From Loktanella atrilutea (lineage in GTDB: Bacteria > Pseudomonadota > Alphaproteobacteria > Rhodobacterales > Rhodobacteraceae), in assembly GCF_900128995.1 (NCBI RefSeq), contig NZ_FQUE01000003.1, positions 186,001 to 250,000 on the forward strand: a stretch of DNA of 64,000 bases. The letters are read 5' to 3'. Positions 1 through 64,000 of this stretch are shown here, piece by piece. The notes beneath the pieces were generated by a model. It made no database searches. It saw nothing but the letters and a program-made list of their open reading frames with translations, and was not told the DNA's origin. The translations under genes were made by a program, and so were the position numbers. Numbering within the stretch: position 1 is the first letter of the stretch; each line of letters opens with the position of its first letter.

Positions 1-2
1 TC

Positions 3-524
3 GTGAACGTGAATTATCTGGGCGACATGGTGAGACTTCATCTGAAGGGACGCGACGTCGCGATCTCTGCCGAAGACCCCGTACTGGAAACCGGCGGGGG
101 CCTACGGCATGCGCTGCCCTTGCTGGGCGACGGTCCGGTCATGACGATGAATACGGATGCGGTCTGGAAAGGTCCCAATCCGCTGGCGGTTCTGGCGCAG
201 GCCTGGCAGCCGGAGATGGAAGGGCTTTTGCTGCTGGTTCCGCCCGCGCAGGTCAAGTGTCATACGGGGCGCGGCGATTTCAGCCTTGGTGACGATGGTC
301 GACTGAACCGGGCACCGGACCTGATTTATACAGGCGCGCAGATCATCCGGACCGAACGGCTTAAGGAAATCGGCGACAAGGTGTTCTCGCTCAACGCGCT
401 GTGGAACATCATGGCCGAGACCGGCGGCCTGCGCGGCGTGACCTATTCCGGTCAATGGTGCGATGTCGGACGGCCCGACAGCATCCCGGTGGCCGAAGCC
501 ATGCTGCACGCAGCCGATGTTTAA
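3..524 (+). CDS. Nucleotidyltransferase, MurU-like (5' end outside window)
   Basis: C-terminal 173 residues of a sugar-phosphate nucleotidyltransferase; the reading frame is open at the window edge, so the N-terminal nucleotide-binding signature is missing. Visible are the segments VNYLGDMV, ETGGGLRHALPLLG, NTDAVWKGPNPL and WCDVGRPDSI, typical of the small NTP-transferases that charge N-acetylmuramate 1-phosphate with UDP in peptidoglycan recycling. It overlaps addB by 8 bp, as in the common Rhodobacterales order kinase-nucleotidyltransferase-addB-addA. The family is clear; the exact sugar substrate is inferred from context. Confidence 0.75.
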   Translation: MNVNYLGDMVRLHLKGRDVAISAEDPVLETGGGLRHALPLLGDGPVMTMNTDAVWKGPNPLAVLAQAWQPEMEGLLLLVPPAQVKCHTGRGDFSLGDDGRLNRAPDLIYTGAQIIRTERLKEIGDKVFSLNALWNIMAETGGLRGVTYSGQWCDVGRPDSIPVAEAMLHAADV

Positions 525-3450
525 ACCGTCATCGACACCCCGCGTTTATGGTCTGCCGCCGGGCGCCGACTTTGCAGCGGCGTTCGTCGATGGCCTGACA
601 GCTCGTAGCGATGATCTGACGGCTGTCCGGGTTTTCGTCAACGCGCCGCGTATGATGCGGCAGATCCAAGCCGCATTCGACAGGGGCCCGGCCCGTTTGC
701 TGCCCCGCATCCAGCCGGTCACGGACCTTGCGTTCGAAGGAACATTGGCGGGGCTGGCCGCACCGGTGTCGCCCTTGCGGCGGCGGCTTGAACTGTCGCG
801 GGCGGTGCATCGTCTGCTGGAAGCGGCGCCCGAACTTGCGCCGCGCAGCGCACTTTACGACCTGTCAGACAGCCTCGCGGCGCTGATGGACGAAATGCAC
901 GGCGAGGGCGTCGATCCGACGCGGCTGGCCGAACTGGACGTCAGCGACCAATCGGGACATTGGCAACGTTCGTTGCGGTTCCTGACCATCCTGCAGCCCT
1001 ATTTCGAGGCAGGACGCGACGCGCCAGACGTCGCTGCGCGGCAACGCATGGTCGTGACCGCTCTGATCGAGCGCTGGCAGACGCAACCACCGGCGGGCCC
1101 GGTGGTCGTCGCAGGGTCGACGGGGTCGCGGGGAGCCACCGGTCTGCTGATGCAGGCCGTCGCGCGATTGCCGCAAGGGGCTTTGGTGCTCCCGGGTTTC
1201 GACCATGACATGCCACAGGCAGTCTGGGACAGCATGGAGGCCGACCCGCCGCAGGAGGATCATCCGCAATACCGCTTCGCGCACTTGATGCGTGCACTAG
1301 ATCTGCAAGCCTCCAAGGTCTTGCCATGGACCACGAGAAAAGCCGCGGCCCCGGCGCGAAACCGCTTGATCTCTTTATCCCTGCGGCCTGCCCCCGTCAC
1401 CGATCAATGGCGCAGCGAGGGTGCGACTTTGGGTGATCTTTGCGCGGCCACCGATCTGGTCGATCTGGTCGAGACCGATAGCCCGCGGGCCGAGGCGGAA
1501 ACGATCGCCCTTCGGCTGCGGCAGGCAGCCGTTGCGGGACAGACGGCCGCGTTGATCAGTCCCGACCGGATGCTGACGCGGCAGGTCGCCGCTGCATTGG
1601 ACCGCTGGCAGATCAGGCCGGACGACAGTGCAGGCCTGCCGCTGGCCCTGTCAGCTCCGGGGCGCCTGCTGACACATGTGGTGCGCGCCCTGGGCCAGCC
1701 GGTGACGGCAGAGACGCTTCTTGTGCTTCTCAAACACCCACTTACCCATACGGGCAGCGACCGGCGCAACCAGCACCTGCTGTGGACGCGAGAGTTGGAA
1801 CTGAACCTGCGCCGCCGGGGGCCTCCGTTCATCGGCACGGGCACCGTCGCCGCATGGGTCGCCGAACGCGAAGCGCCCACCGCCGAGCTGACCGGTTGGG
1901 CCACTTGGGTGGGACGTGTCGTTGCGCTGCTGTGTCACGACGGCACCTTGCCGATCGCCACACATCTGGACAGACACATGGCAGCGACCGCGGCCCTTGC
2001 CGCCGGACCGACTGGCGCCACGAGTGGCGAGTTGTTCCTGCAGGCACCTGGTCGTGCGGCGAAAGGTGTCTGTGATGCATTGGCCCGAGACGCGGATGCA
2101 GGCGGTGACATGGACTTGCGTGATTATGCGTCCCTGTTCACGGCGCTTTTGGCGCAAGAGCAGGTCCGCAACGCCGAGGCGACCGATCCGCGCATCCTGA
2201 TCTGGGGCACGCTGGAGGCGCGGGTGGGCGGTGCGGACCTCGTGATCCTTGGCGGGTTGAACGACGGCGTCTGGCCCGGCACGCCAAAGCCCGATCCGTG
2301 GCTGAACCGTACGCTGCGCCAGCAGGCCGGGCTGCTGTTGCCGGAACGGCAGATCGGATTGTCGGCGCATGACTACCAGCAGGCCGCCTGCGCGCCCGCC
2401 GTGATGATAACGCGATCCCGCCGCAGTGCCGACGCGGAAACGGTCCCGTCGCGCTGGGTGAACCGATTGATCAATCTGATGCAGGGCCTGCCGGATCAGA
2501 ACGGACCTCAGGCGCTGGCTGCGATGCGCGCGCGGGGGGCGGAATGGGTCGCGCGCGCCGCCGCGATCTCTGCGCCCGTGGCAGCAGTGTCGCGGGCACC
2601 GCGACCTGCCCCCTGCCCGCCCGCGGCGGCCCGACCGCGCGACATTTCCGTGACGCAGATCAAGACGCTCTACCGCGACCCCTATGCGATCTACGCGCAA
2701 AAGGTGTTGCGGCTGCGGGCCCTTGATCCGGTGACGGCGGATGCAGATGCCCCGATGAAGGGGACCGTATTTCACAAGATTCTGGAAAAGTTCATTGCCC
2801 TGCGCCCGGATGCCGCCGACCCGGCTGCCATGACTCAGTTCCTGGTTGTCGCGGACACAGTCTTGGCCGAGCATTGTCCCTGGCCCACGGTGCGCCTGCA
2901 GTGGATGACGCAGCTTGAAAGCCTCGCCCCCGGATTTCTGGCGGACGAGGCATTGCGGCAGCAGGCCGGGCGAATGCTGGCGCTCGAAGCTTGGGGCGAC
3001 ATCGCCGTGCCCGGCCCTGACATGCGACTGACCTGCAAGGCGGACCGGATGGACGAGACTTCGGACGGCCGGACTTTGATCTACGATTACAAGACCGGCG
3101 CCATTCCCACGACCAAACAGCAGGCAAAATTCGACAAGCAGCTGCTGCTGGAGGCCGCGATGGTTGAGCGCGGCGGCTTTGCCGCGGTCGGTGCACGGCC
3201 AGTCGCGGGGGCGGCGTTTATTGGTTTCAACGCCGGGATGAAGACCGTTCCAGCCCCGCTGGATGACCATCCCCCCGCCCGCGTCTGGTCAGAGCTGACG
3301 ACATTCCTGACGATGACGAGCCAGCCGGACTGGGGCTATGTCGCGCGCCGGGCACCGGCAACGACGACCTATGACAGCTTTTATGACCACCTGTCGCGCT
3401 ACGGCGAATGGACGGACGCCGACCCCGCGCGGCGTGAGATACTGGAATGA
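517..3450 (+). CDS. addB: Double-strand break repair protein AddB
   Basis: Subunit of the AddAB helicase-nuclease that processes double-strand DNA ends for RecA recombination. 977 residues from ATG 517, which overlaps the upstream stop; an in-frame ATG at 463 lies inside the previous gene and is less likely. The C-terminal RecB-type nuclease domain has GTVFHKILEKF near residue 748 and the DYKTG motif near 855. I see none of the C-terminal cysteines that hold the iron-sulfur cluster in Bacillus AddB, which fits the alphaproteobacterial type. The stop overlaps the addA start (ATGA), so the two are co-translated. Confidence 0.93.
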   Translation: MFKPSSTPRVYGLPPGADFAAAFVDGLTARSDDLTAVRVFVNAPRMMRQIQAAFDRGPARLLPRIQPVTDLAFEGTLAGLAAPVSPLRRRLELSRAVHRLLEAAPELAPRSALYDLSDSLAALMDEMHGEGVDPTRLAELDVSDQSGHWQRSLRFLTILQPYFEAGRDAPDVAARQRMVVTALIERWQTQPPAGPVVVAGSTGSRGATGLLMQAVARLPQGALVLPGFDHDMPQAVWDSMEADPPQEDHPQYRFAHLMRALDLQASKVLPWTTRKAAAPARNRLISLSLRPAPVTDQWRSEGATLGDLCAATDLVDLVETDSPRAEAETIALRLRQAAVAGQTAALISPDRMLTRQVAAALDRWQIRPDDSAGLPLALSAPGRLLTHVVRALGQPVTAETLLVLLKHPLTHTGSDRRNQHLLWTRELELNLRRRGPPFIGTGTVAAWVAEREAPTAELTGWATWVGRVVALLCHDGTLPIATHLDRHMAATAALAAGPTGATSGELFLQAPGRAAKGVCDALARDADAGGDMDLRDYASLFTALLAQEQVRNAEATDPRILIWGTLEARVGGADLVILGGLNDGVWPGTPKPDPWLNRTLRQQAGLLLPERQIGLSAHDYQQAACAPAVMITRSRRSADAETVPSRWVNRLINLMQGLPDQNGPQALAAMRARGAEWVARAAAISAPVAAVSRAPRPAPCPPAAARPRDISVTQIKTLYRDPYAIYAQKVLRLRALDPVTADADAPMKGTVFHKILEKFIALRPDAADPAAMTQFLVVADTVLAEHCPWPTVRLQWMTQLESLAPGFLADEALRQQAGRMLALEAWGDIAVPGPDMRLTCKADRMDETSDGRTLIYDYKTGAIPTTKQQAKFDKQLLLEAAMVERGGFAAVGARPVAGAAFIGFNAGMKTVPAPLDDHPPARVWSELTTFLTMTSQPDWGYVARRAPATTTYDSFYDHLSRYGEWTDADPARREILE

Positions 3451-6400
3451 TCCGCGACGACGCCACCCGCAATCAGGTCGCCGCGGCCGATCCGACGTTG
3501 TCGACGTGGCTGTCCGCCAATGCGGGATCAGGCAAGACGCGGGTGTTGACCGATCGCGTGGCGCGGCTTCTGCTGGAAGGCGTGTCACCGCAGAACGTGC
3601 TATGCCTGACCTACACCAAGGCGGCCGCGGCCGAGATGCAGAACCGGCTGTTTAAGCGGCTGGGCGCCTGGGCGATGCAGGACGACGGATCGCTGCGTCA
3701 GGAACTGGCCGAGCTGGGGGTGGAGGGGGTCATCGCGCCTGAAAAGCTGTCTGCCGCCCGCCGCCTGTTCGCCCGCGCGATCGAGACGCCGGGCGGGCTG
3801 AAGATCCAGACGATCCACTCGTTCTGCGCCGGCATCCTGCGGCGTTTCCCGCTCGAGGCGGGGGTAAGCCCGAATTTCAGAGAAATAGAGGACCGGACGG
3901 CTGCCCTGATGCGCGCCGAGGTGCTCGACCGGATCGCAGCGGGATCGCAAGCTGGGCTGCTGGCCGACGTGTTGCGTTACTTCGGCGGAGGAGAGTTGGA
4001 CAAGCTGGTGCGCGAAGTGGCCGGGCGCAGCAATGACTTTGCCCGGCCCGCCGATACGGCGGCGCTGCGTGAGATGCTCGACATTCCATCAGGGCGCACG
4101 ATGGACGCCCTATTGTCAGAGGTTTTTGATGCCGATACGACCGAGATCATCCGTGACCTGATCCGCGCCTGCCGGACCGGCGGCTCTAACGACAACAAGG
4201 CGGCGGACAAGCTGATCGGGGTGAACCTGACGGCCCCCGGCGCCGGCGATCTGGCGATCCTTGAAAACGTCTTACTCTTCGGGGAAAGCTCTAAGGTGAA
4301 CGAGCCATTCAGCCCGAAATACGACAGTTTTCCGACAAAGGCCGTCCGCACCGCCCACCCTGACCTGACCGATGCACTGGCAGGCTTGATGGAAACAGTC
4401 GCGGCCCTGCGCGGCGAGCGGTTGGCGCTGATGGCTTTTGACCGCAGCGTGGCGTTGCACCGGTTCGCCCATGTCTTCGTACGCGATTACGAAGCAAAAA
4501 AGACGGCGCTGGGCGTGCTCGACTTCGACGACTTGATCGGCAAGGCGCGGCAGCTGCTGACGGACAAGTCAGTTGCAGCTTGGGTGCTGTTCCGCCTCGA
4601 CGGCGGAATCGACCACCTGTTGGTGGACGAGGCGCAGGATACCTCTCCCGCGCAATGGGCGGTCGTACAGCACCTGACACGCGAGTTCGTCAGCGGCGAG
4701 GGTGCGCGCGATACCCGAAGGACGGTCTTCGTTGTCGGTGACAAGAAGCAGTCGATCTATTCCTTCCAAGGCGCCGACCCGGCGGAGTTCGACCGGATGC
4801 GCGACTATTTCGACAATGCTCTGCGCCAGATCGAGGATCCACTGCAGACACGGACGCTGGCACATTCCTTCCGCTCTTCGCTGGCAGTGCTGCGGGTCGT
4901 GGACAATACCTTTGTCCGGGAGCGCGCGGAGGGTCTTGGAGACGTGTCTCAGCACATCGCCTTCAACGCCGACATGCCCGGGCGGGTCGATCTGTGGCCC
5001 GTCATAAGCCCCGAAAAGGCCACCGACGATCCTGACGACGACTGGCTGAAACCGGTGGACGAGGTCAGTGCGGACCATCACCTCGTGCAGATGGCGGACC
5101 GTGTGGCGCGCCAGATCAAGCGGATGATCCGGGAGGAAACACTGCCCGTGAAGGTCGGCGATAGATATGGCCGCCGGCCGGTGCACGCGGGTGACGTGCT
5201 GATCCTTGTGCAAAGTCGGCAGAACCTGCTGTTCCCGGAGCTGATCCGCGCCTGCAAGCAAGCGGGTCTGCCCATCGCCGGTGCGGATGTGCTGCGGGTG
5301 GGTGGAGAATTGGCGGTGAAGGATATCGCGGCGCTCCTGCGATTCTTGGCACTTCCGGAGGATGACCTTTCGCTTGCGGCGGCGTTGCGCTCTCCACTTT
5401 TCGGGTGGTCGGAACAGCAGCTTTTCACGTTGGCGCACAGGCGACCCGAGAAAAGCTACTTGTGGGAAGCTCTGCGCCGGCAAGCGGATGCTGATAGGAC
5501 GACCGACATTCTGTACGATATGCTGGAACAGGCGGATTTCCTGCGCCCCTATGATCTGATCGCGCGACTGCTGGTGCGTCATGGTGGTCGGCAAGCGCTG
5601 GTGGCACGGCTTGGGGCAGAGGCGGAGGACGGGATCGATGCCCTGCTGGCGCAGGCACTCGCCTACGAGGCCGACAATACACCCAGCCTGACCGGCTTTT
5701 TGACCTGGATGGATACGGACGATCTGACGGTGAAACGGCAGATCGACGCGCAGGGCGACCAGATCCGCGTGATGACGGTTCATGGCGCCAAGGGGCTGGA
5801 AGCGCCCATCGTCATCCTGCCCGACACCGCCGAGCGCAAGAACGAGGTGAAGTCGCAGATTTTGACGGGGAATGCACCGCTTTGGAAGACCTTGAAGGCT
5901 GACATGCCGCCAGCCATGGCGGTCCACCATGATTCTATCGCCGCCGCTCAGGCGCGCGAAAGGCTGCGGCTGCTTTACGTCGCGATGACGCGCGCGGAAA
6001 GCTGGCTGATCGTCGGCGCAGCTGGCGAGACGGGCAAGTCCGGGACCGCGTGGCACGATCTAGTGGCCGAAGGCGTCAGTCAGTCGGCCGGCACAGAGGC
6101 GCTGGCCGGCTATCTGGTGGTGCAACGGGTTGAGCATGGGAACTGGCACGGCGGCGCGTTGCAGCCACCGCCGCTGCGGACGGTCGCCGCCGGACCGGCC
6201 GAGACACTGGCACCGCTGCCGGAAGCGGTGCGCACGGTCACTGTCCAACCGTCAAACCTTGGCGGCGACAAGACCATTGCGGGCGAGGGCGAAGATGGTG
6301 ACGCTGCATCGCTCATTCGCGGCAGTCTGATCCATTTGTTGTTGGAACATCTCCCCGCCCTGCCCCCGGCAGATCGGCGACGTGTCGGCGCGCGCCTTGT

Positions 6401-6833
6401 CGAGGCCACGCCGGATGCCGAAACCGTGCCCACCGACGACCTGATCGACGCGGTATTGTCGTTGATCGACGCGCCGCATCTGGCAACTCTCTATGCCCCT
6501 GACACGCTGGCAGAAGTCGGTATCACTGCCGACCTGCCGGAACTGGGCCGAATGCACGGGACCATCGATCGGCTGATCGTGACGCCTGACACCGTGACGG
6601 CGGTGGATTTCAAAACCAATCGCAATACGCCTGACAGGGTCGAGGACGTGCCGGACGGTTTGTTGCGGCAGATGGGGGCCTACGCTGCGGCGCTGGGGCA
6701 AATCTATCCCGGCCGCCGGATCGAGACTGCGATCCTCTGGACCCGGCCAGCGATCCTGATGAATCTGCCCCCTGCCCTGACGGCCGCGGCGCTGGCGCGC
6801 AGCGTCCTTGACGTTCGAGGGGCGCGTTCATAG
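3447..6833 (+). CDS. addA: Double-strand break repair helicase-nuclease AddA
   Basis: UvrD-type superfamily 1 helicase with a C-terminal nuclease, 1128 residues. Walker A is SANAGSGKT with Lys30; motif Ia is [11 protein letters not shown]; motif II is DEAQ at 394-397; motif III is [13 protein letters not shown]; motif V is [11 protein letters not shown]; motif VI is [10 protein letters not shown]. The nuclease signature DFKTNRN lies near residue 1054. It partners with AddB, whose stop codon overlaps its ATG by 4 bp. All helicase motifs look intact. Confidence 0.96.
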
Positions 6834-6836
6834 GTT
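6808..6836 (+). promoter_or_regulatory. Candidate trxA promoter
   Basis: TTGACG (6808-6813), a 17-bp spacer and TAGGTT (6831-6836), placed over the last codons of addA and ending 35 bp before the trxA ATG. This would let trxA be transcribed apart from addBA. The -35 is good and the -10 is weak; read by eye only. Confidence 0.35.
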
Positions 6837-6871
6837 CCAGCCCTGACACACAATCCGATTGGAGAAGCCCC

Positions 6872-7192
6872 ATGGCTACCACCGCCGTCACCGACGCCAC
6901 CTTCGACACAGAAGTGCGCCAGTCCGACATTCCCGTTGTCGTCGATTTCTGGGCCGAATGGTGCGGTCCGTGCAAGCAGATCGGCCCGGCGCTGGAGGAG
7001 ATCAGCGAAGAGCTGAAAGGCAAGGTGAAAATCGTCAAGGTCAACGTCGACGACAATCCCAATTCTCCTGCCCAGATGGGCGTGCGCGGCATCCCGGCGC
7101 TCTTCGTCTTCAAGAATGGCGAAGTCGTGTCGAACAAGGCAGGCGCTGCGCCGAAGGCATCGCTGAAGGGATGGATCGAAGGCGCGATCTAA
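6872..7192 (+). CDS. trxA: Thioredoxin
   Basis: Cytoplasmic dithiol-disulfide reductase of 106 residues, the normal length for thioredoxin 1. The redox motif WCGPC is at 30-34 in the context [12 protein letters not shown], and the cis-proline segment [11 protein letters not shown] is present. ATG 6872 follows a GGAGAA ribosome binding site. It lies 38 bp after addA and is followed by a hairpin at 7217-7241. Addition of trxA after addBA is usual in Rhodobacterales. Confidence 0.97.
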
Positions 7193-7216
7193 GCCTAACT
7201 GGCTGATCGACTAGCA

Positions 7217-7241
7217 AAGGGCGTCCCGACGGGGCGCCCTT
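7217..7241. terminator. Hairpin terminator between convergent genes
   Basis: Inverted repeat AAGGGCG / CGCCCTT with an 11-nt loop, between the end of trxA (7192) and the end of the opposite-strand gene (7249). The downstream T-run is poor, so it may work with Rho or in both directions. Confidence 0.6.
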
Positions 7242-7248
7242 CGTCGTA

Positions 7249-8169
7249 TCAGACCGGCCAGCCATGTCGGCGCAGGGCATACGCGATCCTTGTCGTGACC
7301 TCCTGTGCCGGGCGTCCTGCGTTGATCGACATGCGCTGCAGGAACCACCAAAGGTAGGTTTCGAATTCCGATGTCTCACGCCAGTTGGCGAAGGCTGCTT
7401 CGACACCGTCGCGCGGGACGTTGCCGGCAATGTGGTGAAAATCGATCTGGGCAAAAAGGACGGCCGGCTTGCGGAAGAAATAGCCCGCAAGCGCGACCGA
7501 AGAGTTTTGCGTCACCACAAGTTGGCAGGCGTTCAGGCACGTCACCATGTCCTGCGTGCCGATGCTGACGTTGCCATGACGGGTCTCGATTTCGGCGAGC
7601 GCGGCACGGTCGCGGTCGTCGTAGCGCTCTTTCGGATGCAGCGTCGCGATCACGTCGTTATGCGGAAACAAGGTTGCGGTGCGTGATATCATCTCGACCG
7701 GACTACACGACTGGAAGGACCGGTGCTTACGGATCAGGCCCTGAAGCGGAATGTAGATTGGACCATCAGCCACAGCCTCGTGCCGGGCCTGCGGAAACAA
7801 TCTCTTGCGCCAGGATGCAACAAAGTGTCTGGCAGCGTCGCGGTCGACCGTGTCTGGATCAAATGGTGCCAAAGCGACGTCCCATTCCCAACGTCGCGCC
7901 GAGGCTTCGATTTGCCAGAAGGGATAGAAGTAGGACCGACGCATGGTGAGGGCGCGCGGATGGCTGGGGGCGTCCATATGATAGAGCGCAAAACCCGGCC
8001 GATCCGCGGAAGCACGGCGCGCTGCATCGGTATTCTCAGTATAGAAAACCCGAAGTCCTGCATCACAGACCGTCTTGGCGACCAGCGCAATAAAATTGTG
8101 ACGTCCTTCCCGGGCGCTGTCCAGCAGTCCAGTGTCCAGATAAAATGTGACGTCACCGGATCGGCCCAT
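7249..8169 (-). CDS. Capsule polysaccharide synthesis-like protein (GT-B-type)
   Basis: 306-residue protein without signal peptide or clear membrane segments. Its C-terminal half, with [15 protein letters not shown] and [20 protein letters not shown], resembles the second Rossmann half of the Kdo-transferase-like capsule proteins (KpsS/KpsC type) and related GT-B glycosyltransferases, where NSS and GKP-type motifs bind the sugar nucleotide. This is a pattern-level match; the acceptor and donor are unknown. It is alone on the minus strand between trxA and hslV, not next to other glycan genes. The start at 8169 is the first ATG of the frame and was not tested against alternatives. Confidence 0.55.
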
Positions 8170-8270
8170 GGCCGGACGGTAGGGTTACGGCTGGATGCGT
8201 TCAAGGCCCGACCTTGTCGCCCGCGGCGGTGGCGTCCATATACCGGGTAGCAAAATACAAGGAGGCTCTC

Positions 8271-8828
8271 ATGAGCCGTGAAGATTTTCCCGGCTGGCAC
8301 GGGACGACAATCATCGGTGTTCGCAAGGGCGGCCAAGTCGTCATTGCGGGCGACGGACAGGTCAGTCTGGGCCAGACGGTCATCAAGGGCACTGCCCGCA
8401 AGGTGCGGCGTCTGGCGGTGAAGGGTACGGATGTCGTCTGCGGTTTCGCAGGGTCGACCGCCGATGCCTTCGCGCTGCTCGAACGGTTGGAAAAGAAGTT
8501 GGAGGCGACGCCCGGCCAGTTGCAGCGTGCCTGCGTGGAGCTGGCGAAGGACTGGCGCACCGACAAGTATCTGCAGAAGCTGGAGGCGATGCTGATCGTC
8601 AGCGACGGCAGCGATCTTTACGTCATTACCGGCGCGGGCGATGTGCTGGAACCCGAACATGACGTCACCGCCATCGGGTCGGGGGGCAACTACGCGCTTG
8701 CCGCGGCGCGGGCGCTGATGGACACCGACATGGATGCCGAACAGATCGCGCGCCGGGCGATGGCGATCGCGTCGGACATCTGCGTCTATACCAACGGCAA
8801 CCTGACCGTCGAGACCATCGCTCGATGA
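8271..8828 (+). CDS. hslV: ATP-dependent protease HslV, proteolytic subunit
   Basis: Threonine peptidase of the HslVU protease, 185 residues. ATG 8271 follows an AAGGAGG ribosome binding site; earlier in-frame codons lack one. The mature enzyme should begin at Thr12 (TTIIGVRKG) after removal of an 11-residue propeptide, longer than the single Met in E. coli but usual in alphaproteobacteria. Conserved [12 protein letters not shown] and [15 protein letters not shown] are present. The stop overlaps the next gene (ATGA), which separates it from its ATPase hslU. Confidence 0.96.
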
Positions 8829-9889
8829 TTGACCGTGACGACCTGCGCGCAGCCACCGCCGCGGGTGTCATATCCGAGGCGCAGGCCGCATCCCTTGCCA
8901 GCCTGGCCGACAGCCGGCGAGGCGCGCGAGAAGGACTAGCGGCGGGTGACGAACCGTTCGAGCTGTTCCGCGGATTTAATGAGATCTTTATCGTCGTCGG
9001 ACTGCTGATCCTGTCGTCGGGCTGGGTCGGCGTCGTCACACTCTTCGTGGGGGTCAGCGACCGTGGCAACGGTGCGCTGATCGGCCTTCTGACAGCGGCC
9101 CTGACTTGGGTGCTGTCGGAATACTTCGTGATCCGCCGGCGGATGGTGGCGCCGGCCATAGCGCTCTCGATCATGTTTGCGCTGACGGCTTTGCTGTCTT
9201 TCGGCATCTGGTTCGCGCAGCCCTTCATGGTGGCGCAAAACGATTTCAGCAGCCTGCCCTGGCCCGCCGTCTGCGCGACGCTGGCGGTGCTGGTCTATTG
9301 GGCCCGGTTCCGTGTGCCCTTCGCGCTGGCCATCGTCGCCGTAGGGCTCTTCTCCATCGGCATCTTGATCGCCGCCATCGCCCGCGGCACCCCGGCCACC
9401 TGGGTCGAGATGTTCAAGCTTTCGGCCGATGGGCCCTTTGCCTGGATCACGCTTGTGCTGGGTCTTGCCGTCTTTGGTGTCGCGATGCGGTTCGACATGT
9501 CCGATCCGCACCGCGTCACCCGGCGATCGGCGAACGGGTTCTGGCTGCATGTCGTCGCGGCCCCCGCGCTGGTCAACACCGTCGCGCTGTCGTTGCTGGA
9601 CCGGGGCGGGGCGGCAAATCTCTTCCTGCTGGCGATTCTCGGGCTGTTTGCCCTCGTCGCCATTGTCATCGACCGCCGGTCGTTCCTGATCGCCGCCATC
9701 GGATACATCGTCACGCTGTCGTTGACCGTCTTTCGCGGCGAAAGTGCCGCCCTGCCGATCCTGATGCTCGGGATCGTTCTTCTCCTCCTCGGCGCGTTCT
9801 GGGCCCCTATTCGCGCCACCCTCCTGCGGCCCTTGGCGGGGGTGCTGCCCCTTGACCGTCTGCCGCCCGTTTCCCTGACAAAGGACTGA
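8825..9889 (+). CDS. Polytopic membrane protein between hslV and hslU
   Basis: 354 residues with a cytosolic-looking N-terminus of about 45 residues ([19 protein letters not shown], reminiscent of the DUF2157 N-terminal region) and then about ten hydrophobic helices. No catalytic motif or transporter signature is recognised. It overlaps hslV by 4 bp and ends 2 bp before hslU, so it must be co-transcribed and probably translationally coupled with both. A role in envelope stress beside the HslVU protease is only a guess from position. Confidence 0.7.
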
Positions 9890-9891
9890 TC

Positions 9892-11190
9892 ATGACCGAT
9901 CTGACCCCCCGCGAAATCGTGTCCGAGCTGGACCGCTACATCATCGGCCAGAACGACGCAAAGCGTGCCGTGGCCGTCGCCATGCGCAACCGCTGGCGCC
10001 GTCAGCAACTGGGCGACGACCTCCGCGACGAGGTGTACCCGAAGAATATCCTGATGATCGGACCCACCGGCGTCGGCAAGACCGAAATCAGCCGCCGTCT
10101 GGCGAAACTCGCCCGTGCACCTTTCATCAAGGTCGAGGCGACGAAGTTCACTGAAGTCGGCTATGTGGGTCGCGACGTGGAACAGATTATCCGTGACCTT
10201 GTCGAAAGCGCGATCGTCGAGACGCGCACTTGGATGCGCGAGGATGTGAAGACCAAAGCGATCGAAGCCGCGATGGAGCGTGTCGTCACTGCCGTCGCTG
10301 GCAAGGACGCCCGTGAGGGTACCCGTGAGATGTTCCGCAAGAAGCTGAAGGACGGTCTACTGGACGACACGGTGATCGAGCTGGAGTTGAAGGACACCTC
10401 CAATCCGCTGGGTGGGTTCGAAATACCGGGCCAGCAGCCGGGGATGATGAATTTGGCCGACATGTTCGGCAAGATGTCCGGCGGGCGCACGGTTAAAAAA
10501 CGGATGACTGTTGCGGAAAGCTACGACGCCCTGATCGCGGACGAGGCGGACAAGCTTCTGGACGATGAGACCGTCACCAAGGCTGCTCTGGAGGCGGTGG
10601 AGCAATCCGGCATCGTCTTTCTGGACGAGATCGACAAGGTTTGCGCCAAGTCCGACGCGCGCAGCGCCGACGTCAGTCGTGAAGGCGTGCAGCGCGACCT
10701 TCTGCCGCTGATCGAGGGCACGACCGTCAGCACGAAGCACGGGCCGATCAAGACCGACCACATTCTCTTCATCGCCTCGGGGGCCTTCCACGTCGCCAAG
10801 CCGTCGGACCTGCTGCCGGAACTGCAGGGGCGTTTGCCGATCCGGGTGGAGCTCCGCGCGTTGACGGAGGAGGACTTCGTCCGCATCCTGACTGAGACGG
10901 ACAACGCGCTGACGTTGCAATACTCGGCGCTGATGAAGACCGAAAATGTAATTGTAACGTTCTCCGAGGACGGCATAGCGGAACTGGCCAAGATCGCAGC
11001 GCAGGTCAACGAGAGCGTGGAGAACATCGGCGCCCGCCGGCTCTATACCGTGATCGAGCGGGTGTTCGAGGACCTGTCCTTTACCGCGCCCGACCGGGGC
11101 GGAGAGGAGATCGTGATCGACGCCGCCTTCGTCGAGAAGCACTTGGGCGAGATGTCGCGGTCCACCGACCTGTCGCGCTACGTGCTCTGA
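9892..11190 (+). CDS. hslU: ATP-dependent protease ATPase subunit HslU
   Basis: AAA+ unfoldase that feeds substrates to HslV, 432 residues. Walker A GPTGVGKT is at 57-64, the pore-type segment [12 protein letters not shown] follows, Walker B FLDEIDK has Asp245-Glu246, and the C-terminus DLSRYVL matches the tail that docks into and activates HslV. Starts 2 bp after the membrane-protein gene, within the hslV operon. Confidence 0.97.
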
Positions 11191-11295
11191 TCCGCGCCAT
11201 GGCGGGGCAGGCCGCGATGCCGGCCCCCGACAAATCTGCGCGCTGATCCTCATTTCGCCCTTTCCCTCCAGCAGGTGTGGGATCACAAGGGCGCA

Positions 11296-12531
11296 ATGAC
11301 CGCCGCGCCGACCTACCTCCGCTTCGTGAAAGACAATGCGCCGTTCCTCGTGACCGGCGCGCTCCTGATGTTCCTGTCCAGCTTCGGACAGACGTTCCTG
11401 ATCGCGGCGTTTGGCGGAGAGATCCGCGATGCCTATGGGCTGACGAACGGCGAATGGGGGCTGATCTACATGATCGGCACCGGCGCCTCCGCGGCCATCA
11501 TGGTCTTTGCTGGCGGTCTCGCGGACAGGTTCCGCGTGCGGGTCCTCGGGATCGGCACGGTCCTGTGCCTCGCGGCGGCCTGCGTGTTCATGGCGCTCAA
11601 TCCCTTCGTGATCCTGCTGCCCGTCGTCATCTTCGCGCTGCGCTTTACCGGGCAGGGGATGACCAGCCATGTCGCGGCCGTCGCCATGTCGCGCTGGTTC
11701 GTGGCGACGCGGGGACGTGCCCTGGCCTTTGCCGCCTTCGGCGTCATGGCGGGAGAGGCTTTGCTGCCCCTGACGATGGTCTGGCTAAAGCGGTTCGTCG
11801 ATTGGCACATCCTCTGGATCGGGTTCGCGGTCTTCGCCGTGTTGGCGTCGCTGGTGCTGTTCCGGCTGCTACGACTGGAGCGATCCCCGGCCTCCGTCGC
11901 ACAGGAAACGAGCGCGACAGGCATGGACGGACGGCACTGGACCCGCGCCGAAGCGCTGCGCCACCCGATGTTCTGGGCGATGGTCCCGGCAGTCATGTCC
12001 TTCTCCGGCTTCGCCACCGCCTTCTGGTTCCACCAGGCCCATTTCGCCGAGATCAAAGGCTGGACCCAGCTTGAACTGGTGTCGGTCTTTCCGCTGGGGA
12101 CCGCGGCGCTCGTGCTGTCGACGATCGTCTATGGCTGGGCCCTCGACCGCTTCGGCGCCCTGCGGTTGCTGCCGGTCTATCTGCTACCGCTGGTCGCGGC
12201 CTTCGTGCTGCACTGGTATGCGACCGAAGTCTGGATGACCGCCATCGCGGTGATCCTGATGGGCAGTGCAGGGGGCGGTCAGGCGACCTTGCTGAATGCC
12301 TGCTGGGCCGAGCTTTACGGCACGCGCCATCTCGGATCGATCAAGGCGGCGGCCACGGCGCTCATGGTGCTGGGATCGGCAATCGGGCCGGGGCTGTCGG
12401 GCTGGCTGATCGATGCGGGCGTGGGCTTCGAGGTGCAGCAGCTCGGCTATGCGGCCGTCTTTGCCTTCGCCGCCCTCGTGCTGATCGTTCCCGTCCGCAA
12501 CGCGAGGCGTAGCCTAACGGCGTTTGCGTAG
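11296..12531 (+). CDS. MFS transporter
   Basis: 411-residue secondary transporter with about twelve transmembrane helices. The loop motif after helix 2 reads GGLADRFRVRVLG, the major-facilitator signature, and the second half has YGWALDRFGALRLL at the equivalent place. ATG 11296 is preceded by AAGGG; another ATG seven codons upstream (11275) is possible. The substrate cannot be read; the overall look is of the oxalate/monocarboxylate type. Its 3' end overlaps the opposite-strand smr gene by 18 bp. Confidence 0.85.
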   Translation: MTAAPTYLRFVKDNAPFLVTGALLMFLSSFGQTFLIAAFGGEIRDAYGLTNGEWGLIYMIGTGASAAIMVFAGGLADRFRVRVLGIGTVLCLAAACVFMALNPFVILLPVVIFALRFTGQGMTSHVAAVAMSRWFVATRGRALAFAAFGVMAGEALLPLTMVWLKRFVDWHILWIGFAVFAVLASLVLFRLLRLERSPASVAQETSATGMDGRHWTRAEALRHPMFWAMVPAVMSFSGFATAFWFHQAHFAEIKGWTQLELVSVFPLGTAALVLSTIVYGWALDRFGALRLLPVYLLPLVAAFVLHWYATEVWMTAIAVILMGSAGGGQATLLNACWAELYGTRHLGSIKAAATALMVLGSAIGPGLSGWLIDAGVGFEVQQLGYAAVFAFAALVLIVPVRNARRSLTAFA

Positions 12532-13092
12532 ATAGACGTAATAGGCCCCGTCGCCGCCGTGCTTGAGGTGCGCCGGACGCACCTCCAGCACCGCGGGGGC
12601 CAAGGGGGGCAGTTTCAGCCATTGCGGGACGTAACGGCGCAGCACGCCGCGTCCCTCCGGTGCCCAGCCGTCGCTGACGCGGCCCTTGCCGGTGATGACC
12701 AGCACCAGCCGCTTTCCGGCGGCCTGCGCGTTCAGAATGAAAGCGATCAGCTCGGGATAGGCCTCGTCCTGATACATGCCGTGCAGGTCGAGCCGCCCTT
12801 CCGGCTTCAGCTTGCCCGCCTTCATCCGCAGGAAGTTCTTGGCGTCCATCGCGACGGGGGCACTACGCAGACGCTCGCGCAGCGGGGGCAGGATATCGTG
12901 GGGGCGGGTGACGTCCGCCTTCGCGCCGACGTCGAAAGGCGCAACGGGTGATTTTGGTGCGACCTTGCGCGACGGCAGCACGGGATCGGGCACAGGCTTT
13001 GGCCGCTTCTGAGCGTGAAGCGGTTTGACCTGCGCCCTGACGTGGTCCCAGACCGCTTTGTCGTCTGGGGAAAGGTGCCGGGGCCTTCGCAT
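12514..13092 (-). CDS. Smr domain protein
   Basis: 192 residues: a basic, proline-rich N-terminal 80 residues, then a C-terminal Smr domain with LDLHG (101-105) and TGKG (134-137), the motifs of the small MutS-related nuclease fold. Stand-alone Smr proteins of this kind are linked to nucleic-acid nicking, including ribosome rescue, but its target is not known from sequence. Transcribed with mltA and tim44; its ATG shares one base with the mltA stop (TGATG). Confidence 0.88.
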   Translation of the reverse strand: MRRPRHLSPDDKAVWDHVRAQVKPLHAQKRPKPVPDPVLPSRKVAPKSPVAPFDVGAKADVTRPHDILPPLRERLRSAPVAMDAKNFLRMKAGKLKPEGRLDLHGMYQDEAYPELIAFILNAQAAGKRLVLVITGKGRVSDGWAPEGRGVLRRYVPQWLKLPPLAPAVLEVRPAHLKHGGDGAYYVYLRKRR

Positions 13093-14123
13093 CAGTAGTC
13101 CAGCGGATCGCTGACCTTCGCCAGCGCGTATTCGACGGGCATCAGCACGACCATGCGCCCGCCGTCCTTCACCGCACCGGCCGCCGCACCGGCGGCGTCG
13201 CCGGTGCCGAAGTAGATGTCCGCCCGCTGTGCGCCCTTGATCGCGGACCCGGTATCCTGCGCGACCATCAAGCGCCGCATGGGGTCCGTGCCATCCTTCT
13301 CGATCCAGACCGGCGCACCGAGCAGGGTGATCGCGGGATCGACGGCAATGCTGCGACCGGGCGTGATCGACCGGTTCATTGCGCCGAGGGGGCCCCGTTC
13401 GGCAGGAACTTCATCAATTGTGCGAAAAAACACGTAGGATTCATTCAGCCACAAAAGGCCGGGGCCTTCTTCCGGATGGTCCAGCACCCACTGGCGGATG
13501 ACCGGAGACGATACTTCGTCCAGCGTGAATTCGCCGCGGTCAACCAGCGCGCGTCCGATCGATGTATAATCGCGCCCGTTCTTTCCCGCATAGCCCACCC
13601 GGATCACACGGCCATTGGGCAGGCGGATGCGCCCTGATCCCTGCACTTGAAGAAAGAATAGATCGACCGGATCGGAGAGCCAGGCAATCTCCATCCCGCG
13701 ATCCGCGAAGGGCTGGTTTTCCTCGATCTCGCGCCGACTATAGACGCCTTCGGTACCGTCGTCCGGCAGACGATAGATCGGGTAAGGGTAAACCTCGTCG
13801 GGGGTCAGGCTGCCGCGCAACTCCGGCTCGTAATAGCCGGTGAAAAGCATGGGCTGGCCGTCCTCGATCAAGACAGGCTGAAAAAATGTTTCAAAGAAGT
13901 CGCGCGCTGCCGGGCCATCCTTGGCAAAGGCGCAAAGGCGCGCCCAATCGGGGCGGGGGATGTCGCCGCAGGTCTGGATAAATACATTAAGAGCTGCTGC
14001 ATGATCATCGGCGGCCCAGCCGTCGAGGTCTTCGTAGGTCAGGAAAGTGTAAGTCGGTTCAGCCATGGCCGTCCCAGTCATCGCAAAGATCAGAAGAGAC
14101 GTCCGTGCCAGACCCCGAAGCAT
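13092..14123 (-). CDS. mltA: Membrane-bound lytic murein transglycosylase A
   Basis: Cleaves peptidoglycan glycan strands with formation of 1,6-anhydro-muramic acid. 343 residues with a signal peptide ending near AMA at 19-21 and no lipobox cysteine, so it is probably periplasmic rather than a lipoprotein as in E. coli. The MltA domain shows LFTGYYEPELRGS and FFLQVQGSGRIRLP; the 3D domain shows VAQDTGSAIKG and RADIYFGTGDAAG with the catalytic Asp candidates. Middle gene of tim44-mltA-smr, overlapping both neighbours by single bases. Confidence 0.94.
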   Translation of the reverse strand: MLRGLARTSLLIFAMTGTAMAEPTYTFLTYEDLDGWAADDHAAALNVFIQTCGDIPRPDWARLCAFAKDGPAARDFFETFFQPVLIEDGQPMLFTGYYEPELRGSLTPDEVYPYPIYRLPDDGTEGVYSRREIEENQPFADRGMEIAWLSDPVDLFFLQVQGSGRIRLPNGRVIRVGYAGKNGRDYTSIGRALVDRGEFTLDEVSSPVIRQWVLDHPEEGPGLLWLNESYVFFRTIDEVPAERGPLGAMNRSITPGRSIAVDPAITLLGAPVWIEKDGTDPMRRLMVAQDTGSAIKGAQRADIYFGTGDAAGAAAGAVKDGGRMVVLMPVEYALAKVSDPLDY

Positions 14124-14788
14124 TATTCGCCAGTGGCCACCAGCCGCCAGTTGGGATCAGCGCTGTCCATGACGCGAGCAAAAGTCCAGACGTCCTTTTG
14201 ACGCTTGATCGCGTTGGGATCACCCTCGACGATGTCGCCGCCGTGATCGCGGACGACATAGTTCATCTCACCGGTGAAGCGGACGGTCATCTCGGCCTCT
14301 TTCGTCTGCGGATCGAATGTCGCGTCCTTCAGGCCAAGGTCGCTGATGCCGACGAAAACGGCAGTGACCTGCAGTCCCTGGTCTGCACGCTGGTGAACCA
14401 CCTGCTCGAATGCGTCATAGACGTCGGGCGAGATGAAATTACGAACCTCGTCAAGACTGCCATGCTCAAAGGCGATCAGGATCATCTCGTAGGCAGACCG
14501 CGCCCCGGTCAGGAACTGCGTCACGTTGAACGACGGATCGACCCGCTTCATGGCAGTCAGCGCCTGCGCTGTATCGCTTCCTTCCGTCGCGTGATCTGTG
14601 ATGTCGCGGTCGGGCCCACCCTCGATCACCTCGAAGTCGCGCCGGCGTGAATCGGTCTTTACCACCTGATCCGCTGGAATTTGCGGCTTTTCAAAGCCTT
14701 CACGGGTGCCGAGAACGCCCCGCAGCCGCAGGATCAGAAATATTGCGATTCCCGCAAGGACGAGCAGCTGGATGATGGGTCCGTTCAT
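14123..14788 (-). CDS. Tim44-like domain protein (TimA type)
   Basis: 221 residues: one N-terminal transmembrane helix (about 5-22, LLVLAGIAIFLILRL), a charged linker, then a Tim44-like domain from about 85 to the end (FLTGARSAYEMILIAFEHGSLDEVRNFISPDV region). These bacterial Tim44 relatives are inner-membrane proteins facing the cytoplasm and related to the mitochondrial import motor subunit; their bacterial role is not settled. First gene of the minus-strand operon tim44-mltA-smr, divergent from fxsA. Confidence 0.9.
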   Translation of the reverse strand: MNGPIIQLLVLAGIAIFLILRLRGVLGTREGFEKPQIPADQVVKTDSRRRDFEVIEGGPDRDITDHATEGSDTAQALTAMKRVDPSFNVTQFLTGARSAYEMILIAFEHGSLDEVRNFISPDVYDAFEQVVHQRADQGLQVTAVFVGISDLGLKDATFDPQTKEAEMTVRFTGEMNYVVRDHGGDIVEGDPNAIKRQKDVWTFARVMDSADPNWRLVATGE

Positions 14789-14828
14789 GTGTTCCTCTTT
14801 CCGGGCGGCTGGAAACCGTCAATGGTCC

Positions 14829-14856
14829 ATCCTATGTAGGGGCCACCCGGGGTCAA
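14829..14856 (-). promoter_or_regulatory. Candidate promoter of tim44-mltA-smr
   Basis: On the minus strand, TTGACC (14851-14856), a 16-bp spacer and TAGGAT (14829-14834), about 40 bp before the ATG at 14788. A reasonable sigma-70-type match, read by eye. Confidence 0.4.
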
Positions 14857-14896
14857 GTCCACCTGCGCCCCCGCCACCGTGACCAAAGGACCCGAT

Positions 14897-15388
14897 ATGC
14901 GACTGCTTCTGGCGTTCATCGCCGTGCCCCTGATCGAGATCGCCCTTTTCATTCAGGTTGGCGGGCTGATCGGGTTGTGGCCGACGCTGCTCATTGTGCT
15001 CGTGACGGCGGTACTGGGGTCTTGGCTGGTCCGCACGCAGGGTGCAGCAGAGCTTGGGCGGCTGCGGCAGTCATTCTCGACCTTGCAGGATCCGGCAGAA
15101 CCCCTTGCAAACGGCGCAATGATCCTGTTCGCCGGGGCATTGTTGCTTACGCCGGGGTTCTTCACCGATGCCTGCGGCTTTGCTCTCTTGATCCCCGCCG
15201 TGCGCCGCCGCGCCTTTCTGGCCATCAAGTCGCGCGTCCGGTTCGCACAGTTTGAGATGGGGCCGCAGTCCGGAACGCGTCCGACCGGACCGGTCGGGCC
15301 CGATGACCGTGTGATCGACGGCGAGTTCGAAACCATCGATCCGGACAAGCGTCCGACGCATGGTCCGTCCGGCTGGACCCGGCATTGA
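14897..15388 (+). CDS. fxsA: FxsA family membrane protein
   Basis: 163-residue inner-membrane protein of the FxsA family; E. coli FxsA relieves phage T7 exclusion by F plasmids, but the normal role is unknown. Hydrophobic helices cover about 1-45 (LLLAFIAVPLIEIALFI and LWPTLLIVLVTAVLGSWLV) and a third about 75-105 (ILFAGALLLTPGFFTDACGF). The hydrophilic C-terminus ends in a Gly/Pro/Arg-rich tail. ATG 14897 has AAAGGA six bases upstream and is preferred over 14879. Confidence 0.9.
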   Translation: MRLLLAFIAVPLIEIALFIQVGGLIGLWPTLLIVLVTAVLGSWLVRTQGAAELGRLRQSFSTLQDPAEPLANGAMILFAGALLLTPGFFTDACGFALLIPAVRRRAFLAIKSRVRFAQFEMGPQSGTRPTGPVGPDDRVIDGEFETIDPDKRPTHGPSGWTRH

Positions 15389-15413
15389 GCACGAAGCCTC
15401 TGCCTGATATGTC
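15385..15413 (+). promoter_or_regulatory. Candidate secB promoter
   Basis: TTGAGC (15385-15390), 17-bp spacer, TATGTC (15408-15413), starting at the fxsA stop codon and 31 bp before the secB ATG. Moderate match only. Confidence 0.35.
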
Positions 15414-15443
15414 CAATGGCAACCCAGAGTGAGGAGTGACCAG

Positions 15444-15965
15444 ATGGCCGACAACGAGACCCCGGAAAACGACACGCCCCAGAAACCCGTGCAGCCGCCG
15501 CAGATCACGAACCGTATCGTCGCACAGTATGTCCGGGACATGTCGTTCGAGAACATTCTGGCGCAAAAGGGGATCAGCGGCGATGCGACCCCCGACATTC
15601 AGGCCCGCGTCGATGTCGAGGCCCGCAAGCGCGGCGGCGATGACCAGTTCGAGGTTATCACCAAACTGAACATCACCAGCAAGACGAAGGAAAAGGGCGA
15701 AACCCTGTTCGTGCTGGAAGTCGACTATGCCGGGGTCTTTCAGGTAAGCGGCGTTCCGGACGAGCAGATGGGGCCGTATCTGATGATCGAGTGCCCGCGT
15801 CTTGTTTTCCCGTATATCCGCAAGTTGGTTGCTGACCTGACGCGCGAAGGCGGCTTCCAATCTTTGAATCTTGAACAGTTCGACTATGTGGCGCTTTATC
15901 GGGCAAAGCTGGCTGCTCAGATGGAAGCGCAGAAGAAGGCGCAGGAAAATCAGCCGGTCAATTAG
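15444..15965 (+). CDS. secB: Protein-export chaperone SecB
   Basis: Tetrameric cytosolic chaperone that keeps preproteins unfolded and hands them to SecA. 173 residues with conserved QYVRDMSFENI, DIQARVDVEAR, YAGVFQVSG and LMIECPRLVFPYIRKLV. ATG 15444 has GAGGAG at 15431-15436. The Asp/Glu-rich N-terminus and the Gln-rich tail are usual for alphaproteobacterial SecB. Its 3' end overlaps the opposite-strand dnaQ by 4 bp. Confidence 0.96.
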   Translation: MADNETPENDTPQKPVQPPQITNRIVAQYVRDMSFENILAQKGISGDATPDIQARVDVEARKRGGDDQFEVITKLNITSKTKEKGETLFVLEVDYAGVFQVSGVPDEQMGPYLMIECPRLVFPYIRKLVADLTREGGFQSLNLEQFDYVALYRAKLAAQMEAQKKAQENQPVN

Positions 15966-16657
15966 GCCAGCCTTTTCCATAAGGCGCCGTCACCCATGTT
16001 CGCCACGAAAGCGTCATGGGCGGCGGCTTCTTCTGAAGTAAGACGTGAAGGCAGCGGTTTTTCGCGGGGCGCCGGGCGCCAAGCCGTTTCCGTCTTGATT
16101 GCCGGTCCCGTCGCCGCCCGTGTCGACAAGGCGAAATCCGGCTGACGCCCGCCGATCAGTTCAAGATAGACCTCCGCAAGGATTTCGCTGTCCAGCAGGG
16201 CGCCGTGAAGGGTACGGGCATCGTTGTTGATACCGAACCGGCGGCACAGGGCATCCAGAGAGGCGGGAGACCCCGGAAACCGCCGACGCGCTATGGCAAG
16301 CGTGTCGAGCGCCCGATCCATTGCGATCGCTGGTTTCTTTGCCCAGCCAAGTTCCGCATTCAGGAATTTCATGTCGAAGGCAGCATTGTGAATGACAAGC
16401 TTCGCATCGTTGCCGATGAAGTCGAGGAAATCCTGGGCAATCGCAGCGAAGACAGGCTTGTCGCGCAGGAAATCGTCGCCCAGACCGTGCACCTCGAACG
16501 CGCCTTGCGGCATGGTCCGCTGCGGGTTGATATACTGATGATAGGTCCGACCGGTCGGCATGTGATTGATTAGTTCAACAGCACCGATTTCGACAATGCG
16601 GTCTCCGTCTTCAGGCTCGAACCCAGTGGTTTCCGTGTCGAGAACGATTTCACGCAT
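15962..16657 (-). CDS. dnaQ: DNA polymerase III epsilon subunit (3'-5' exonuclease)
   Basis: Proofreading subunit of the replicative polymerase, 231 residues. ExoI motif DTETTGFEP has Asp7 and Glu9; ExoII is [11 protein letters not shown]; ExoIII-epsilon is [17 protein letters not shown] with the catalytic His and Asp. The last 60 residues form the linker and polymerase-binding tail. Last gene of the minus-strand operon maf-aroE-coaE-dnaQ; its ATG overlaps the coaE end by 8 bp. Confidence 0.96.
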
Positions 16658-17240
16658 GCTTTTTTCCTGTCAGATCGTAAATCAGGTTTTGCACGGCAGT
16701 CCGGGTGTCGTCCAGTGTCAGTGTTTCGATCACCACGTCGGCGCGACGACGCTTTTCCGCATCCGGGATCTGGCGTGTCAGGATAAGGTCGAAGGTCTCT
16801 TGCGTCATGCCGGGGCGGGCAAGAACGCGGGCGGCCTGCACCTCGGCCGGGGCGCTGACCACAAGAACCGTGTCCAGCCATTCGGCCGCACTTGTTTCGA
16901 ACAAAAGCGGAATATCAAGAACGACAAGTTCGTGCGGGTGGGCGGCGATGAAGGCATCGCGGTCGGCCTTGACCAGAGGATGGACGATCTCCTCCAGTCG
17001 CTTCAGCGCCTCGGGGTCTGTGCGCAGGATTTCATTGAGGGCAGGGCGGGACACCGCGTCACTCTGGACGGCTTCCGGAAAGATACGTTTCACGGGTTCA
17101 ACCGCGGCGCCACCGGGGGCATAGAGGCCGTGGACCGTTGCGTCTGCGTCCCAGACCGGGATGCCCATATCGCGGAACATGGCAGCGGTCGTGCTCTTGC
17201 CCATTCCGATCGAGCCCGTAAGCCCAAGAAGATGTGTCAT
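16650..17240 (-). CDS. coaE: Dephospho-CoA kinase
   Basis: Last step of coenzyme A synthesis (ATP-dependent phosphorylation of dephospho-CoA). 196 residues from the ATG at 17240, whose protein begins with the P-loop GSIGMGKS at 9-16; the reading frame is open for another 38 codons upstream but that part lies within aroE and has no family similarity. [10 protein letters not shown] and IPLLFET are further family motifs. The ATG overlaps the aroE stop by 4 bp. Confidence 0.95.
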
Positions 17241-18070
17241 GCCAGCACGGCGGCTCGAAGCGCTTCGTCGACCTCCGGTCGTCGACCGAACCAGCGTTCG
17301 AAACCCGGCACGCCTTGATAAAGCAGCATGCCGAGACCGTCGACGGTCTCGCACCCTCGGTCGGCTGCGCGTTGCAGCAGATCGGTCTGCAGTGGGTTGT
17401 AGACGATATCGGTAACGATGGTGGAGGGGCGCAGATGGTCCAGCGACACGCGCAATTCGGGCTGACCTGTCATGCCAAGGGATGTCGTGTTGATAAGAAG
17501 TGCTGCGTCGCCAAGCACCGTTCCAGCCTGCACCCAGTCGACAACGACGATCCGCTGACCGAATTCTGCCTTCAACGCCTCCGACTTGGCACGCGTACGA
17601 TTGGCCAGCAGGATCTGCGGAACCCCGGCATCCGCAAGAGCCACAATTATGGCACGTGCTGCCCCACCGGCCCCAAGGATCACGGCGGGTCCATCCTTCG
17701 GATCCCAGCCCGGCGCGCCGTGTCGAAGGTTGGCCATGAAGCCGTAACCGTCCGTATTATCCGCGTGAATCTTTCCATCTTCTCGGAAGATGAGCGTATT
17801 GGCCGCTCCGATAAGGGTCGCACGGTCAGAGACATGATCGACGAACTTCAGCACTTCGGTCTTGTGCGGGATCGTGACGTTTGCGCCGACAAATCCCATG
17901 CGGGGCAGGGTACGAACGACATCCTTCAGATCCTGCGAGGCGACATGCAGGGGCACGTAATCGCCGCGCAGATCATAGCGCCGCAGCCAGTGGCGATGCA
18001 TCACGGGAGAGCGGGACTGGCTTATCGGGTTGCCGATCACACCGGCGAGGGGAATGTCTGGACGTGTCAT
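17237..18070 (-). CDS. aroE: Shikimate dehydrogenase (NADP+)
   Basis: Reduces 3-dehydroshikimate to shikimate for aromatic amino acids. 277 residues; N-terminal substrate motif [12 protein letters not shown], catalytic Lys70 in NVTIPHK, Asp107 in ADNTDGYG, dinucleotide-binding GAGGAARA and the NRT motif of NADP-binding forms. Overlaps both neighbours by 4 bp (ATGA) in maf-aroE-coaE-dnaQ. Confidence 0.96.
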
Positions 18071-18666
18071 GCCGCCAATGTCCCGCGCAGCGTCAGATAT
18101 GACAAGAGTTCCAACAACGGCAAACCGAGGATATTGAAATAATCGCCTTCGATCCGATGGAACAACCGGACGCCCTCCGCTTCGATCTGGTAGGCGCCGA
18201 CGCAGTGACGGATCTCCTCCCAGTTCCGGGCGACGTAATCGGCGATGAAGGTGTCACTGGCATCGCGCATATGAAGACGCACGACGCCTACATGCCGCCA
18301 CTGCGGCTGTCCGTCCACATAGACGACAGCGGCAGAAAGAAGACTGTGCATCCGACCCCGAAGCGCTTGCAGTTGCGCTTGGGCAGCTGCAGGATCTTCT
18401 GGCTTTGACAAAATATCCTGTCCAAGAGCCAGAACCTGGTCGCAGCCAACCACCACTGCTTCCGGCTGCCTGACTGAAACCTTTCGCGCTTTCAATTCTG
18501 CCAGCGCATCGGCGACATCACGGGGCGATGCGCCCTCTGCCTGTAGCGCCAAGCGAACGGCGTCCTCGTCAATCCGAGCGATCTGCGTACGAAATGTCAC
18601 ACCGGCATTGCGGAGGAGAGTGGCACGGATCTTCGATCCGCTGGCCAGGATCAGGTCGTCAGTCAT
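18067..18666 (-). CDS. Maf-family nucleoside triphosphate pyrophosphatase
   Basis: Hydrolyses non-canonical or modified NTPs (house-cleaning); 199 residues. N-terminal LASGSKIRATLLRNAG and VVGCDQVL carry the family residues. The start at 18666 is chosen because the recognisable N-terminus starts there; the open frame upstream runs into the putative origin and looks non-coding. The ATG directly abuts a DnaA box. First gene of the minus-strand operon leading away from oriC. Confidence 0.93.
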   Translation of the reverse strand: MTDDLILASGSKIRATLLRNAGVTFRTQIARIDEDAVRLALQAEGASPRDVADALAELKARKVSVRQPEAVVVGCDQVLALGQDILSKPEDPAAAQAQLQALRGRMHSLLSAAVVYVDGQPQWRHVGVVRLHMRDASDTFIADYVARNWEEIRHCVGAYQIEAEGVRLFHRIEGDYFNILGLPLLELLSYLTLRGTLAA

Positions 18667-18674
18667 GTGGATAA
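18666..18674 (-). promoter_or_regulatory. DnaA box (perfect TTATCCACA)
   Basis: TGTGGATAA on the plus strand, a perfect 9-mer for DnaA; shares one base with the maf start codon. Confidence 0.7.
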
Positions 18675-18875
18675 CCCATCGGAAAAGCGGTGCCCGCGAT
18701 ATCTTCAGATGTGCGACAACGATCGTCCGAAGACAAGTGAGCTGCGGAGGAGGGGATAAGACACCTGAAGATGAACAGGTGCTTAACATGGGGATGGGAG
18801 AACTGACCCATGTGCACAAATCTCATTTGATGACAGAGTCAAGACTGATGAGGACTGAAATATGCCGGAGAGGTC

Positions 18876-18912
18876 AAGATTAACCGTATAAATTTATGAT
18901 ACTTTTATATCC
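18876..18912. other. AT-rich candidate DNA unwinding element
   Basis: AAGATTAACCGTATAAATTT and the following ATGATACTTTTATATCC form one of the AT-richest stretches of an otherwise GC-rich window, inside the oriC candidate and 39 bp from the DnaA box at 18951. Confidence 0.5.
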
Positions 18913-18950
18913 TTGCGTGCCGTAACTTCCGTCTCCCTCTTGGCTGTTGA

Positions 18951-18959
18951 TGTGGATAA
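18951..18959 (-). promoter_or_regulatory. DnaA box (perfect TTATCCACA)
   Basis: TGTGGATAA on the plus strand, the same orientation as the box at 18666. Confidence 0.7.
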
Positions 18960-18976
18960 TTCTGGGTATGAAATAT

Positions 18977-18985
18977 TAATCCACA
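18977..18985 (+). promoter_or_regulatory. DnaA box, one mismatch (TAATCCACA)
   Basis: Faces the box at 18951 across 17 bp, giving an inverted pair next to the AT-rich tract. Confidence 0.5.
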
Positions 18986-19071
18986 GATTCTGGTCCTACC
19001 TAAAACATCATCATCTTTCTTTTTTCTCTTTATTCTTTAAGGAGACGTAAACGTTTGACGGGGACAAGATC

Positions 19072-19518
19072 GTGGGTTGGCTCAACGGATACTATGACTG
19101 GATCAAGGCAGTGCATGTCATGGCCGTGATCGCATGGATGGCCGGGCTGTTCTATTTGCCGCGTCTCTTCGTCTATCACGCCGAACGCGCTACCGTTGGA
19201 TCCGAGTTGGATCGGACCTTTCGGATCATGGAAGACAAGCTGCTACGTTTGATCATGCGGCCGGCGATGATCACGGCATGGATCTGCGGCGGATTGATGG
19301 TCGCCATGGGAGGCCTCGATTTTAGCGCGGTCTGGGGGTGGGCAAAATTAGGTGCCGTGATTGCCATGACGGCGGCACATGTCTGGATGGCAGCGCGAAG
19401 CAAGGATTTTGCCGTGGGTCGTAATACCCGATCCGGTCGCACCTATCGGCTGGCAAACGAAGTGCCGACGGTCCTGATGATCGTGGCTGTCGTTGCGGTC
19501 GTCGTGAAACCCTTCTAA
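19072..19518 (+). CDS. hemJ: Protoporphyrinogen IX oxidase HemJ
   Basis: Penultimate step of haem synthesis in most alphaproteobacteria. 148 residues with four transmembrane helices, conserved His15 in IKAVHVMAVIAWMAGLFYLP, and RLIMRPAMITAWICGG. The start is GTG 19072: an in-frame stop at 19048-19050 leaves no other usual start codon before the conserved N-terminus. A GGGGA sequence about 10 bases upstream may serve as binding site. It flanks the oriC candidate on the right. Confidence 0.93.
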   Translation: MGWLNGYYDWIKAVHVMAVIAWMAGLFYLPRLFVYHAERATVGSELDRTFRIMEDKLLRLIMRPAMITAWICGGLMVAMGGLDFSAVWGWAKLGAVIAMTAAHVWMAARSKDFAVGRNTRSGRTYRLANEVPTVLMIVAVVAVVVKPF

Positions 19519-19524
19519 GACGCG

Positions 19525-19553
19525 TTGACTTTTCATACAGCGACAATTATCGC
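19525..19553 (+). promoter_or_regulatory. Candidate rho promoter with overlapping inverted repeat
   Basis: TTGACT (19525-19530), 17-bp spacer, TATCGC (19548-19553). The inverted repeat AGCGA / TCGCT (19539-19554, 6-nt centre) covers the -10 and could be an operator or simply chance. Confidence 0.4.
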
Positions 19554-19563
19554 TGAATGACGC

Positions 19564-19577
19564 TGCCCGTCCGGGCA
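19564..19577 (+). other. Short hairpin in the rho leader
   Basis: TGCCCG-TC-CGGGCA, a 6-bp perfect stem in the 5' leader of rho. E. coli rho is regulated in its leader; whether this hairpin has a role is unknown. Confidence 0.3.
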
Positions 19578-19639
19578 ATCCTGCGTTTCCCCGATCCGAA
19601 CTTTTGATACGCCCGCCGCGGCGTCTGGAACCATACCTC

Positions 19640-20914
19640 ATGTCCGAACACCGTCTGAACCTGGCCGACCTGAAGGCACAGAGTCCTAAGGACTTGCTGT
19701 CCATGGCTGAAGAACTCGAGATCGAGAATGCCTCGACGATGCGGAAGGGCGACATGATGTTCGCCATCCTGCGTGAACGAGCGGATGAGGAGTGGCTGAT
19801 CGGAGGCGACGGCGTTCTGGAAGTCTTGCAGGACGGGTTCGGCTTTCTGCGGTCGCCCGAAGCGAATTATCTTCCCGGCCCGGATGACATCTATGTCTCG
19901 CCCGAGATGATCCGGCAATATTCCTTGTCGACCGGTGATACGGTTGAAGGGACTATGAAGGAACCCAATGATAATGAACGGTATTTCGCGCTGAAGACCG
20001 TTGAGAAGATCAACTTTGAAGATCCCGAGAAGACAAAACACAAAGTCGCGTTCGAAAACCTGACACCGCTCTACCCTGACGAGCGGCTGAAAATGGAAGT
20101 TGACAGCGAGCACGACAAAAAGGACCGGTCCGCCCGGATCATCGATCTCGTTTCGCCAATCGGGAAGGGTCAGCGTTCGCTGATCGTCGCGCCGCCGCGG
20201 ACCGGTAAAACTGTCCTACTGCAGAACATCGCGCATTCGATCGAGAAAAATCATCCAGAGATTTATCTCATCGTCCTGCTGATTGACGAACGCCCGGAGG
20301 AAGTCACGGACATGCAGCGAAGCGTGAAAGGGGAAGTCGTATCATCGACGTTCGACGAACCCGCTTCTCGACACGTTGCAGTTTCCGAAATGGTGATCGA
20401 GAAAGCCAAACGATTGGTGGAGCAAAAGCGTGATGTCGTCATCCTGCTGGATTCTATCACGCGCCTGGGCCGAGCCTTTAACACTACGGTACCCTCGTCA
20501 GGCAAGGTGTTGACGGGTGGTGTGGACGCGAATGCGCTGCAGCGCCCGAAGCGGTTCTTCGGTGCCGCGAGGAATATTGAGGAAGGTGGTTCGCTGACGA
20601 TCATCGCGACCGCGTTGATCGATACCGGGTCTCGGATGGATGAGGTGATCTTTGAAGAATTCAAAGGCACCGGTAACTCTGAAATTGTGCTGGACCGTAA
20701 GGTTGCCGACAAGCGCGTATTCCCGGCGATGGATATTCTGAAATCCGGCACGCGGAAGGAAGAATTGCTCGTCGAGAAAAGTGACTTGGCCAAGACCTAT
20801 GTCCTTCGGCGGATCTTGAACCCGATGGGGACGACCGATGCGATCGAATTCCTGATCGGCAAGTTGAAGCAGACCAAGACCAACGCGGATTTCTTCGATT
20901 CGATGAACACTTGA
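19640..20914 (+). CDS. rho: Transcription termination factor Rho
   Basis: Hexameric RNA-dependent ATPase. 424 residues from ATG 19640 ([15 protein letters not shown]); a start at 19604 would add 12 residues with no family match. N-terminal Rho domain, cold-shock RNA-binding domain with [23 protein letters not shown], Walker A PRTGKT near residue 185, Walker [17 protein letters not shown] and the secondary RNA-binding Q/R-loop segments. Placement between hemJ and mnmE is standard for the group. Confidence 0.97.
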
Positions 20915-20921
20915 TCGAATT

Positions 20922-22199
20922 TTGGTAGTTGCCATAGATACGATCTTTGCCTTGGCGTCCGCGCCTGGCCGTGCCGGTGTGTCTGTACTGCGGCTGTCCG
21001 GTCCGGATGCGGTTGAAATAGCAGCGAAGCTGATGCGCGACGTGCCACCACGACGCGGGTTGCGGCGGCTCAGAGATAGCGATGGCGCCATGCTGGATGA
21101 TGCGCTTATTCTGCATTTCGAGAAAGGCCGCAGTTTCACTGGCGAAACCGTTGTCGAGTTTCATTTGCATGGCAGTGTGGCAATTGTGGCTGCCGTTTCG
21201 GCTAGTCTGAAGCAAGGCGGTGCACGGCAAGCCGAAGCGGGAGAATTTACACGGAGGGCTTTGGAAAATGGCCGTCTGGATCTAGCGCAAGTTGAGGGCT
21301 TAGCTGATCTGATCGATGCTGAAACCGAAGCGCAGCGGAGACAGGCGGTCAGTATTTTTACAGGTGCTCTCAGTGATATGGCGGAGCGCTGGCGCACGCG
21401 TCTCGTTCGTGCGGCTGCTTTGGTCGAGGCGACGATAGATTTCGTCGACGAAGACGTACCCGTCGACGTCTATCCAGAAGTTCTATCTCTTTTAAACGAT
21501 ACGGCGACAGAATTGATATCGCAGACTGAAGGCGCGCACGCCGCTGAGCGGATACGTGATGGATTCGAAGTTGCTATCGTCGGTCGCCCGAATGTAGGCA
21601 AATCAACGTTATTGAACCGATTGGCAGGTCGGTCTGCTGCTATCACGTCCGATATCGCTGGCACCACCCGCGATGTCATTGAGGTGCGGATGGATCTTGC
21701 GGGTCTACCGGTCACCTTGCTTGATACAGCCGGGATACGTGACACGACTGATAAGGTTGAAAAGCTTGGAGTATCGCTGGCTCTTCAGCGGGCAGAAATG
21801 GCAGATCTAAGAATCTTTCTTATGGAAGATTCGGAGGATTTGCCAATGACTCCTCATGCCGACGATTTGATGCTGCGTGCGAAGGCGGATGTATACGGTG
21901 ACGGCGTATCCGGACTGACGGGGCAGGGGGTAGATGAAATGCTCAAGGACATCACCCGCATCCTAGAGCTTCGGGCAATGGGTGCCAGTGTTGTCATTCG
22001 CGATCGACACCGAGACGCGATGCAGCGGGCAATTGTCGAAATTGATCGTGCAAGGGTAATGATTGATGGTGCTGCGTCGGCTGACTTGGTCGCTGAGGAC
22101 ATCCGAAGTGCCACGCGCGCGGTTGACATGCTCGTCGGGCGGGTAGATGTAGAGGACCTTCTAGACGAGATCTTTCGCAGTTTTTGCATCGGGAAATAG
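20922..22199 (+). CDS. mnmE: tRNA modification GTPase MnmE (TTG start)
   Basis: With MnmG installs carboxymethylaminomethyl groups on wobble U34 of several tRNAs. 425 residues: N-terminal folate-binding domain ([22 protein letters not shown]), helical domain, and a G domain inserted in it with GRPNVGKS at 221-228 and DIAGTTRD. It ends in the catalytic FCIGK motif. The only possible start is TTG 20922, because an in-frame stop lies at 20904 and no ATG or GTG lies between. Seven bases separate it from rho. Confidence 0.95.
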
Positions 22200-22201
22200 C
22201 A

Positions 22202-24073
22202 ATGTTTCACGTGAAACAATTCGATGTCGTGGTCATTGGCGGTGGACACGCCGGCTGCGAAGCCGCACTTGCCTCTGCGCGGTCCGGGGCCGAAACTGCG
22301 CTTATAACGTTAAATACCGAGAGCATTGGCGTCATGTCCTGCAACCCTGCTATCGGCGGATTGGGAAAAGGGCATTTGGTTCGAGAGATCGATGCTCTTG
22401 GCGGTGCGATGGGTTTGGTGGCAGATGTATCTGGCATTCAATTCCGCCTGCTGAACCGAACCAAAGGTCCAGCCGTCCAAGGTCCGCGAACGCAATCTGA
22501 TCGGCTGCGATATCGTCAGGCAATGCAAAAAGTTATCGAAAATCAAGAACTACTTACTGTTATACAAGGCGAAGTCGTTGATTTCGGTACTCAAGACAAT
22601 GTCATTGAGTCAGTTCAGTTGGCTGATGGTTCTATATTGACAACGCATGCCCTGATTTTAACAACGGGGACATTCCTGCGCGGCGTTATTCATATTGGTG
22701 ATCAGCGGCACGACGGTGGTCGGATGGGGGACAAAGCGTCCGTAAGGATGGCTGAGCGCCTGGACCATTTTGGTCTGAAGCTAGGGCGCTTGAAAACTGG
22801 CACACCTCCTCGGCTTGATGGTCGGACCATTCAGTGGGATAAGCTGGATAGGCAGGTCGGAGATGACGTGCCGTCGCTCTTTTCCTTTTTGTCGATAGGT
22901 GTAACCGCGCCCCAAGTCGCGTGCGGTATTACCGAAACAAACTCGAAAACTCATGATATCGTCCGCGCCAACCTCGAAAAGTCCGCAATGTATGGCGGCC
23001 ATATCGACGGCGTTGGACCGCGTTATTGTCCATCCATCGAAGATAAAATTACCCGTTTTGCGGATAAGGATTCACATCAGATTTATCTGGAGCCAGAAGG
23101 TCTGACGAGCGACACAATTTACCCGAACGGTATATCAACCTCTCTGCCGGCTGACGTCCAGGAAGCCTACGTGCACTCGATCAATGGTCTCCAAGACGCC
23201 GTAATTAAGCAACCCGGATATGCGATCGAGTACGATTATGTCGATCCCCGCAATCTACACCCATCCCTTGAACTAAAGGTTTGCCCGGGTCTTTATTTGG
23301 CGGGGCAAATCAATGGCACAACCGGGTACGAGGAGGCGGCAGCGCAGGGAATCGTTGCCGGATTGAATGCGTCGCGTCGTGCGCGTGGCTTGGAAGCTGT
23401 GCATTTCAGCCGTTCCAATTCATACATTGGTGTCATGTTGGACGACCTGACGTCGCGAGGTGTGACAGAGCCATATCGTATGTTTACATCTCGCGCAGAG
23501 TTTCGCCTTGCCCTTCGGGCTGATAATGCGGATCAGCGACTGACACCTCTTGGCCGAGAGTACGGTCTCGTGCCCGACGATCGCTGGGCTGCCTTTTCGA
23601 AGAAGATTGATAAAATATCTGCAGTGCGCGCGCATCTTGAAAAGATCAATCTCTCGAGTGCGGAAATAGCCGACGTTGGTGTTAATATTGGTCGCGATGG
23701 TGCAAGCCGTTCAGCATTGGACGCGCTGTCTCTGGCAGATATGGAATTTGAAAAACTCGTCGAACTTGTGCCGGGTTTAGACGATGTCGAACCATCTATC
23801 AGCGCTCAGATTCGCAATGACGCGCTTTATTCGCCTTATATCAAACGTCAGCAGCGGGACATAGATGCATTACGTCGCGACGAAGCGATGACTATTTCGC
23901 CGAATTTCGACTATGGTTCGTTGTCTGGGCTTTCGAATGAGCTGAAGTTGAAATTGAAGGCCGTTAAACCCGCTTCCATGGCACAACTCTCAAAAATTGA
24001 AGGGATGACACCTGCTGCAAGCTTGCTTGTGCTATCTGCGGTACGTCGCAGTCAGGTTAGTCGGGCCGTATGA
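22202..24073 (+). CDS. mnmG: tRNA uridine-5-carboxymethylaminomethyl modification enzyme MnmG
   Basis: FAD-dependent partner of MnmE (old name GidA). 623 residues from ATG 22202, two bases after the mnmE stop; dinucleotide motif [10 protein letters not shown] at 13-22, and [32 protein letters not shown] and [15 protein letters not shown] are highly conserved. Codons 1-6 (MFHVKQ) are written by a perfect parS site. Base composition is visibly less GC-rich than in flanking regions. Confidence 0.97.
22203..22218. promoter_or_regulatory. parS centromere site 1
   Basis: TGTTTCACGTGAAACA, a perfect 16-bp palindrome identical to the canonical ParB-binding parS site, spanning the mnmG start codon and codons 2-6. 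About 3.3 kb upstream of parB. Confidence 0.92.
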
Positions 24074-24690
24074 CGCCTGAGTCAGAAATTTTCAGTAATG
24101 TTTCACGTGAAACAATTCATGATTTGGAACGGTATCAAGAACTGCTGCTGGCGTGGACCAAAACCATCAATTTGATTGCTCCCTCGACGGCTGATGACGT
24201 TTGGACACGTCATATTGCTGACTCAGCGCAGTTATACAAACTGATTCCTAATGGCTCTCAGAGCGTAACCGACATTGGGAGCGGGGCAGGTTTGCCGGGT
24301 ATCGTTCTTGCAATTATTGATAAATTCCGCGACCAAAAGCTCCAATTTACGTTGATTGAAAGTGACCAGCGGAAAGCCGCGTTTCTGAGGACAGTAAGTC
24401 GCAAACTGAAGTTATCGATTACAGTATTGCCCGCTCGAATTGAGGCCGTAGATCTGCAAAGGGCGGATGTCTTGACTGCCCGTGCGTTGGCACCGCTGCA
24501 AACTCTTTTGTTGTTCGGCAATAGTTTGCTCCATTCCGAGGGAACCGCCCTTTTCTTGAAAGGACGCACGTATCAGAACGAACTCGCTCTGGCTCAGCAA
24601 ACTTGGAATTTCCAGTACAAGCTGCACCACAGTGGTACTGATCCAGATTCGCGTATCTTGGAAATCAGGGATATTAAACGTGGCCAATGA
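24070..24690 (+). CDS. rsmG: 16S rRNA (guanine527-N7)-methyltransferase RsmG
   Basis: SAM-dependent methyltransferase (old name GidB), 206 residues. SAM-binding loop [11 protein letters not shown] at 68-78, N-terminal [21 protein letters not shown] and RHIADSAQL are family marks. ATG overlaps the mnmG stop by 4 bp. Codons 11-15 (VSRET) are written by the second parS site. Low GC relative to the window. Confidence 0.95.
24099..24114. promoter_or_regulatory. parS centromere site 2
   Basis: Second perfect TGTTTCACGTGAAACA, 1.9 kb from the first, inside rsmG. It is read there in a different frame than in mnmG, giving VSRET in place of FHVKQ, so the DNA sequence itself is what is conserved. Confidence 0.92.
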
Positions 24691-25498
24691 TGATCGTTCA
24701 CCGTCAACAAAGATAATGGCCGTTGCCAATCAGAAGGGCGGCGTCGGAAAGACAACGACGACCATAAACCTCGGCGCAGCATTGGCAGAGCAGGGCCAAA
24801 AGGTACTTTTGATCGACTTGGACCCGCAAGGCAATGCCTCGACTGGATTGGGTATTGCGCTCGATAGACGTGATGTAACGACCTACGATTTTCTGATTGG
24901 CGATGCGAGTCCTGCCGAGGCTGTGCAGCGAACCGATGTCCCGAATCTATCGATAATACCGGCCACGACTGACCTCAGCTCGGCAGATATCGAGCTGATC
25001 TCGAATGAAAAACGGTCATTTTTGCTGCACGACGCCTTGAGGCAACTGCCAATGGATGCATACGGCTTTGATTATATCCTTATCGATTGTCCGCCGTCGC
25101 TGAATATTTTGACAGTCAACGCAATGGTGGCAGCCCATGCCATGATCGTACCGTTGCAAAGTGAATTCTTTGCCTTGGAAGGACTGTCTCAACTCATGCT
25201 GACAATTCGCGAGGTACGTCAGACCGCGAACAAATCTCTACGGATAGCGGGGGTCGTTTTGACCATGTATGATCGGCGCAACAATTTGTCCCAACAGGTC
25301 GAGGCCGATGCCCGCGAGAACCTGGGCGGGCTCGTCTTTACGACCGTCATCCCGCGGAACGTGAGATTGAGTGAGGCGCCATCCTATGCCATGCCCGCGC
25401 TGACCTACGACAGTCAGTCTGCCGGCAGTCAGGCCTATCGTAAACTTGCCCTTGAACTGATGGCAAAAGACAAGATTTCGATGCGAAAGGTTAGCTGA
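24680..25498 (+). CDS. parA: Chromosome partitioning ATPase ParA
   Basis: Walker-type ATPase that binds DNA non-specifically and moves ParB-parS complexes during origin segregation. 272 residues if started at GTG 24680 (weak AGGG upstream, overlapping rsmG by 11 bp); ATG 24716 is an alternative but would leave almost nothing before the ATP site. Deviant Walker A KGGVGKTT at 19-26, LIDLDPQGNAST and LIDCPPSLNILTVNA are present. Confidence 0.95.
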   Translation: MANDDRSPSTKIMAVANQKGGVGKTTTTINLGAALAEQGQKVLLIDLDPQGNASTGLGIALDRRDVTTYDFLIGDASPAEAVQRTDVPNLSIIPATTDLSSADIELISNEKRSFLLHDALRQLPMDAYGFDYILIDCPPSLNILTVNAMVAAHAMIVPLQSEFFALEGLSQLMLTIREVRQTANKSLRIAGVVLTMYDRRNNLSQQVEADARENLGGLVFTTVIPRNVRLSEAPSYAMPALTYDSQSAGSQAYRKLALELMAKDKISMRKVS

Positions 25499-26388
25499 TG
25501 GCGACGACACCCAAAAGCCGTGGTCTCGGGCGTGGATTGTCCGCACTGATGGCAGATGTTGCGGTTGATCAGCCGGATACCACCAAATCCGTGCCGCGGA
25601 GGCCGGATCTCATGGTGCCGGTAGATCGAATTCGTCCAAACCCGGATCAGCCACGTCGGACCTTCGATGCCGACGCGCTGTCTGACCTTTCGGATTCGAT
25701 CCGCGAAAAGGGCGTAATCCAGCCGTTGATCGTACGAATTGCGCCGGAGGATTCGGAGATCTACGAGATCGTTGCAGGCGAACGCCGCTGGCGTGCGGCG
25801 CAAATGGCGCAACTGCATGAACTGCCCGTCTTGGTTCGCGATTTTAACGATACAGAAGTTCTCGAAATCGCTATCATCGAGAATATCCAACGCGCTGACC
25901 TGAACCCCGTGGACGAGGCGGCCGGTTATCGCCAGCTGATGGATCGTTTCGGACATACCCAGGAACAGCTTGCCACGGCCCTCGGTAAAAGCCGCAGCCA
26001 TATCGCCAATCAGATGCGTCTTCTGCAATTGCCAGACGATGTGCTCGGCTGGCTTTCAGAGGGAAAACTGACGTCAGGTCATGCGCGCACCTTGGTGGGC
26101 CACCCCGAGGCCAAAGCGCTCGCGCAAGAGATCATCGGCAAGCAGATGTCCGTGCGAGAGGCAGAGCGTCTACTGAAGAAAGGGCCGACCGCGGGGCGCA
26201 GCCAGTCGCCAGCCCGCAGTCGCGCCAAAGATCCCGACACGATCATGCTCGAGCGCGAATTGACCGCGGCCCTTCGGATGGGCGTCAGAATCGATCATGT
26301 GGCGGGGCAGGAGGGCGGTAAATTGACGATCACCTACAAATCGCTTGCCCAACTTGATGATCTGATGCGTCAGTTGACCGGGGATTGA
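25498..26388 (+). CDS. parB: Chromosome partitioning protein ParB
   Basis: CTP-dependent DNA clamp that loads at parS. 296 residues: N-terminal ParA-interacting stretch (SRGLGRGLSALM), ParB/Srx CTPase domain with GERRWRA at 94-100 and ENIQRADLNPVDEA, helix-turn-helix TQEQLATALGKSRSHIANQM, and a C-terminal dimerisation domain. ATG shares one base with the parA stop. Its targets are the two parS sites at 22203 and 24099. The 3' end overlaps opposite-strand hemW by 19 bp. Confidence 0.97.
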   Translation: MATTPKSRGLGRGLSALMADVAVDQPDTTKSVPRRPDLMVPVDRIRPNPDQPRRTFDADALSDLSDSIREKGVIQPLIVRIAPEDSEIYEIVAGERRWRAAQMAQLHELPVLVRDFNDTEVLEIAIIENIQRADLNPVDEAAGYRQLMDRFGHTQEQLATALGKSRSHIANQMRLLQLPDDVLGWLSEGKLTSGHARTLVGHPEAKALAQEIIGKQMSVREAERLLKKGPTAGRSQSPARSRAKDPDTIMLERELTAALRMGVRIDHVAGQEGGKLTITYKSLAQLDDLMRQLTGD

Positions 26389-27584
26389 TTGGCCAGAAGC
26401 CGACGCAAGATGCCGTTCAGCACCGGTCGTCCGGCATCAGTTACCCGTAGCCGGTCCGGGTCTTCTGCGATCAGACCGAGTTCGATCAAATCTGCCAATT
26501 GCGCCGCAGCCGGATCGAATCCAGCGGTTGCAAGGCGTGAGGTCGACAGGCCGTCCCGCAACCGTAGTCCCATGAGCAGCATTTCAGTCAATTGGTCGGT
26601 TCGCGTGATTGCCTCACGCTCGATCTCGCCACGACCGGTGCGTTCGACTTGTGCCAGCCAGGGTAGGGGTGCCAGAGATGTGCTGGTACCCCACCGGCTG
26701 CCGTCCAGCGTCAGGCGACCCTGCGCCCCAGGTCCGATCCCGATGTAATCGCCGGACTGCCAGTAGATGCAATTGTGTCGGCTTTCGGCCCCCGGACGTG
26801 CATGGTTCGAAATCTCGTAACCGACATAACCCGCATCGGCGCAAATTTCCTGTGTCGCCAGATACAGATCTGCCCCCAGATCTTCGTCCGGTAGATCATG
26901 AAGTTGCCCCAGAGTGGCGCGCGCGCCAAAGACGGTGCCATCTTCCACGGTGAGTTGGTAAAGTGATAGGTGATCCACTGCCATAGAAAGGGCGCGTGAC
27001 AGTTCCGAGGTCCATTCTGCCAAAGTCTGGCCTTGCCGCGCGTAGATCAAATCAAAACTGACCCGATCAAAGATATTGCGGGCGATGTCGAAGGCTGCCA
27101 TCGCCTCTGCGGTCGAATGCATTCGTCCCAACCGCCGCAGATCGTCGTCGTTCAGGGCCTGCACGCCAAGAGACACCCGGTTGACCCCCGCATCGCTATA
27201 GCCTGCGAACCGTCCTGCTTCGACGGATGTCGGATTGGCCTCCAGCGTGATTTCTGCATCGTTTGCCATCGGCCAAGTTGCCCTGATGCGACGCAGGATG
27301 GCGTCGATCAGGTCCGGTGACATCATGCTGGGCGTGCCACCGCCAAAGAACACCGACTGGAGAACACGGCCTTTCGTTTCAGCTCCCAGACGATCGATCT
27401 CGCTCAGATAGGCCGCCTTCCAGCGCGCCTCGTCGATATGACTCACCACATGAGAATTGAAATCGCAGTAGGGACACTTTGACTGGCAGAACGGCCAATG
27501 CAAATAGAGCCCGAACCCGCCATGGCGCCAATCTTCCAATGCGGGATCAGGCAAAGCAGCCGGCCACAAGCTTGGCGAAGGCAT
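26370..27584 (-). CDS. hemW: Radical SAM family haem chaperone HemW
   Basis: Radical-SAM protein that carries haem to membrane enzymes; often misnamed oxygen-independent coproporphyrinogen oxidase. 404 residues. The cluster motif is C-x3-C-x2-C (Cys33, Cys37, Cys40 in PFCQSKCPYC), the HemW form; true HemN adds a further cysteine that is absent here. FFGGGTPSMM and ARPGAESRHNCIYW follow. The start at 27584 has AGGG upstream and overlaps rdgB by 38 bp. Confidence 0.92.
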   Translation of the reverse strand: MPSPSLWPAALPDPALEDWRHGGFGLYLHWPFCQSKCPYCDFNSHVVSHIDEARWKAAYLSEIDRLGAETKGRVLQSVFFGGGTPSMMSPDLIDAILRRIRATWPMANDAEITLEANPTSVEAGRFAGYSDAGVNRVSLGVQALNDDDLRRLGRMHSTAEAMAAFDIARNIFDRVSFDLIYARQGQTLAEWTSELSRALSMAVDHLSLYQLTVEDGTVFGARATLGQLHDLPDEDLGADLYLATQEICADAGYVGYEISNHARPGAESRHNCIYWQSGDYIGIGPGAQGRLTLDGSRWGTSTSLAPLPWLAQVERTGRGEIEREAITRTDQLTEMLLMGLRLRDGLSTSRLATAGFDPAAAQLADLIELGLIAEDPDRLRVTDAGRPVLNGILRRLLANQSPVN

Positions 27585-28155
27585 CGGCCCTGTGACTGAT
27601 GCGGTTCTTTTGCCAGCGGTCCATCTCGCCGAATGTCTGGTCATAGCCCTCGGGCTGAAAGATCGGATCGTAACCGTGACCCCGGTTTCCTCGTCCCGGC
27701 CAGACGATTTGCCCCGGCATCACACCGGCAAAGACCTCGTCGTGGCCGTCCGGCCAGGCCAGAACCAGCGTACAGCAGAACCGCGCACTGCGGGGGAAGG
27801 GCGCGTTCGCCGCCTCCAGTTCCGACCACGCCCGCGCCATGGCCATGTCGAAATCGCGACCTGTCGACGTTTCAGCCCAGTCCGCCGTGCGGACGCCCGG
27901 CGCACCGCTCAAGCCGTCGATCTCGATCCCGCTGTCATCCGCCAGCGCGGGCAGGCCGGTTGCCTTGGCGGCCGCATGCGCCTTGATGCGCGCATTGCCG
28001 ACAAAACTGTCCTCGGTTTCCTCCGGCTCTGGCAGGTTGTGGTCAGCATTCGAAGTCAGCGTCACATCATATGGACGCAGTAGATCGGCAATTTCCTCCA
28101 TCTTGCCGGCGTTATGCGTCGCGACCACGAGGTCTTTGCCGGAAAACCGTCTCAT
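27547..28155 (-). CDS. rdgB: Non-canonical purine NTP pyrophosphatase RdgB
   Basis: Removes dITP, XTP and related nucleotides. 202 residues with THNAGK at 13-18, [21 protein letters not shown] and [10 protein letters not shown], the Ham1/RdgB signature. ATG 28155 overlaps the rph stop by 4 bp, giving the operon rph-rdgB-hemW. Confidence 0.95.
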
Positions 28156-28859
28156 GTCACTGCCTGCGTTTGGATGCGGTTCAGATCCGCTATTCCGCCA
28201 CCGGCCAGATCCAGCAGCGTGTCCATCTGTCCACGTGTAAAGGTGGCGCCCTCGGCCGACATCTGGACTTCGACCAGTTTTCCACCGGTCATGATGAAAT
28301 TGCCGTCGACGCCAGCCTCGCTGTCTTCGGGATAGTCGAGGTCCAGAACCTCTTGTCCGGCGTAAATGCCGCAGGAAATCGCTGCCACCGGATCGACCAG
28401 CGGATCGCTGGTGACGACCCCCGCCTTCATCAATTTGTTCACCGCCAGCTTCAGGGCGACCCAACCGCCGGTGATCGCTGCACAGCGCGTACCACCGTCC
28501 GCCTGGATGACATCGCAGTCGACGGTGATCTGACGCTCGCCAAGCGCGACACGGTCGACCCCGGCACGCAGGCTGCGCCCGATCAGACGCTGGATCTCCT
28601 GCGTCCGGCCGCTCTGGCCGTTCTTCGCCTCGCGCCGCATCCGGCTGTGCGTAGCACGCGGCAGCATCCCGTATTCTGCCGTGACCCAGCCCAAGCCGGA
28701 ATTCTTTAGGAACGGCGGCACCCGTTCGTCTATGCTGGCGGTGCACAGGACATGGGTATCACCCATCCGGATCAGACAAGACCCCTCGGCATGACGGGTC
28801 ACGCCGGTTTCGATGCTGCAGTCACGCATTTGGTCGGTCTTGCGGCCTGATGGGCGCAT
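28152..28859 (-). CDS. rph: Ribonuclease PH
   Basis: Phosphorolytic 3' exoribonuclease for tRNA 3'-end trimming. 235 residues with [12 protein letters not shown] at the start, [28 protein letters not shown], the [10 protein letters not shown] phosphate-site region and [15 protein letters not shown] 28859 has AAAGGA upstream and is preferred to the frame extension to 28904. Divergent from hrcA. Confidence 0.96.
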
Positions 28860-28923
28860 GGGAATGATCCTTTCAAGGTTGCGTTCGTCGGATACGCCGC
28901 CCAACCTCGAAATCCAAGCCCGA

Positions 28924-28952
28924 TTGACGTCGCGCCATCAAGCGCGCTAAGA
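28924..28952 (+). promoter_or_regulatory. Candidate hrcA-grpE promoter
   Basis: TTGACG (28924-28929), 17-bp spacer, CTAAGA (28947-28952), 25 bp before the hrcA ATG. No CIRCE element (TTAGCACTC-N9-GAGTGCTAA) is seen in the rph-hrcA gap. Confidence 0.4.
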
Positions 28953-28977
28953 ATGCGATCCCTTGTACCGGACACCG

Positions 28978-30042
28978 ATGCCAGACCGCACCCCCAGGAT
29001 CGACGACATGAACGCGCGTGCGCGCGAGGTCTTTCGTCGCATTGTCGAAGGCTATCTCGAAACAGGAAGTCCCGTCGGCAGCCGCACCCTGACCCGGACC
29101 ATGTCCGAACAGGTCAGCGCGGCCACGATCCGCAACGTAATGAACGACTTGGAGTATCTTGGCCTGCTGGGCAGCCCTCACGTCAGCGCGGGCCGCATCC
29201 CGACCCAGATCGGACTACGCATGTTCGTCGATGGCCTGTTGGAGGTCGAGGACATGTCAGGCGAGGATCGCAGTCGCATCGATCAAACACTGGGCGACGG
29301 TGATGGCGATGTTGCGTCCATGCTCGACCGCGTGGGTTCGGCCCTGTCGGGCGTGACGCAGGTTGCCAGCCTCGTTCTTACGCCGAAGCACGAAGCGCCG
29401 ATCCGGCATATCGAATTCGTTTCGCTGTCTGCAAATCGCGCGCTTGTCGTCCTTGTCTTTGCAGACGGTCACGTGGAAAACCGCATATTTACGCCACCCC
29501 TCGGTCAGACCCCGTCCTCGATGCGTGAGGCAGCGAATTTCCTCAATGCGATCGCAGAGGGTCAGACGCTGTCCACTCTCGGCGCCGTCATCGCGAGAGA
29601 GATCATGGCGCGACGTCAGGAAATCGACACTCTCGCTGCCGATCTGGTGCAGTCCGGTGCCGTCCTGTGGGAAAACGAAGGCGAGCAGAACGAACGACTG
29701 ATCGTGCGCGGCAGCAGCCATCTTTTATCCGATGCCGATCAGGCGGGTGACATCGATCGCATCCGTAGCCTGTTCGACGACCTCGAACGAAAACGAGATA
29801 TTGCGCAGTTCCTCGAACTGGCAGAGGAGGGCGACGGCGTGCGCATCTTTATCGGGTCAGAGAACAAACTTTTCTCACTTTCGGGTTCCTCTCTGGTGGT
29901 TTCTCCTTATATGAACGCCGACCGTAAGATCATTGGCGCCGTGGGCGTCATTGGTCCGACTCGACTGAATTATGGGCGAATCGTGCCCATCGTGAATTAT
30001 ACCGCACAGCGGGTCGGCCAGATGATCGCCGACCGCACCTGA
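28978..30042 (+). CDS. hrcA: Heat-inducible transcription repressor HrcA
   Basis: Binds CIRCE operators of chaperone genes and depends on GroEL for folding. 354 residues from ATG 28978: N-terminal winged helix with GSPVGSRTLTR and VSAATIRNVMNDLEYLGLL, then HVSAGRIPTQIGLRMFVD and the C-terminal GAF-like domain ending with GPTRLNYGRIVPIVNY. Twelve bases upstream of grpE, a common pairing. Confidence 0.95.
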   Translation: MPDRTPRIDDMNARAREVFRRIVEGYLETGSPVGSRTLTRTMSEQVSAATIRNVMNDLEYLGLLGSPHVSAGRIPTQIGLRMFVDGLLEVEDMSGEDRSRIDQTLGDGDGDVASMLDRVGSALSGVTQVASLVLTPKHEAPIRHIEFVSLSANRALVVLVFADGHVENRIFTPPLGQTPSSMREAANFLNAIAEGQTLSTLGAVIAREIMARRQEIDTLAADLVQSGAVLWENEGEQNERLIVRGSSHLLSDADQAGDIDRIRSLFDDLERKRDIAQFLELAEEGDGVRIFIGSENKLFSLSGSSLVVSPYMNADRKIIGAVGVIGPTRLNYGRIVPIVNYTAQRVGQMIADRT

Positions 30043-30054
30043 CAGGAAGTGACC

Positions 30055-30609
30055 ATGTCCGAAGACAAATCCGAACCGATGAGCCTTGATGAAATGGCAG
30101 CCGAAGGCGATGCCATGGACGAGAATGGCGACGAGGTTCTGGCCCGCATTGCCACCATCGAAGCCGAGCGCGACGACATGCGCGACAAGTTCATGCGTGC
30201 GCTGGCAGATGCCGAAAATACGCGTAAGCGAGCCGACCGTGACCGGAAGGAGGCCGAGAACTATGGCAGCGCCCGCATGGCCCGCGATTTGCTGCCGGTC
30301 TACGATAACCTGCGCCGCGCCCTGCAGTCTGCGGAAGAAGCTGAAAAGGCGGTGAATGCGGCCTTGCTGGAAGGCGTCGAACTGACAATGCGAGAGCTGC
30401 TGTCCGTCTTCAAAAAGCACGGCATCGATCCGATCGTGCCGGAGGTGGGCGACAAGTTCGATCCCAACGTGCATCAGGCCATGTTCGAGGCACCGGTGCC
30501 GGGCACCACGTCCGGTCACATCATCCAGGTTTCCACCGAAGGTTTCATGCTGCACGACCGCCTGCTGCGCCCGGCGCAGGTCGGCGTATCGTCGATGCCT
30601 GCCAGCTGA
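30055..30609 (+). CDS. grpE: Nucleotide exchange factor GrpE
   Basis: Releases ADP from DnaK. 184 residues: acidic N-terminus, long coiled coil at about 30-85 (LARIATIEAERDDMRDKF), then the beta-domain with VEVGDKF-type segment PEVGDKFDPNVHQAM and GFMLHDRLLRPAQVGVS. ATG 30055 has AGGAAG upstream; co-transcribed with hrcA. dnaK is not in the window. Confidence 0.95.
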   Translation: MSEDKSEPMSLDEMAAEGDAMDENGDEVLARIATIEAERDDMRDKFMRALADAENTRKRADRDRKEAENYGSARMARDLLPVYDNLRRALQSAEEAEKAVNAALLEGVELTMRELLSVFKKHGIDPIVPEVGDKFDPNVHQAMFEAPVPGTTSGHIIQVSTEGFMLHDRLLRPAQVGVSSMPAS

Positions 30610-30654
30610 TGCCCTCCGCGGCGTGTTCCCCGGCGGGGTGCACGTCGCACGGGT

Positions 30655-32262
30655 TCAAGTGCTACGGACCGAAGCGTCCTCGAGAATCATGGCGGCAGCC
30701 TTTTGTGCGATCATCATCGTCGGCGCATTGGTATTGCCGGAGGTGATCGTCGGCATGATGGAGGCATCTACGACCCGCAGCCCTTGCAAGCCACGCAGCC
30801 GCAAACGTGAATCCACGACGCTTTCGGGATCGTCGCCCATGCGGCAGGTGCCTACCGGATGAAAGATCGTCGTGCCGATCTCTCCCGCGGCGCGCTGCAG
30901 CTCCGCCTCGGTCTGGTAGGTCGGTCCTGGCCGGAACTCCTCTGGCTGGTATTTTGCGAAGGCGGGTTGGGCGGCGATCTCTCGCGTCAGGCGAATCGCC
31001 TTGGCCGCTACACGGCGATCGCCCTCGGTTGAAAGGTAGTTCGGGCGGATCGCAGGGGGCGATCCCGCGTCCGGCCCGCTTACGTGAACGGAACCACGGC
31101 TCTCGGGGCTCAGGTTGCAGACGCTGGCGGTCATCGCGGGAAATGGGTGGACCGCATCGCCAAACTTGTCGAGAGACACAGGCTGTACGTGGTATTCCAG
31201 ATCAGCCGTCTCCTTTTCCGGACCGGAGCGGGTGAAAATGCCCAGTTGACTAGGGGCCATCGACATGGGACCGGAGCGTTTGAGCAGATATTCCAACGCG
31301 ATACCGGCCTTGCCCAACATGGTGCTCGCCGCCTCGTTCAATGTCTTCACGCCACTGACCTTGAAGATCATGCGCAACTGCAAATGGTCCTGCAGGTTTT
31401 CGCCCACCTGACGCCGGTCGAGGATCGGCGTGATGCCTGCTTCTGACAGACGATCTGCCTGACCGATGCCGGACAATTCCAGAATTTGCGGCGACCCTAT
31501 GGCCCCCGCGCTGAGGATCGTTTCACGGCGGGCACGGGCCGTCTTGCGCTGACCCTCATGATCGAAGGCAACGCCGGTGACGCGCCCTTCCGCGATCGTC
31601 AGATGTGCGACCTGCGCGCTGGTGATCACGCGCAGGTTGGGCCGCTTCATTGCCGGGCGCAGGAAGGCTTTCGTCGCGCTCCACCGCAGACCGTTGCGTT
31701 GCGTAACCTCGAAATAGCCGCCGCCCTCGTTGTCGCCGCCGTTGAAATCGTGGGTGCGCGGGATGCCGTGTTGTTGCGCGGCCTCTAGAAAGGCATCAAG
31801 CACGTCCCAACGGACGCGGGCAGGGGCCACGTCCAATTCCCCGCCGGCGCCGTGAACTTCGCTGCTGCCGCGGTGGTGATTTTCCTGCGCTCTGAACAGC
31901 GGCAGCACATCGTCCCATCCCCAGCCGGTGCAGCCCATCTGGCGCCACTGGTCATAGTCTCGTGCCTGTCCCCGCATGTAGATCATGCCGTTGATCGATG
32001 AACAGCCGCCAAGTACCTTGCCGCGGGGATACATCAGCGACCGGCCACCCAGACCCGCCTCGGCCTCGGTGTTGTACAGCCAGTCGGTGCGCGGGTTGCC
32101 GATGCAGTAAAGGTAGCCGACGGGGATGTGAACCCAATGGTAGTTGTCGTTGCCACCGGCTTCCAGCAGCAGGACCTTGTTTCCGGTGTTCTCCGTCAGA
32201 CGGTTAGCCAGCACGCATCCGGCGCTGCCCGCGCCGATGATGATGTAGTCATAACTTTCCAT
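30655..32262 (-). CDS. GMC-family FAD-dependent alcohol/choline-type dehydrogenase
   Basis: 535 residues. ADP-binding GAGSAGCVLANRL near 9-21, GMC signature PRGKVLGGCSSINGMIYMRG, and the second signature GAIGSPQILELSGIG. The C-terminal catalytic segments are FHPVGTCRMG (His) and GNTNAPTMMIAQKAA (Asn). The family oxidises primary alcohols; choline, glycols or other alcohols cannot be told apart by eye. It is the last gene of the importer operon and begins 8 bp after livM, so its substrate is probably what the importer brings in, or a product of it. Confidence 0.88.
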   Translation of the reverse strand: MESYDYIIIGAGSAGCVLANRLTENTGNKVLLLEAGGNDNYHWVHIPVGYLYCIGNPRTDWLYNTEAEAGLGGRSLMYPRGKVLGGCSSINGMIYMRGQARDYDQWRQMGCTGWGWDDVLPLFRAQENHHRGSSEVHGAGGELDVAPARVRWDVLDAFLEAAQQHGIPRTHDFNGGDNEGGGYFEVTQRNGLRWSATKAFLRPAMKRPNLRVITSAQVAHLTIAEGRVTGVAFDHEGQRKTARARRETILSAGAIGSPQILELSGIGQADRLSEAGITPILDRRQVGENLQDHLQLRMIFKVSGVKTLNEAASTMLGKAGIALEYLLKRSGPMSMAPSQLGIFTRSGPEKETADLEYHVQPVSLDKFGDAVHPFPAMTASVCNLSPESRGSVHVSGPDAGSPPAIRPNYLSTEGDRRVAAKAIRLTREIAAQPAFAKYQPEEFRPGPTYQTEAELQRAAGEIGTTIFHPVGTCRMGDDPESVVDSRLRLRGLQGLRVVDASIMPTITSGNTNAPTMMIAQKAAAMILEDASVRST

Positions 32263-32270
32263 GGTGTGCC

Positions 32271-33257
32271 CTACTGTTCCGGCCGGAAACCGAGCCTGCG
32301 TCCCAGACGGGATGCATAGAACTCGCCGACAAGACCACGGCGGAACAGCAGGACGCAGGCCATGAAGACGAGTCCGGTGACGATGGTGACGGGGAAGTCG
32401 GACGTCGCCAGCTCGTTCTGCAAGGTCACAACCAGGCTCGCGCCGACCACAGGACCGATCATGGTGCCGATACCTCCAAGCAGGGTCATCAGGATGACCT
32501 CTCCCGACATCTGCCAGGCCACGTCGGTCAGGGTGGCGAATTCGAAGACTATGGCTTTCAGCCCGCCAGCCAACCCGGCAAGGGCCGCCGACATCACGAA
32601 GGCGCCTAGCTTGTAACGGTCTACGGCGTATCCAAGGGACACGGTACGCTGCTCGTTCTCGCGGATCGACTTCAGGATCATGCCGAAGGGCGAATTGACG
32701 AAACGCCAGATGATGCCGATGCCGATGAGGAAGACCGCGAGGACGAAGAAATACATGTTGGTCGTGACGTTCAAATCGATCAGGCCGAACAGGTGGCCGC
32801 GAGGAACGGATTGGATGCCGTCCTCGCCATGCGTCCAAGCGGATTGCACACAGTAGAAGAAGAACATTTGGCTAAGCGCGAGGGTGATCATGGCGAAGTA
32901 GATGCCTTGCCGCCGGATCGCGATCAGCCCGATGACAAGGCCAAGCGCCGCTGCGCCCGCGACGCCGATCAGGATGCCGACCTCCGGGGTGGTGCCCCAT
33001 TCCTTCATCGCATGTGCCGTGAAATAGGCGGCCCCGCCGAAGAAGGCCGCATGCCCGAAGGACAAGAAGCCGGTGTAGCCCAGTAGCAGATTGAACGCCG
33101 CGGCGAAGAGGGCGAAGCACAGAATCTTCATCACGAAGATCGGGTAGAACAGGAAGGGTGCTGCAATTAGGAAGATCAGGATCGCGATCAGCATGACGGT
33201 CCGCAGATGACGGGCACCTGTGAAGGTCGAGGATGTGGTATGTGTCGCGTCTGTCAT
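32271..33257 (-). CDS. Branched-chain amino acid-type ABC transporter permease (LivM family)
   Basis: 328 residues with about nine hydrophobic helices and the LivM core LGYTGFLSFGHAAFFGGAAYF and GGIGTMIGPVVGASLV. Inner-membrane channel half, partner of the LivH-type protein whose stop lies 1 bp upstream. The HAA importer family also carries urea, amides and aromatic acids, so leucine-type substrates are not certain. Confidence 0.9.
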   Translation of the reverse strand: MTDATHTTSSTFTGARHLRTVMLIAILIFLIAAPFLFYPIFVMKILCFALFAAAFNLLLGYTGFLSFGHAAFFGGAAYFTAHAMKEWGTTPEVGILIGVAGAAALGLVIGLIAIRRQGIYFAMITLALSQMFFFYCVQSAWTHGEDGIQSVPRGHLFGLIDLNVTTNMYFFVLAVFLIGIGIIWRFVNSPFGMILKSIRENEQRTVSLGYAVDRYKLGAFVMSAALAGLAGGLKAIVFEFATLTDVAWQMSGEVILMTLLGGIGTMIGPVVGASLVVTLQNELATSDFPVTIVTGLVFMACVLLFRRGLVGEFYASRLGRRLGFRPEQ

Positions 33258-33258
33258 G

Positions 33259-34146
33259 TCAGGCGTCCTTTCCGAACAGGCCGGCCGGTCGCAAGATCAG
33301 CACGATGGCCATGATGACAAAGATCACGATATTCGACGCCTCGGGGTAAATCACCTTGGTCAGGCCTTCGGCGATACCCAGAAGGTAGCCGGTGACGATC
33401 GCGCCCAAGATCGATCCCATGCCGCCGACCACGACCACGGCAAAGACGATGATGATGATGTTTGTGCCCATCAGCGGCGACACCTGATAGATTGGTGCTG
33501 CCAAGACACCGGCAAGCCCCGCCAGACCTGCGCCGAGGGCATAGGTCAGCGTCAGCAGCAGCGGCACGTTCACGCCAAAGCTTTGCACCAGCACCGGATC
33601 TTCGGTGGAGGCACGAAGATAGGACCCGAGCTTCGTCTTTTCGATCAGTAGCCACACGGCGAGGCAGACGACAAGCGAGGCGACGATGACCCAGCCACGA
33701 TAGATCGGCAGGAACATGAAGCCGAGGTTCATGCCTCCGGCCAGCGCGCCGGGGACAGCGTAGGGCTGGCCGGAGGCGCCGAAGAAGTAGCGGAAGGTGC
33801 CTTCGATCAGCAGGGCGAGGCCGAAGGTGAAGAGCAGACCGTAAAGCGGGTCGAGCTTGTAGAGCCGCGACAGCATCGTGCGTTCGACAACGGCACCGCC
33901 TGCGGCCACGACCAGCGGGGCGAGAACCAGAGCGAACCAGTAATTGATACCCAGATGCGTCGCCATCAGCAAAGCGACGAAGGCGCCCAGCATGTAGAGC
34001 GCGCCATGGGCGAAGTTAATGACCCGCAGCAAGCCGAAAATCACCGCAAGGCCCAGCGACAGCATCGCATAGAAAGATCCGTTGATCAGGCCCAGCAGCA
34101 GCTGACCCATCCAGACCACCAGCGGGTAGCCGAAAATCGTCGTCAT
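33259..34146 (-). CDS. Branched-chain amino acid-type ABC transporter permease (LivH family)
   Basis: 295 residues, about eight helices, with LINGSFYAMLSLGLAVIFGLLRVINFAHGALYMLGAF and VVVGGMGSILGAIVTGYLLG as family blocks (quoted in part). Forms the membrane pore with the LivM-type subunit; two bases after the upstream ATPase gene. Confidence 0.9.
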   Translation of the reverse strand: MTTIFGYPLVVWMGQLLLGLINGSFYAMLSLGLAVIFGLLRVINFAHGALYMLGAFVALLMATHLGINYWFALVLAPLVVAAGGAVVERTMLSRLYKLDPLYGLLFTFGLALLIEGTFRYFFGASGQPYAVPGALAGGMNLGFMFLPIYRGWVIVASLVVCLAVWLLIEKTKLGSYLRASTEDPVLVQSFGVNVPLLLTLTYALGAGLAGLAGVLAAPIYQVSPLMGTNIIIIVFAVVVVGGMGSILGAIVTGYLLGIAEGLTKVIYPEASNIVIFVIMAIVLILRPAGLFGKDA

Positions 34147-34148
34147 CG

Positions 34149-34850
34149 TCAGACCCCCAGTGTTTCGTTCAGCATCGTCATCTGGTTCGGCAGGTCGGCC
34201 ACCGGGAATTCGGCGATCATCTTGCCGTGGTCCATGACGTAGAAGCGGTCAGCCACCTTCGAGGCAAAGCGGAAGTTCTGTTCCACCAGCACCACGGTCA
34301 TGCCGCGCTTCTTCAATTCGCGCAGCACGTCGCCGATCGCCTGGATGATGACCGGGGCGAGCCCCTCGGTCGGTTCGTCCAGCAACAGGCACTTGGCCCC
34401 GGTCCGCAGGATGCGGGCCATCGCCAGCATTTGTTGCTCGCCGCCGGACAGCTTCGTGCCCGGCGAATTGCGACGTTCCTTCAGGTTCGGAAACAGGTTA
34501 TAGATCTCGTCCACCGACATACCGCCATCGGCAACCTTCGGCGGCAGCATCAGGTTTTCCTGCACCGACAGGGTCGCGAAGATGCCGCGTTCCTCGGGCA
34601 CGAAGCCGATGCCAGCGCGGGCTGTCCTGTGCAGGGTGACATTCATCAGGTCGGCGCCGTCGAATTCTATCTTGCCGGTGCGCTTCGACAGGATCCCCAT
34701 GATCGACCGCAGCGTGGTCGTCTTGCCCATGCCGTTGCGGCCGAGGATGCAGATCGTCTCGCCCGCGTTCACATGCAGATCGACCCCGTGAAGGATATGG
34801 CTTTCGCCGTACCAGGCTTGCAGCCCGGCGACGTTCAGAAGGGGGGCCAT
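34149..34850 (-). CDS. ABC transporter ATP-binding protein (LivF family)
   Basis: 233 residues. Walker A GRNGMGKTT, Q-loop in VPEERGIFATLSVQENL, signature LSGGEQQMLAMARIL and Walker B CLLLDEPTEGLAP with VEQNFRFA H-loop variant. The missing His in the switch region (Gln in VEQN) is normal for LivF. Directly abuts livG. Confidence 0.92.
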   Translation of the reverse strand: MAPLLNVAGLQAWYGESHILHGVDLHVNAGETICILGRNGMGKTTTLRSIMGILSKRTGKIEFDGADLMNVTLHRTARAGIGFVPEERGIFATLSVQENLMLPPKVADGGMSVDEIYNLFPNLKERRNSPGTKLSGGEQQMLAMARILRTGAKCLLLDEPTEGLAPVIIQAIGDVLRELKKRGMTVVLVEQNFRFASKVADRFYVMDHGKMIAEFPVADLPNQMTMLNETLGV

Positions 34851-35630
34851 CTAATCCTCCGTTCCCATGTAGGCGGTGCGGACCTGCGGGTTCTGCGACA
34901 CGGTCTCGTAGTCGCCAGAGGCGAGGATTTCACCCCGCTGCAGGACCGTGACGTGATGGGCAATGTCGGCCACAACGGACAGGTTGTGTTCGACCATCAG
35001 CACGGCGCGGGTTTTTGCAACGTCGGCAATGATCGACGCGACAGTGGCGACATCCTCGCCGCCCATTCCCGCCATGGGTTCGTCCAGCAGCAGCACCTTG
35101 GGATCCAACGCCAGCGTCGTTGCGATTTCCAGAACGCGCTTGCGGCCATAAGACAGGTCCGTGGCACGGGTGTCGCGGTATTGGCTCAGGCCAAGGTCTG
35201 CGATGAGCTCTTCGGCGCGAGGATTCAGCTTGTCTAGGGACGACAGCGGCAACCAGAACTGCGTCGCCAGCTTGTTGGGTCGTTGCAATGCGATACGAAC
35301 GTTTTCCAGCACGGTCAGATGCGGAAAGACCGCAGAGATCTGGAAGGATCGCACGAGGCCCATACGGGCGATCTTGTCGGGTTTGACTTTGGTAATATCC
35401 TGATCCAGCAGCATGATCCTGCCGCGGGTCGGTTGCAGGAACTTCGTCAGCAGATTGAAGACCGTGGTCTTGCCTGCTCCGTTCGGGCCGATCAGCGCGT
35501 GGATGCGCGCGTGCTCGACGTCAAGATCCACGCCGTTGACGGCCGTGAATCCGGCGAAATCCTTGCCGAGGCCGCGGGCGGACAATACCACCCGCGGCTG
35601 GTCCTGTGATGTCACAGGCATGGCTTGCAT
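34851..35630 (-). CDS. ABC transporter ATP-binding protein (LivG family)
   Basis: 259 residues. Walker A GPNGAGKTT, RSFQISAVFPHLTVLENV, Walker B VLLLDEPMAGMG and the VEHNLSVV switch. The signature is degenerate: DLSYGRKRVLEIA, with SYG in place of SGG, as in many LivG-type ATPases. The start at 35630 could instead be the ATG three codons on. Second gene of the operon. Confidence 0.9.
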   Translation of the reverse strand: MQAMPVTSQDQPRVVLSARGLGKDFAGFTAVNGVDLDVEHARIHALIGPNGAGKTTVFNLLTKFLQPTRGRIMLLDQDITKVKPDKIARMGLVRSFQISAVFPHLTVLENVRIALQRPNKLATQFWLPLSSLDKLNPRAEELIADLGLSQYRDTRATDLSYGRKRVLEIATTLALDPKVLLLDEPMAGMGGEDVATVASIIADVAKTRAVLMVEHNLSVVADIAHHVTVLQRGEILASGDYETVSQNPQVRTAYMGTED

Positions 35631-35645
35631 GGACCTTGGCCCCGA

Positions 35646-36851
35646 TCAGCCGTTGACCAGCGGACAGCCGCTGTCTTCGGGCGAGATGTAGGCCTGGTCG
35701 CCGGGGATCGTCTGCAGGACGTTGTAGTAGTCCCACGGAATATCGCTGTCGCCGGGCTTCTTCACTTCCATCAGGTAGACGTCCTTGTAGAGGCGTCCGT
35801 TCGCGCCGACCGTGCCGCCTTGGGCAAAGACGTCGTCCACAGGCATCTCGTGCAACTTGGCGGAGACGGCTTCGGTCGCATCGGTGCCAGCGGCGTCGAC
35901 CGCCTTCAGGTACTGCAGCACTGCTGAATAGGTGCCGGCCTGCACCATGTTCGGCATGACGCCCGTACGCTCCATGAAGCGGTTGCCAAATTCGGCAGAG
36001 GCTTCATCACGGTTCCAGTAGAAAGATTCCGTCAGGCTCAGGCCCTGTGCGGCCTCTAGACCCAGACCGTTGACCTCTGCCAGCGTGAACAGCAGGGCTG
36101 CCAGACGCTGGCCGCCCTGCACGATGCCGAACTCGGCCGCCTGCTTGATGGCGTTCTGTGTATCAAGGCCGGCGTTGGCGAGGCCGATGACCTTGGCGCC
36201 AGAGGCCTGTGCCTGCAACAGGAAGCTTGAAAAGTCAGGGTTGGTCAGCGGGTGACGGACCGAGCCTACGACCGTGCCGCCCTTGGATTCCACGAATTCC
36301 GTCGTCTGCTCTTCCAGCGAGTAGCCGAAGGCGTAGTCCGCGGTCAGGAAGAACCAGGTGTCGCCGCCCTGATCGACCAGCGCGCCGCCAGTGCCCACGG
36401 CAAGCGCGTGGGTGTCATAGGCCCAGTGAAAGCTGTTGGGCGCGCACTGCGCACCGGTCAGCTCCGTCGTCGCGGCGCCGGTGGTGATGGTGATCTTGTC
36501 GGCGTCCTTGGACAGCGCCTGAACGGCAAGCGCCACGGAGGAAGTCGTCAGCTCCATGATCGCGTCGACCTGTTCGGTGTCGTACCACTGGCGCGCGATG
36601 TTCGACGCGATGTCGGCCTTGTTCTGGTGGTCGGCGGTCACGACCTCGATCGGCTGGCCCAGCACGGTGCCTCCGAAATCCTCGACCGCCATCAATGCGG
36701 CTTCGTAGGACGCCTTGCCGCCAAAGTCGGCGTAGACGCCCGACTGATCGTTCAGGATGCCGATCTTGACGACGTTGTCCGATACTTCCTGCGCAAAGGC
36801 CGGCATGGCGCCGGCCGCGACCAGTGCGGTCGTCATGATGAGTCTATTCAT
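35646..36851 (-). CDS. Periplasmic substrate-binding protein of the ABC importer (LivK-like)
   Basis: 401 residues with a signal peptide cut near AFA at 18-20; type I periplasmic binding fold (KIGILNDQSGVYADFGGKASY). ATG 36851 has GGGAGAGAG upstream and is preferred over 36872. First gene of the operon binding protein-livG-livF-livH-livM-GMC dehydrogenase. The ligand pocket cannot be read by eye. Confidence 0.9.
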   Translation of the reverse strand: MNRLIMTTALVAAGAMPAFAQEVSDNVVKIGILNDQSGVYADFGGKASYEAALMAVEDFGGTVLGQPIEVVTADHQNKADIASNIARQWYDTEQVDAIMELTTSSVALAVQALSKDADKITITTGAATTELTGAQCAPNSFHWAYDTHALAVGTGGALVDQGGDTWFFLTADYAFGYSLEEQTTEFVESKGGTVVGSVRHPLTNPDFSSFLLQAQASGAKVIGLANAGLDTQNAIKQAAEFGIVQGGQRLAALLFTLAEVNGLGLEAAQGLSLTESFYWNRDEASAEFGNRFMERTGVMPNMVQAGTYSAVLQYLKAVDAAGTDATEAVSAKLHEMPVDDVFAQGGTVGANGRLYKDVYLMEVKKPGDSDIPWDYYNVLQTIPGDQAYISPEDSGCPLVNG

Positions 36852-36996
36852 GTCTCTCTCCCTGTTGTGCACGATACCAAGTCCGATAGATGCCCCGCGC
36901 GCGTGTGAGTGCCGCCGGGACAGATCTGGTTGTGCTTGATCTGCCAGACCCTCTCCTCAGCGGATCTGTTGACGAAAGGGTTACAGCAAAATCGTA

Positions 36997-37025
36997 TTGA
37001 CACAAGTGTTCAGAAACCAACTAAT
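36997..37025 (+). promoter_or_regulatory. Candidate promoter of the LysR gene
   Basis: TTGACA (36997-37002, perfect), 17-bp spacer, ACTAAT (37020-37025), 50 bp before the ATG at 37075. It lies in the 223-bp gap shared with the divergent importer operon, where the regulator would bind. Confidence 0.45.
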
Positions 37026-37074
37026 CCGTAAAGCTTTTGTACGTTTCCGAACATAAGAAGGTGTTACCGCAAAC

Positions 37075-37992
37075 ATGCCTGATTTCGCGTGGGACGATCT
37101 GCGGTTCTTCCTCTCCGTGGCTGAAACTGGGCAACTGACGACCGCAGCCCGCCGGTTGCGCACCAGCCATGTCACTGTATCGCGTCGCATCGACCGGTTG
37201 GAACGTGCATTGGGCCTGCGCCTTTTCGAGCGCAACCCCAAGGGATATGAATTGACGTCGCATGGCCGTAGCCTGATCGTTTCGGCACAGGGGATGGCAG
37301 CGCAGGCTGACCAGTTGCACGCCGATCTCGCAGGCGAGGAACCACTACAACAAGGTCTGATGCGGATCGCGACGCCCGAAGGCTTCGGCAGCTACTTCAG
37401 CCAGTGCATGCTGCCCGCCTTCGTTGCGCAGTTTCCTGGCATTGCTCTTGAATTGATTGCACTGCCGCAGATCATCTCTCTGTCCCGGCGCGAGACGGAG
37501 ATGTCGATCACGCTCGACCCCGTCAAAGCAAGCACGTTCATCAGCGAAAAGCTGACTGATTACACGCTTGGCGTTTTCGGTGCCCCGTCCTACCTGGCGC
37601 AGGCCGCGCCGATACGGACCCGGGCCGACCTGCTGGATCATCCCTTTGGGGGCTATATCGAGGACATGATCTATGCGCCGGGCCTCGACTACCTTGGTGA
37701 TGTCCACCCTAGGCTGCGGCCGAGCTTCAAAAGTTCCAGTATCTTTAATCAGCAGGCCGCTGCGCAAGAGGGATTGGTGCTATGCGTTCTGCCGCATTTC
37801 ATCGGCAGCCGCGATCCGCGATTACAGCCCGTTCTGGGCGACGTCGTACGACTGCGGCGCAGCTACTGGCTCAACTGTCACCGCGACGTACATGCAGCAC
37901 CGCGCGAACAGGCGGTGCGCCGCTTTCTGTTTGCCCAAATTGCCCATCATGCTCCAGTGCTCCACCGCCCGACTTTGCCCTTAACTGAGTGA
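37075..37992 (+). CDS. LysR-family transcriptional regulator
   Basis: 305 residues. N-terminal helix-turn-helix (LRFFLSVAETGQLTTAARRL and HVTVSRRIDRLERALGLRLF) and a C-terminal type II periplasmic-like effector domain. Divergent from the importer-GMC operon, so it likely controls that operon; the ligand is unknown. The -35 of its own promoter is perfect. Read-through into the short 106-bp gap before the puuB end is possible. Confidence 0.9.
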   Translation: MPDFAWDDLRFFLSVAETGQLTTAARRLRTSHVTVSRRIDRLERALGLRLFERNPKGYELTSHGRSLIVSAQGMAAQADQLHADLAGEEPLQQGLMRIATPEGFGSYFSQCMLPAFVAQFPGIALELIALPQIISLSRRETEMSITLDPVKASTFISEKLTDYTLGVFGAPSYLAQAAPIRTRADLLDHPFGGYIEDMIYAPGLDYLGDVHPRLRPSFKSSSIFNQQAAAQEGLVLCVLPHFIGSRDPRLQPVLGDVVRLRRSYWLNCHRDVHAAPREQAVRRFLFAQIAHHAPVLHRPTLPLTE

Positions 37993-38098
37993 CTCCGAGT
38001 CGGTAACTATGATGACCGTCGACGACTGGATGGCGCTGTCATCAAACAGGATGCGGATCGCACCAAGATGTTGAGGCTCACCGGTTGGTAGGGCTTGA

Positions 38099-39400
38099 TC
38101 AGAGGCCCAACTTGTCCCGGATCCCGTAATACCAGGATCCCATGACCGAATAGGGCACGCGCAAGGCGCGTCCACCGGGGAATGGATACCATTTCAGGCC
38201 CGCAAAGACATCGAACCGGCTAAGATCGCCGTCGATCGCCTCCGACAAGATGCGTCCGAAAAGGTGCGACCCGGTGACGCCATGACCGGAATAGCCGTGC
38301 GCGTAGTAGGTATTGTCGCCAAGGCGGCCCATTTGCGGCACCCGACTGAAGGACAGCGCGAAGTTGCCCGACCAGGCGTAGTCGATTCTCGCGCTACGCA
38401 GCTGCGGAAAGACCTTGTCCATGTTCTTCTTCAGCTTGGACTTTATGTCCTTGGGATCACTGCCGCCGTAGACCGTGCCGCCGCCGAACAGCATCCGCTT
38501 GTCCGCGCTCAGCCGGTAGTAGTCGAGGATGTAGCGGATATCCTCGATGCAGTCGTCGCCGGGCATCAGCTCCTCCGCCACGGCTGGATCCAGCGGTTCT
38601 GTCGCCATGACCTGCGTGCTGACCGGCATAACGCGCGAAGACAGGTCCGGCACGGCGTTGCCAAGATAGGCATTTCCGCACAGCACCAGTGTCTTGCAAG
38701 TGACCTGACCATCAGCGATCTTTACCACAGGCTGCTTGGCGTGGGTGTCAGCCGACAGGATCGGCGACATTTCGTAGATTTTGCCGCCCAAGGATTCGAA
38801 CGCGGCGGCCTCGCCCAGCGCAAGGTTCAGGGGGTGCATATGGCCACCCGTCCGATCCATCAGGCCCCCGGCATAAAGATCGCTCTTCACGTGGTCGCGC
38901 AGCTTGTTACGGTCCAGCATGACCTGATTGTCGATACCGAAACTGCGCCATAGCGCCTGCCTTGCCTCGAGCTCTTTCATGTGGGCATCGGTGAGTCCGA
39001 CGAAGACGTTGTTGGGCTTCAGGTCGCACTGAATGCCATATTTAGCCACGCGTTGGCGAATGATCTCTCCGCCTTCCTGCACGACCCCGGCGACGAACGT
39101 CGCAGTATCGCGCCCATACCGCCGCTCGATCGTCTGCAAGGAGGCATTTAGCCCGTTCACGATCTGCCCGCCATTGCGACCAGAGGCACCCCAGCCGACA
39201 CGAGCGCCCTCGACTATGATGACGGAGTAGCCCTTTTCAGCCAGATGCAGTGCAGTGGACAGGCCGGAATAGCCCGCGCCGACGACGCAGATATCGGCCT
39301 CGATATTTCCCTTCAGCGCGGGCCGGTCGGGCGATGGATTGGCCGAGGCGGCATAGTAGCTGCCCGTGTGCGCGCCGCTGCCAGCATAGGGATGGGTCAT
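38099..39400 (-). CDS. puuB: FAD oxidoreductase, gamma-glutamylputrescine oxidase-like (PuuB type)
   Basis: 433 residues of the D-amino-acid-oxidase fold. FAD motif ICVVGAGYSGLSTALHLAEKG near 37-57 and WGASGRNGGQIVNG are those of PuuB/OrdL proteins, which oxidise gamma-glutamylputrescine to the aldehyde. Shares one base (TGATG) with the PuuA-like gene, which supports the assignment. The later steps (aldehyde dehydrogenase PuuC, hydrolase PuuD) are not in the window. Confidence 0.82.
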   Translation of the reverse strand: MTHPYAGSGAHTGSYYAASANPSPDRPALKGNIEADICVVGAGYSGLSTALHLAEKGYSVIIVEGARVGWGASGRNGGQIVNGLNASLQTIERRYGRDTATFVAGVVQEGGEIIRQRVAKYGIQCDLKPNNVFVGLTDAHMKELEARQALWRSFGIDNQVMLDRNKLRDHVKSDLYAGGLMDRTGGHMHPLNLALGEAAAFESLGGKIYEMSPILSADTHAKQPVVKIADGQVTCKTLVLCGNAYLGNAVPDLSSRVMPVSTQVMATEPLDPAVAEELMPGDDCIEDIRYILDYYRLSADKRMLFGGGTVYGGSDPKDIKSKLKKNMDKVFPQLRSARIDYAWSGNFALSFSRVPQMGRLGDNTYYAHGYSGHGVTGSHLFGRILSEAIDGDLSRFDVFAGLKWYPFPGGRALRVPYSVMGSWYYGIRDKLGL

Positions 39401-40755
39401 CACACCGTCTCCAGGTAGGTATCGTATTCGAATTCGGTCACATGCCGGTTGAACCGGTGCTGTTCCTGCCGCTTGCAGTCGACCAGCATCCGCTGCAGGC
39501 GCGGCGCATAGATCGACTGGATATGCGCGCCGTTCTTGAAGGCCTGGATCGCCGTCGCCCAGTCCAGCGGCAGGTGTGCCAGTTCCTTCTCCTGCGCATA
39601 GGCGTCGCCGACCAGCGCCTTCGTCGGCTCCCACGCGCCCTCGATCCCCAGCAGCGCACCCCCAAGGATGGAAGCGAGCACGAGATACGGGTTCGCATCC
39701 GCCCCCGCTACGCGATGTTCGATCCGGCGCGCCTTGTGGTGGCCGCCGGGGATGCGCACGGCCACCGTGCGGTTCTCATACCCCCATGCGACCGACGACG
39801 GCGCATGTGTGCCCGGTAGCAGCCGTCGGAAGGAATTCTCGTGCGGTGCGAAGACCAATGCATTTTCCTGCATCGTGTGCAGCAAACCCGCAACCGCGTG
39901 CATCATGATCGGCGTCCCCTCCTCGCCACCGTTGTCAAAGACGTTGTTGCCCGCCTCGTCCTCCAACGAAAAGTGAACGTGAAAGCCGCTGCCCGCCCGA
40001 TCGCCGTAGGGCTTGGCCATGAAGGTTGCGGCGAAGCCATGTTTGCGGGCGATGCCCCGCACCAGCCGTTTGAACAGCACCGCGTCGTCGGCGGCGCGCA
40101 GCGCGTCGCCGATGTGGCGCATGTTGATCTCGAACTGGCCGGCGCCGTTTTCGGAAATTGCCGAATCAGCCGGTATTCCCTGCGCATGACAGGCTTCGTA
40201 GACGTCGTTCAGAAATTCGTCGAAATGCTCCAGTTCGTCTAATGAGAGCGCACCGTCGCTGTCCAGCCGCTTGCCAGTGACCGGTGACAGGGGCGGCAGC
40301 GGAATCGTCTCGGTCGGATCGACCAGATAGAATTCGAGTTCCGTCGCGACCACGGGTGTCAGCCCCTTTTCAGCATAGCGCCGAACGACGGCATCCAGTG
40401 CATGACGCGGATCGCCCATGAAGGGGCGACCGTCCTCGTTGTAGAGAGTGAGGGGTATCAGCGCGGTGGGGCGCGACGTCCAGTTGATCGGCAGGATGCC
40501 TCGTCCGGTGTATTGGCACACGCCGTCGGCGTCGCCTGTCTCGAACACCAACGCAGAAACTTCGATATCCTCGCCCCAGATGTCGAGACCCGCGAGCGAC
40601 AGCGGCATCCGCACAGATCCGTTCAAAATCTTCTCGGCCTGCCCGACATCGACCCGTTTGCCCCGCAATGTGCCGTTGAGGTCGCAGATGCAGGCAAAGA
40701 TGTTTTCGATGTCGGTCTGGTCGTTCAGCCACTGAAGGTCGGCGGGCTTGTCCAT
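39400..40755 (-). CDS. puuA: Gamma-glutamylputrescine synthetase-like protein (glutamine synthetase family)
   Basis: 451 residues of the glutamine synthetase fold: ATELEFYLVD, GAGQFEINMRH, SGFHVHFSLED and ENRTVAVRIPGG carry the metal and ATP ligands. The gene pair with a PuuB-like oxidase points to polyamine catabolism through gamma-glutamyl intermediates, not nitrogen assimilation. Related enzymes act on ethanolamine or monoamines, so the amine remains open. Promoter and palindrome lie upstream. Confidence 0.82.
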   Translation of the reverse strand: MDKPADLQWLNDQTDIENIFACICDLNGTLRGKRVDVGQAEKILNGSVRMPLSLAGLDIWGEDIEVSALVFETGDADGVCQYTGRGILPINWTSRPTALIPLTLYNEDGRPFMGDPRHALDAVVRRYAEKGLTPVVATELEFYLVDPTETIPLPPLSPVTGKRLDSDGALSLDELEHFDEFLNDVYEACHAQGIPADSAISENGAGQFEINMRHIGDALRAADDAVLFKRLVRGIARKHGFAATFMAKPYGDRAGSGFHVHFSLEDEAGNNVFDNGGEEGTPIMMHAVAGLLHTMQENALVFAPHENSFRRLLPGTHAPSSVAWGYENRTVAVRIPGGHHKARRIEHRVAGADANPYLVLASILGGALLGIEGAWEPTKALVGDAYAQEKELAHLPLDWATAIQAFKNGAHIQSIYAPRLQRMLVDCKRQEQHRFNRHVTEFEYDTYLETV

Positions 40756-40791
40756 TTTCAGTAACTCTCGATCAGTTTGATAATCTCATCA

Positions 40792-40820
40792 GCAATATGA
40801 TCATATTATTCTTGAGTCAA
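40792..40820 (-). promoter_or_regulatory. Candidate puuA promoter
   Basis: Minus strand: TTGACT (40815-40820), 17-bp spacer, TATTGC (40792-40797), 37 bp before the puuA ATG. A perfect palindrome covers part of spacer and -10. Confidence 0.5.
40794..40807. promoter_or_regulatory. Palindromic operator AATATGATCATATT
   Basis: Perfect 14-bp palindrome in the 112-bp gap between divergent puuA and a GntR regulator gene, overlapping the puuA -10. Position fits repression of puuAB by the neighbouring FadR-type protein. Confidence 0.6.
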
Positions 40821-40867
40821 TTCGCACGGTTGCTAAACTGCCGTAACCAGATGGAAAATCGTGTGTC

Positions 40868-41554
40868 ATGACCGAAATCCCCGACATTGCTCTGCCCCCG
40901 GGCATTTCAGATCACGAAGGCGTCTATCAGCGCCTGCGCGCAGCGATCATGATCGGAGCCTTTGCACCGGACAGTACCTTGACCCTGCGTGGACTTGCAG
41001 AGGTCCTTGGGTGCAGTCAGACCCCCGTGCGCGAGGCAATCAGACGCCTGTCATCGGAACACGCGATCGAGATGCTGGAAAACCGACGCATGCGCATCCC
41101 AGCCATGACGCCACAGCGGTTCGAAGAGATCCTGTCGTTGCGCATCACGGTCGAGGTCTATGCCGCCCGCCGCGCCCTACCTTACGTGTCCGAGGTAGCC
41201 ATCGCCGACATGGCGGACCTCGACCGCGCCTGCGATGCGGCCATCGCGGCAGGTGACCAGACCGGGCTGACGGTGAACAACCAGGCCTTCCACCGCCGCC
41301 TTTATACCGTGAACCCGCACCAGACCGCCATGCCCGTGATCGAGAGCATCTGGCTGCAACTCGGGCCATTCCAGCGTCAGGTCGTGGATCAGGGTCTGAA
41401 ATACTACGTGCAGGATCGACATCGGCAGATCCTCGATGCGCTGCATCGTCGTGACGGTGCAGCGCTGGGCGATGCCATCCTCGCCGACATCACTGACGGC
41501 ATTGCGATTTCGGGTCGCCGTTTCCTTACCCGTTCAGCCGCACGGGTAAATTGA
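40868..41554 (+). CDS. GntR-family transcriptional regulator (FadR/FCD subfamily)
   Basis: 228 residues: winged helix at about 15-80 with YQRLRAAIMIGAFAPDSTL and LAEVLGCSQTPVREAIRRLSSE, then an all-helical FCD effector domain (LRITVEVYAARRA; NNQAFHRRLY holds likely metal or ligand residues). Divergent from puuAB across the palindrome at 40794. Its 3' end overlaps the opposite-strand P450 gene by 29 bp. Confidence 0.9.
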   Translation: MTEIPDIALPPGISDHEGVYQRLRAAIMIGAFAPDSTLTLRGLAEVLGCSQTPVREAIRRLSSEHAIEMLENRRMRIPAMTPQRFEEILSLRITVEVYAARRALPYVSEVAIADMADLDRACDAAIAAGDQTGLTVNNQAFHRRLYTVNPHQTAMPVIESIWLQLGPFQRQVVDQGLKYYVQDRHRQILDALHRRDGAALGDAILADITDGIAISGRRFLTRSAARVN

Positions 41555-42704
41555 TCGGCCCACGGAAACCGAAACCGCGCCATTGCACTACGGACGGATT
41601 GGGCAGGGTCATGCGAGGAAAGCGTTCGAAGAGCATCGGCAGCATCACTGCCCCCACCGTCCGGCGAGAGATATGTGCCCCCGCACAGTGATGGGGCCCG
41701 AAACCGAAGGATTGATGAAGGGTCGTACTTCTGAACACGTCAAACCTTTCAGGTCGGTCATATATGTCCTCGTCCCAGTTCGCGCTGGCCTGAATCGTCA
41801 TAACCGTCTCTCCCTTCGGGATCGTATGACCGCCCAGTTCCGTGTCATGCATGACGAGGCGCGATGATGCCTGGATGGGGGCCACCCAGCGGATGCCTTC
41901 CTCGAATGCGGCACCCCAGTCACCGCTTTCCTTCAAGGCCTCAAGTTGGTCCGGATTCGTCAGCAGGCCGTAGACGATCGTGGAAAGCGCATCCCGAGGC
42001 TCGTTGATCCCGCCACCGATGGCGATCTTGATGTTGGCAACGATCTGCGACCATTCTATCGGGTCGTCGGCATTTACCATGACTGACAGGGCAGAGACGT
42101 CCGGATCGGCGCGCCGCCGCTCCGCTTCGCGCCCGAAAAGGGCATTCATTTCCTGATTGACGATCTTTGTCGCGGCAAAGGGCGCATCGCGCCACCCAAA
42201 ATTACCCGCGCCGTCGATTAGTGTCTGGGACCAGCGCGCCATTTCCTCGTCCGTCGCCTCGGGGATGCCGAGGATATGGGCAAGGATGCGGCTGGCCACC
42301 GGCTCCGACAGGTCACGGTGCAGGTCGACGATGCCGTCCTTGGGCAGCCGGTCGATATACTCCGCAGCGATTTGCCGATAAAGCGGCTGCCAGACCTGCA
42401 TGATCGGCTTCGGGCCGAAGGCCGGCATCATCGCGTCCCGTTCGCGTTTGTGTTCCGCCCCGTCCTTGCGCATAAGAGTATGTGCTTCGAAGGCAGGCCT
42501 CATCGGCGTATTGGGATCGTCGCTGGAAAATGTCTCGGGATCGTCCTTGACCGCACGACACTCCGCCGCCTTCGTCAGAAAGATGCGTTTGACCGATGCC
42601 ACACGCACCACGGGGGTCTCTGCACGCATCTTTGTATAGACCGGGTAGGGATCGACATCGAGCCTGTCGATCGTCGTCACATCGTCCACCGGTGGCAAAC
42701 TCAT
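41526..42704 (-). CDS. Cytochrome P450
   Basis: Soluble bacterial P450 of 392 residues. Haem motif FGFGPHHCAG has Cys340; the ExxR is Glu269-Arg272. The I-helix reads AIGGGINEPRD (228-238): Pro236 stands where the oxygen-activating Thr is usual. ATG 42704 follows GGGAGGGGA. No ferredoxin or ferredoxin reductase gene is nearby. Last gene of ech-marR-amidohydrolase-P450, 66 bp after the amidohydrolase; an aromatic substrate, for example O-demethylation, is inferred only from context. Confidence 0.9.
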   Translation of the reverse strand: MSLPPVDDVTTIDRLDVDPYPVYTKMRAETPVVRVASVKRIFLTKAAECRAVKDDPETFSSDDPNTPMRPAFEAHTLMRKDGAEHKRERDAMMPAFGPKPIMQVWQPLYRQIAAEYIDRLPKDGIVDLHRDLSEPVASRILAHILGIPEATDEEMARWSQTLIDGAGNFGWRDAPFAATKIVNQEMNALFGREAERRRADPDVSALSVMVNADDPIEWSQIVANIKIAIGGGINEPRDALSTIVYGLLTNPDQLEALKESGDWGAAFEEGIRWVAPIQASSRLVMHDTELGGHTIPKGETVMTIQASANWDEDIYDRPERFDVFRSTTLHQSFGFGPHHCAGAHISRRTVGAVMLPMLFERFPRMTLPNPSVVQWRGFGFRGPINLPVRLNG

Positions 42705-42770
42705 GGCATGTCCCCTCCCAAGGCCCTGTCGCCGCAATCTAGATCCTCAAGTGCCGTTCTGCACCATGCG

Positions 42771-43649
42771 TCACATCTTCAGCAACTTGCGCGCATTTTC
42801 CTTCAGGATCAGCGGGCGCACCTCTTCGCGGATCGGCAGGTCTTCGAAATCCCTCAACCAGCGGTCGGGCGTGATGGCGGGCCAGTCAGATCCGAACAGA
42901 ACCTTGTGTTTCAGCATTGTGTTGCAATACTTGACGAGGATGTCGGGAAAATACTTCGGTGACCAGCCTGACAGATCGATGTAGACATTGGGTTTATGTG
43001 TCGCGACGGCCAGCGCCTCTTCCTGCCAGGGAAAGCTGGGATGTGCAGCGATGATCGGCATGTCCGGGAAATCCGCCGCCACATCGTCAAGGTGCATCGG
43101 GTTGGAATACTTCAGCCGCATCCCCATGCCGCCGCGCATACCGGCCCCGACACCGGTCTGCCCGGTGTGGAAAAGAGTGATGACGCCCTCTTCCGCGCAG
43201 GCTTCGAGGACAGAGTAGCAGGCTTCGCGGTCGTTGGGGAAAAACCCCTGCATGGTCGGGTGGAACTTGAAGCCCTTCACGCCGAAGTCGCGGACCAACC
43301 TGCGCACCTCTCGCGCACCCGCGCGGCCCTTGTGCGGATCGACAGAGGCGAAGGGAATCAGAATATCGTCGTTCTCGGCGCACAGCTGCGCGACCTCTTC
43401 GTTGGAATAGCGGCGAAAGCCCGTTTCCCGCTCTGCGTCCACCGGAAAGATCACCGCGCCAACCTTCCGTTCGCGAAAATATTCGGCTGTCTGCTGCACG
43501 CTTGGCAGCATTCCGTCCTTACCGGCAGGGTTCTTGAAATACTTCGCCATCCCCGCCTGAAACTGGTCGTAGCCGTCGTCGCGGGGGGTGCAACAGGGTT
43601 CCTCTGCATGCGTGTGGATGTCGATGGCGATCAGATCGTCGATATTCAT
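42771..43649 (-). CDS. Amidohydrolase family protein (amidohydrolase 2 / decarboxylase type)
   Basis: 292-residue TIM-barrel metal enzyme: HTH in DIHTHAEEP near 10-14, His in KFHPTMQGF, His in IIAAHPSFPW and Asp in LFGSDWPAITP form the metal site. This subfamily holds aromatic decarboxylases and hydrolases acting on aromatic intermediates. It lies 2 bp after marR in an operon with a crotonase and P450, so a ring-acid intermediate is likely. Confidence 0.82.
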   Translation of the reverse strand: MNIDDLIAIDIHTHAEEPCCTPRDDGYDQFQAGMAKYFKNPAGKDGMLPSVQQTAEYFRERKVGAVIFPVDAERETGFRRYSNEEVAQLCAENDDILIPFASVDPHKGRAGAREVRRLVRDFGVKGFKFHPTMQGFFPNDREACYSVLEACAEEGVITLFHTGQTGVGAGMRGGMGMRLKYSNPMHLDDVAADFPDMPIIAAHPSFPWQEEALAVATHKPNVYIDLSGWSPKYFPDILVKYCNTMLKHKVLFGSDWPAITPDRWLRDFEDLPIREEVRPLILKENARKLLKM

Positions 43650-43651
43650 GG

Positions 43652-44101
43652 TCAGTCCTCCAGCCCCCCGAATTTTCGTAACAGCCTCAGCAGTTGTGTC
43701 CGTTCCGCCGCCGACAGTCGCCCTGCATCCGCCGCAGCGTGATAGCCAAAGAATGCCGCCGCATGATCCGCGACGAAGGCTTCACCCTCCGGCGTCAGTC
43801 GCAGCAGGACCGCCCGACGGTCATCGTCCGGCACCCGGCGCAGGATCAGCCCCCGGGCGTCGAAGCTGCTTACCAGCTTGGTCATATGCGCGCGCTTGAT
43901 CCGCAGGCGTTCAGCGATCTCGCCTTGTCGTGCGTCGGGGTTGCGACTGAGCAGATAGAGAATCGAGAATTCGCCCGGCTTCATCCCGAATTGGCCGAGT
44001 GCGGCGTAGAATTCCTCGAATACGCTCAGTTGCGACATCCGCAGTGCGAAGCCAAGTGACTGGCTGAGCTGGCCCAGATCGATCTTTGCGGAGACATTCA
44101 T
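43652..44101 (-). CDS. MarR-family transcriptional regulator
   Basis: 149 residues with a winged helix (GEIAERLRIKRAHMTKLVSSFDARGLILR) and the wing PDDDRRAVLLRLTPEG. Regulators of hydroxycinnamate genes are often MarR proteins that release DNA on binding the CoA thioester. Overlaps the crotonase stop by 4 bp, so it would be autoregulated with the operon. Confidence 0.9.
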   Translation of the reverse strand: MNVSAKIDLGQLSQSLGFALRMSQLSVFEEFYAALGQFGMKPGEFSILYLLSRNPDARQGEIAERLRIKRAHMTKLVSSFDARGLILRRVPDDDRRAVLLRLTPEGEAFVADHAAAFFGYHAAADAGRLSAAERTQLLRLLRKFGGLED

Positions 44102-44874
44102 TCCGGTCGCGCCACCTTCGCCGCCCGCTTTTCCAGAAAGGCCCGCAGCCGCGCTTCGGCTTCGGGCGAGGTGGCCGTCATTGCACTCACGAAACTTTCG
44201 ACGAAGAAGCCATCGCCGCGCCCCATGTCATTGATGCGCGGCAACGCGTTGATGATCGCGTAGTTCGACATCGGTGCATTCTGGGCAGCCTTTGATGCCA
44301 GTTCCAACGCCTTCGCCCGCGCCTCGCCCGCTGGTACGACATACTGGCACAGGTTCCATGCCTCACCCTGCCGCGCATCGACGGAACGCCCGGTCAGCAT
44401 CATATCCGTCATTCGGGCAACCCCCATCAGCCGTCCGGCGCGCACGGATCCGCCGCCCCCCACGAAGATGCCGCGCGTGCCTTCAGGAAGAGCAAAGAAC
44501 GTCGTCTCGTCCGCCACGCGAACGTGACAAGCCGCTGCCAATTCCAGCCCTCCACCGACGACGGCGCCGTGAAGGGCCGCGAAAGCGGGAACGGCGCTTT
44601 GCTCCAGCTTGTCGAAGACGCCGTGCCAGTGCCGCGAATGATGCACGCCTTCGATCGGTGTACGCGCCGCATGTTCCGCCAGATCGAGCCCGGCACTGAA
44701 GTGATCTCCGTTGCCGCAGATCACGATTGCCCGCGCCTCTCCCTGAGCTTGCGCGATGCCGGATTCCAGATCGTCGATGACGTGATCCGACAATGCGTTG
44801 CGCTTTTCAGGCCGATTCAGGGTCAAAATGGCGACGTCCTGCGCAATCTCGTAAGTCACAAGTGTCCGGTCCAT
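44098..44874 (-). CDS. Enoyl-CoA hydratase/isomerase (crotonase) family protein
   Basis: 258 residues. Oxyanion-hole segments FSAGLDLAEH and GAVVGGGLELAAA, and both hydratase glutamates seem present (ADET and LPEG). With the adjacent feruloyl-CoA-synthetase-like gene it may act as a hydroxycinnamoyl-CoA hydratase-lyase. Start 44874 gives normal family length and lies after the predicted promoter; the ATG at 44934 would lie upstream of the -10. Confidence 0.88.
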   Translation of the reverse strand: MDRTLVTYEIAQDVAILTLNRPEKRNALSDHVIDDLESGIAQAQGEARAIVICGNGDHFSAGLDLAEHAARTPIEGVHHSRHWHGVFDKLEQSAVPAFAALHGAVVGGGLELAAACHVRVADETTFFALPEGTRGIFVGGGGSVRAGRLMGVARMTDMMLTGRSVDARQGEAWNLCQYVVPAGEARAKALELASKAAQNAPMSNYAIINALPRINDMGRGDGFFVESFVSAMTATSPEAEARLRAFLEKRAAKVARPE

Positions 44875-44902
44875 CGTCGCCCCCGATTGCTGTGCAATTG
44901 AC

Positions 44903-44931
44903 AGGCTATCCAGAAACTGTTTCCGTGTAAA
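44903..44931 (-). promoter_or_regulatory. Candidate promoter of ech-marR operon with dyad in spacer
   Basis: Minus strand: TTTACA (44926-44931), 17-bp spacer, TAGCCT (44903-44908). The dyad GAAAC-T-GTTTC (44913-44923) lies in the spacer of the promoter, in the 90-bp gap between divergent operons, an apt place for the MarR operator. Confidence 0.4.
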
Positions 44932-44964
44932 CATTATCGTGGAGCCCTCGGGGAGGAGGCCGCC

Positions 44965-46794
44965 GTGACCAGACGAAACGACGATGTCGCGCTTTGGCAG
45001 CCTGAATTGCGAATGCATCGGCAGTCGGACGGCTGCATTCTGATTGATCGCGAAGACGCTCTCGGCATCATACCGGACCGATTGACGGACCGCATAGATC
45101 ATTGGGGAGAGATGGCGCCGGGCCGTGTCTGGATGGCACAGCGGGATGATGCAGGTGCCTGGCGTCGGGTGACTTACGGCGATCTTGCCGAACATGTGAA
45201 AGCCCTTGGTCAGTGGTTGCTGGACTGCGGGTTGTCAGCGGAACGTCCTCTGGCGATCCTGTCCGAAAACAGTCTCGAACACGCCATTCTGGCGCTGTCG
45301 GCGCAGTATGTCGGAATCCCGTCGGCAGCTATCGCGCCGGCCTATGCACTGATTGCCGAAGATTATGGCAAGCTGTCCTCTGTCATGGCGCAGATCACGC
45401 CCGGCGCCGTGCTGGTTGATGACGCCACGGTTTACGACCCGGCATTGCGCGGAGGCGTTCCGACAGATGTCCCCGTCATTGCGTTGCGTGGCATGGCGAA
45501 CAGCCATCGGATCGTCCCATGGGACGAGGTCCGCGCGACGTCCCCGACAGATGCCGTGGAGAAGGCGCACAACGCGATTGCCCCCGATACCGTGGCAAAG
45601 TTTCTTTTCACGTCCGGCACCACCGGCAATCCGAAGGCCGTCATACAGACCAATCGGATGCTCTGCGCGAACATGGTGCAGGTGGCGGACTGCTTTAGAT
45701 ATATGACCGAGGAGCCGCCGGTCTTTGTGGACTGGGCGCCTTGGAACCATACCGCCTCTGGAAACAAGACCTTCAACATGGCGCTGTGGTTCGGCGGCAC
45801 CTTTTATATCGACGAGGGGAAACCTAGCCCGACAGGCATCAAGGCTACGATCCGCAACCTGTCCGAGGTTTCGCCCACGTGGTATTTTAACGTGCCGCTG
45901 GGATATGAGGCGCTGGTCGCCGCCATGTGGAACGACACCGCACTCCGTGACACCTTCTTTGCCGACCTCAAGCTGATGATGTACGCAGGTGCCGGCATGG
46001 CGACACACACCTGGCGGGAACTGGAGGAGTTGGCCGTCATGTCCACCGGCCACCGCGTCCTGATGACGACGGGATTGGGGGCGACGGAAACCGGGCCGTT
46101 TTCCCTGTTCTGCACGATGCCGCAGGACGGTCCCGGCAACATCGGCGTGCCGGCGCGTGGCCTGACACTGAAGCTCGTCCCCCACGGTGACCGGTTCGAG
46201 GCCCGCCTGAAGGGTCCGAACATCACGCCCGGTTACTGGCGCAACCCCAGTCTGACGGCAGAGGCCTTCGATGGTGACGGTTTCTATCGTCTTGGCGATG
46301 CCCTGCGCTTCGTCGATCCGGCAGACCCCGCTGCAGGATTTCGGTTCGACGGGCGCATCGCCGAGAATTTCAAGCTGAGTACAGGGACATGGGTCGCCGT
46401 CGGACCACTTCGCGCGCAACTGCTGGACCAGTTCGGCGGGTTGATCCGCGATGCGGTCATCGTCGGGGAAGATCGCGCATCCTTGGCCGCCTTGCTGGTT
46501 CCGGACCTTACGCAGATGCGCCGTCTGGCCGCGCCGGACACGCCGGATGACGCCCTTCATGCCGATGAGAAGGTCAGACGTGCCCTCGTCGCCCGCCTGA
46601 CCTTGCATGCGCAAGCCGCAGGCGGATCCGCCAGCCGTGTGACCCGCGCCATGGTGCTGACAGCGCCCCTGTCACTGGCGGCGGGCGAGGTGACGGACAA
46701 GGGGTCCGTCAATCAGCGTGCCGTCCTGCGGCACCGCGCGGCGCTTGCCGACAGCATCTATGACGATCATCCGGATGTGCTGCGGCCGGAATGA
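44965..46794 (+). CDS. Feruloyl-CoA synthetase-like acyl-CoA ligase
   Basis: 609 residues of the ANL family. P-loop LFTSGTTGNPKAVIQTN, TTGLGATETGPF, and the C-terminal block AENFKLSTGTWVAVGPLRAQ, which is distinctive for feruloyl-CoA synthetases. GTG 44965 has an excellent GGGAGGAGG upstream. Would activate ferulate, coumarate or a similar acid to its CoA ester for the divergent crotonase. Substrate inferred. Confidence 0.85.
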   Translation: MTRRNDDVALWQPELRMHRQSDGCILIDREDALGIIPDRLTDRIDHWGEMAPGRVWMAQRDDAGAWRRVTYGDLAEHVKALGQWLLDCGLSAERPLAILSENSLEHAILALSAQYVGIPSAAIAPAYALIAEDYGKLSSVMAQITPGAVLVDDATVYDPALRGGVPTDVPVIALRGMANSHRIVPWDEVRATSPTDAVEKAHNAIAPDTVAKFLFTSGTTGNPKAVIQTNRMLCANMVQVADCFRYMTEEPPVFVDWAPWNHTASGNKTFNMALWFGGTFYIDEGKPSPTGIKATIRNLSEVSPTWYFNVPLGYEALVAAMWNDTALRDTFFADLKLMMYAGAGMATHTWRELEELAVMSTGHRVLMTTGLGATETGPFSLFCTMPQDGPGNIGVPARGLTLKLVPHGDRFEARLKGPNITPGYWRNPSLTAEAFDGDGFYRLGDALRFVDPADPAAGFRFDGRIAENFKLSTGTWVAVGPLRAQLLDQFGGLIRDAVIVGEDRASLAALLVPDLTQMRRLAAPDTPDDALHADEKVRRALVARLTLHAQAAGGSASRVTRAMVLTAPLSLAAGEVTDKGSVNQRAVLRHRAALADSIYDDHPDVLRPE

Positions 46795-46837
46795 CCGCAA
46801 GCCGACGGGCTGGTCATTCGGGTGTCGCGGCGTCTAG

Positions 46838-46858
46838 AAAGTTGTCAATGCAAACTTT
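46838..46858. promoter_or_regulatory. Candidate regulator-binding dyad
   Basis: Inverted repeat with arms AAAGTT (46838-46843) and AACTTT (46853-46858); two further inner pairs match around a central A, so 8 of 10 pairs are symmetric. Size and form suit a MarR-type dimer; it lies 24 bp before the next ATG. Confidence 0.45.
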
Positions 46859-46882
46859 GTGCCGTCGACGGGAAGGATGACC

Positions 46883-47731
46883 ATGAAACTGCTGCGATTT
46901 GGACCGAAGGGGCAGGAACGGCCGGGACTGCTCGATGACGAGGGTCAGGTGCGTGATCTGTCGGGCCATGTGAAGGATCTCGCAGGCGACGACGTGTCCT
47001 TGTCCGCGCTCGATGCGATACGCGCGATCGATGTGTCCAGCTTGCCCGTCGTGACCGATCCCGGGCGCATCGGATCGGCGCTCGCATGGGTGCCGAACTT
47101 TTACTGTATAGGGCTGAACTACGCGCTGCACGCCGCTGAATCCGGAATGGACGCGCCGAAGGAGCCGATTGTTTTCAGCAAGGCGAGCTCTGCGCTGTCG
47201 GGGCCGGACGACGACATCATCCTCCCCCGTACGTCCGAGAAGGGCGATTGGGAGGTGGAGCTGGGTGTGGTGATCGGCAAGACCGCCCTTTACGTGTCAG
47301 AGGCGGATGCACTGCACCATGTGGCGGGTTATTGCACGATCAACGACGTGTCGGAACGCAGTTTCCAGATCGAGCGTGGCGGTCAGTGGATCAAGGGCAA
47401 GTCCGCCCCGACGTTCGGACCCGTCGGGCCTTGGCTGGTCACCTCAGATGAAGTGCCGGACCCGCAGGCGCTACGGGTCAGCCTGACCCTGAATGGGGAA
47501 ATGGTGCAGGATTCGCATACCTCGGACATGATCTTCAGCGTGCGACAGATTGTCAGCCATCTTTCGCAGTTCATGGAGCTGCGACCCGGCGACATCATTG
47601 CGACCGGTACACCCTCCGGCGTCGGGATGGGGATGAGGCCGCAGCGATTCCTGCGTCCCGGTGACATCATGACAGTCGAGGTCGAGGGCCTTGGGCGACA
47701 AACCCAAACAGTGGTCGCGGCGCAAGGCTGA
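46883..47731 (+). CDS. Fumarylacetoacetate hydrolase family protein
   Basis: 282 residues. FAH-fold metal motifs: KEPIVFSKASSALSGP, the acidic WEVELGVVIGK, and the NDVSERSFQ segment; PGDIIATGTPSGVGMG near the end. Members hydrolyse or decarboxylate beta-diketo and oxo acids from ring cleavage, or act as ureidoglycolate lyase. ATG 46883 has GGAAGGA upstream. Follows the ligase gene by 88 bp and has its own candidate operator. Confidence 0.88.
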   Translation: MKLLRFGPKGQERPGLLDDEGQVRDLSGHVKDLAGDDVSLSALDAIRAIDVSSLPVVTDPGRIGSALAWVPNFYCIGLNYALHAAESGMDAPKEPIVFSKASSALSGPDDDIILPRTSEKGDWEVELGVVIGKTALYVSEADALHHVAGYCTINDVSERSFQIERGGQWIKGKSAPTFGPVGPWLVTSDEVPDPQALRVSLTLNGEMVQDSHTSDMIFSVRQIVSHLSQFMELRPGDIIATGTPSGVGMGMRPQRFLRPGDIMTVEVEGLGRQTQTVVAAQG

Positions 47732-47761
47732 CCTCACACTTCTTCTACAAAGGATAATTCG

Positions 47762-48700
47762 ATGACATCGACACTGGCCATTGGCAACTACAAACCGGGC
47801 GACCGCGCTGCGCTGTCCGACGCTTTTGACGCGCATGTAATACCCGGGCCAGACGCGATCAGGGCGCTGGACGAAACCCTGCGCAAGGGATTCACTGCCG
47901 TGGCCTATGCCGGCGGGCAGCCCTTTGGCGCGGCAGAGATGGAGTTGCTGTCGAACCTAGGCGTCATTGCGAACTATGGCGTTGGCTACGATGCCATTGA
48001 TGTGGATGCAGCCGCGGCGCGTGGGATTCGCGTGACGAACACGCCCGATGTCCTGAACGACGACGTGGCCGACCTTGCGATCGCCATGTGGTTGATGCAG
48101 GGCAGAGAGATGCGTGCGGCGGAAGCGCATGTGCGCAGCGGCGATTGGGCGGCAAAAGGCCCGGTACCGCTGAACCGTAAACTGTCCGGCGGAACGGCAG
48201 GTATCATGGGGCTTGGCCGGATCGGGCGGGACATCGCGCACCGCCTTGCGGCCTTCAAGATGGACATTCACTATTTTGCCCGGAGCGAGAAGGACACGCC
48301 GGACTGGACCTATCACGACGACCCGGTCGCCTTGGCGCGTGCGGTCGACTACCTTTTCGTGGCCCTCGTCGGCGGACCGGAGACGGAGAAATTCGTGTCC
48401 CGGGACGTCATTGCGGCGCTGGGCACGAACGGCGTCGTCATCAATATCTCCCGCGGTTCGGTGATTGACGAAGCGGCACTGCTGGACGCACTGGAAAGTG
48501 GGACGATCGCGGGCGCGGGGCTCGACGTCTTCGTCGGCGAACCGGATGTCGACCCGCGTTTCCTAAACCTGCAGAACGTGGTGTTACAGCCGCACCAAGG
48601 CTCTGCCACTGTCCAGACCCGTGCGGCCATGGCAAAGCTGCAGCGCGACAACATCGCCGCGTTCCTGAAGGGTGAGGACCTTTTGACACCTGTCGTGTAG
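47762..48700 (+). CDS. D-2-hydroxyacid dehydrogenase, hydroxypyruvate reductase type
   Basis: 312 residues. NAD(P)-binding GLGRIGRDIA, catalytic Arg in NISRGSVIDE, Glu in DVFVGEP and His in LQPHQGSAT (usually HIGS). Reduces glyoxylate/hydroxypyruvate or related 2-keto acids. Starts 30 bp after the FAH-family gene with AAAGGA upstream and is likely co-transcribed with it. Confidence 0.88.
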   Translation: MTSTLAIGNYKPGDRAALSDAFDAHVIPGPDAIRALDETLRKGFTAVAYAGGQPFGAAEMELLSNLGVIANYGVGYDAIDVDAAAARGIRVTNTPDVLNDDVADLAIAMWLMQGREMRAAEAHVRSGDWAAKGPVPLNRKLSGGTAGIMGLGRIGRDIAHRLAAFKMDIHYFARSEKDTPDWTYHDDPVALARAVDYLFVALVGGPETEKFVSRDVIAALGTNGVVINISRGSVIDEAALLDALESGTIAGAGLDVFVGEPDVDPRFLNLQNVVLQPHQGSATVQTRAAMAKLQRDNIAAFLKGEDLLTPVV

Positions 48701-48878
48701 CCGTCATAGCGGAGCCTCCTTGAGCGGTCATCTTCGGATGGTAGCAGCAAATCAAAAGACCTTTGCCTTGGGAGTGGTGCAAGTCTATGACGCAGCACCC
48801 CCGTGACTTCAGTTGCAGGGGCTGGCAGATCGATTGCATACGGCTGCGATGACTGGTTGACATGACGGGGACGGTGCA

Positions 48879-50588
48879 ATGGCGGATGCAGGTTCTGCAA
48901 GCCCGAGGCAGGCCGCTTTGCGGGTCCGTCGCCCGACGGTCGTCGATCTGCGCCTTGCATCCGGTCTGGTGCTCTTTGCCTTCGCGCTGACCCATTTGCT
49001 GAACCACGCTCTGGGGCTCGTATCGATCGACACGATGCTTGCAGTTCAGGAGGCGCGGATGATTGTGACGCGCAGTCTGCCGGGCACCGTGATCCTGATC
49101 CTCTCTGCGGTCGTTCATCTCGCCTTGGGACTTGCGCGTTTCACACAGTCGCATATCCGGCGCATGGGATGGCAGAACGCGATTCAGCTGGGCTTTGGCC
49201 TGATGATTCCGATCATGTTGATCCGTCACGTTCTGGGGACGCACGGCGTGAACGCAATGTTCGGCGTGGACGACGACTATCGTTACGCCCTGTGGGTGAT
49301 GTGGCCCGGTCAGGCGATCAACCTTGCACTTCTAATCGGGTTGGTCTGGATCCATGCGTGCATCGGTCTTCACCATTGGCTGGGCGGTCGGGCGTGGTAT
49401 CGCCGCACGTTGCGACTGTGGCAGGGCCTGGCGCTGCTCATTCCCGTATTGGGCTACGCCGGTTTCGTCAGCGCCGCCCGGCTGGAGCAGGCGACCGGCA
49501 CCTTCCGGAACCCGCTAAGCTTGTCACAGTACGCGCGATACGTTGATCTGGTCACGACATCGAACTGGATCTACCTTTGCCTTCTCGCTGCCGCTGCCGC
49601 GGTCTGGGGACTGTTTCTGGTCGCCGATCGGCTGGGATCGCGGATCACGGTGACCTATGTCGACGGCCCCGCCGCGCACGCGCCGCGGGGACTGTCGATC
49701 CTTGCAATCAGTCGCGTGAACCGGATCCCCCATGCCGCGGTTTGCGGGGGTCGTGCCCGGTGTTCGACCTGCCGGGTCCGCGTGATGAAAGGGCAGGACA
49801 ACCTGCCGCCCCCCTCCGACCTTGAACAACGCGTGCTGCGCAGGCTTGGTGCCCCCGCCAACGTGCGGTTGGCCTGTCAGGTTTATCCTAAGGGCAACAT
49901 CACGATCTCGACCCTTTTGCCGGCAAAGATCATGCCGGACACCGATATGGGTATCGACCGCTACCTCTGGGGAGTCGAACGGGACGTGACAGTCATGTTC
50001 TGTGACCTGCGCGAGTTCACGCATCTGACCGAAGGGCGGTTGCCCTATGACATCGTCTTTGTCCTGAACCAGTTCCTTGGCCGTATGGCAGAAACGATCG
50101 AGGATACCGGCGGGTTCGTCGACAAGTTCATGGGCGACAGCGTCATGGCGATCTTCGGCATGGAGGTGTCACCACGAGTTGCCGCACTTCAGGCGATGGC
50201 GGCGGCGCGGGCGATGGACGGCGTCCTTGACGGTCTGAATCAAAGCCTGCGGGAAGCCTTGCCGGCCCCCCTTGCCATGGGCATCGGCATGCACAGCGGT
50301 CCGGCCATTCTGGGCCGGATCGGAACGATGCGGCAGGCGGGCGGCGATACGTCGGCGCTGACTGCACTGGGCGAGACGGTAAACCTTGCGAGTCGGCTTG
50401 AAGGCAAATCGAAGGAACTGGGCGTGCAACTTGTCGTCTCGACCGAGACGGCAGATCTGGCGGGCCTCGGACCTTGCGCCGGTTGCGTTCCGCAAATGGT
50501 CGACGTCCGCGGATTGAGCCATCCGATCAAGGTCTATGCGGTCCGGCGCGCAACTGATCTGCCAGTTAGCGTGGCGGCGACGTCTTAG
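48879..50588 (+). CDS. Membrane-bound class III nucleotide cyclase with [2Fe-2S] domain
   Basis: 569 residues in three parts. Residues 25-252: six hydrophobic helices rich in His (39, 43, 80, 92, 117, 122, 159, 165, 166), like a dihaem succinate-dehydrogenase-type cytochrome b anchor. Residues 255-345: plant-type ferredoxin domain with Cys289-x5-Cys295-x2-Cys298 and Cys333. Residues 365-560: cyclase domain with metal Asp376 and Asp420, base-binding Lys416 and Thr495, transition-state Asn502 and Arg506; all active residues are present and Thr495 suits class IIIb. From memory, Sinorhizobium meliloti CyaC has a quinone-responsive dihaem anchor of this type. Product is probably cAMP. Confidence 0.88.
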   Translation: MADAGSASPRQAALRVRRPTVVDLRLASGLVLFAFALTHLLNHALGLVSIDTMLAVQEARMIVTRSLPGTVILILSAVVHLALGLARFTQSHIRRMGWQNAIQLGFGLMIPIMLIRHVLGTHGVNAMFGVDDDYRYALWVMWPGQAINLALLIGLVWIHACIGLHHWLGGRAWYRRTLRLWQGLALLIPVLGYAGFVSAARLEQATGTFRNPLSLSQYARYVDLVTTSNWIYLCLLAAAAAVWGLFLVADRLGSRITVTYVDGPAAHAPRGLSILAISRVNRIPHAAVCGGRARCSTCRVRVMKGQDNLPPPSDLEQRVLRRLGAPANVRLACQVYPKGNITISTLLPAKIMPDTDMGIDRYLWGVERDVTVMFCDLREFTHLTEGRLPYDIVFVLNQFLGRMAETIEDTGGFVDKFMGDSVMAIFGMEVSPRVAALQAMAAARAMDGVLDGLNQSLREALPAPLAMGIGMHSGPAILGRIGTMRQAGGDTSALTALGETVNLASRLEGKSKELGVQLVVSTETADLAGLGPCAGCVPQMVDVRGLSHPIKVYAVRRATDLPVSVAATS

Positions 50589-52147
50589 GGGTAAAGGGTC
50601 CGATCGCCCCGGTCATGCATCGCACGGTCAAGCGCTTTCTTCAAAAATGCAATGCAGTCGATTATCCATTGTCCCGGCGGATCACTCGCATGTCCTTGAA
50701 TTGATGCGACCTGTCTCAGATCAGCGAGCCGGTCGTGCGAGAGATATGCAAGTGCAGATGCCCCGCCATCGATCATAAGCAACATGTCGCAGATCAGATC
50801 CGACAAGGACATCTCAGGTAGATCGACAGAAGAGGCACCAATCAATCTCGGAAAGTCGGCCACTGTAAGCGACGACAGCAATGGCCAAAGGTCGTCCGGC
50901 ATTTCACGTGTCAGACGGTGCGATTGCGCGCGCGCGCGGTGACGGTGAACAAGTTCGCTGCCGAAATCCTTTGCGGGCGATGGCGCGCCTTCGGCGTTAT
51001 AGATTTCCCGCGCAATCGGGTCAGGCTGCAGATCACCTAAGGAAACCCGGGTCATCGTCAGGGCGCTGGTGCCACCCTCCAGCACTGCGAACGCAGGGGG
51101 GAAGGCACAGGTCGCAGGAAGAGAAATGTCTGTGATTATGCCGGCGCTGGTCATTGCATCCATATGGAGGTGACCGCCAAAGTGCAGTCGCAACCCCGCC
51201 TTGGCCAGTTGCGTCGCGACCGCTGGGCCGGGCATGCGCCGCGCAAGACTGCTGCGTGGCATCACCTTCGTCAGATTCGGCCAGTGAGGCAGGATCGGGT
51301 AGTGCGACACGGGGATCAGCAGCTTGCCACCTGCCGCCGCGCGGCGCGTCACATCAGCGATCCAGTCCACCAGGAACGGCTTGATCCGCAGCACGGCATC
51401 CCATCCGGCATCCGTCGGATCGCGAAACGCCCGCTTGCGCTGGGGGTCGGTGATGCCTGACCGGGGCTCGAAGACGGTCGCGTCCAGTATCAGCAGCCAC
51501 AGGCCGGGTTCCGGTTCAACAAGGTATGAGGCGTCGATCAACCGGTGGGCCGTCGATCCGTCCGGGGCGACCGCTTCGAATGTCCGATCCTCGAATTGGT
51601 CCGACGTGCCGAAAGGGGACTCCCAATGCAGATCGCCCGGGCGGCGACGCAGGCCAAAGTGGGCCACGGGCGCCAACGCTTCCTTTAGTCCAGGGCAGAA
51701 CATGGCTGGCGACAGCACGTCCGCGGCCAGCGCCGGATCGCTCGTCACCAGTTCGGAGGTTCCCGACCCGGTGGCATAGCGGATCGCACGATGCTTACCG
51801 CCGACGGCATAGGCATCATGGTTGCCGGGCAGCACGTAGATCCGCAAACCAAATTGCACTTCTGCATCGTGTAGCAGATCCGACAGGCGACGCAGATTTT
51901 CGATCTGCCCTTCGTCGGAGTAATCCCCGGCGATGACAACGGTCCGGATGCCGCGCGTCGCGATCCGGTTCAGGGCAGCACGCAGCGCCATGGCGCTTTC
52001 ATTGACGGCCCGCCCTGCAGAGCGGGTCTGTTCCCAGTTTAGCAACGCGTGCCGACGCCCGGCAATCGTGACTCCCGTCTGGCCGAACTCACCCGTGCTG
52101 TCGTGGAAATGGGGGTCTGCGATCAGGGCGATACGATGGCGTGTCAC
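50585..52147 (-). CDS. Metallophosphoesterase with long C-terminal extension
   Basis: 520 residues if started at GTG 52147 (AAGG six bases upstream), directly before IALIADPHFHD. Calcineurin-like motifs DPHFHD, GDYSDEG, GNHDAY, SHYP and GGHLHMD fill the first 350 residues. The C-terminal 150 or so residues match nothing I recognise. Substrate unknown. One base after the sugar dehydrogenase, so the two form an operon; convergent with the cyclase with a 4-bp overlap. Confidence 0.85.
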   Translation of the reverse strand: MTRHRIALIADPHFHDSTGEFGQTGVTIAGRRHALLNWEQTRSAGRAVNESAMALRAALNRIATRGIRTVVIAGDYSDEGQIENLRRLSDLLHDAEVQFGLRIYVLPGNHDAYAVGGKHRAIRYATGSGTSELVTSDPALAADVLSPAMFCPGLKEALAPVAHFGLRRRPGDLHWESPFGTSDQFEDRTFEAVAPDGSTAHRLIDASYLVEPEPGLWLLILDATVFEPRSGITDPQRKRAFRDPTDAGWDAVLRIKPFLVDWIADVTRRAAAGGKLLIPVSHYPILPHWPNLTKVMPRSSLARRMPGPAVATQLAKAGLRLHFGGHLHMDAMTSAGIITDISLPATCAFPPAFAVLEGGTSALTMTRVSLGDLQPDPIAREIYNAEGAPSPAKDFGSELVHRHRARAQSHRLTREMPDDLWPLLSSLTVADFPRLIGASSVDLPEMSLSDLICDMLLMIDGGASALAYLSHDRLADLRQVASIQGHASDPPGQWIIDCIAFLKKALDRAMHDRGDRTLYP

Positions 52148-52148
52148 G

Positions 52149-53468
52149 TCAGGCCTTGACGACCTTGTCCATCGGCAGCGATTGCCTGACAAAGGTGTTG
52201 CGCGTGTCGATGATCAGCGGCGCATGATCGGCAATCGCCGCGTAGTCGACATCGTCATGGTCAGTCGCAATCAGCACCGCGTCGAAACCAGAAATCGTGT
52301 CGGCATCAAGCGCCACGGACTGCCGCCCCGCCAGCGTTGGATAGGCGCGGGTATTCGGGATCTGAGGCACGAAGGGATCATGATATGCGGTCGTACCGCC
52401 GCGCGCCTCGATCAGCTCGATCAGCTTCAGTGACGGGCTTTCGCGCGTGTCGGGAACGTTCTTTTTGTAGGCCAGGCCAACCACCAGCACCCGGCTGCGG
52501 CTCAGCGCGCGGCCAAGCCGTATATCCAGCGCTTCTGCCAGACGGGTGACGACATGATGTGGCATGGTCGAATTGATCTCTCCCGCCAGTTCGATGAACC
52601 TGGTGGTCAGATCATATTCACGCGATTTCCAGGTCAGGTAGTAGGGGTCGATGGGGATGCAATGGCCGCCCAGACCGGGACCGGGGTAGAACGGCATGAA
52701 GCCGAACGGCTTCGTCGCGGCGGCGTCGATGACTTCCCAGACGTCGACACCCATAGCCTCGTAGATCACCTTCAGCTCGTTCACGAGGGCGATGTTCACT
52801 GCACGAAAGACGTTTTCGGTGATCTTGACCGCTTCTGCGGTCGCGGTTGACGACACCGGCACGACCTTGGCGACGACGGCGCCATAGAATGCCTGCACAA
52901 GCGCGCGAGCATCTGCGCCGTCCCCGGCGACGACCTTCGGGATGGTCGAGGTATCGTATGACCGGTTGCCCGGATCCTCCCGCTCTGGCGAGAAGCCGAG
53001 GTAGAAGTCCTGCCCCGAACGCAATCCGCCGCGTTCTAGGATCATCTTCACGATACCGTCCGTCGTGCCGGGATAGGTCGTGCTTTCCAGCACGATCAAT
53101 TGATCCGCCCGCAGGGTCGCCGCGATGTCGCCGCAAGTCCGCTCGATGAAGGACAGATCGGGCTCTCTGTGTCGAGTCAGCGGGGTCGGCACGCAGATCA
53201 CGATGACGTCGCAACCGCCGAGACGGCCGAAATCGCAGGTTGCGTCAAAGCGGCCAGCCTCGACCTCTGCCGTCAACGCGGCATCGCTCACAGCCTCGAT
53301 ATAGCTGCGACACGCCTCGATGGCGGTGATTTTGGCGGCATCGGTGTCGAAACCAGTGACAGCGAAGCCCGCGCGGGCGGTCGCTATTGCCAGAGGCAGT
53401 CCGACGTAGCCTAAGCCGATGACACCCACGGTGGCACTGCGGTCGGTGATACGGTCGAGGAGCGCCAT
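52149..53468 (-). CDS. Nucleotide-sugar dehydrogenase (UDP-GlcNAc/UDP-glucose type)
   Basis: 439 residues. NAD-binding GVIGLGYVGLPLA at 15-27, VPTPL, ESTTYPGTT, FSPERED, catalytic Cys270 in GGHCIPIDPYYL and GLAYKKNVPDTRESP. The set resembles WbpA/TviB UDP-N-acetyl-glucosamine 6-dehydrogenases, giving uronic acids for surface polysaccharide. The start at 53468 lacks a strong ribosome binding site; GTG 53498 is an alternative. Divergent from the glycosyltransferase. Confidence 0.88.
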   Translation of the reverse strand: MALLDRITDRSATVGVIGLGYVGLPLAIATARAGFAVTGFDTDAAKITAIEACRSYIEAVSDAALTAEVEAGRFDATCDFGRLGGCDVIVICVPTPLTRHREPDLSFIERTCGDIAATLRADQLIVLESTTYPGTTDGIVKMILERGGLRSGQDFYLGFSPEREDPGNRSYDTSTIPKVVAGDGADARALVQAFYGAVVAKVVPVSSTATAEAVKITENVFRAVNIALVNELKVIYEAMGVDVWEVIDAAATKPFGFMPFYPGPGLGGHCIPIDPYYLTWKSREYDLTTRFIELAGEINSTMPHHVVTRLAEALDIRLGRALSRSRVLVVGLAYKKNVPDTRESPSLKLIELIEARGGTTAYHDPFVPQIPNTRAYPTLAGRQSVALDADTISGFDAVLIATDHDDVDYAAIADHAPLIIDTRNTFVRQSLPMDKVVKA

Positions 53469-53600
53469 GGCGATGTCCGATGCAAGATTCAGTTTCACAT
53501 GCGCCGCCGATAAGGACCTGTCAAGCAAACCGCGCCGCTGGTCGTATCCCCGCCCATTCGCTAGGGTCCCGTCACAGACCCCAGCAGCCAGAGGCTTGTC

Positions 53601-54713
53601 ATGGCCGTGCCGCCCCGGCACATCGCGTTCTATGCACCGCTCAAGGCGCCGGATCATCCCGTGCCTTCGGGCGATCGTCTGATGGCGCGTCAACTGTGGG
53701 CAGCGTTGGACCGTGCGGGCTACAGGGTCACGCTTGCATCTGAACTGCGGGCTTACCTTCGCGATCCCGATGACGTTGCCGCACTGTGCCAGTTAAAGCA
53801 GGATGCGGCGCAGGAGAGGGCGCGCCTCACGGCGCTTTGGGCGACGGATCCGCCGGACCTGATCTTTTGCTATCATCCCTACGTCAAAGCGCCGGACATG
53901 GTCTGCGTCCCATTGGCCCGTAACTACGGCATCCCTTATGTCAGCTGCGAGGCCTCATATTCCCAGCGCCGCAACCATGGCATCTGGACGGAAACGCAGG
54001 CCGACCTGCTGGATACCTTACATCATGCTGCATTCAACATCTGCCTGACCGGGCGGGATCATGCGGGACTGGTCAAGGCTGGCGTGCCGCGACTGCATCG
54101 GATGGCACCCTTCATCGTAACCGAACCCTTCATGACGGATCCGCATCCGCAGGTCGGGCACATCGTCACGGTCGCCATGATGCGGGCAGGCGCCAAGGCA
54201 GACAGCTACATCGCCATGGCGCGCGCTCTCGAACACCTTCCATCGGATCTGGATTGGCATTTAAGTGTCATTGGTGACGGTCCTTTGAGAAGCGACATTC
54301 AGGCCATGTTCGCATCTCTACCCGCGGGCCGGGTCCGCTGGCTTGGTGCACTCGACACGCCTTCGATCGCCTCCTCGCTGTCGCAAGGCGCGGTCTACCT
54401 CTGGCCTGGCTGCAATGAGGCTTACGGTCTAGCCTACCTTGAGGCGCAAGCGGCAGGGCTGCCAGTCATCGCCTGCCGAACGGCGGGCGTGCCGGAGGTG
54501 GTCTCGACCGAAGCCGGCGGAATGCTCGTGCCACCGGACGACCCTGTCGCCATGGCCGATGCGCTGGTATCGCTGCTGCGCGATCCGGCACGGGCATCGG
54601 CGCAGGGCGAGACTGCGCGGCAGCACGTGCTGCAACATCATTCGGAATCCGCTGCGACCGCACGGCTGATCGCGCTGATCGAGGGGCTTTTCATGAGTAC
54701 GAGCACAGCATGA
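53601..54713 (+). CDS. Glycosyltransferase, GT4-like
   Basis: 370-residue GT-B enzyme. N-terminal FYAPLKAPDHPVPSGDR is an unusual acceptor-side start; the donor site EAYGLAYLEAQAAGLPVIAC and GVPEVV follows the E-x7-E pattern. No membrane helix. First gene of a plus-strand run to the window end; its stop overlaps the deacetylase ATG by 4 bp. Confidence 0.85.
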   Translation: MAVPPRHIAFYAPLKAPDHPVPSGDRLMARQLWAALDRAGYRVTLASELRAYLRDPDDVAALCQLKQDAAQERARLTALWATDPPDLIFCYHPYVKAPDMVCVPLARNYGIPYVSCEASYSQRRNHGIWTETQADLLDTLHHAAFNICLTGRDHAGLVKAGVPRLHRMAPFIVTEPFMTDPHPQVGHIVTVAMMRAGAKADSYIAMARALEHLPSDLDWHLSVIGDGPLRSDIQAMFASLPAGRVRWLGALDTPSIASSLSQGAVYLWPGCNEAYGLAYLEAQAAGLPVIACRTAGVPEVVSTEAGGMLVPPDDPVAMADALVSLLRDPARASAQGETARQHVLQHHSESAATARLIALIEGLFMSTSTA

Positions 54714-55435
54714 GCGATATCGTATTGAAGGCGCTCGAAGATCGGGCGGCGCGTGGCCGACCTGCGCGTCTGTGGTGGCGGGACGACGATGCAACGGAAC
54801 CGACGCCAGAGCTTGACTTGCTGCTGGAGTGCGCCGCGCGCCACGCCGTCCCCATTACGTTGGCGGTAATTCCGCAGACGACTGGCATGCCTCTGGCGCG
54901 GCGCCTAGACACGTCGCCGCTTTCCAATGTCGCCGTCCACGGCTGGGCCCATGCGAACCATGCTCCATCGTCCGAGAAAAAGCAGGAACTTGGCATGCAC
55001 CGTGCAGAAGCTGTCGTCATTCGCGAACTCGAAGAAGGTTGTCGAAAACTTGCCGAGCTGCACGGTCCCCGCATGGTACCGGTGCTGGTACCGCCCTGGA
55101 ACCGCATCACCCCAACGTTGCTGCCAAAGCTCGCAGAGGCGGGGTTCCGCGCCGTGTCGGTTTTTGGTCCTGCCAAGTCAGGACCTCTGCCGCAGATAAA
55201 TACGCACGTCGACCTGATCGACTGGCGTGGCACGCGTGGCGGTCGGTCCATTGATGTCCTGATGGCGGATCTGGCAGCGGCCCTGGCGGCGGAGGGTGAT
55301 TCACCGATTGGAATCCTGTCCCATCATCTCGTGCACGATGACGCAGCATGGTCCTTTCTCGACCATCTGTTTGACATGACGCGCAATCATCCGGGCTGCA
55401 TCTGGACCGGCCTGCCCGACCTCCTGCAAAGCTGA
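54710..55435 (+). CDS. Polysaccharide deacetylase family protein
   Basis: 241 residues. WWRDDDA (Asp pair near 25-27) and HGWAHANH (H-x3-H near 77-81) match the NodB metal site, with PPWNRITP as the third motif. No signal peptide, so it acts in the cytosol, perhaps on a lipid- or nucleotide-linked sugar. Coupled to the preceding glycosyltransferase. Confidence 0.82.
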   Translation: MSDIVLKALEDRAARGRPARLWWRDDDATEPTPELDLLLECAARHAVPITLAVIPQTTGMPLARRLDTSPLSNVAVHGWAHANHAPSSEKKQELGMHRAEAVVIRELEEGCRKLAELHGPRMVPVLVPPWNRITPTLLPKLAEAGFRAVSVFGPAKSGPLPQINTHVDLIDWRGTRGGRSIDVLMADLAAALAAEGDSPIGILSHHLVHDDAAWSFLDHLFDMTRNHPGCIWTGLPDLLQS

Positions 55436-55555
55436 AATCGCGTGGCGCCGACGACAACGGCGATGGACAGTGAAATTCCGCAGGTCTACGCTTTGCCACG
55501 CCAAACCACGTCAGTGCGGCAGAAACGTCGAACTTGCGGCAGGGAAACGGGCGGC

Positions 55556-57451
55556 ATGAGCACTGGCAGAACGGACAGGGATCTGCTGCGGATCGAAGAA
55601 CTCAATGTCTCCTTTTCCGTGCAGGGCGGTATGATCGAGGCATTGCGTGGTGTCAGTCTGCGCGTCCTGCCGGGCAAAGTCACGGCGTTGGTGGGTGAAT
55701 CCGGGTCTGGCAAGTCGGTTCTGGGGCAGATGGTGATGGGGCTGCAGCCAGTCTCTGCCAAATCTTCCGGTCGCATCCTGTTCAGCACCCCCGACGCAGC
55801 CCCTCGCGATCTGCTGGCCATGCCGCGAGACGGGCGGGCGATCCGTGCCATCCGCGGCCGTCACATCGGGATGATCTTTCAAGAGCCGATGACCTCGTTT
55901 TCGGCCCTACACACCATCGGCGATCAGGTTGCGGAGGCGCTGCAGGTTCATACTGTCAAATCCTCGGCGGAACGGCGTGCCGTGACGGAGGAAATGCTGG
56001 GCCTTGTCGGTTTCGACGATCCGGCGCGCATCTACCGCATGTACCCGTTCGAACTGTCGGGGGGCATGCGCCAAAGGGCGATGATCGCGATGGCGCTGAT
56101 CTGCGGCCCGTCGCTGCTGATCGCCGACGAGCCGACGACGGCACTGGACGTTACTATTCAGGCGCAGATCCTGACGCTGTTGCGCGACCTGCAGCTGCGG
56201 CGCGACATGGGGATGCTTTTGATCACCCACGATCTGGGCGTCGTTGCCAACGTCGCGGACGAGGTCGTCGTGATCTACCGCGGCAAGATCATGGAAGCGG
56301 GGCCGGTCGAGGCGATCTTCGACAACCCGCAGCATGCCTACCTGAAGGGTCTGATGACGGCGATTCCGCATTTCGACATGACGCCGGGCGAACGCCTGCG
56401 CCCGTTGCGCGACATCCCGCTGGACCGCGCGCGGTTGCACGGCGCCATCACACCCGTAGCACGACCAGCGGATGCGAACCCGGTATTGCTGTCTGTGCGC
56501 GGGCTACGCAAGACCTTTGCGGTCAAGCAGGAACAGTGGGCGCTGCGCGGCAAAGCTGTCGTGGCACGTCCGGCCGTCGACGATGTCAGCTTCGATATCC
56601 TGCGGGGAGAATGTTTGGGACTGGTCGGCGAAAGCGGCAGCGGCAAGACGACGGTCGGCAAGATCCTGATGCGCGGTCTGGTGCCCGACACGGGGACCGT
56701 CACCTATGACGACGGGACCGGGCCAGTCGACGTTCTCCGTGCGAAAGGTGAGGTCCTGCAGCGATTGCGCAAGCGGATCCAGATGGTATTTCAGGACCCG
56801 GTCTCATCTCTTTCACCGCGGATGACCGTCGGCAACATCCTGAGTGAACCCCTTGATATCCATAGTATCGGTACGCCGGAGAGTCGCCGTGACGCCACCG
56901 CCGCATTGTTGGAAGCGATCGGCATGGATCGCAGCGTCCGCAACCGTTACCCGCACAGCTTTTCGGGCGGGCAGCGGCAGCGGATCGGCATTGCCCGCGC
57001 CCTGACCCTCTCACCCGGCCTGATCATCTGCGACGAGCCGGTGTCCGCGCTTGACGTTTCCGTGCAGGCGCAGATCCTGAACCTGCTGAAGGATCTGCAG
57101 CGCGATCTGGGGCTGACCTATCTCTTCATCTCTCACAACCTTGCGGTGGTGGACTACATGGCGGACCGTGTGGCCGTCATGTGGGCCGGACGTATCGTGG
57201 AGATTGCCCCGCGCGAGGTGCTGATGCGCGCACCGGTTCATCCCTATACAAGGGCCTTGCTAGCGGCAGTGCCCTATCCGGATCTGGCAAGGCCGCTGGA
57301 TTTCGGAACCGTCGGCCAATCGACCGCCGAAGCGAGTGCCGCTTGGCCTCAGGCCTTCCAGCCTGATACGGGACTCACTCCACTCGATCTGGGTTCCGGG
57401 CATCATGTGCTTGCCAATCCTGCCGCCGACGCGGCAGAGCTGCGCGCATGA
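55556..57451 (+). CDS. Fused double ATPase of an oligopeptide-type ABC importer
   Basis: 631 residues with two complete ATPase domains. First: Walker A GESGSGKS at 47-54, [18 protein letters not shown]. Second: [26 protein letters not shown]. Equivalent to DppD plus DppF in one chain. ATG 55556 (AGGGAAAC upstream) is preferred over 55442. Overlaps the binding-protein gene by 4 bp. Confidence 0.93.
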
Positions 57452-59331
57452 TCACCCGACGAGACACCCTTGCCGGGCTTCTGGGGGCGGTGGCGGTGCC
57501 GCATATCGGGCGGGCAGAGATACCTTCCAGCGTTAGCAATGTGGCGTCGGCGGCTGTGCCGGGCCTGCCAGATGTCCCGCGGATGCTGGACCTGCCGGCA
57601 ATGGGGCGGCGCACCGGGCGGCGGGGCGGTACACTTCGCATGCTGATCAGCGGCCAGCGCGATGTGCGCCTGATCCCGATCTACAGTTATGCGCGGCTGA
57701 TGGCCTACGGGCCGGAACTCAAGCTGGAACCGGACATCCTCGCCGGGGTGGAGCAGGAGGGCGAGCGGCAATTCACCTTGCACCTGCGCCCCGGTCACCG
57801 CTGGTCCGATGGCTCCCCCTTCACGGCAGAGGACTTCCGCTACACGTTCGAGGACGTGATCTCGAATACCGATCTCTACAAAAGCGGTCTGCCTCCCGAA
57901 CTGATGGCAGGCGATACGCCGGTGGATTTCGCGGTGATCGACGATCTGACGGTGCGCTATACCTTCGCCAGTCCTGTGCCGGCCTTTCTGTCGAAGCTGG
58001 CCGCTCCGCTGCCGACGGTGTTGTTCATGCCCAGCGCGTATCTGAAGCAATTCCATACCTCCTATACCGATGGGGCAGCCCTGACGCGTCTGGCAGAAGA
58101 GCAGAAGGTCGATGACTGGAAGCGACTGCACATGAAGATGTCGCGCTCGATCAGGCCGGAAAACCCCGATCTGCCGACGCTGGAGGCGTGGATGCCCCGC
58201 ACCGCCCCGCCGGCAGAACAGTTCGTCTTCGATCGCAATCCTTATTTTCACCGCGTCGATCAAGCGGGCACGCAATTACCCTATGTCGATCGGATCACGC
58301 TGAACGTCGCTTCGTCAGAGATCATCCTTGCCAAGACAGCGACCGGTGAAAGCGATCTGCAAATGGCGGGGCTGGATTTCATCGACTACACTCTGCTGCG
58401 CCGGGCCGAGAAGGCCCACGACCTGAATGTCGCCCTATGGCGCAAGTCTCAGGGATCTGCGGTTGCCCTGTATCCGAACCTGAACTGCGCCGACACCGTC
58501 TGGCGCAATCTGTTCCGCGACGTGCGGATGCGGCGTGCGCTGTCCGTCGCCATCGACCGGGAAGAGATCAACAAGGCGCTTTTCTTCGGCCTTGGGACCG
58601 AAAGCGCCGATACGGTCATTCCCGAAAGCCCGTTGTTTCGACCCGAGTACGCGACCGCATGGGCTCAGCACGATCCCGATCTGGCGAATACCTTGCTGGA
58701 CGAACTGGGTCTGACGGATCGGGGGGGCGGCAACATCCGTCTGCTTCCGGACGGGAGGCAGGCCGGCATCGTTGTGGAAACTGCTGGCGAAAGTACGCTG
58801 GAAACCGATGTGCTGGCACTGGTGCGCGATCACTTCCGCGCCGTCGGGCTGGCGCTTTATATACGGTCGTCGCAGCGTGACGTGTTTCGCAGTCGCGCGC
58901 TGGCCGGGTTGGTGCAAGTGTCGGTCTGGGCGGGACTGGACAATGGCGTGCCGGATGCCGACACGTTTCCGGGCGAGCTGGCGCCGACGACAGGCGACCA
59001 GTTGCAATGGCCGTTGTGGGGCAGCTGGTATGCCGCTGGTGGCGCTGCCGGAGAGGCGCCTGACTTGCCGGTAGCGCAGCAGATGCTGGATCTGCTGGTC
59101 AAATGGCAGAACAGTGTCGATCCGGAAGATCGCACGACCGTCTGGCACGAAATGCTTGCCCTGAAGGCAGATCAGGTATTTTCTATCGGTACGGTGAATG
59201 GCGCACTTCAGCCTGTCGTGCGGAACGCCCGACTGGTCAACGTGCCCGACAAGGCGCTTTACGGGTTCGAGCCGACCAGCTTCCTTGGCGCCTATCTGCC
59301 CGATACGTTCTTTCTGGATGAAGGGGCGTAA
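57448..59331 (+). CDS. ABC importer substrate-binding protein (SBP family 5)
   Basis: 627 residues, periplasmic. N-terminus [20 protein letters not shown] has a twin-arginine, so export through Tat is likely. Family-5 features: LHLRPGHRWSDGSPFTAEDFRY and VRMRRALSVAIDREEINKALF (in parts). Longer than usual (about 530), with an extra N-terminal linker. Family binds peptides, nickel, sugars or glycans; ligand unknown. Confidence 0.9.
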   Translation: MITRRDTLAGLLGAVAVPHIGRAEIPSSVSNVASAAVPGLPDVPRMLDLPAMGRRTGRRGGTLRMLISGQRDVRLIPIYSYARLMAYGPELKLEPDILAGVEQEGERQFTLHLRPGHRWSDGSPFTAEDFRYTFEDVISNTDLYKSGLPPELMAGDTPVDFAVIDDLTVRYTFASPVPAFLSKLAAPLPTVLFMPSAYLKQFHTSYTDGAALTRLAEEQKVDDWKRLHMKMSRSIRPENPDLPTLEAWMPRTAPPAEQFVFDRNPYFHRVDQAGTQLPYVDRITLNVASSEIILAKTATGESDLQMAGLDFIDYTLLRRAEKAHDLNVALWRKSQGSAVALYPNLNCADTVWRNLFRDVRMRRALSVAIDREEINKALFFGLGTESADTVIPESPLFRPEYATAWAQHDPDLANTLLDELGLTDRGGGNIRLLPDGRQAGIVVETAGESTLETDVLALVRDHFRAVGLALYIRSSQRDVFRSRALAGLVQVSVWAGLDNGVPDADTFPGELAPTTGDQLQWPLWGSWYAAGGAAGEAPDLPVAQQMLDLLVKWQNSVDPEDRTTVWHEMLALKADQVFSIGTVNGALQPVVRNARLVNVPDKALYGFEPTSFLGAYLPDTFFLDEGA

Positions 59332-59334
59332 AGA

Positions 59335-60333
59335 ATGGTGCGCTACATCCTGCGGCGGGTCGTGACGATGATCCCGACGCTGATCCTGATTTCGATGCTG
59401 GTCTTCATCATCATCGAACTGCCGCCGGGGGATTATTTCGAAAGCTACGTTGCAGAGCTTCAGGCGCTGGGCGAGCAGGCGGATCTGGACGAAATCGAGA
59501 TGCTGCGGGATCGCTACGGCTTCGACCAGCCGCAGTACGTGCGTTATGTCCGCTGGGTCGGCGGCATGCTGCACGGCGATTTCGGTTACAGTTTCGCTTA
59601 TCGCCTGCCGGTCAGTGATGTTGTGGGTGACCGCCTGTGGCTGACCTTCATCCTGTCGTTCGTTACGATCATCTTCACATGGGCCGTCGCCTTTCCCATC
59701 GGCATCTATTCCGCCACGCATCAGTACAGCTGGGGTGACTACGGTCTGACGTTCCTTGGCCTGATGGGGGTCGCGGTGCCCAACTTCATGCTGGCGCTGA
59801 TCATGATGTATTTCGCCAATGTCTGGTTCGGGCTGTCGATCGGCAACCTGATGGACAGCGCCTATGTCGATGCGCCGATGAACTGGGACAAGGTCCGGTC
59901 GATCCTGTCGCACATCTGGATTCCCGTGGTCATCATCGGCATGGCTGGCACCGCGGGTATGGTCCGGCGACTGCGGGCCAACCTGCTGGACGAACTGCGC
60001 AAGCCCTATGTCGCGACTGCACGGGCCAAGGGGCTGTCACCGGGGAGGGTGCTCCGCAAATACCCGCTGCGGATGGCCCTGAACTTTTTCATCGCCGATA
60101 TCGGTTCGATCCTGCCCGCCATGATTTCCGGCGCCGAGGTCACTGCCATCGTGTTGTCGCTTGAAACCACCGGACCGATGCTGATCCGCGCGCTGCAAAG
60201 CCAAGACATGTATCTGGCAGGGTCGTTCCTGATGTTTCTCGCGGTGCTGACGGTGCTGGGCGTGCTCGTGTCGGACATTGCGCTGGCGCTGCTCGATCCG
60301 CGGATCCGCCTCGGCCGGGGGACTGCGAAATGA
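59335..60333 (+). CDS. ABC importer permease (DppB family)
   Basis: 332 residues, six helices. MVRYILRRVVTMIPTLILIS start and the cytoplasmic coupling loop ARAKGLSPGRVLRKYPLR are those of DppB/OppB. Starts 3 bp after the binding-protein gene and overlaps the next permease by 4 bp. Confidence 0.93.
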   Translation: MVRYILRRVVTMIPTLILISMLVFIIIELPPGDYFESYVAELQALGEQADLDEIEMLRDRYGFDQPQYVRYVRWVGGMLHGDFGYSFAYRLPVSDVVGDRLWLTFILSFVTIIFTWAVAFPIGIYSATHQYSWGDYGLTFLGLMGVAVPNFMLALIMMYFANVWFGLSIGNLMDSAYVDAPMNWDKVRSILSHIWIPVVIIGMAGTAGMVRRLRANLLDELRKPYVATARAKGLSPGRVLRKYPLRMALNFFIADIGSILPAMISGAEVTAIVLSLETTGPMLIRALQSQDMYLAGSFLMFLAVLTVLGVLVSDIALALLDPRIRLGRGTAK

Positions 60334-61511
60334 CCGCACCGCCACGGGCCGATGGCCTGCCCGACCCGGGAGCGCCGCTCGCGCATTACGTGTCCGATGC
60401 ACCTTTCGATCCGAACCTCGATGACGCCGGCGCGGCCGCGGTGGCAGAGGCGTCGCAACTACGCCTGATGTGGTGGCAGTTCCGCAGGCACCGCATCGCG
60501 GTCGTTTCGCTGGTTTTCCTCCTGCTCCTTTATACCAGCACAATCTTTGTTGAGTTCCTCGCGCCCTATCATCAGGACACCCGGCATCTGGACGACATCT
60601 ACGAACCGCCACAGCAGGTGCACCTTTTTCACGAGGGCGCCTTCGTCGGGCCGTTCGTCTACGGGCGTCACATGACGCTCGACATGGATAATTTACGCCG
60701 CGTCTATGACGAGACGGGCAGCCGCGTCGACAGGCTGCGCTTCTTTTGCCGCGGCGATCCCTATCTGTTCTGGGGTCAGATTCCAGCCAGCCTGCACCTT
60801 GTCTGCCCGGCCGAAGGCGGCACCTTCTTTGCCCTTGGCACCGATCGCCTTGGGCGCGATGTGCTATCGCGGATGATGTATGGCGCCCGGATATCGCTGA
60901 CCATCGGGCTGCTGGGCGTAACCATGAGCCTTGTGCTGGGCATCGTGATAGGTGGGCTCGCAGGCTATCACGGCGGCTGGTTCGATGCCGCCGTGCAGCG
61001 CGTGACAGAGGTGCTGCAGTCCATCCCGTCGATCCCGCTTTGGATGGCGCTGGCGGCGATCATTCCGGTAACATGGAGCCCGCTGCTGGTCTATGTCGGC
61101 ATTACGCTGATCCTTGGACTTTTGGACTGGACCGGTCTGGCACGGGCCGTGCGGTCCAAGCTGCTGTCCCTGCGCGAAGAAGATTATGTGCTTGCCGCGC
61201 GGCTGATGGGGGCAGGCACCGGCCGGATCATCGGGCGACACATGGTGCCGGGGTTCATGTCTCACCTGATTGCCTCGGCGACGCTGACCATCCCCGGCAT
61301 GATCCTCGGGGAAACCGCACTGAGTTTTCTCGGGATCGGTCTGCGACCGCCGATCACCAGCTGGGGTACCATGCTGACCGAGGCGCGCAGCGTGAACATC
61401 GTTGCCATCTATCCCTGGCTGATCTTTCCGGTCCTTCCCGTGATACTGGTCGTTCTGGCTTTCAATTTTCTGGGTGACGGGTTACGCGACGCCGCTGATC
61501 CTTATCACTAA
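60330..61511 (+). CDS. ABC importer permease (DppC family)
   Basis: 393 residues, longer than usual DppC (about 300) through an inserted periplasmic segment after helix 1 (about 75-155, with PPQQVHLFHEGAFVG). The core is typical: GTDRLGRDVLSRMMYGARIS and coupling loop YVLAARLMGAGTGRIIGRH. Partner of the DppB-type protein. Confidence 0.93.
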   Translation: MTAPPRADGLPDPGAPLAHYVSDAPFDPNLDDAGAAAVAEASQLRLMWWQFRRHRIAVVSLVFLLLLYTSTIFVEFLAPYHQDTRHLDDIYEPPQQVHLFHEGAFVGPFVYGRHMTLDMDNLRRVYDETGSRVDRLRFFCRGDPYLFWGQIPASLHLVCPAEGGTFFALGTDRLGRDVLSRMMYGARISLTIGLLGVTMSLVLGIVIGGLAGYHGGWFDAAVQRVTEVLQSIPSIPLWMALAAIIPVTWSPLLVYVGITLILGLLDWTGLARAVRSKLLSLREEDYVLAARLMGAGTGRIIGRHMVPGFMSHLIASATLTIPGMILGETALSFLGIGLRPPITSWGTMLTEARSVNIVAIYPWLIFPVLPVILVVLAFNFLGDGLRDAADPYH

Positions 61512-61545
61512 CCGCCTTTTCAGCGTCCCAGACAGGATATCCGCG

Positions 61546-62721
61546 ATGCCAGACCGGAACCGCAACCATCGCGTCCTGATGTACAGCCATGATACCTTTG
61601 GCCTTGGCCACCTGCGCCGCTGCCGCGCCATTGCGCAAGCGCTGGTGCAGGATCACCGCGGCATGATGGTGCTGATCATCTCCGGCTCTCAGATCGCCGG
61701 CGCGTTCGATTACCGGGCGCGTGTCGATTTCGTAAAAATTCCCAGCGTGATCAAGCTGCGCAACGGCGAATACGCCACGATGTCGGAACATATCGATCTG
61801 GCCGATACGATCCACATGCGTCGGTCGATCATCCGGCACACGGCGGAGTCCTTCCGCCCCGACATCTTCATTGTCGACAAGGAACCGATGGGTCTGCGCG
61901 GCGAGGTCGAGGAGACACTGGCGTTCCTGAAGGAGCGCGGCACGACGTTGGTGCTAGGCCTACGCGACGTAATGGATGCACCCCACCTGTTGGAGGCCGA
62001 ATGGAAGCACAGCGACATGCTGTCCAAGATTGACCGCTACTTCGATCATATCTGGGTCTACGGGCCGCCGGATTTCCATGACCCGCTCAGCGGCCTCGAT
62101 GTCCCGCCTGGCGTGCACGACCGGATGGATTTCGTGGGGTTCCTGCAGCGCAGCGCGCGCGGCGATCAGCCGTCGCAACATCAGCCGGATGGCGACTACA
62201 TCCTTGTTACCACCGGCGGTGGCGGCGACGGGGCCGACCTGATCGAAAACGTGCTGCGCGCTTTCGAGCACGACCCCACGTTGACCACACGTACGCTGAT
62301 CGTGCTGGGCCCCTACATGACAGCAGACCTGCGGGCTGGGTTCACCCAGCGGGGGACCGCCTTTCCACATGTGGATGTCATCGACTTCGACCCCCGGATG
62401 GAGGAGTTGACCGCAAACGCGCAGTCCGTCGTCGCCATGGGGGGCTACAATACCTTCTGCGAAATTCTCTCCTTCGACAAACCCGCCCTCATCGTGCCGC
62501 GGATCGCGCCGAGAGAGGAGCAACTGCTTCGTGCCAGTCGTGCTGCAGAACTGGGGATGGTCGACATGCTGCTGCCCGGCGATGCGGCCGATCCGGCCCG
62601 CATGGCAGAAGCGCTGCGCCGCCTACCGCACCGCAAGCGGCCATCGGAGGGGTGGGACGGCTTGACGCTGGACGGGCTGCACAACATCTCGGACCTCGTC
62701 GGCAAGGAGCTCGGGCGGTGA
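61546..62721 (+). CDS. Glycosyltransferase, GT28/MurG-like
   Basis: 391 residues of GT-B fold. YSHDTFGLGHLRRCRAIAQA near the N-terminus, VTTGGGGDG at the interdomain start, and GGYNTFCEILSFDKPALIVPR as sugar-nucleotide site. ATG 61546 has AGGAT upstream; 34 bp after the permease. Overlaps the next gene by 4 bp. Confidence 0.83.
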   Translation: MPDRNRNHRVLMYSHDTFGLGHLRRCRAIAQALVQDHRGMMVLIISGSQIAGAFDYRARVDFVKIPSVIKLRNGEYATMSEHIDLADTIHMRRSIIRHTAESFRPDIFIVDKEPMGLRGEVEETLAFLKERGTTLVLGLRDVMDAPHLLEAEWKHSDMLSKIDRYFDHIWVYGPPDFHDPLSGLDVPPGVHDRMDFVGFLQRSARGDQPSQHQPDGDYILVTTGGGGDGADLIENVLRAFEHDPTLTTRTLIVLGPYMTADLRAGFTQRGTAFPHVDVIDFDPRMEELTANAQSVVAMGGYNTFCEILSFDKPALIVPRIAPREEQLLRASRAAELGMVDMLLPGDAADPARMAEALRRLPHRKRPSEGWDGLTLDGLHNISDLVGKELGR

Positions 62722-63959
62722 CGCAACAGCGGTTGGTTGTCGTCGTCAAAGGCTATCCGCGCCTGTCGGAAACCTTCATTGCACAAGAACTGCGCGGGCT
62801 GGAGCTTGCTGGATATAAGCTGACCATCGTGTCGCTTCGCCACCCGACGGACCGGAAACGGCATGCCGTCCATGACGAGATGCAAGCAGACCTGCTTTAT
62901 CTGCCCGAATACCTGCATCATGAACCCCTGCGCGTGTTGCGTGGCCTTGTGGCGACTGCCCGGCGGGCAAGGTTCTGGCGGTTGCTTCCAGCTGTCGTGC
63001 GAGATTTCTTGCGCGATCCCAGCCGGAACCGGTTGCGCCGTCTTGGACAGGCCGCTGTCCTCGTGCGCGAATGGCCGTCCAAGAATGCTTTGCTTCACGC
63101 GCATTTTATCCATACGCCGGCGTCTGTCACGGATTACGCGGCGCGGATCATGGGAATGGATTGGTCCGTCTCTGCCCATGCCAAGGACATCTGGACCCAA
63201 GCCGCGTGGGACCTGCGCGGAAAGTTAGCGAGGGCGCGCTGGGCGGTCACCTGCACGGCCAGCGGGTTTGCCCATCTGCAGGGTCTGGCGCGCGAGCCGG
63301 CGCGCGTGCACCTGAGTTATCATGGCCTTAACCTTAATCGCTTCCCGCCCTTCGAGGCCCGACGTGAACTGCGCGACGGACAAGATCGTGCGGACCCCGT
63401 GCGACTGGTCAGCGTCGGGCGCGCTGTGCCGAAAAAAGGCTATGATGTGCTGCTTCGAGGATTGGCGCAGCTGCCCGGCGACCTGTACTGGACCTTCGAT
63501 CACATGGGCGGTGGCGGGGATCTGCAAATGTTGCAGGCGCTTGCAAAAGATCTGGGCATTGCCGACCGGTGCCGGTGGCGCGGTGCCGTCGATCAGAGCG
63601 AGGTGCTGGCTGCCTACCGCGCAGCAGATGTCTTCGTGCTTGCCAGCCGGATCACCGCCGACGGCGACCGCGACGGCCTGCCCAACGTGCTGGTCGAGGC
63701 CGCAAGCCAGACTCTCGCCTGCGTTGCAAGCGATCTGTCGGGCATTCCCGAACTGATCTCCGATCCTTCCCTCGGCTGGCTCGTGCCATCGGAAGACCCC
63801 GCCGCGCTCGCCCTGACCTTGCAAGAGGCGATCACGCGACCGGACCTGCGTGCAGCAAAGGGTGCAGCCGTCGCGGCAAAGGTGCGTCAGCACTTCGACT
63901 ATCGTAACAGTGTTGCGCAGTTAACGTGTCTGTTTGAATCCGGCGGTGCGCGGCCATGA
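62718..63959 (+). CDS. Glycosyltransferase, GT4 family
   Basis: 413 residues from GTG 62718, which overlaps the previous stop (GTGA) and has AAGGAG upstream. VVVKGYPRLSETFIAQEL is typical of colanic-acid-type transferases (WcaL-like), SVGRAVPKKGYDVLL starts the donor domain and DGDRDGLPNVLVEAASQ is the sugar-nucleotide motif. Confidence 0.88.
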   Translation: MTQQRLVVVVKGYPRLSETFIAQELRGLELAGYKLTIVSLRHPTDRKRHAVHDEMQADLLYLPEYLHHEPLRVLRGLVATARRARFWRLLPAVVRDFLRDPSRNRLRRLGQAAVLVREWPSKNALLHAHFIHTPASVTDYAARIMGMDWSVSAHAKDIWTQAAWDLRGKLARARWAVTCTASGFAHLQGLAREPARVHLSYHGLNLNRFPPFEARRELRDGQDRADPVRLVSVGRAVPKKGYDVLLRGLAQLPGDLYWTFDHMGGGGDLQMLQALAKDLGIADRCRWRGAVDQSEVLAAYRAADVFVLASRITADGDRDGLPNVLVEAASQTLACVASDLSGIPELISDPSLGWLVPSEDPAALALTLQEAITRPDLRAAKGAAVAAKVRQHFDYRNSVAQLTCLFESGGARP

Positions 63960-64000
63960 CGGCCATCCGCGCCTTCTTCTATGTACAACACCTGCTTGGC
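63956..64000 (+). CDS. Start of a further glycosyltransferase gene (cut by window end)
   Basis: ATG 63956 overlaps the previous stop by 4 bp and opens MTAIRAFFYVQHLLG, 15 residues. FYVQHLLG followed by GHL-type sequence is a usual start of GT28-like transferases, similar in form to the gene at 61546. Only the first residues are visible. Confidence 0.5.
   Translation, partial: MTAIRAFFYVQHLLG

Follow-up and report, generated by a model that had tools for sequence, protein, structure and literature searches.

What a membrane-anchored cyclase senses, and which protein would read the cAMP that it presumably makes, are the questions raised by a gene of Loktanella atrilutea (GCF_900128995.1, contig NZ_FQUE01000003.1). 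The window analyzed here is the whole stretch of 64,000 nucleotides from 186,001 through 250,000 of that contig, forward strand. Its cyclase ORF (Table 1) is a genuine protein gene with normal coding bias: the G+C content at third codon positions is 0.74, and it ranges from 0.69 to 0.76 in the three neighboring genes on each side. An initial annotation had described the product as a six-helix anchor, a ferredoxin domain, and a class III cyclase in a single chain, and this layout is what Pfam and an AlphaFold2 model reveal, with the ferredoxin domain placed between the anchor and the cyclase domain. The Fer2 (1.1e-7) and Guanylate_cyc (PF00211, 1.4e-14) matches are both above the curated cut-offs, and among PDB entries the catalytic part is closest to 2w01, a bacterial adenylate cyclase (6.1e-25). 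The cofactor and catalytic residues that had been singled out (C289, C295, C298, C333, D376, K416, D420, T495, N502, and R506) all lie at the positions claimed, and the nine histidines are present (His 39, 43, 80, 92, 117, 122, 159, 165, and 166).

Table 1. Features of the cyclase locus, in window coordinates; the last three rows lie past the window end, at window-equivalent positions 65095-69302 of locus L086
Feature	Position	Strand	Basis or remark
CyaC-type adenylate cyclase gene	48879..50588	+	ATG start, 569 aa; Pfam, alignment, CyaC likeness
Membrane anchor, cytochrome b-like, residues 21-253	48939..49637	+	AF2 model, fold match, His invariance
[2Fe-2S] ferredoxin domain, residues 267-338, Cys 289, 295, 298, 333	49677..49892	+	Pfam Fer2, invariant Cys
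Class III cyclase catalytic domain, residues 369-523	49983..50447	+	PF00211, 2w01, catalytic residues
Metallophosphoesterase, class III cyclic-nucleotide phosphodiesterase-like	50585..52192	-	PF00149 1.7e-10; convergent with cyclase
UDP-glucose/GDP-mannose dehydrogenase	52149..53693	-	PF03721, PF00984, PF03720; in relatives' loci
Glycosyltransferase family 4	53601..54713	+	PF13692 3.3e-23
Polysaccharide deacetylase-like	54710..55435	+	PF01522 0.0011, below cut-off; recurring neighbor
Opp-type double ATPase	55442..57451	+	Recurs in locus; L189 relative has ABC_tran twice and oligo_HPY
Substrate-binding protein, Opp-type transporter	57448..59331	+	Annotated so in syntenic records
Two permease genes	59335..61511	+	Annotated so in syntenic records
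Two glycosyltransferases (GT28-like, GT4)	61474..63959	+	
MBL-fold protein, 274 aa	within 65095-69302		
cNMP-binding protein, 158 aa	within 65095-69302		Other Pfam domains absent
ABC-exporter-like protein, 941 aa	66477-69302 (L086:6478-9303)	-	

Seventy-two cyclase loci, that of L. atrilutea included, gave 70 intact full-length frames and 68 distinct sequences for alignment; left out were L011 and L069, which have no intact full-length frame, and two duplicates. H39, H80, H117, and H159 are invariant (68/68), as are the four cysteines, in a CX5CX2C...C pattern, and D376, D420, T495, N502, and R506; K416 is kept in 67 of the 68. Haem ligation by all nine histidines is rejected on this alignment, in which only four are invariant: H43 is kept in 48 sequences, and H92, H122, H165, and H166 vary. 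The likely haem ligands are therefore the invariant four. As read from these residues, the pattern is that of a predicted dihaem anchor, an adrenodoxin-like [2Fe-2S] centre, and an active cyclase. Since the anchor histidines and the cysteines are kept throughout, both cofactors seem to be under selection.

The anchor was modeled with AlphaFold2 (residues 1 through 262, 12 sequences); the mean pLDDT of 74 makes the model one of moderate quality. It has six long helices (residues 21-47, 67-90, 98-128, 144-168, 178-206, and 215-253), the first four of which each hold one invariant histidine. Cytochrome subunits of fumarate reductase or succinate dehydrogenase fill the top six rows of the structural alignment (Z 11.6 to 14.4, with the next row at Z 6.3), among them 5xmj_C (Z 14.4 over 187 residues, rmsd 5.2) and 2bs3_C (Z 14.1 over 201 residues, rmsd 5.7); identity to the quinol:fumarate reductase cytochrome b subunits is 13 to 17% in the aligned part. 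The best Foldseek row, 2bs4_C (W. succinogenes FrdC), has a probability of 1.00 but an E-value of 0.077. A sequence profile search found no PDB cytochrome for the anchor, and in the Pfam profile search 1 of 12 members touched Sdh_cyt (E 0.026). Because helical models may give a best Z near 14 without kinship, the assignment rests on the Z gap, the family of the matches, and the four histidines jointly. The cytochrome subunits concerned carry two haems. The model and the histidine alignment yield a cytochrome b-like fold with four candidate ligands within helices, and the dihaem-type anchor proposed in the initial annotation is borne out by the fold match (Z 14) together with the invariant histidines. 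The quinol:fumarate reductase cytochromes b of Wolinella succinogenes and Desulfovibrio gigas, alike in fold, serve a flavoprotein/Fe-S dehydrogenase; the L. atrilutea protein bears a cyclase instead.

The closest characterized relative is CyaC of Sinorhizobium meliloti (SMc01818), and the likeness that had been noted is supported: the two proteins are colinear, with 39% identity over residues 24 through 565 of the L. atrilutea protein, and share the domain order, the four histidines, the four cysteines, and the catalytic residues (all fourteen key residues). The key residues are also kept in two Rhizobium plasmid copies. The ferredoxin domain, implied earlier to be new relative to CyaC, is no addition, because CyaC itself carries Fer2 (7e-8). 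A 2016 paper had reported this domain order for cluster 1, a set of 30 alpha- and betaproteobacterial 6TM class IIIb cyclases in which an Sdh/Frd cytochrome b-like anchor with four histidines is followed by a ferredoxin and a class IIIb cyclase domain (PMC4821796); for one of them, Rhodopseudomonas palustris Q132R4, likened here by that published description, no difference at the domain level is known. The architecture is thus already known, and the protein is a further CyaC-type cyclase. A tree of 69 cyclases places it in a clade of 14 sequences (SH-aLRT 100), those with names belonging to the Paracoccaceae and Roseobacteraceae; S. meliloti CyaC falls outside, in a position made unsure by its long branch.

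The genes around the two cyclases differ. Neighbors in the S. meliloti cyaC record include a rutR gene, which we take to encode a TetR-family protein, with two transposase genes in between. No TetR-type gene adjoins the L. atrilutea cyclase, which has a D-2-hydroxyacid dehydrogenase gene upstream and the metallophosphoesterase gene downstream; the TetR-type CycR gene is absent there. Conversely, the glycan genes of Table 1 have no counterpart within the 17.7 kb read around S. meliloti cyaC. The record compared is the annotated cyaC, and its surroundings fit the SMc01818/SMc01819 setting as given in PMC10463352. Twenty-eight cyclases are quoted for S. meliloti in the same paper; the L. atrilutea genome, searched for PF00211 and PF01295 (class I), encodes one PF00211 protein, the cyclase described here, and none with PF01295. 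Control of the cyclase by an Fnr-type regulator was considered and rejected: TTGAY-N4-RTCAA (at most one mismatch) is absent near the gene, and the window holds 4 such sites versus 4.8 expected by chance.

With the domain order and the behavior of CyaC both published, CyaC is the best guide to mechanism. Its haem b is reported to be oxidized and reduced by ubiquinone, with an effect on activity and activation after oxidation (PMC10463352). By analogy, in the L. atrilutea protein two haem b groups, with His39, His80, His117, and His159 as ligands, would exchange electrons with the quinone/quinol pair; the redox state would then, directly or via the [2Fe-2S] domain, determine how active the class III cyclase homodimer is, with cAMP produced probably more when oxidized. 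The order from haem to cluster to cyclase, as proposed earlier, may hold. Haem and cluster occupancy, redox control, and cAMP as the product are all argued from CyaC, and on that footing the redox mechanism appears well supported. A CyaC-type redox-sensing adenylate cyclase, joined less surely to a local cAMP circuit, is therefore the explanation that we consider probable.

If such a circuit exists, the gene next to the cyclase might supply its sink. The start of the metallophosphoesterase probably lies ~18 codons inside the called ORF, and that of the adjoining UDP-glucose/GDP-mannose dehydrogenase ~75 codons inside. The closest solved relatives of the metallophosphoesterase in sequence are Lmo2642, Rv0805, and Icc, with a profile match to Lmo2642 of 6.8e-13; the fold match to Lmo2642, which presumably is a cyclic-nucleotide phosphodiesterase, has Z 22.8 over 362 residues (next 19.3; mean pLDDT of the model 68). 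Lmo2642 is called a member of the metallophosphoesterase superfamily in PMC4320098. The metal motif (D-x-H, GD, GNHD, H, GHxH; here D26, H28, G89-D90, G123-N-H-D126, H297, and G340-H341-x-H343) is invariant in 7/7 metallophosphoesterases. Thirteen close-clade loci have room for the gene, and in 8 of them it lies beside the cyclase and convergent with it (it is missing there in L005, L006, L011, L013, and L090). Among 394 genomes of the family it occurs in 11, and 7 of these also have an orthologue of the ABC-exporter-like protein (9e-10).

A competing assignment, to which we give somewhat less than an even chance, is that the substrate of this enzyme is not cAMP but a glycan, a lipid, or an ADP-ribose-type compound, so that cyclase and metallophosphoesterase are no source/sink pair. 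The fold is common to GpdQ, sphingomyelinase-like enzymes, and the zebrafish dimetal phosphatase 2nxf; the spacing of the metal motif is unlike the class III signature as quoted in PMC4320098; and genome G231, which has no CyaC-like cyclase at threshold, carries the gene ~17 kb away from that of the ABC protein. Set against this are the identity of the nearest solved relatives in sequence and the convergent position beside the cyclase in 8/13 close-clade loci.

A candidate receptor lies past the window end, where the gene for a stand-alone cNMP-binding protein is found ~15 kb downstream of the cyclase in the same locus. Within the genome, this 158-residue protein gives the strongest match to PF00027. 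A profile of the cNMP proteins from such gene sets aligned to 4 of the 9 PF00027 loci of the genome (five did not align), and among the aligned cassettes it alone keeps both phosphate-binding residues, Glu and Arg; the Glu is replaced by Gln in L079 and missing in L080, and the Arg is lost from L078. A looser cassette pattern also picked up non-canonical strings in L078 and L079. All 23 module cNMP proteins compared, that of L. atrilutea among them, carry Glu84 and Arg93.

The ABC-exporter-like protein encoded nearby is apparently an inactive ABC protein, judging by its motifs: of 31 aligned sequences, 21 lack the Walker A lysine and 22 lack the Walker B glutamate. A complete GxxGxGK[ST] is present in 1 of the 31, a string count that depends on the alignment, and was not found in the S. 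meliloti and pRL11 copies. By eye, the ATPase half shows three successive 'ENLLFG'-like stretches. The MBL-fold protein of the same group was considered as a cAMP phosphodiesterase and rejected, its nearest solved sequence relatives being RNase Z/ElaC enzymes; it is kept here simply as a hydrolase. Also noted by eye, beside the ABC-like gene, are formate dehydrogenase-type and xanthine dehydrogenase-type molybdoenzyme genes (L086:9765-18596).

We then asked how consistently these genes travel with the cyclase. Besides L. atrilutea, 14 close-clade loci were compared (L004 through L013, L016, L087, L088, and L090; L089 and L091 repeat L010 and L007 and were not counted). The MBL, cNMP, and ABC genes lie no more than a few kb from the cyclase in six of them (L008 through L012 and L016), in L090 (genome G175), and in two distant Hyphomicrobiales loci (L014 and L015). 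In 12 of the 14 a second class III cyclase, absent in L. atrilutea, is directly upstream of the CyaC-like gene (e.g., L008:5212-6576), with Lys replacing the transition-state Arg in 12/12 sequences; CyaC need not therefore be the main source of cAMP there.

Across the family sample of 394 genomes, a CyaC-like gene (cut-off 1e-60) is present in 48 and an ABC orthologue in 12 (at least 39% identity and >540 bits; the remainder have at most 36% and 402 bits). The ABC protein accompanies 6/6 close cyclases, versus 6/388 other family genomes (Fisher 2e-10). Within the family, the distant cyclases speak against a general link of CyaC-like genes to the ABC protein, as they do not go with it (2/42, not above background; Fisher 0.13); since these are mostly without the ABC protein, the cyclase does not need this locus. 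In a class sample of 385 genomes, the cyclase occurs in 110 and the ABC protein in 117 (both 92, cyclase alone 18, ABC alone 25, neither 250), and with one genome per family (138) the counts are 31 with both, 5 with the cyclase only, 9 with the ABC protein only, and 93 with neither. Cyclases accompanied by the ABC protein group strongly together on the tree (6 changes versus 20 in shuffles), and the co-occurrence comes partly from shared ancestry. Both genes are on one contig in 24 genomes (L. atrilutea included; G497 and G768 by a second CyaC-like match), with at most 103 kb between the two in 13 pairs and a greater distance, reaching megabases, in 11, circularity being ignored.

The ABC protein, usually with the cNMP gene, sits amid a similar gene set in many, not all, of the genomes read: glycosyltransferases, a deacetylase-like gene, a nucleotide-sugar dehydrogenase, and an Opp-type transporter, with varying completeness. 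Little of the set is in the stretch taken from G077, G194, G577, and G609, and in G515, G396, and G231 the glycan locus is without a CyaC-like gene at threshold. In G077 the ABC-like gene (L174) has two in-frame stops and the genome has no CyaC-like gene at 1e-60; this is perhaps a decaying copy of the module. The locus is also found on S. meliloti pSymB and on Rhizobium plasmids. In another S. meliloti strain the pSymB glycan locus holds a different cyclase, of 449 aa, and not CyaC; that of Rhizobium sp. NLR16a has three, one CyaC-like, one with a dCache sensor, and a third. Of the same kind as the L. atrilutea locus is that of RL_RS30090 on plasmid pRL11 of Rhizobium johnstonii 3841, a CyaC-like protein of 37% identity with identical key residues, which is accompanied by glycosyltransferases, a deacetylase, and the MBL, cNMP, and ABC proteins and, unlike L. 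atrilutea, by an extra cyclase and a DUF3095 gene. The initial annotation regarded linkage to a glycan locus and a metallophosphoesterase gene as a new context; this linkage is real and recurs in relatives. Its uniqueness to L. atrilutea is rejected, as other alphaproteobacteria have it too, and the more telling neighbors lie 1 to 5 kb past the window end. Our literature search, judged by titles and abstract openings, found no account of such a locus.

A local redox-to-cAMP circuit is suggested by the close-clade linkage, the census of cyclases and receptors, and the plausible phosphodiesterase, and is weakened by the patchy linkage elsewhere. Its steps are less certain than those of the redox sensor: cAMP would act mainly on the stand-alone cNMP-binding protein, this protein would govern the neighboring ABC-exporter-like protein and the glycan genes, and the convergent phosphodiesterase-like enzyme would remove the cAMP. 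A stronger version, which we put forward tentatively and hold at about one chance in three, is a self-contained circuit in which an oxidized quinone pool raises cAMP from CyaC, a cAMP-binding protein that is not a transcription factor switches the ABC-like protein, one or more phosphodiesterases insulate the signal, and the surface-glycan locus is gated as a result. The input sensor would be interchangeable, as it seems to be since the loci of other lineages carry other cyclases (with a dCache sensor or other anchors).

The cAMP of a CyaC-type cyclase might instead feed a global CRP-like regulator, its glycan neighbors being accidental; S. meliloti CyaC is reported to act with the transcription factors Clr and CycR (PMC10463352). 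That CyaC-like genes are linked to the glycan locus in a patchy manner favors such an arrangement. We nevertheless think it unlikely in L. atrilutea, where no TetR-type gene lies beside the cyclase, where none of the other eight PF00027 loci (three aligned, five unaligned) was found with both cassette residues, and where the close-clade linkage is far above chance. Still less probable is that anchor and cluster sense oxygen, NO, or Fe-S status, or are structural with the enzyme gated otherwise: a cytoplasmic [2Fe-2S] cluster could itself be the sensor, but the four anchor histidines and four cysteines are invariant in 68/68 sequences and S. meliloti CyaC answers to the quinone redox state, as reported in PMC10463352.

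A possible genetic link comes from Rhizobium. Plasmid pRL11 of R. johnstonii carries RL_RS30090, the CyaC-like gene, and RL_RS30115, which encodes the MBL protein. We derived the old locus tags by counting in fives from repA; RL_RS29975, an MFS transporter gene, becomes number 43 on this count, in agreement with the description of pRL110043 in PMC11406972. We infer on the same count that RL_RS30090 is pRL110066 and RL_RS30115 is pRL110071. Both of these tags are among 14 transposon-mutagenesis loci of strain UPM1137 in a study of the metals Ni and Co (PMC6266702). Mutation of pRL110071 is reported to reduce root attachment to 20 to 33% of wild type, and in at least one growth condition the gene is classed as essential or growth-defective (PMC11406972). 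If the counting is right, the CyaC-like and MBL genes of the R. leguminosarum locus were both recovered in one nickel/cobalt transposon study, and the probability that two such hits fall in a locus of 26 genes is ~0.001 (assuming a genome of 7,100 genes).

PMC10463352 names it as unclear how a bacterium that has many adenylate cyclases separates its cAMP signals. L. atrilutea has a single PF00211 cyclase, and of its PF00027 proteins one, as far as tested, has an intact cassette; both are encoded in the same locus, and the gene set is also on pSymB and pRL11; a specific effector of a CyaC-type cyclase is therefore directly testable in tractable organisms. It would also give a first handle on the role of the glycan locus, namely respiration-coupled control of the cell surface.

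Two further observations concern the Rhizobium neighbors. DUF3095 proteins, found in the Rhizobium locus and also elsewhere in the L. atrilutea genome, show by eye a cyclase-like 'SDIVGST...FVFGGDG' pattern (L189:27414-28589, L193:1453-2628, and L006:4390-5649); a profile comparison (4 versus 5 sequences) showed no similarity and so gives no support to their assignment as divergent cyclases. On a Rhizobium plasmid locus with a CyaC-like cyclase, the quinol oxidase genes cyoABCD lie near the cNMP gene (L195:14331-18585; also L190).
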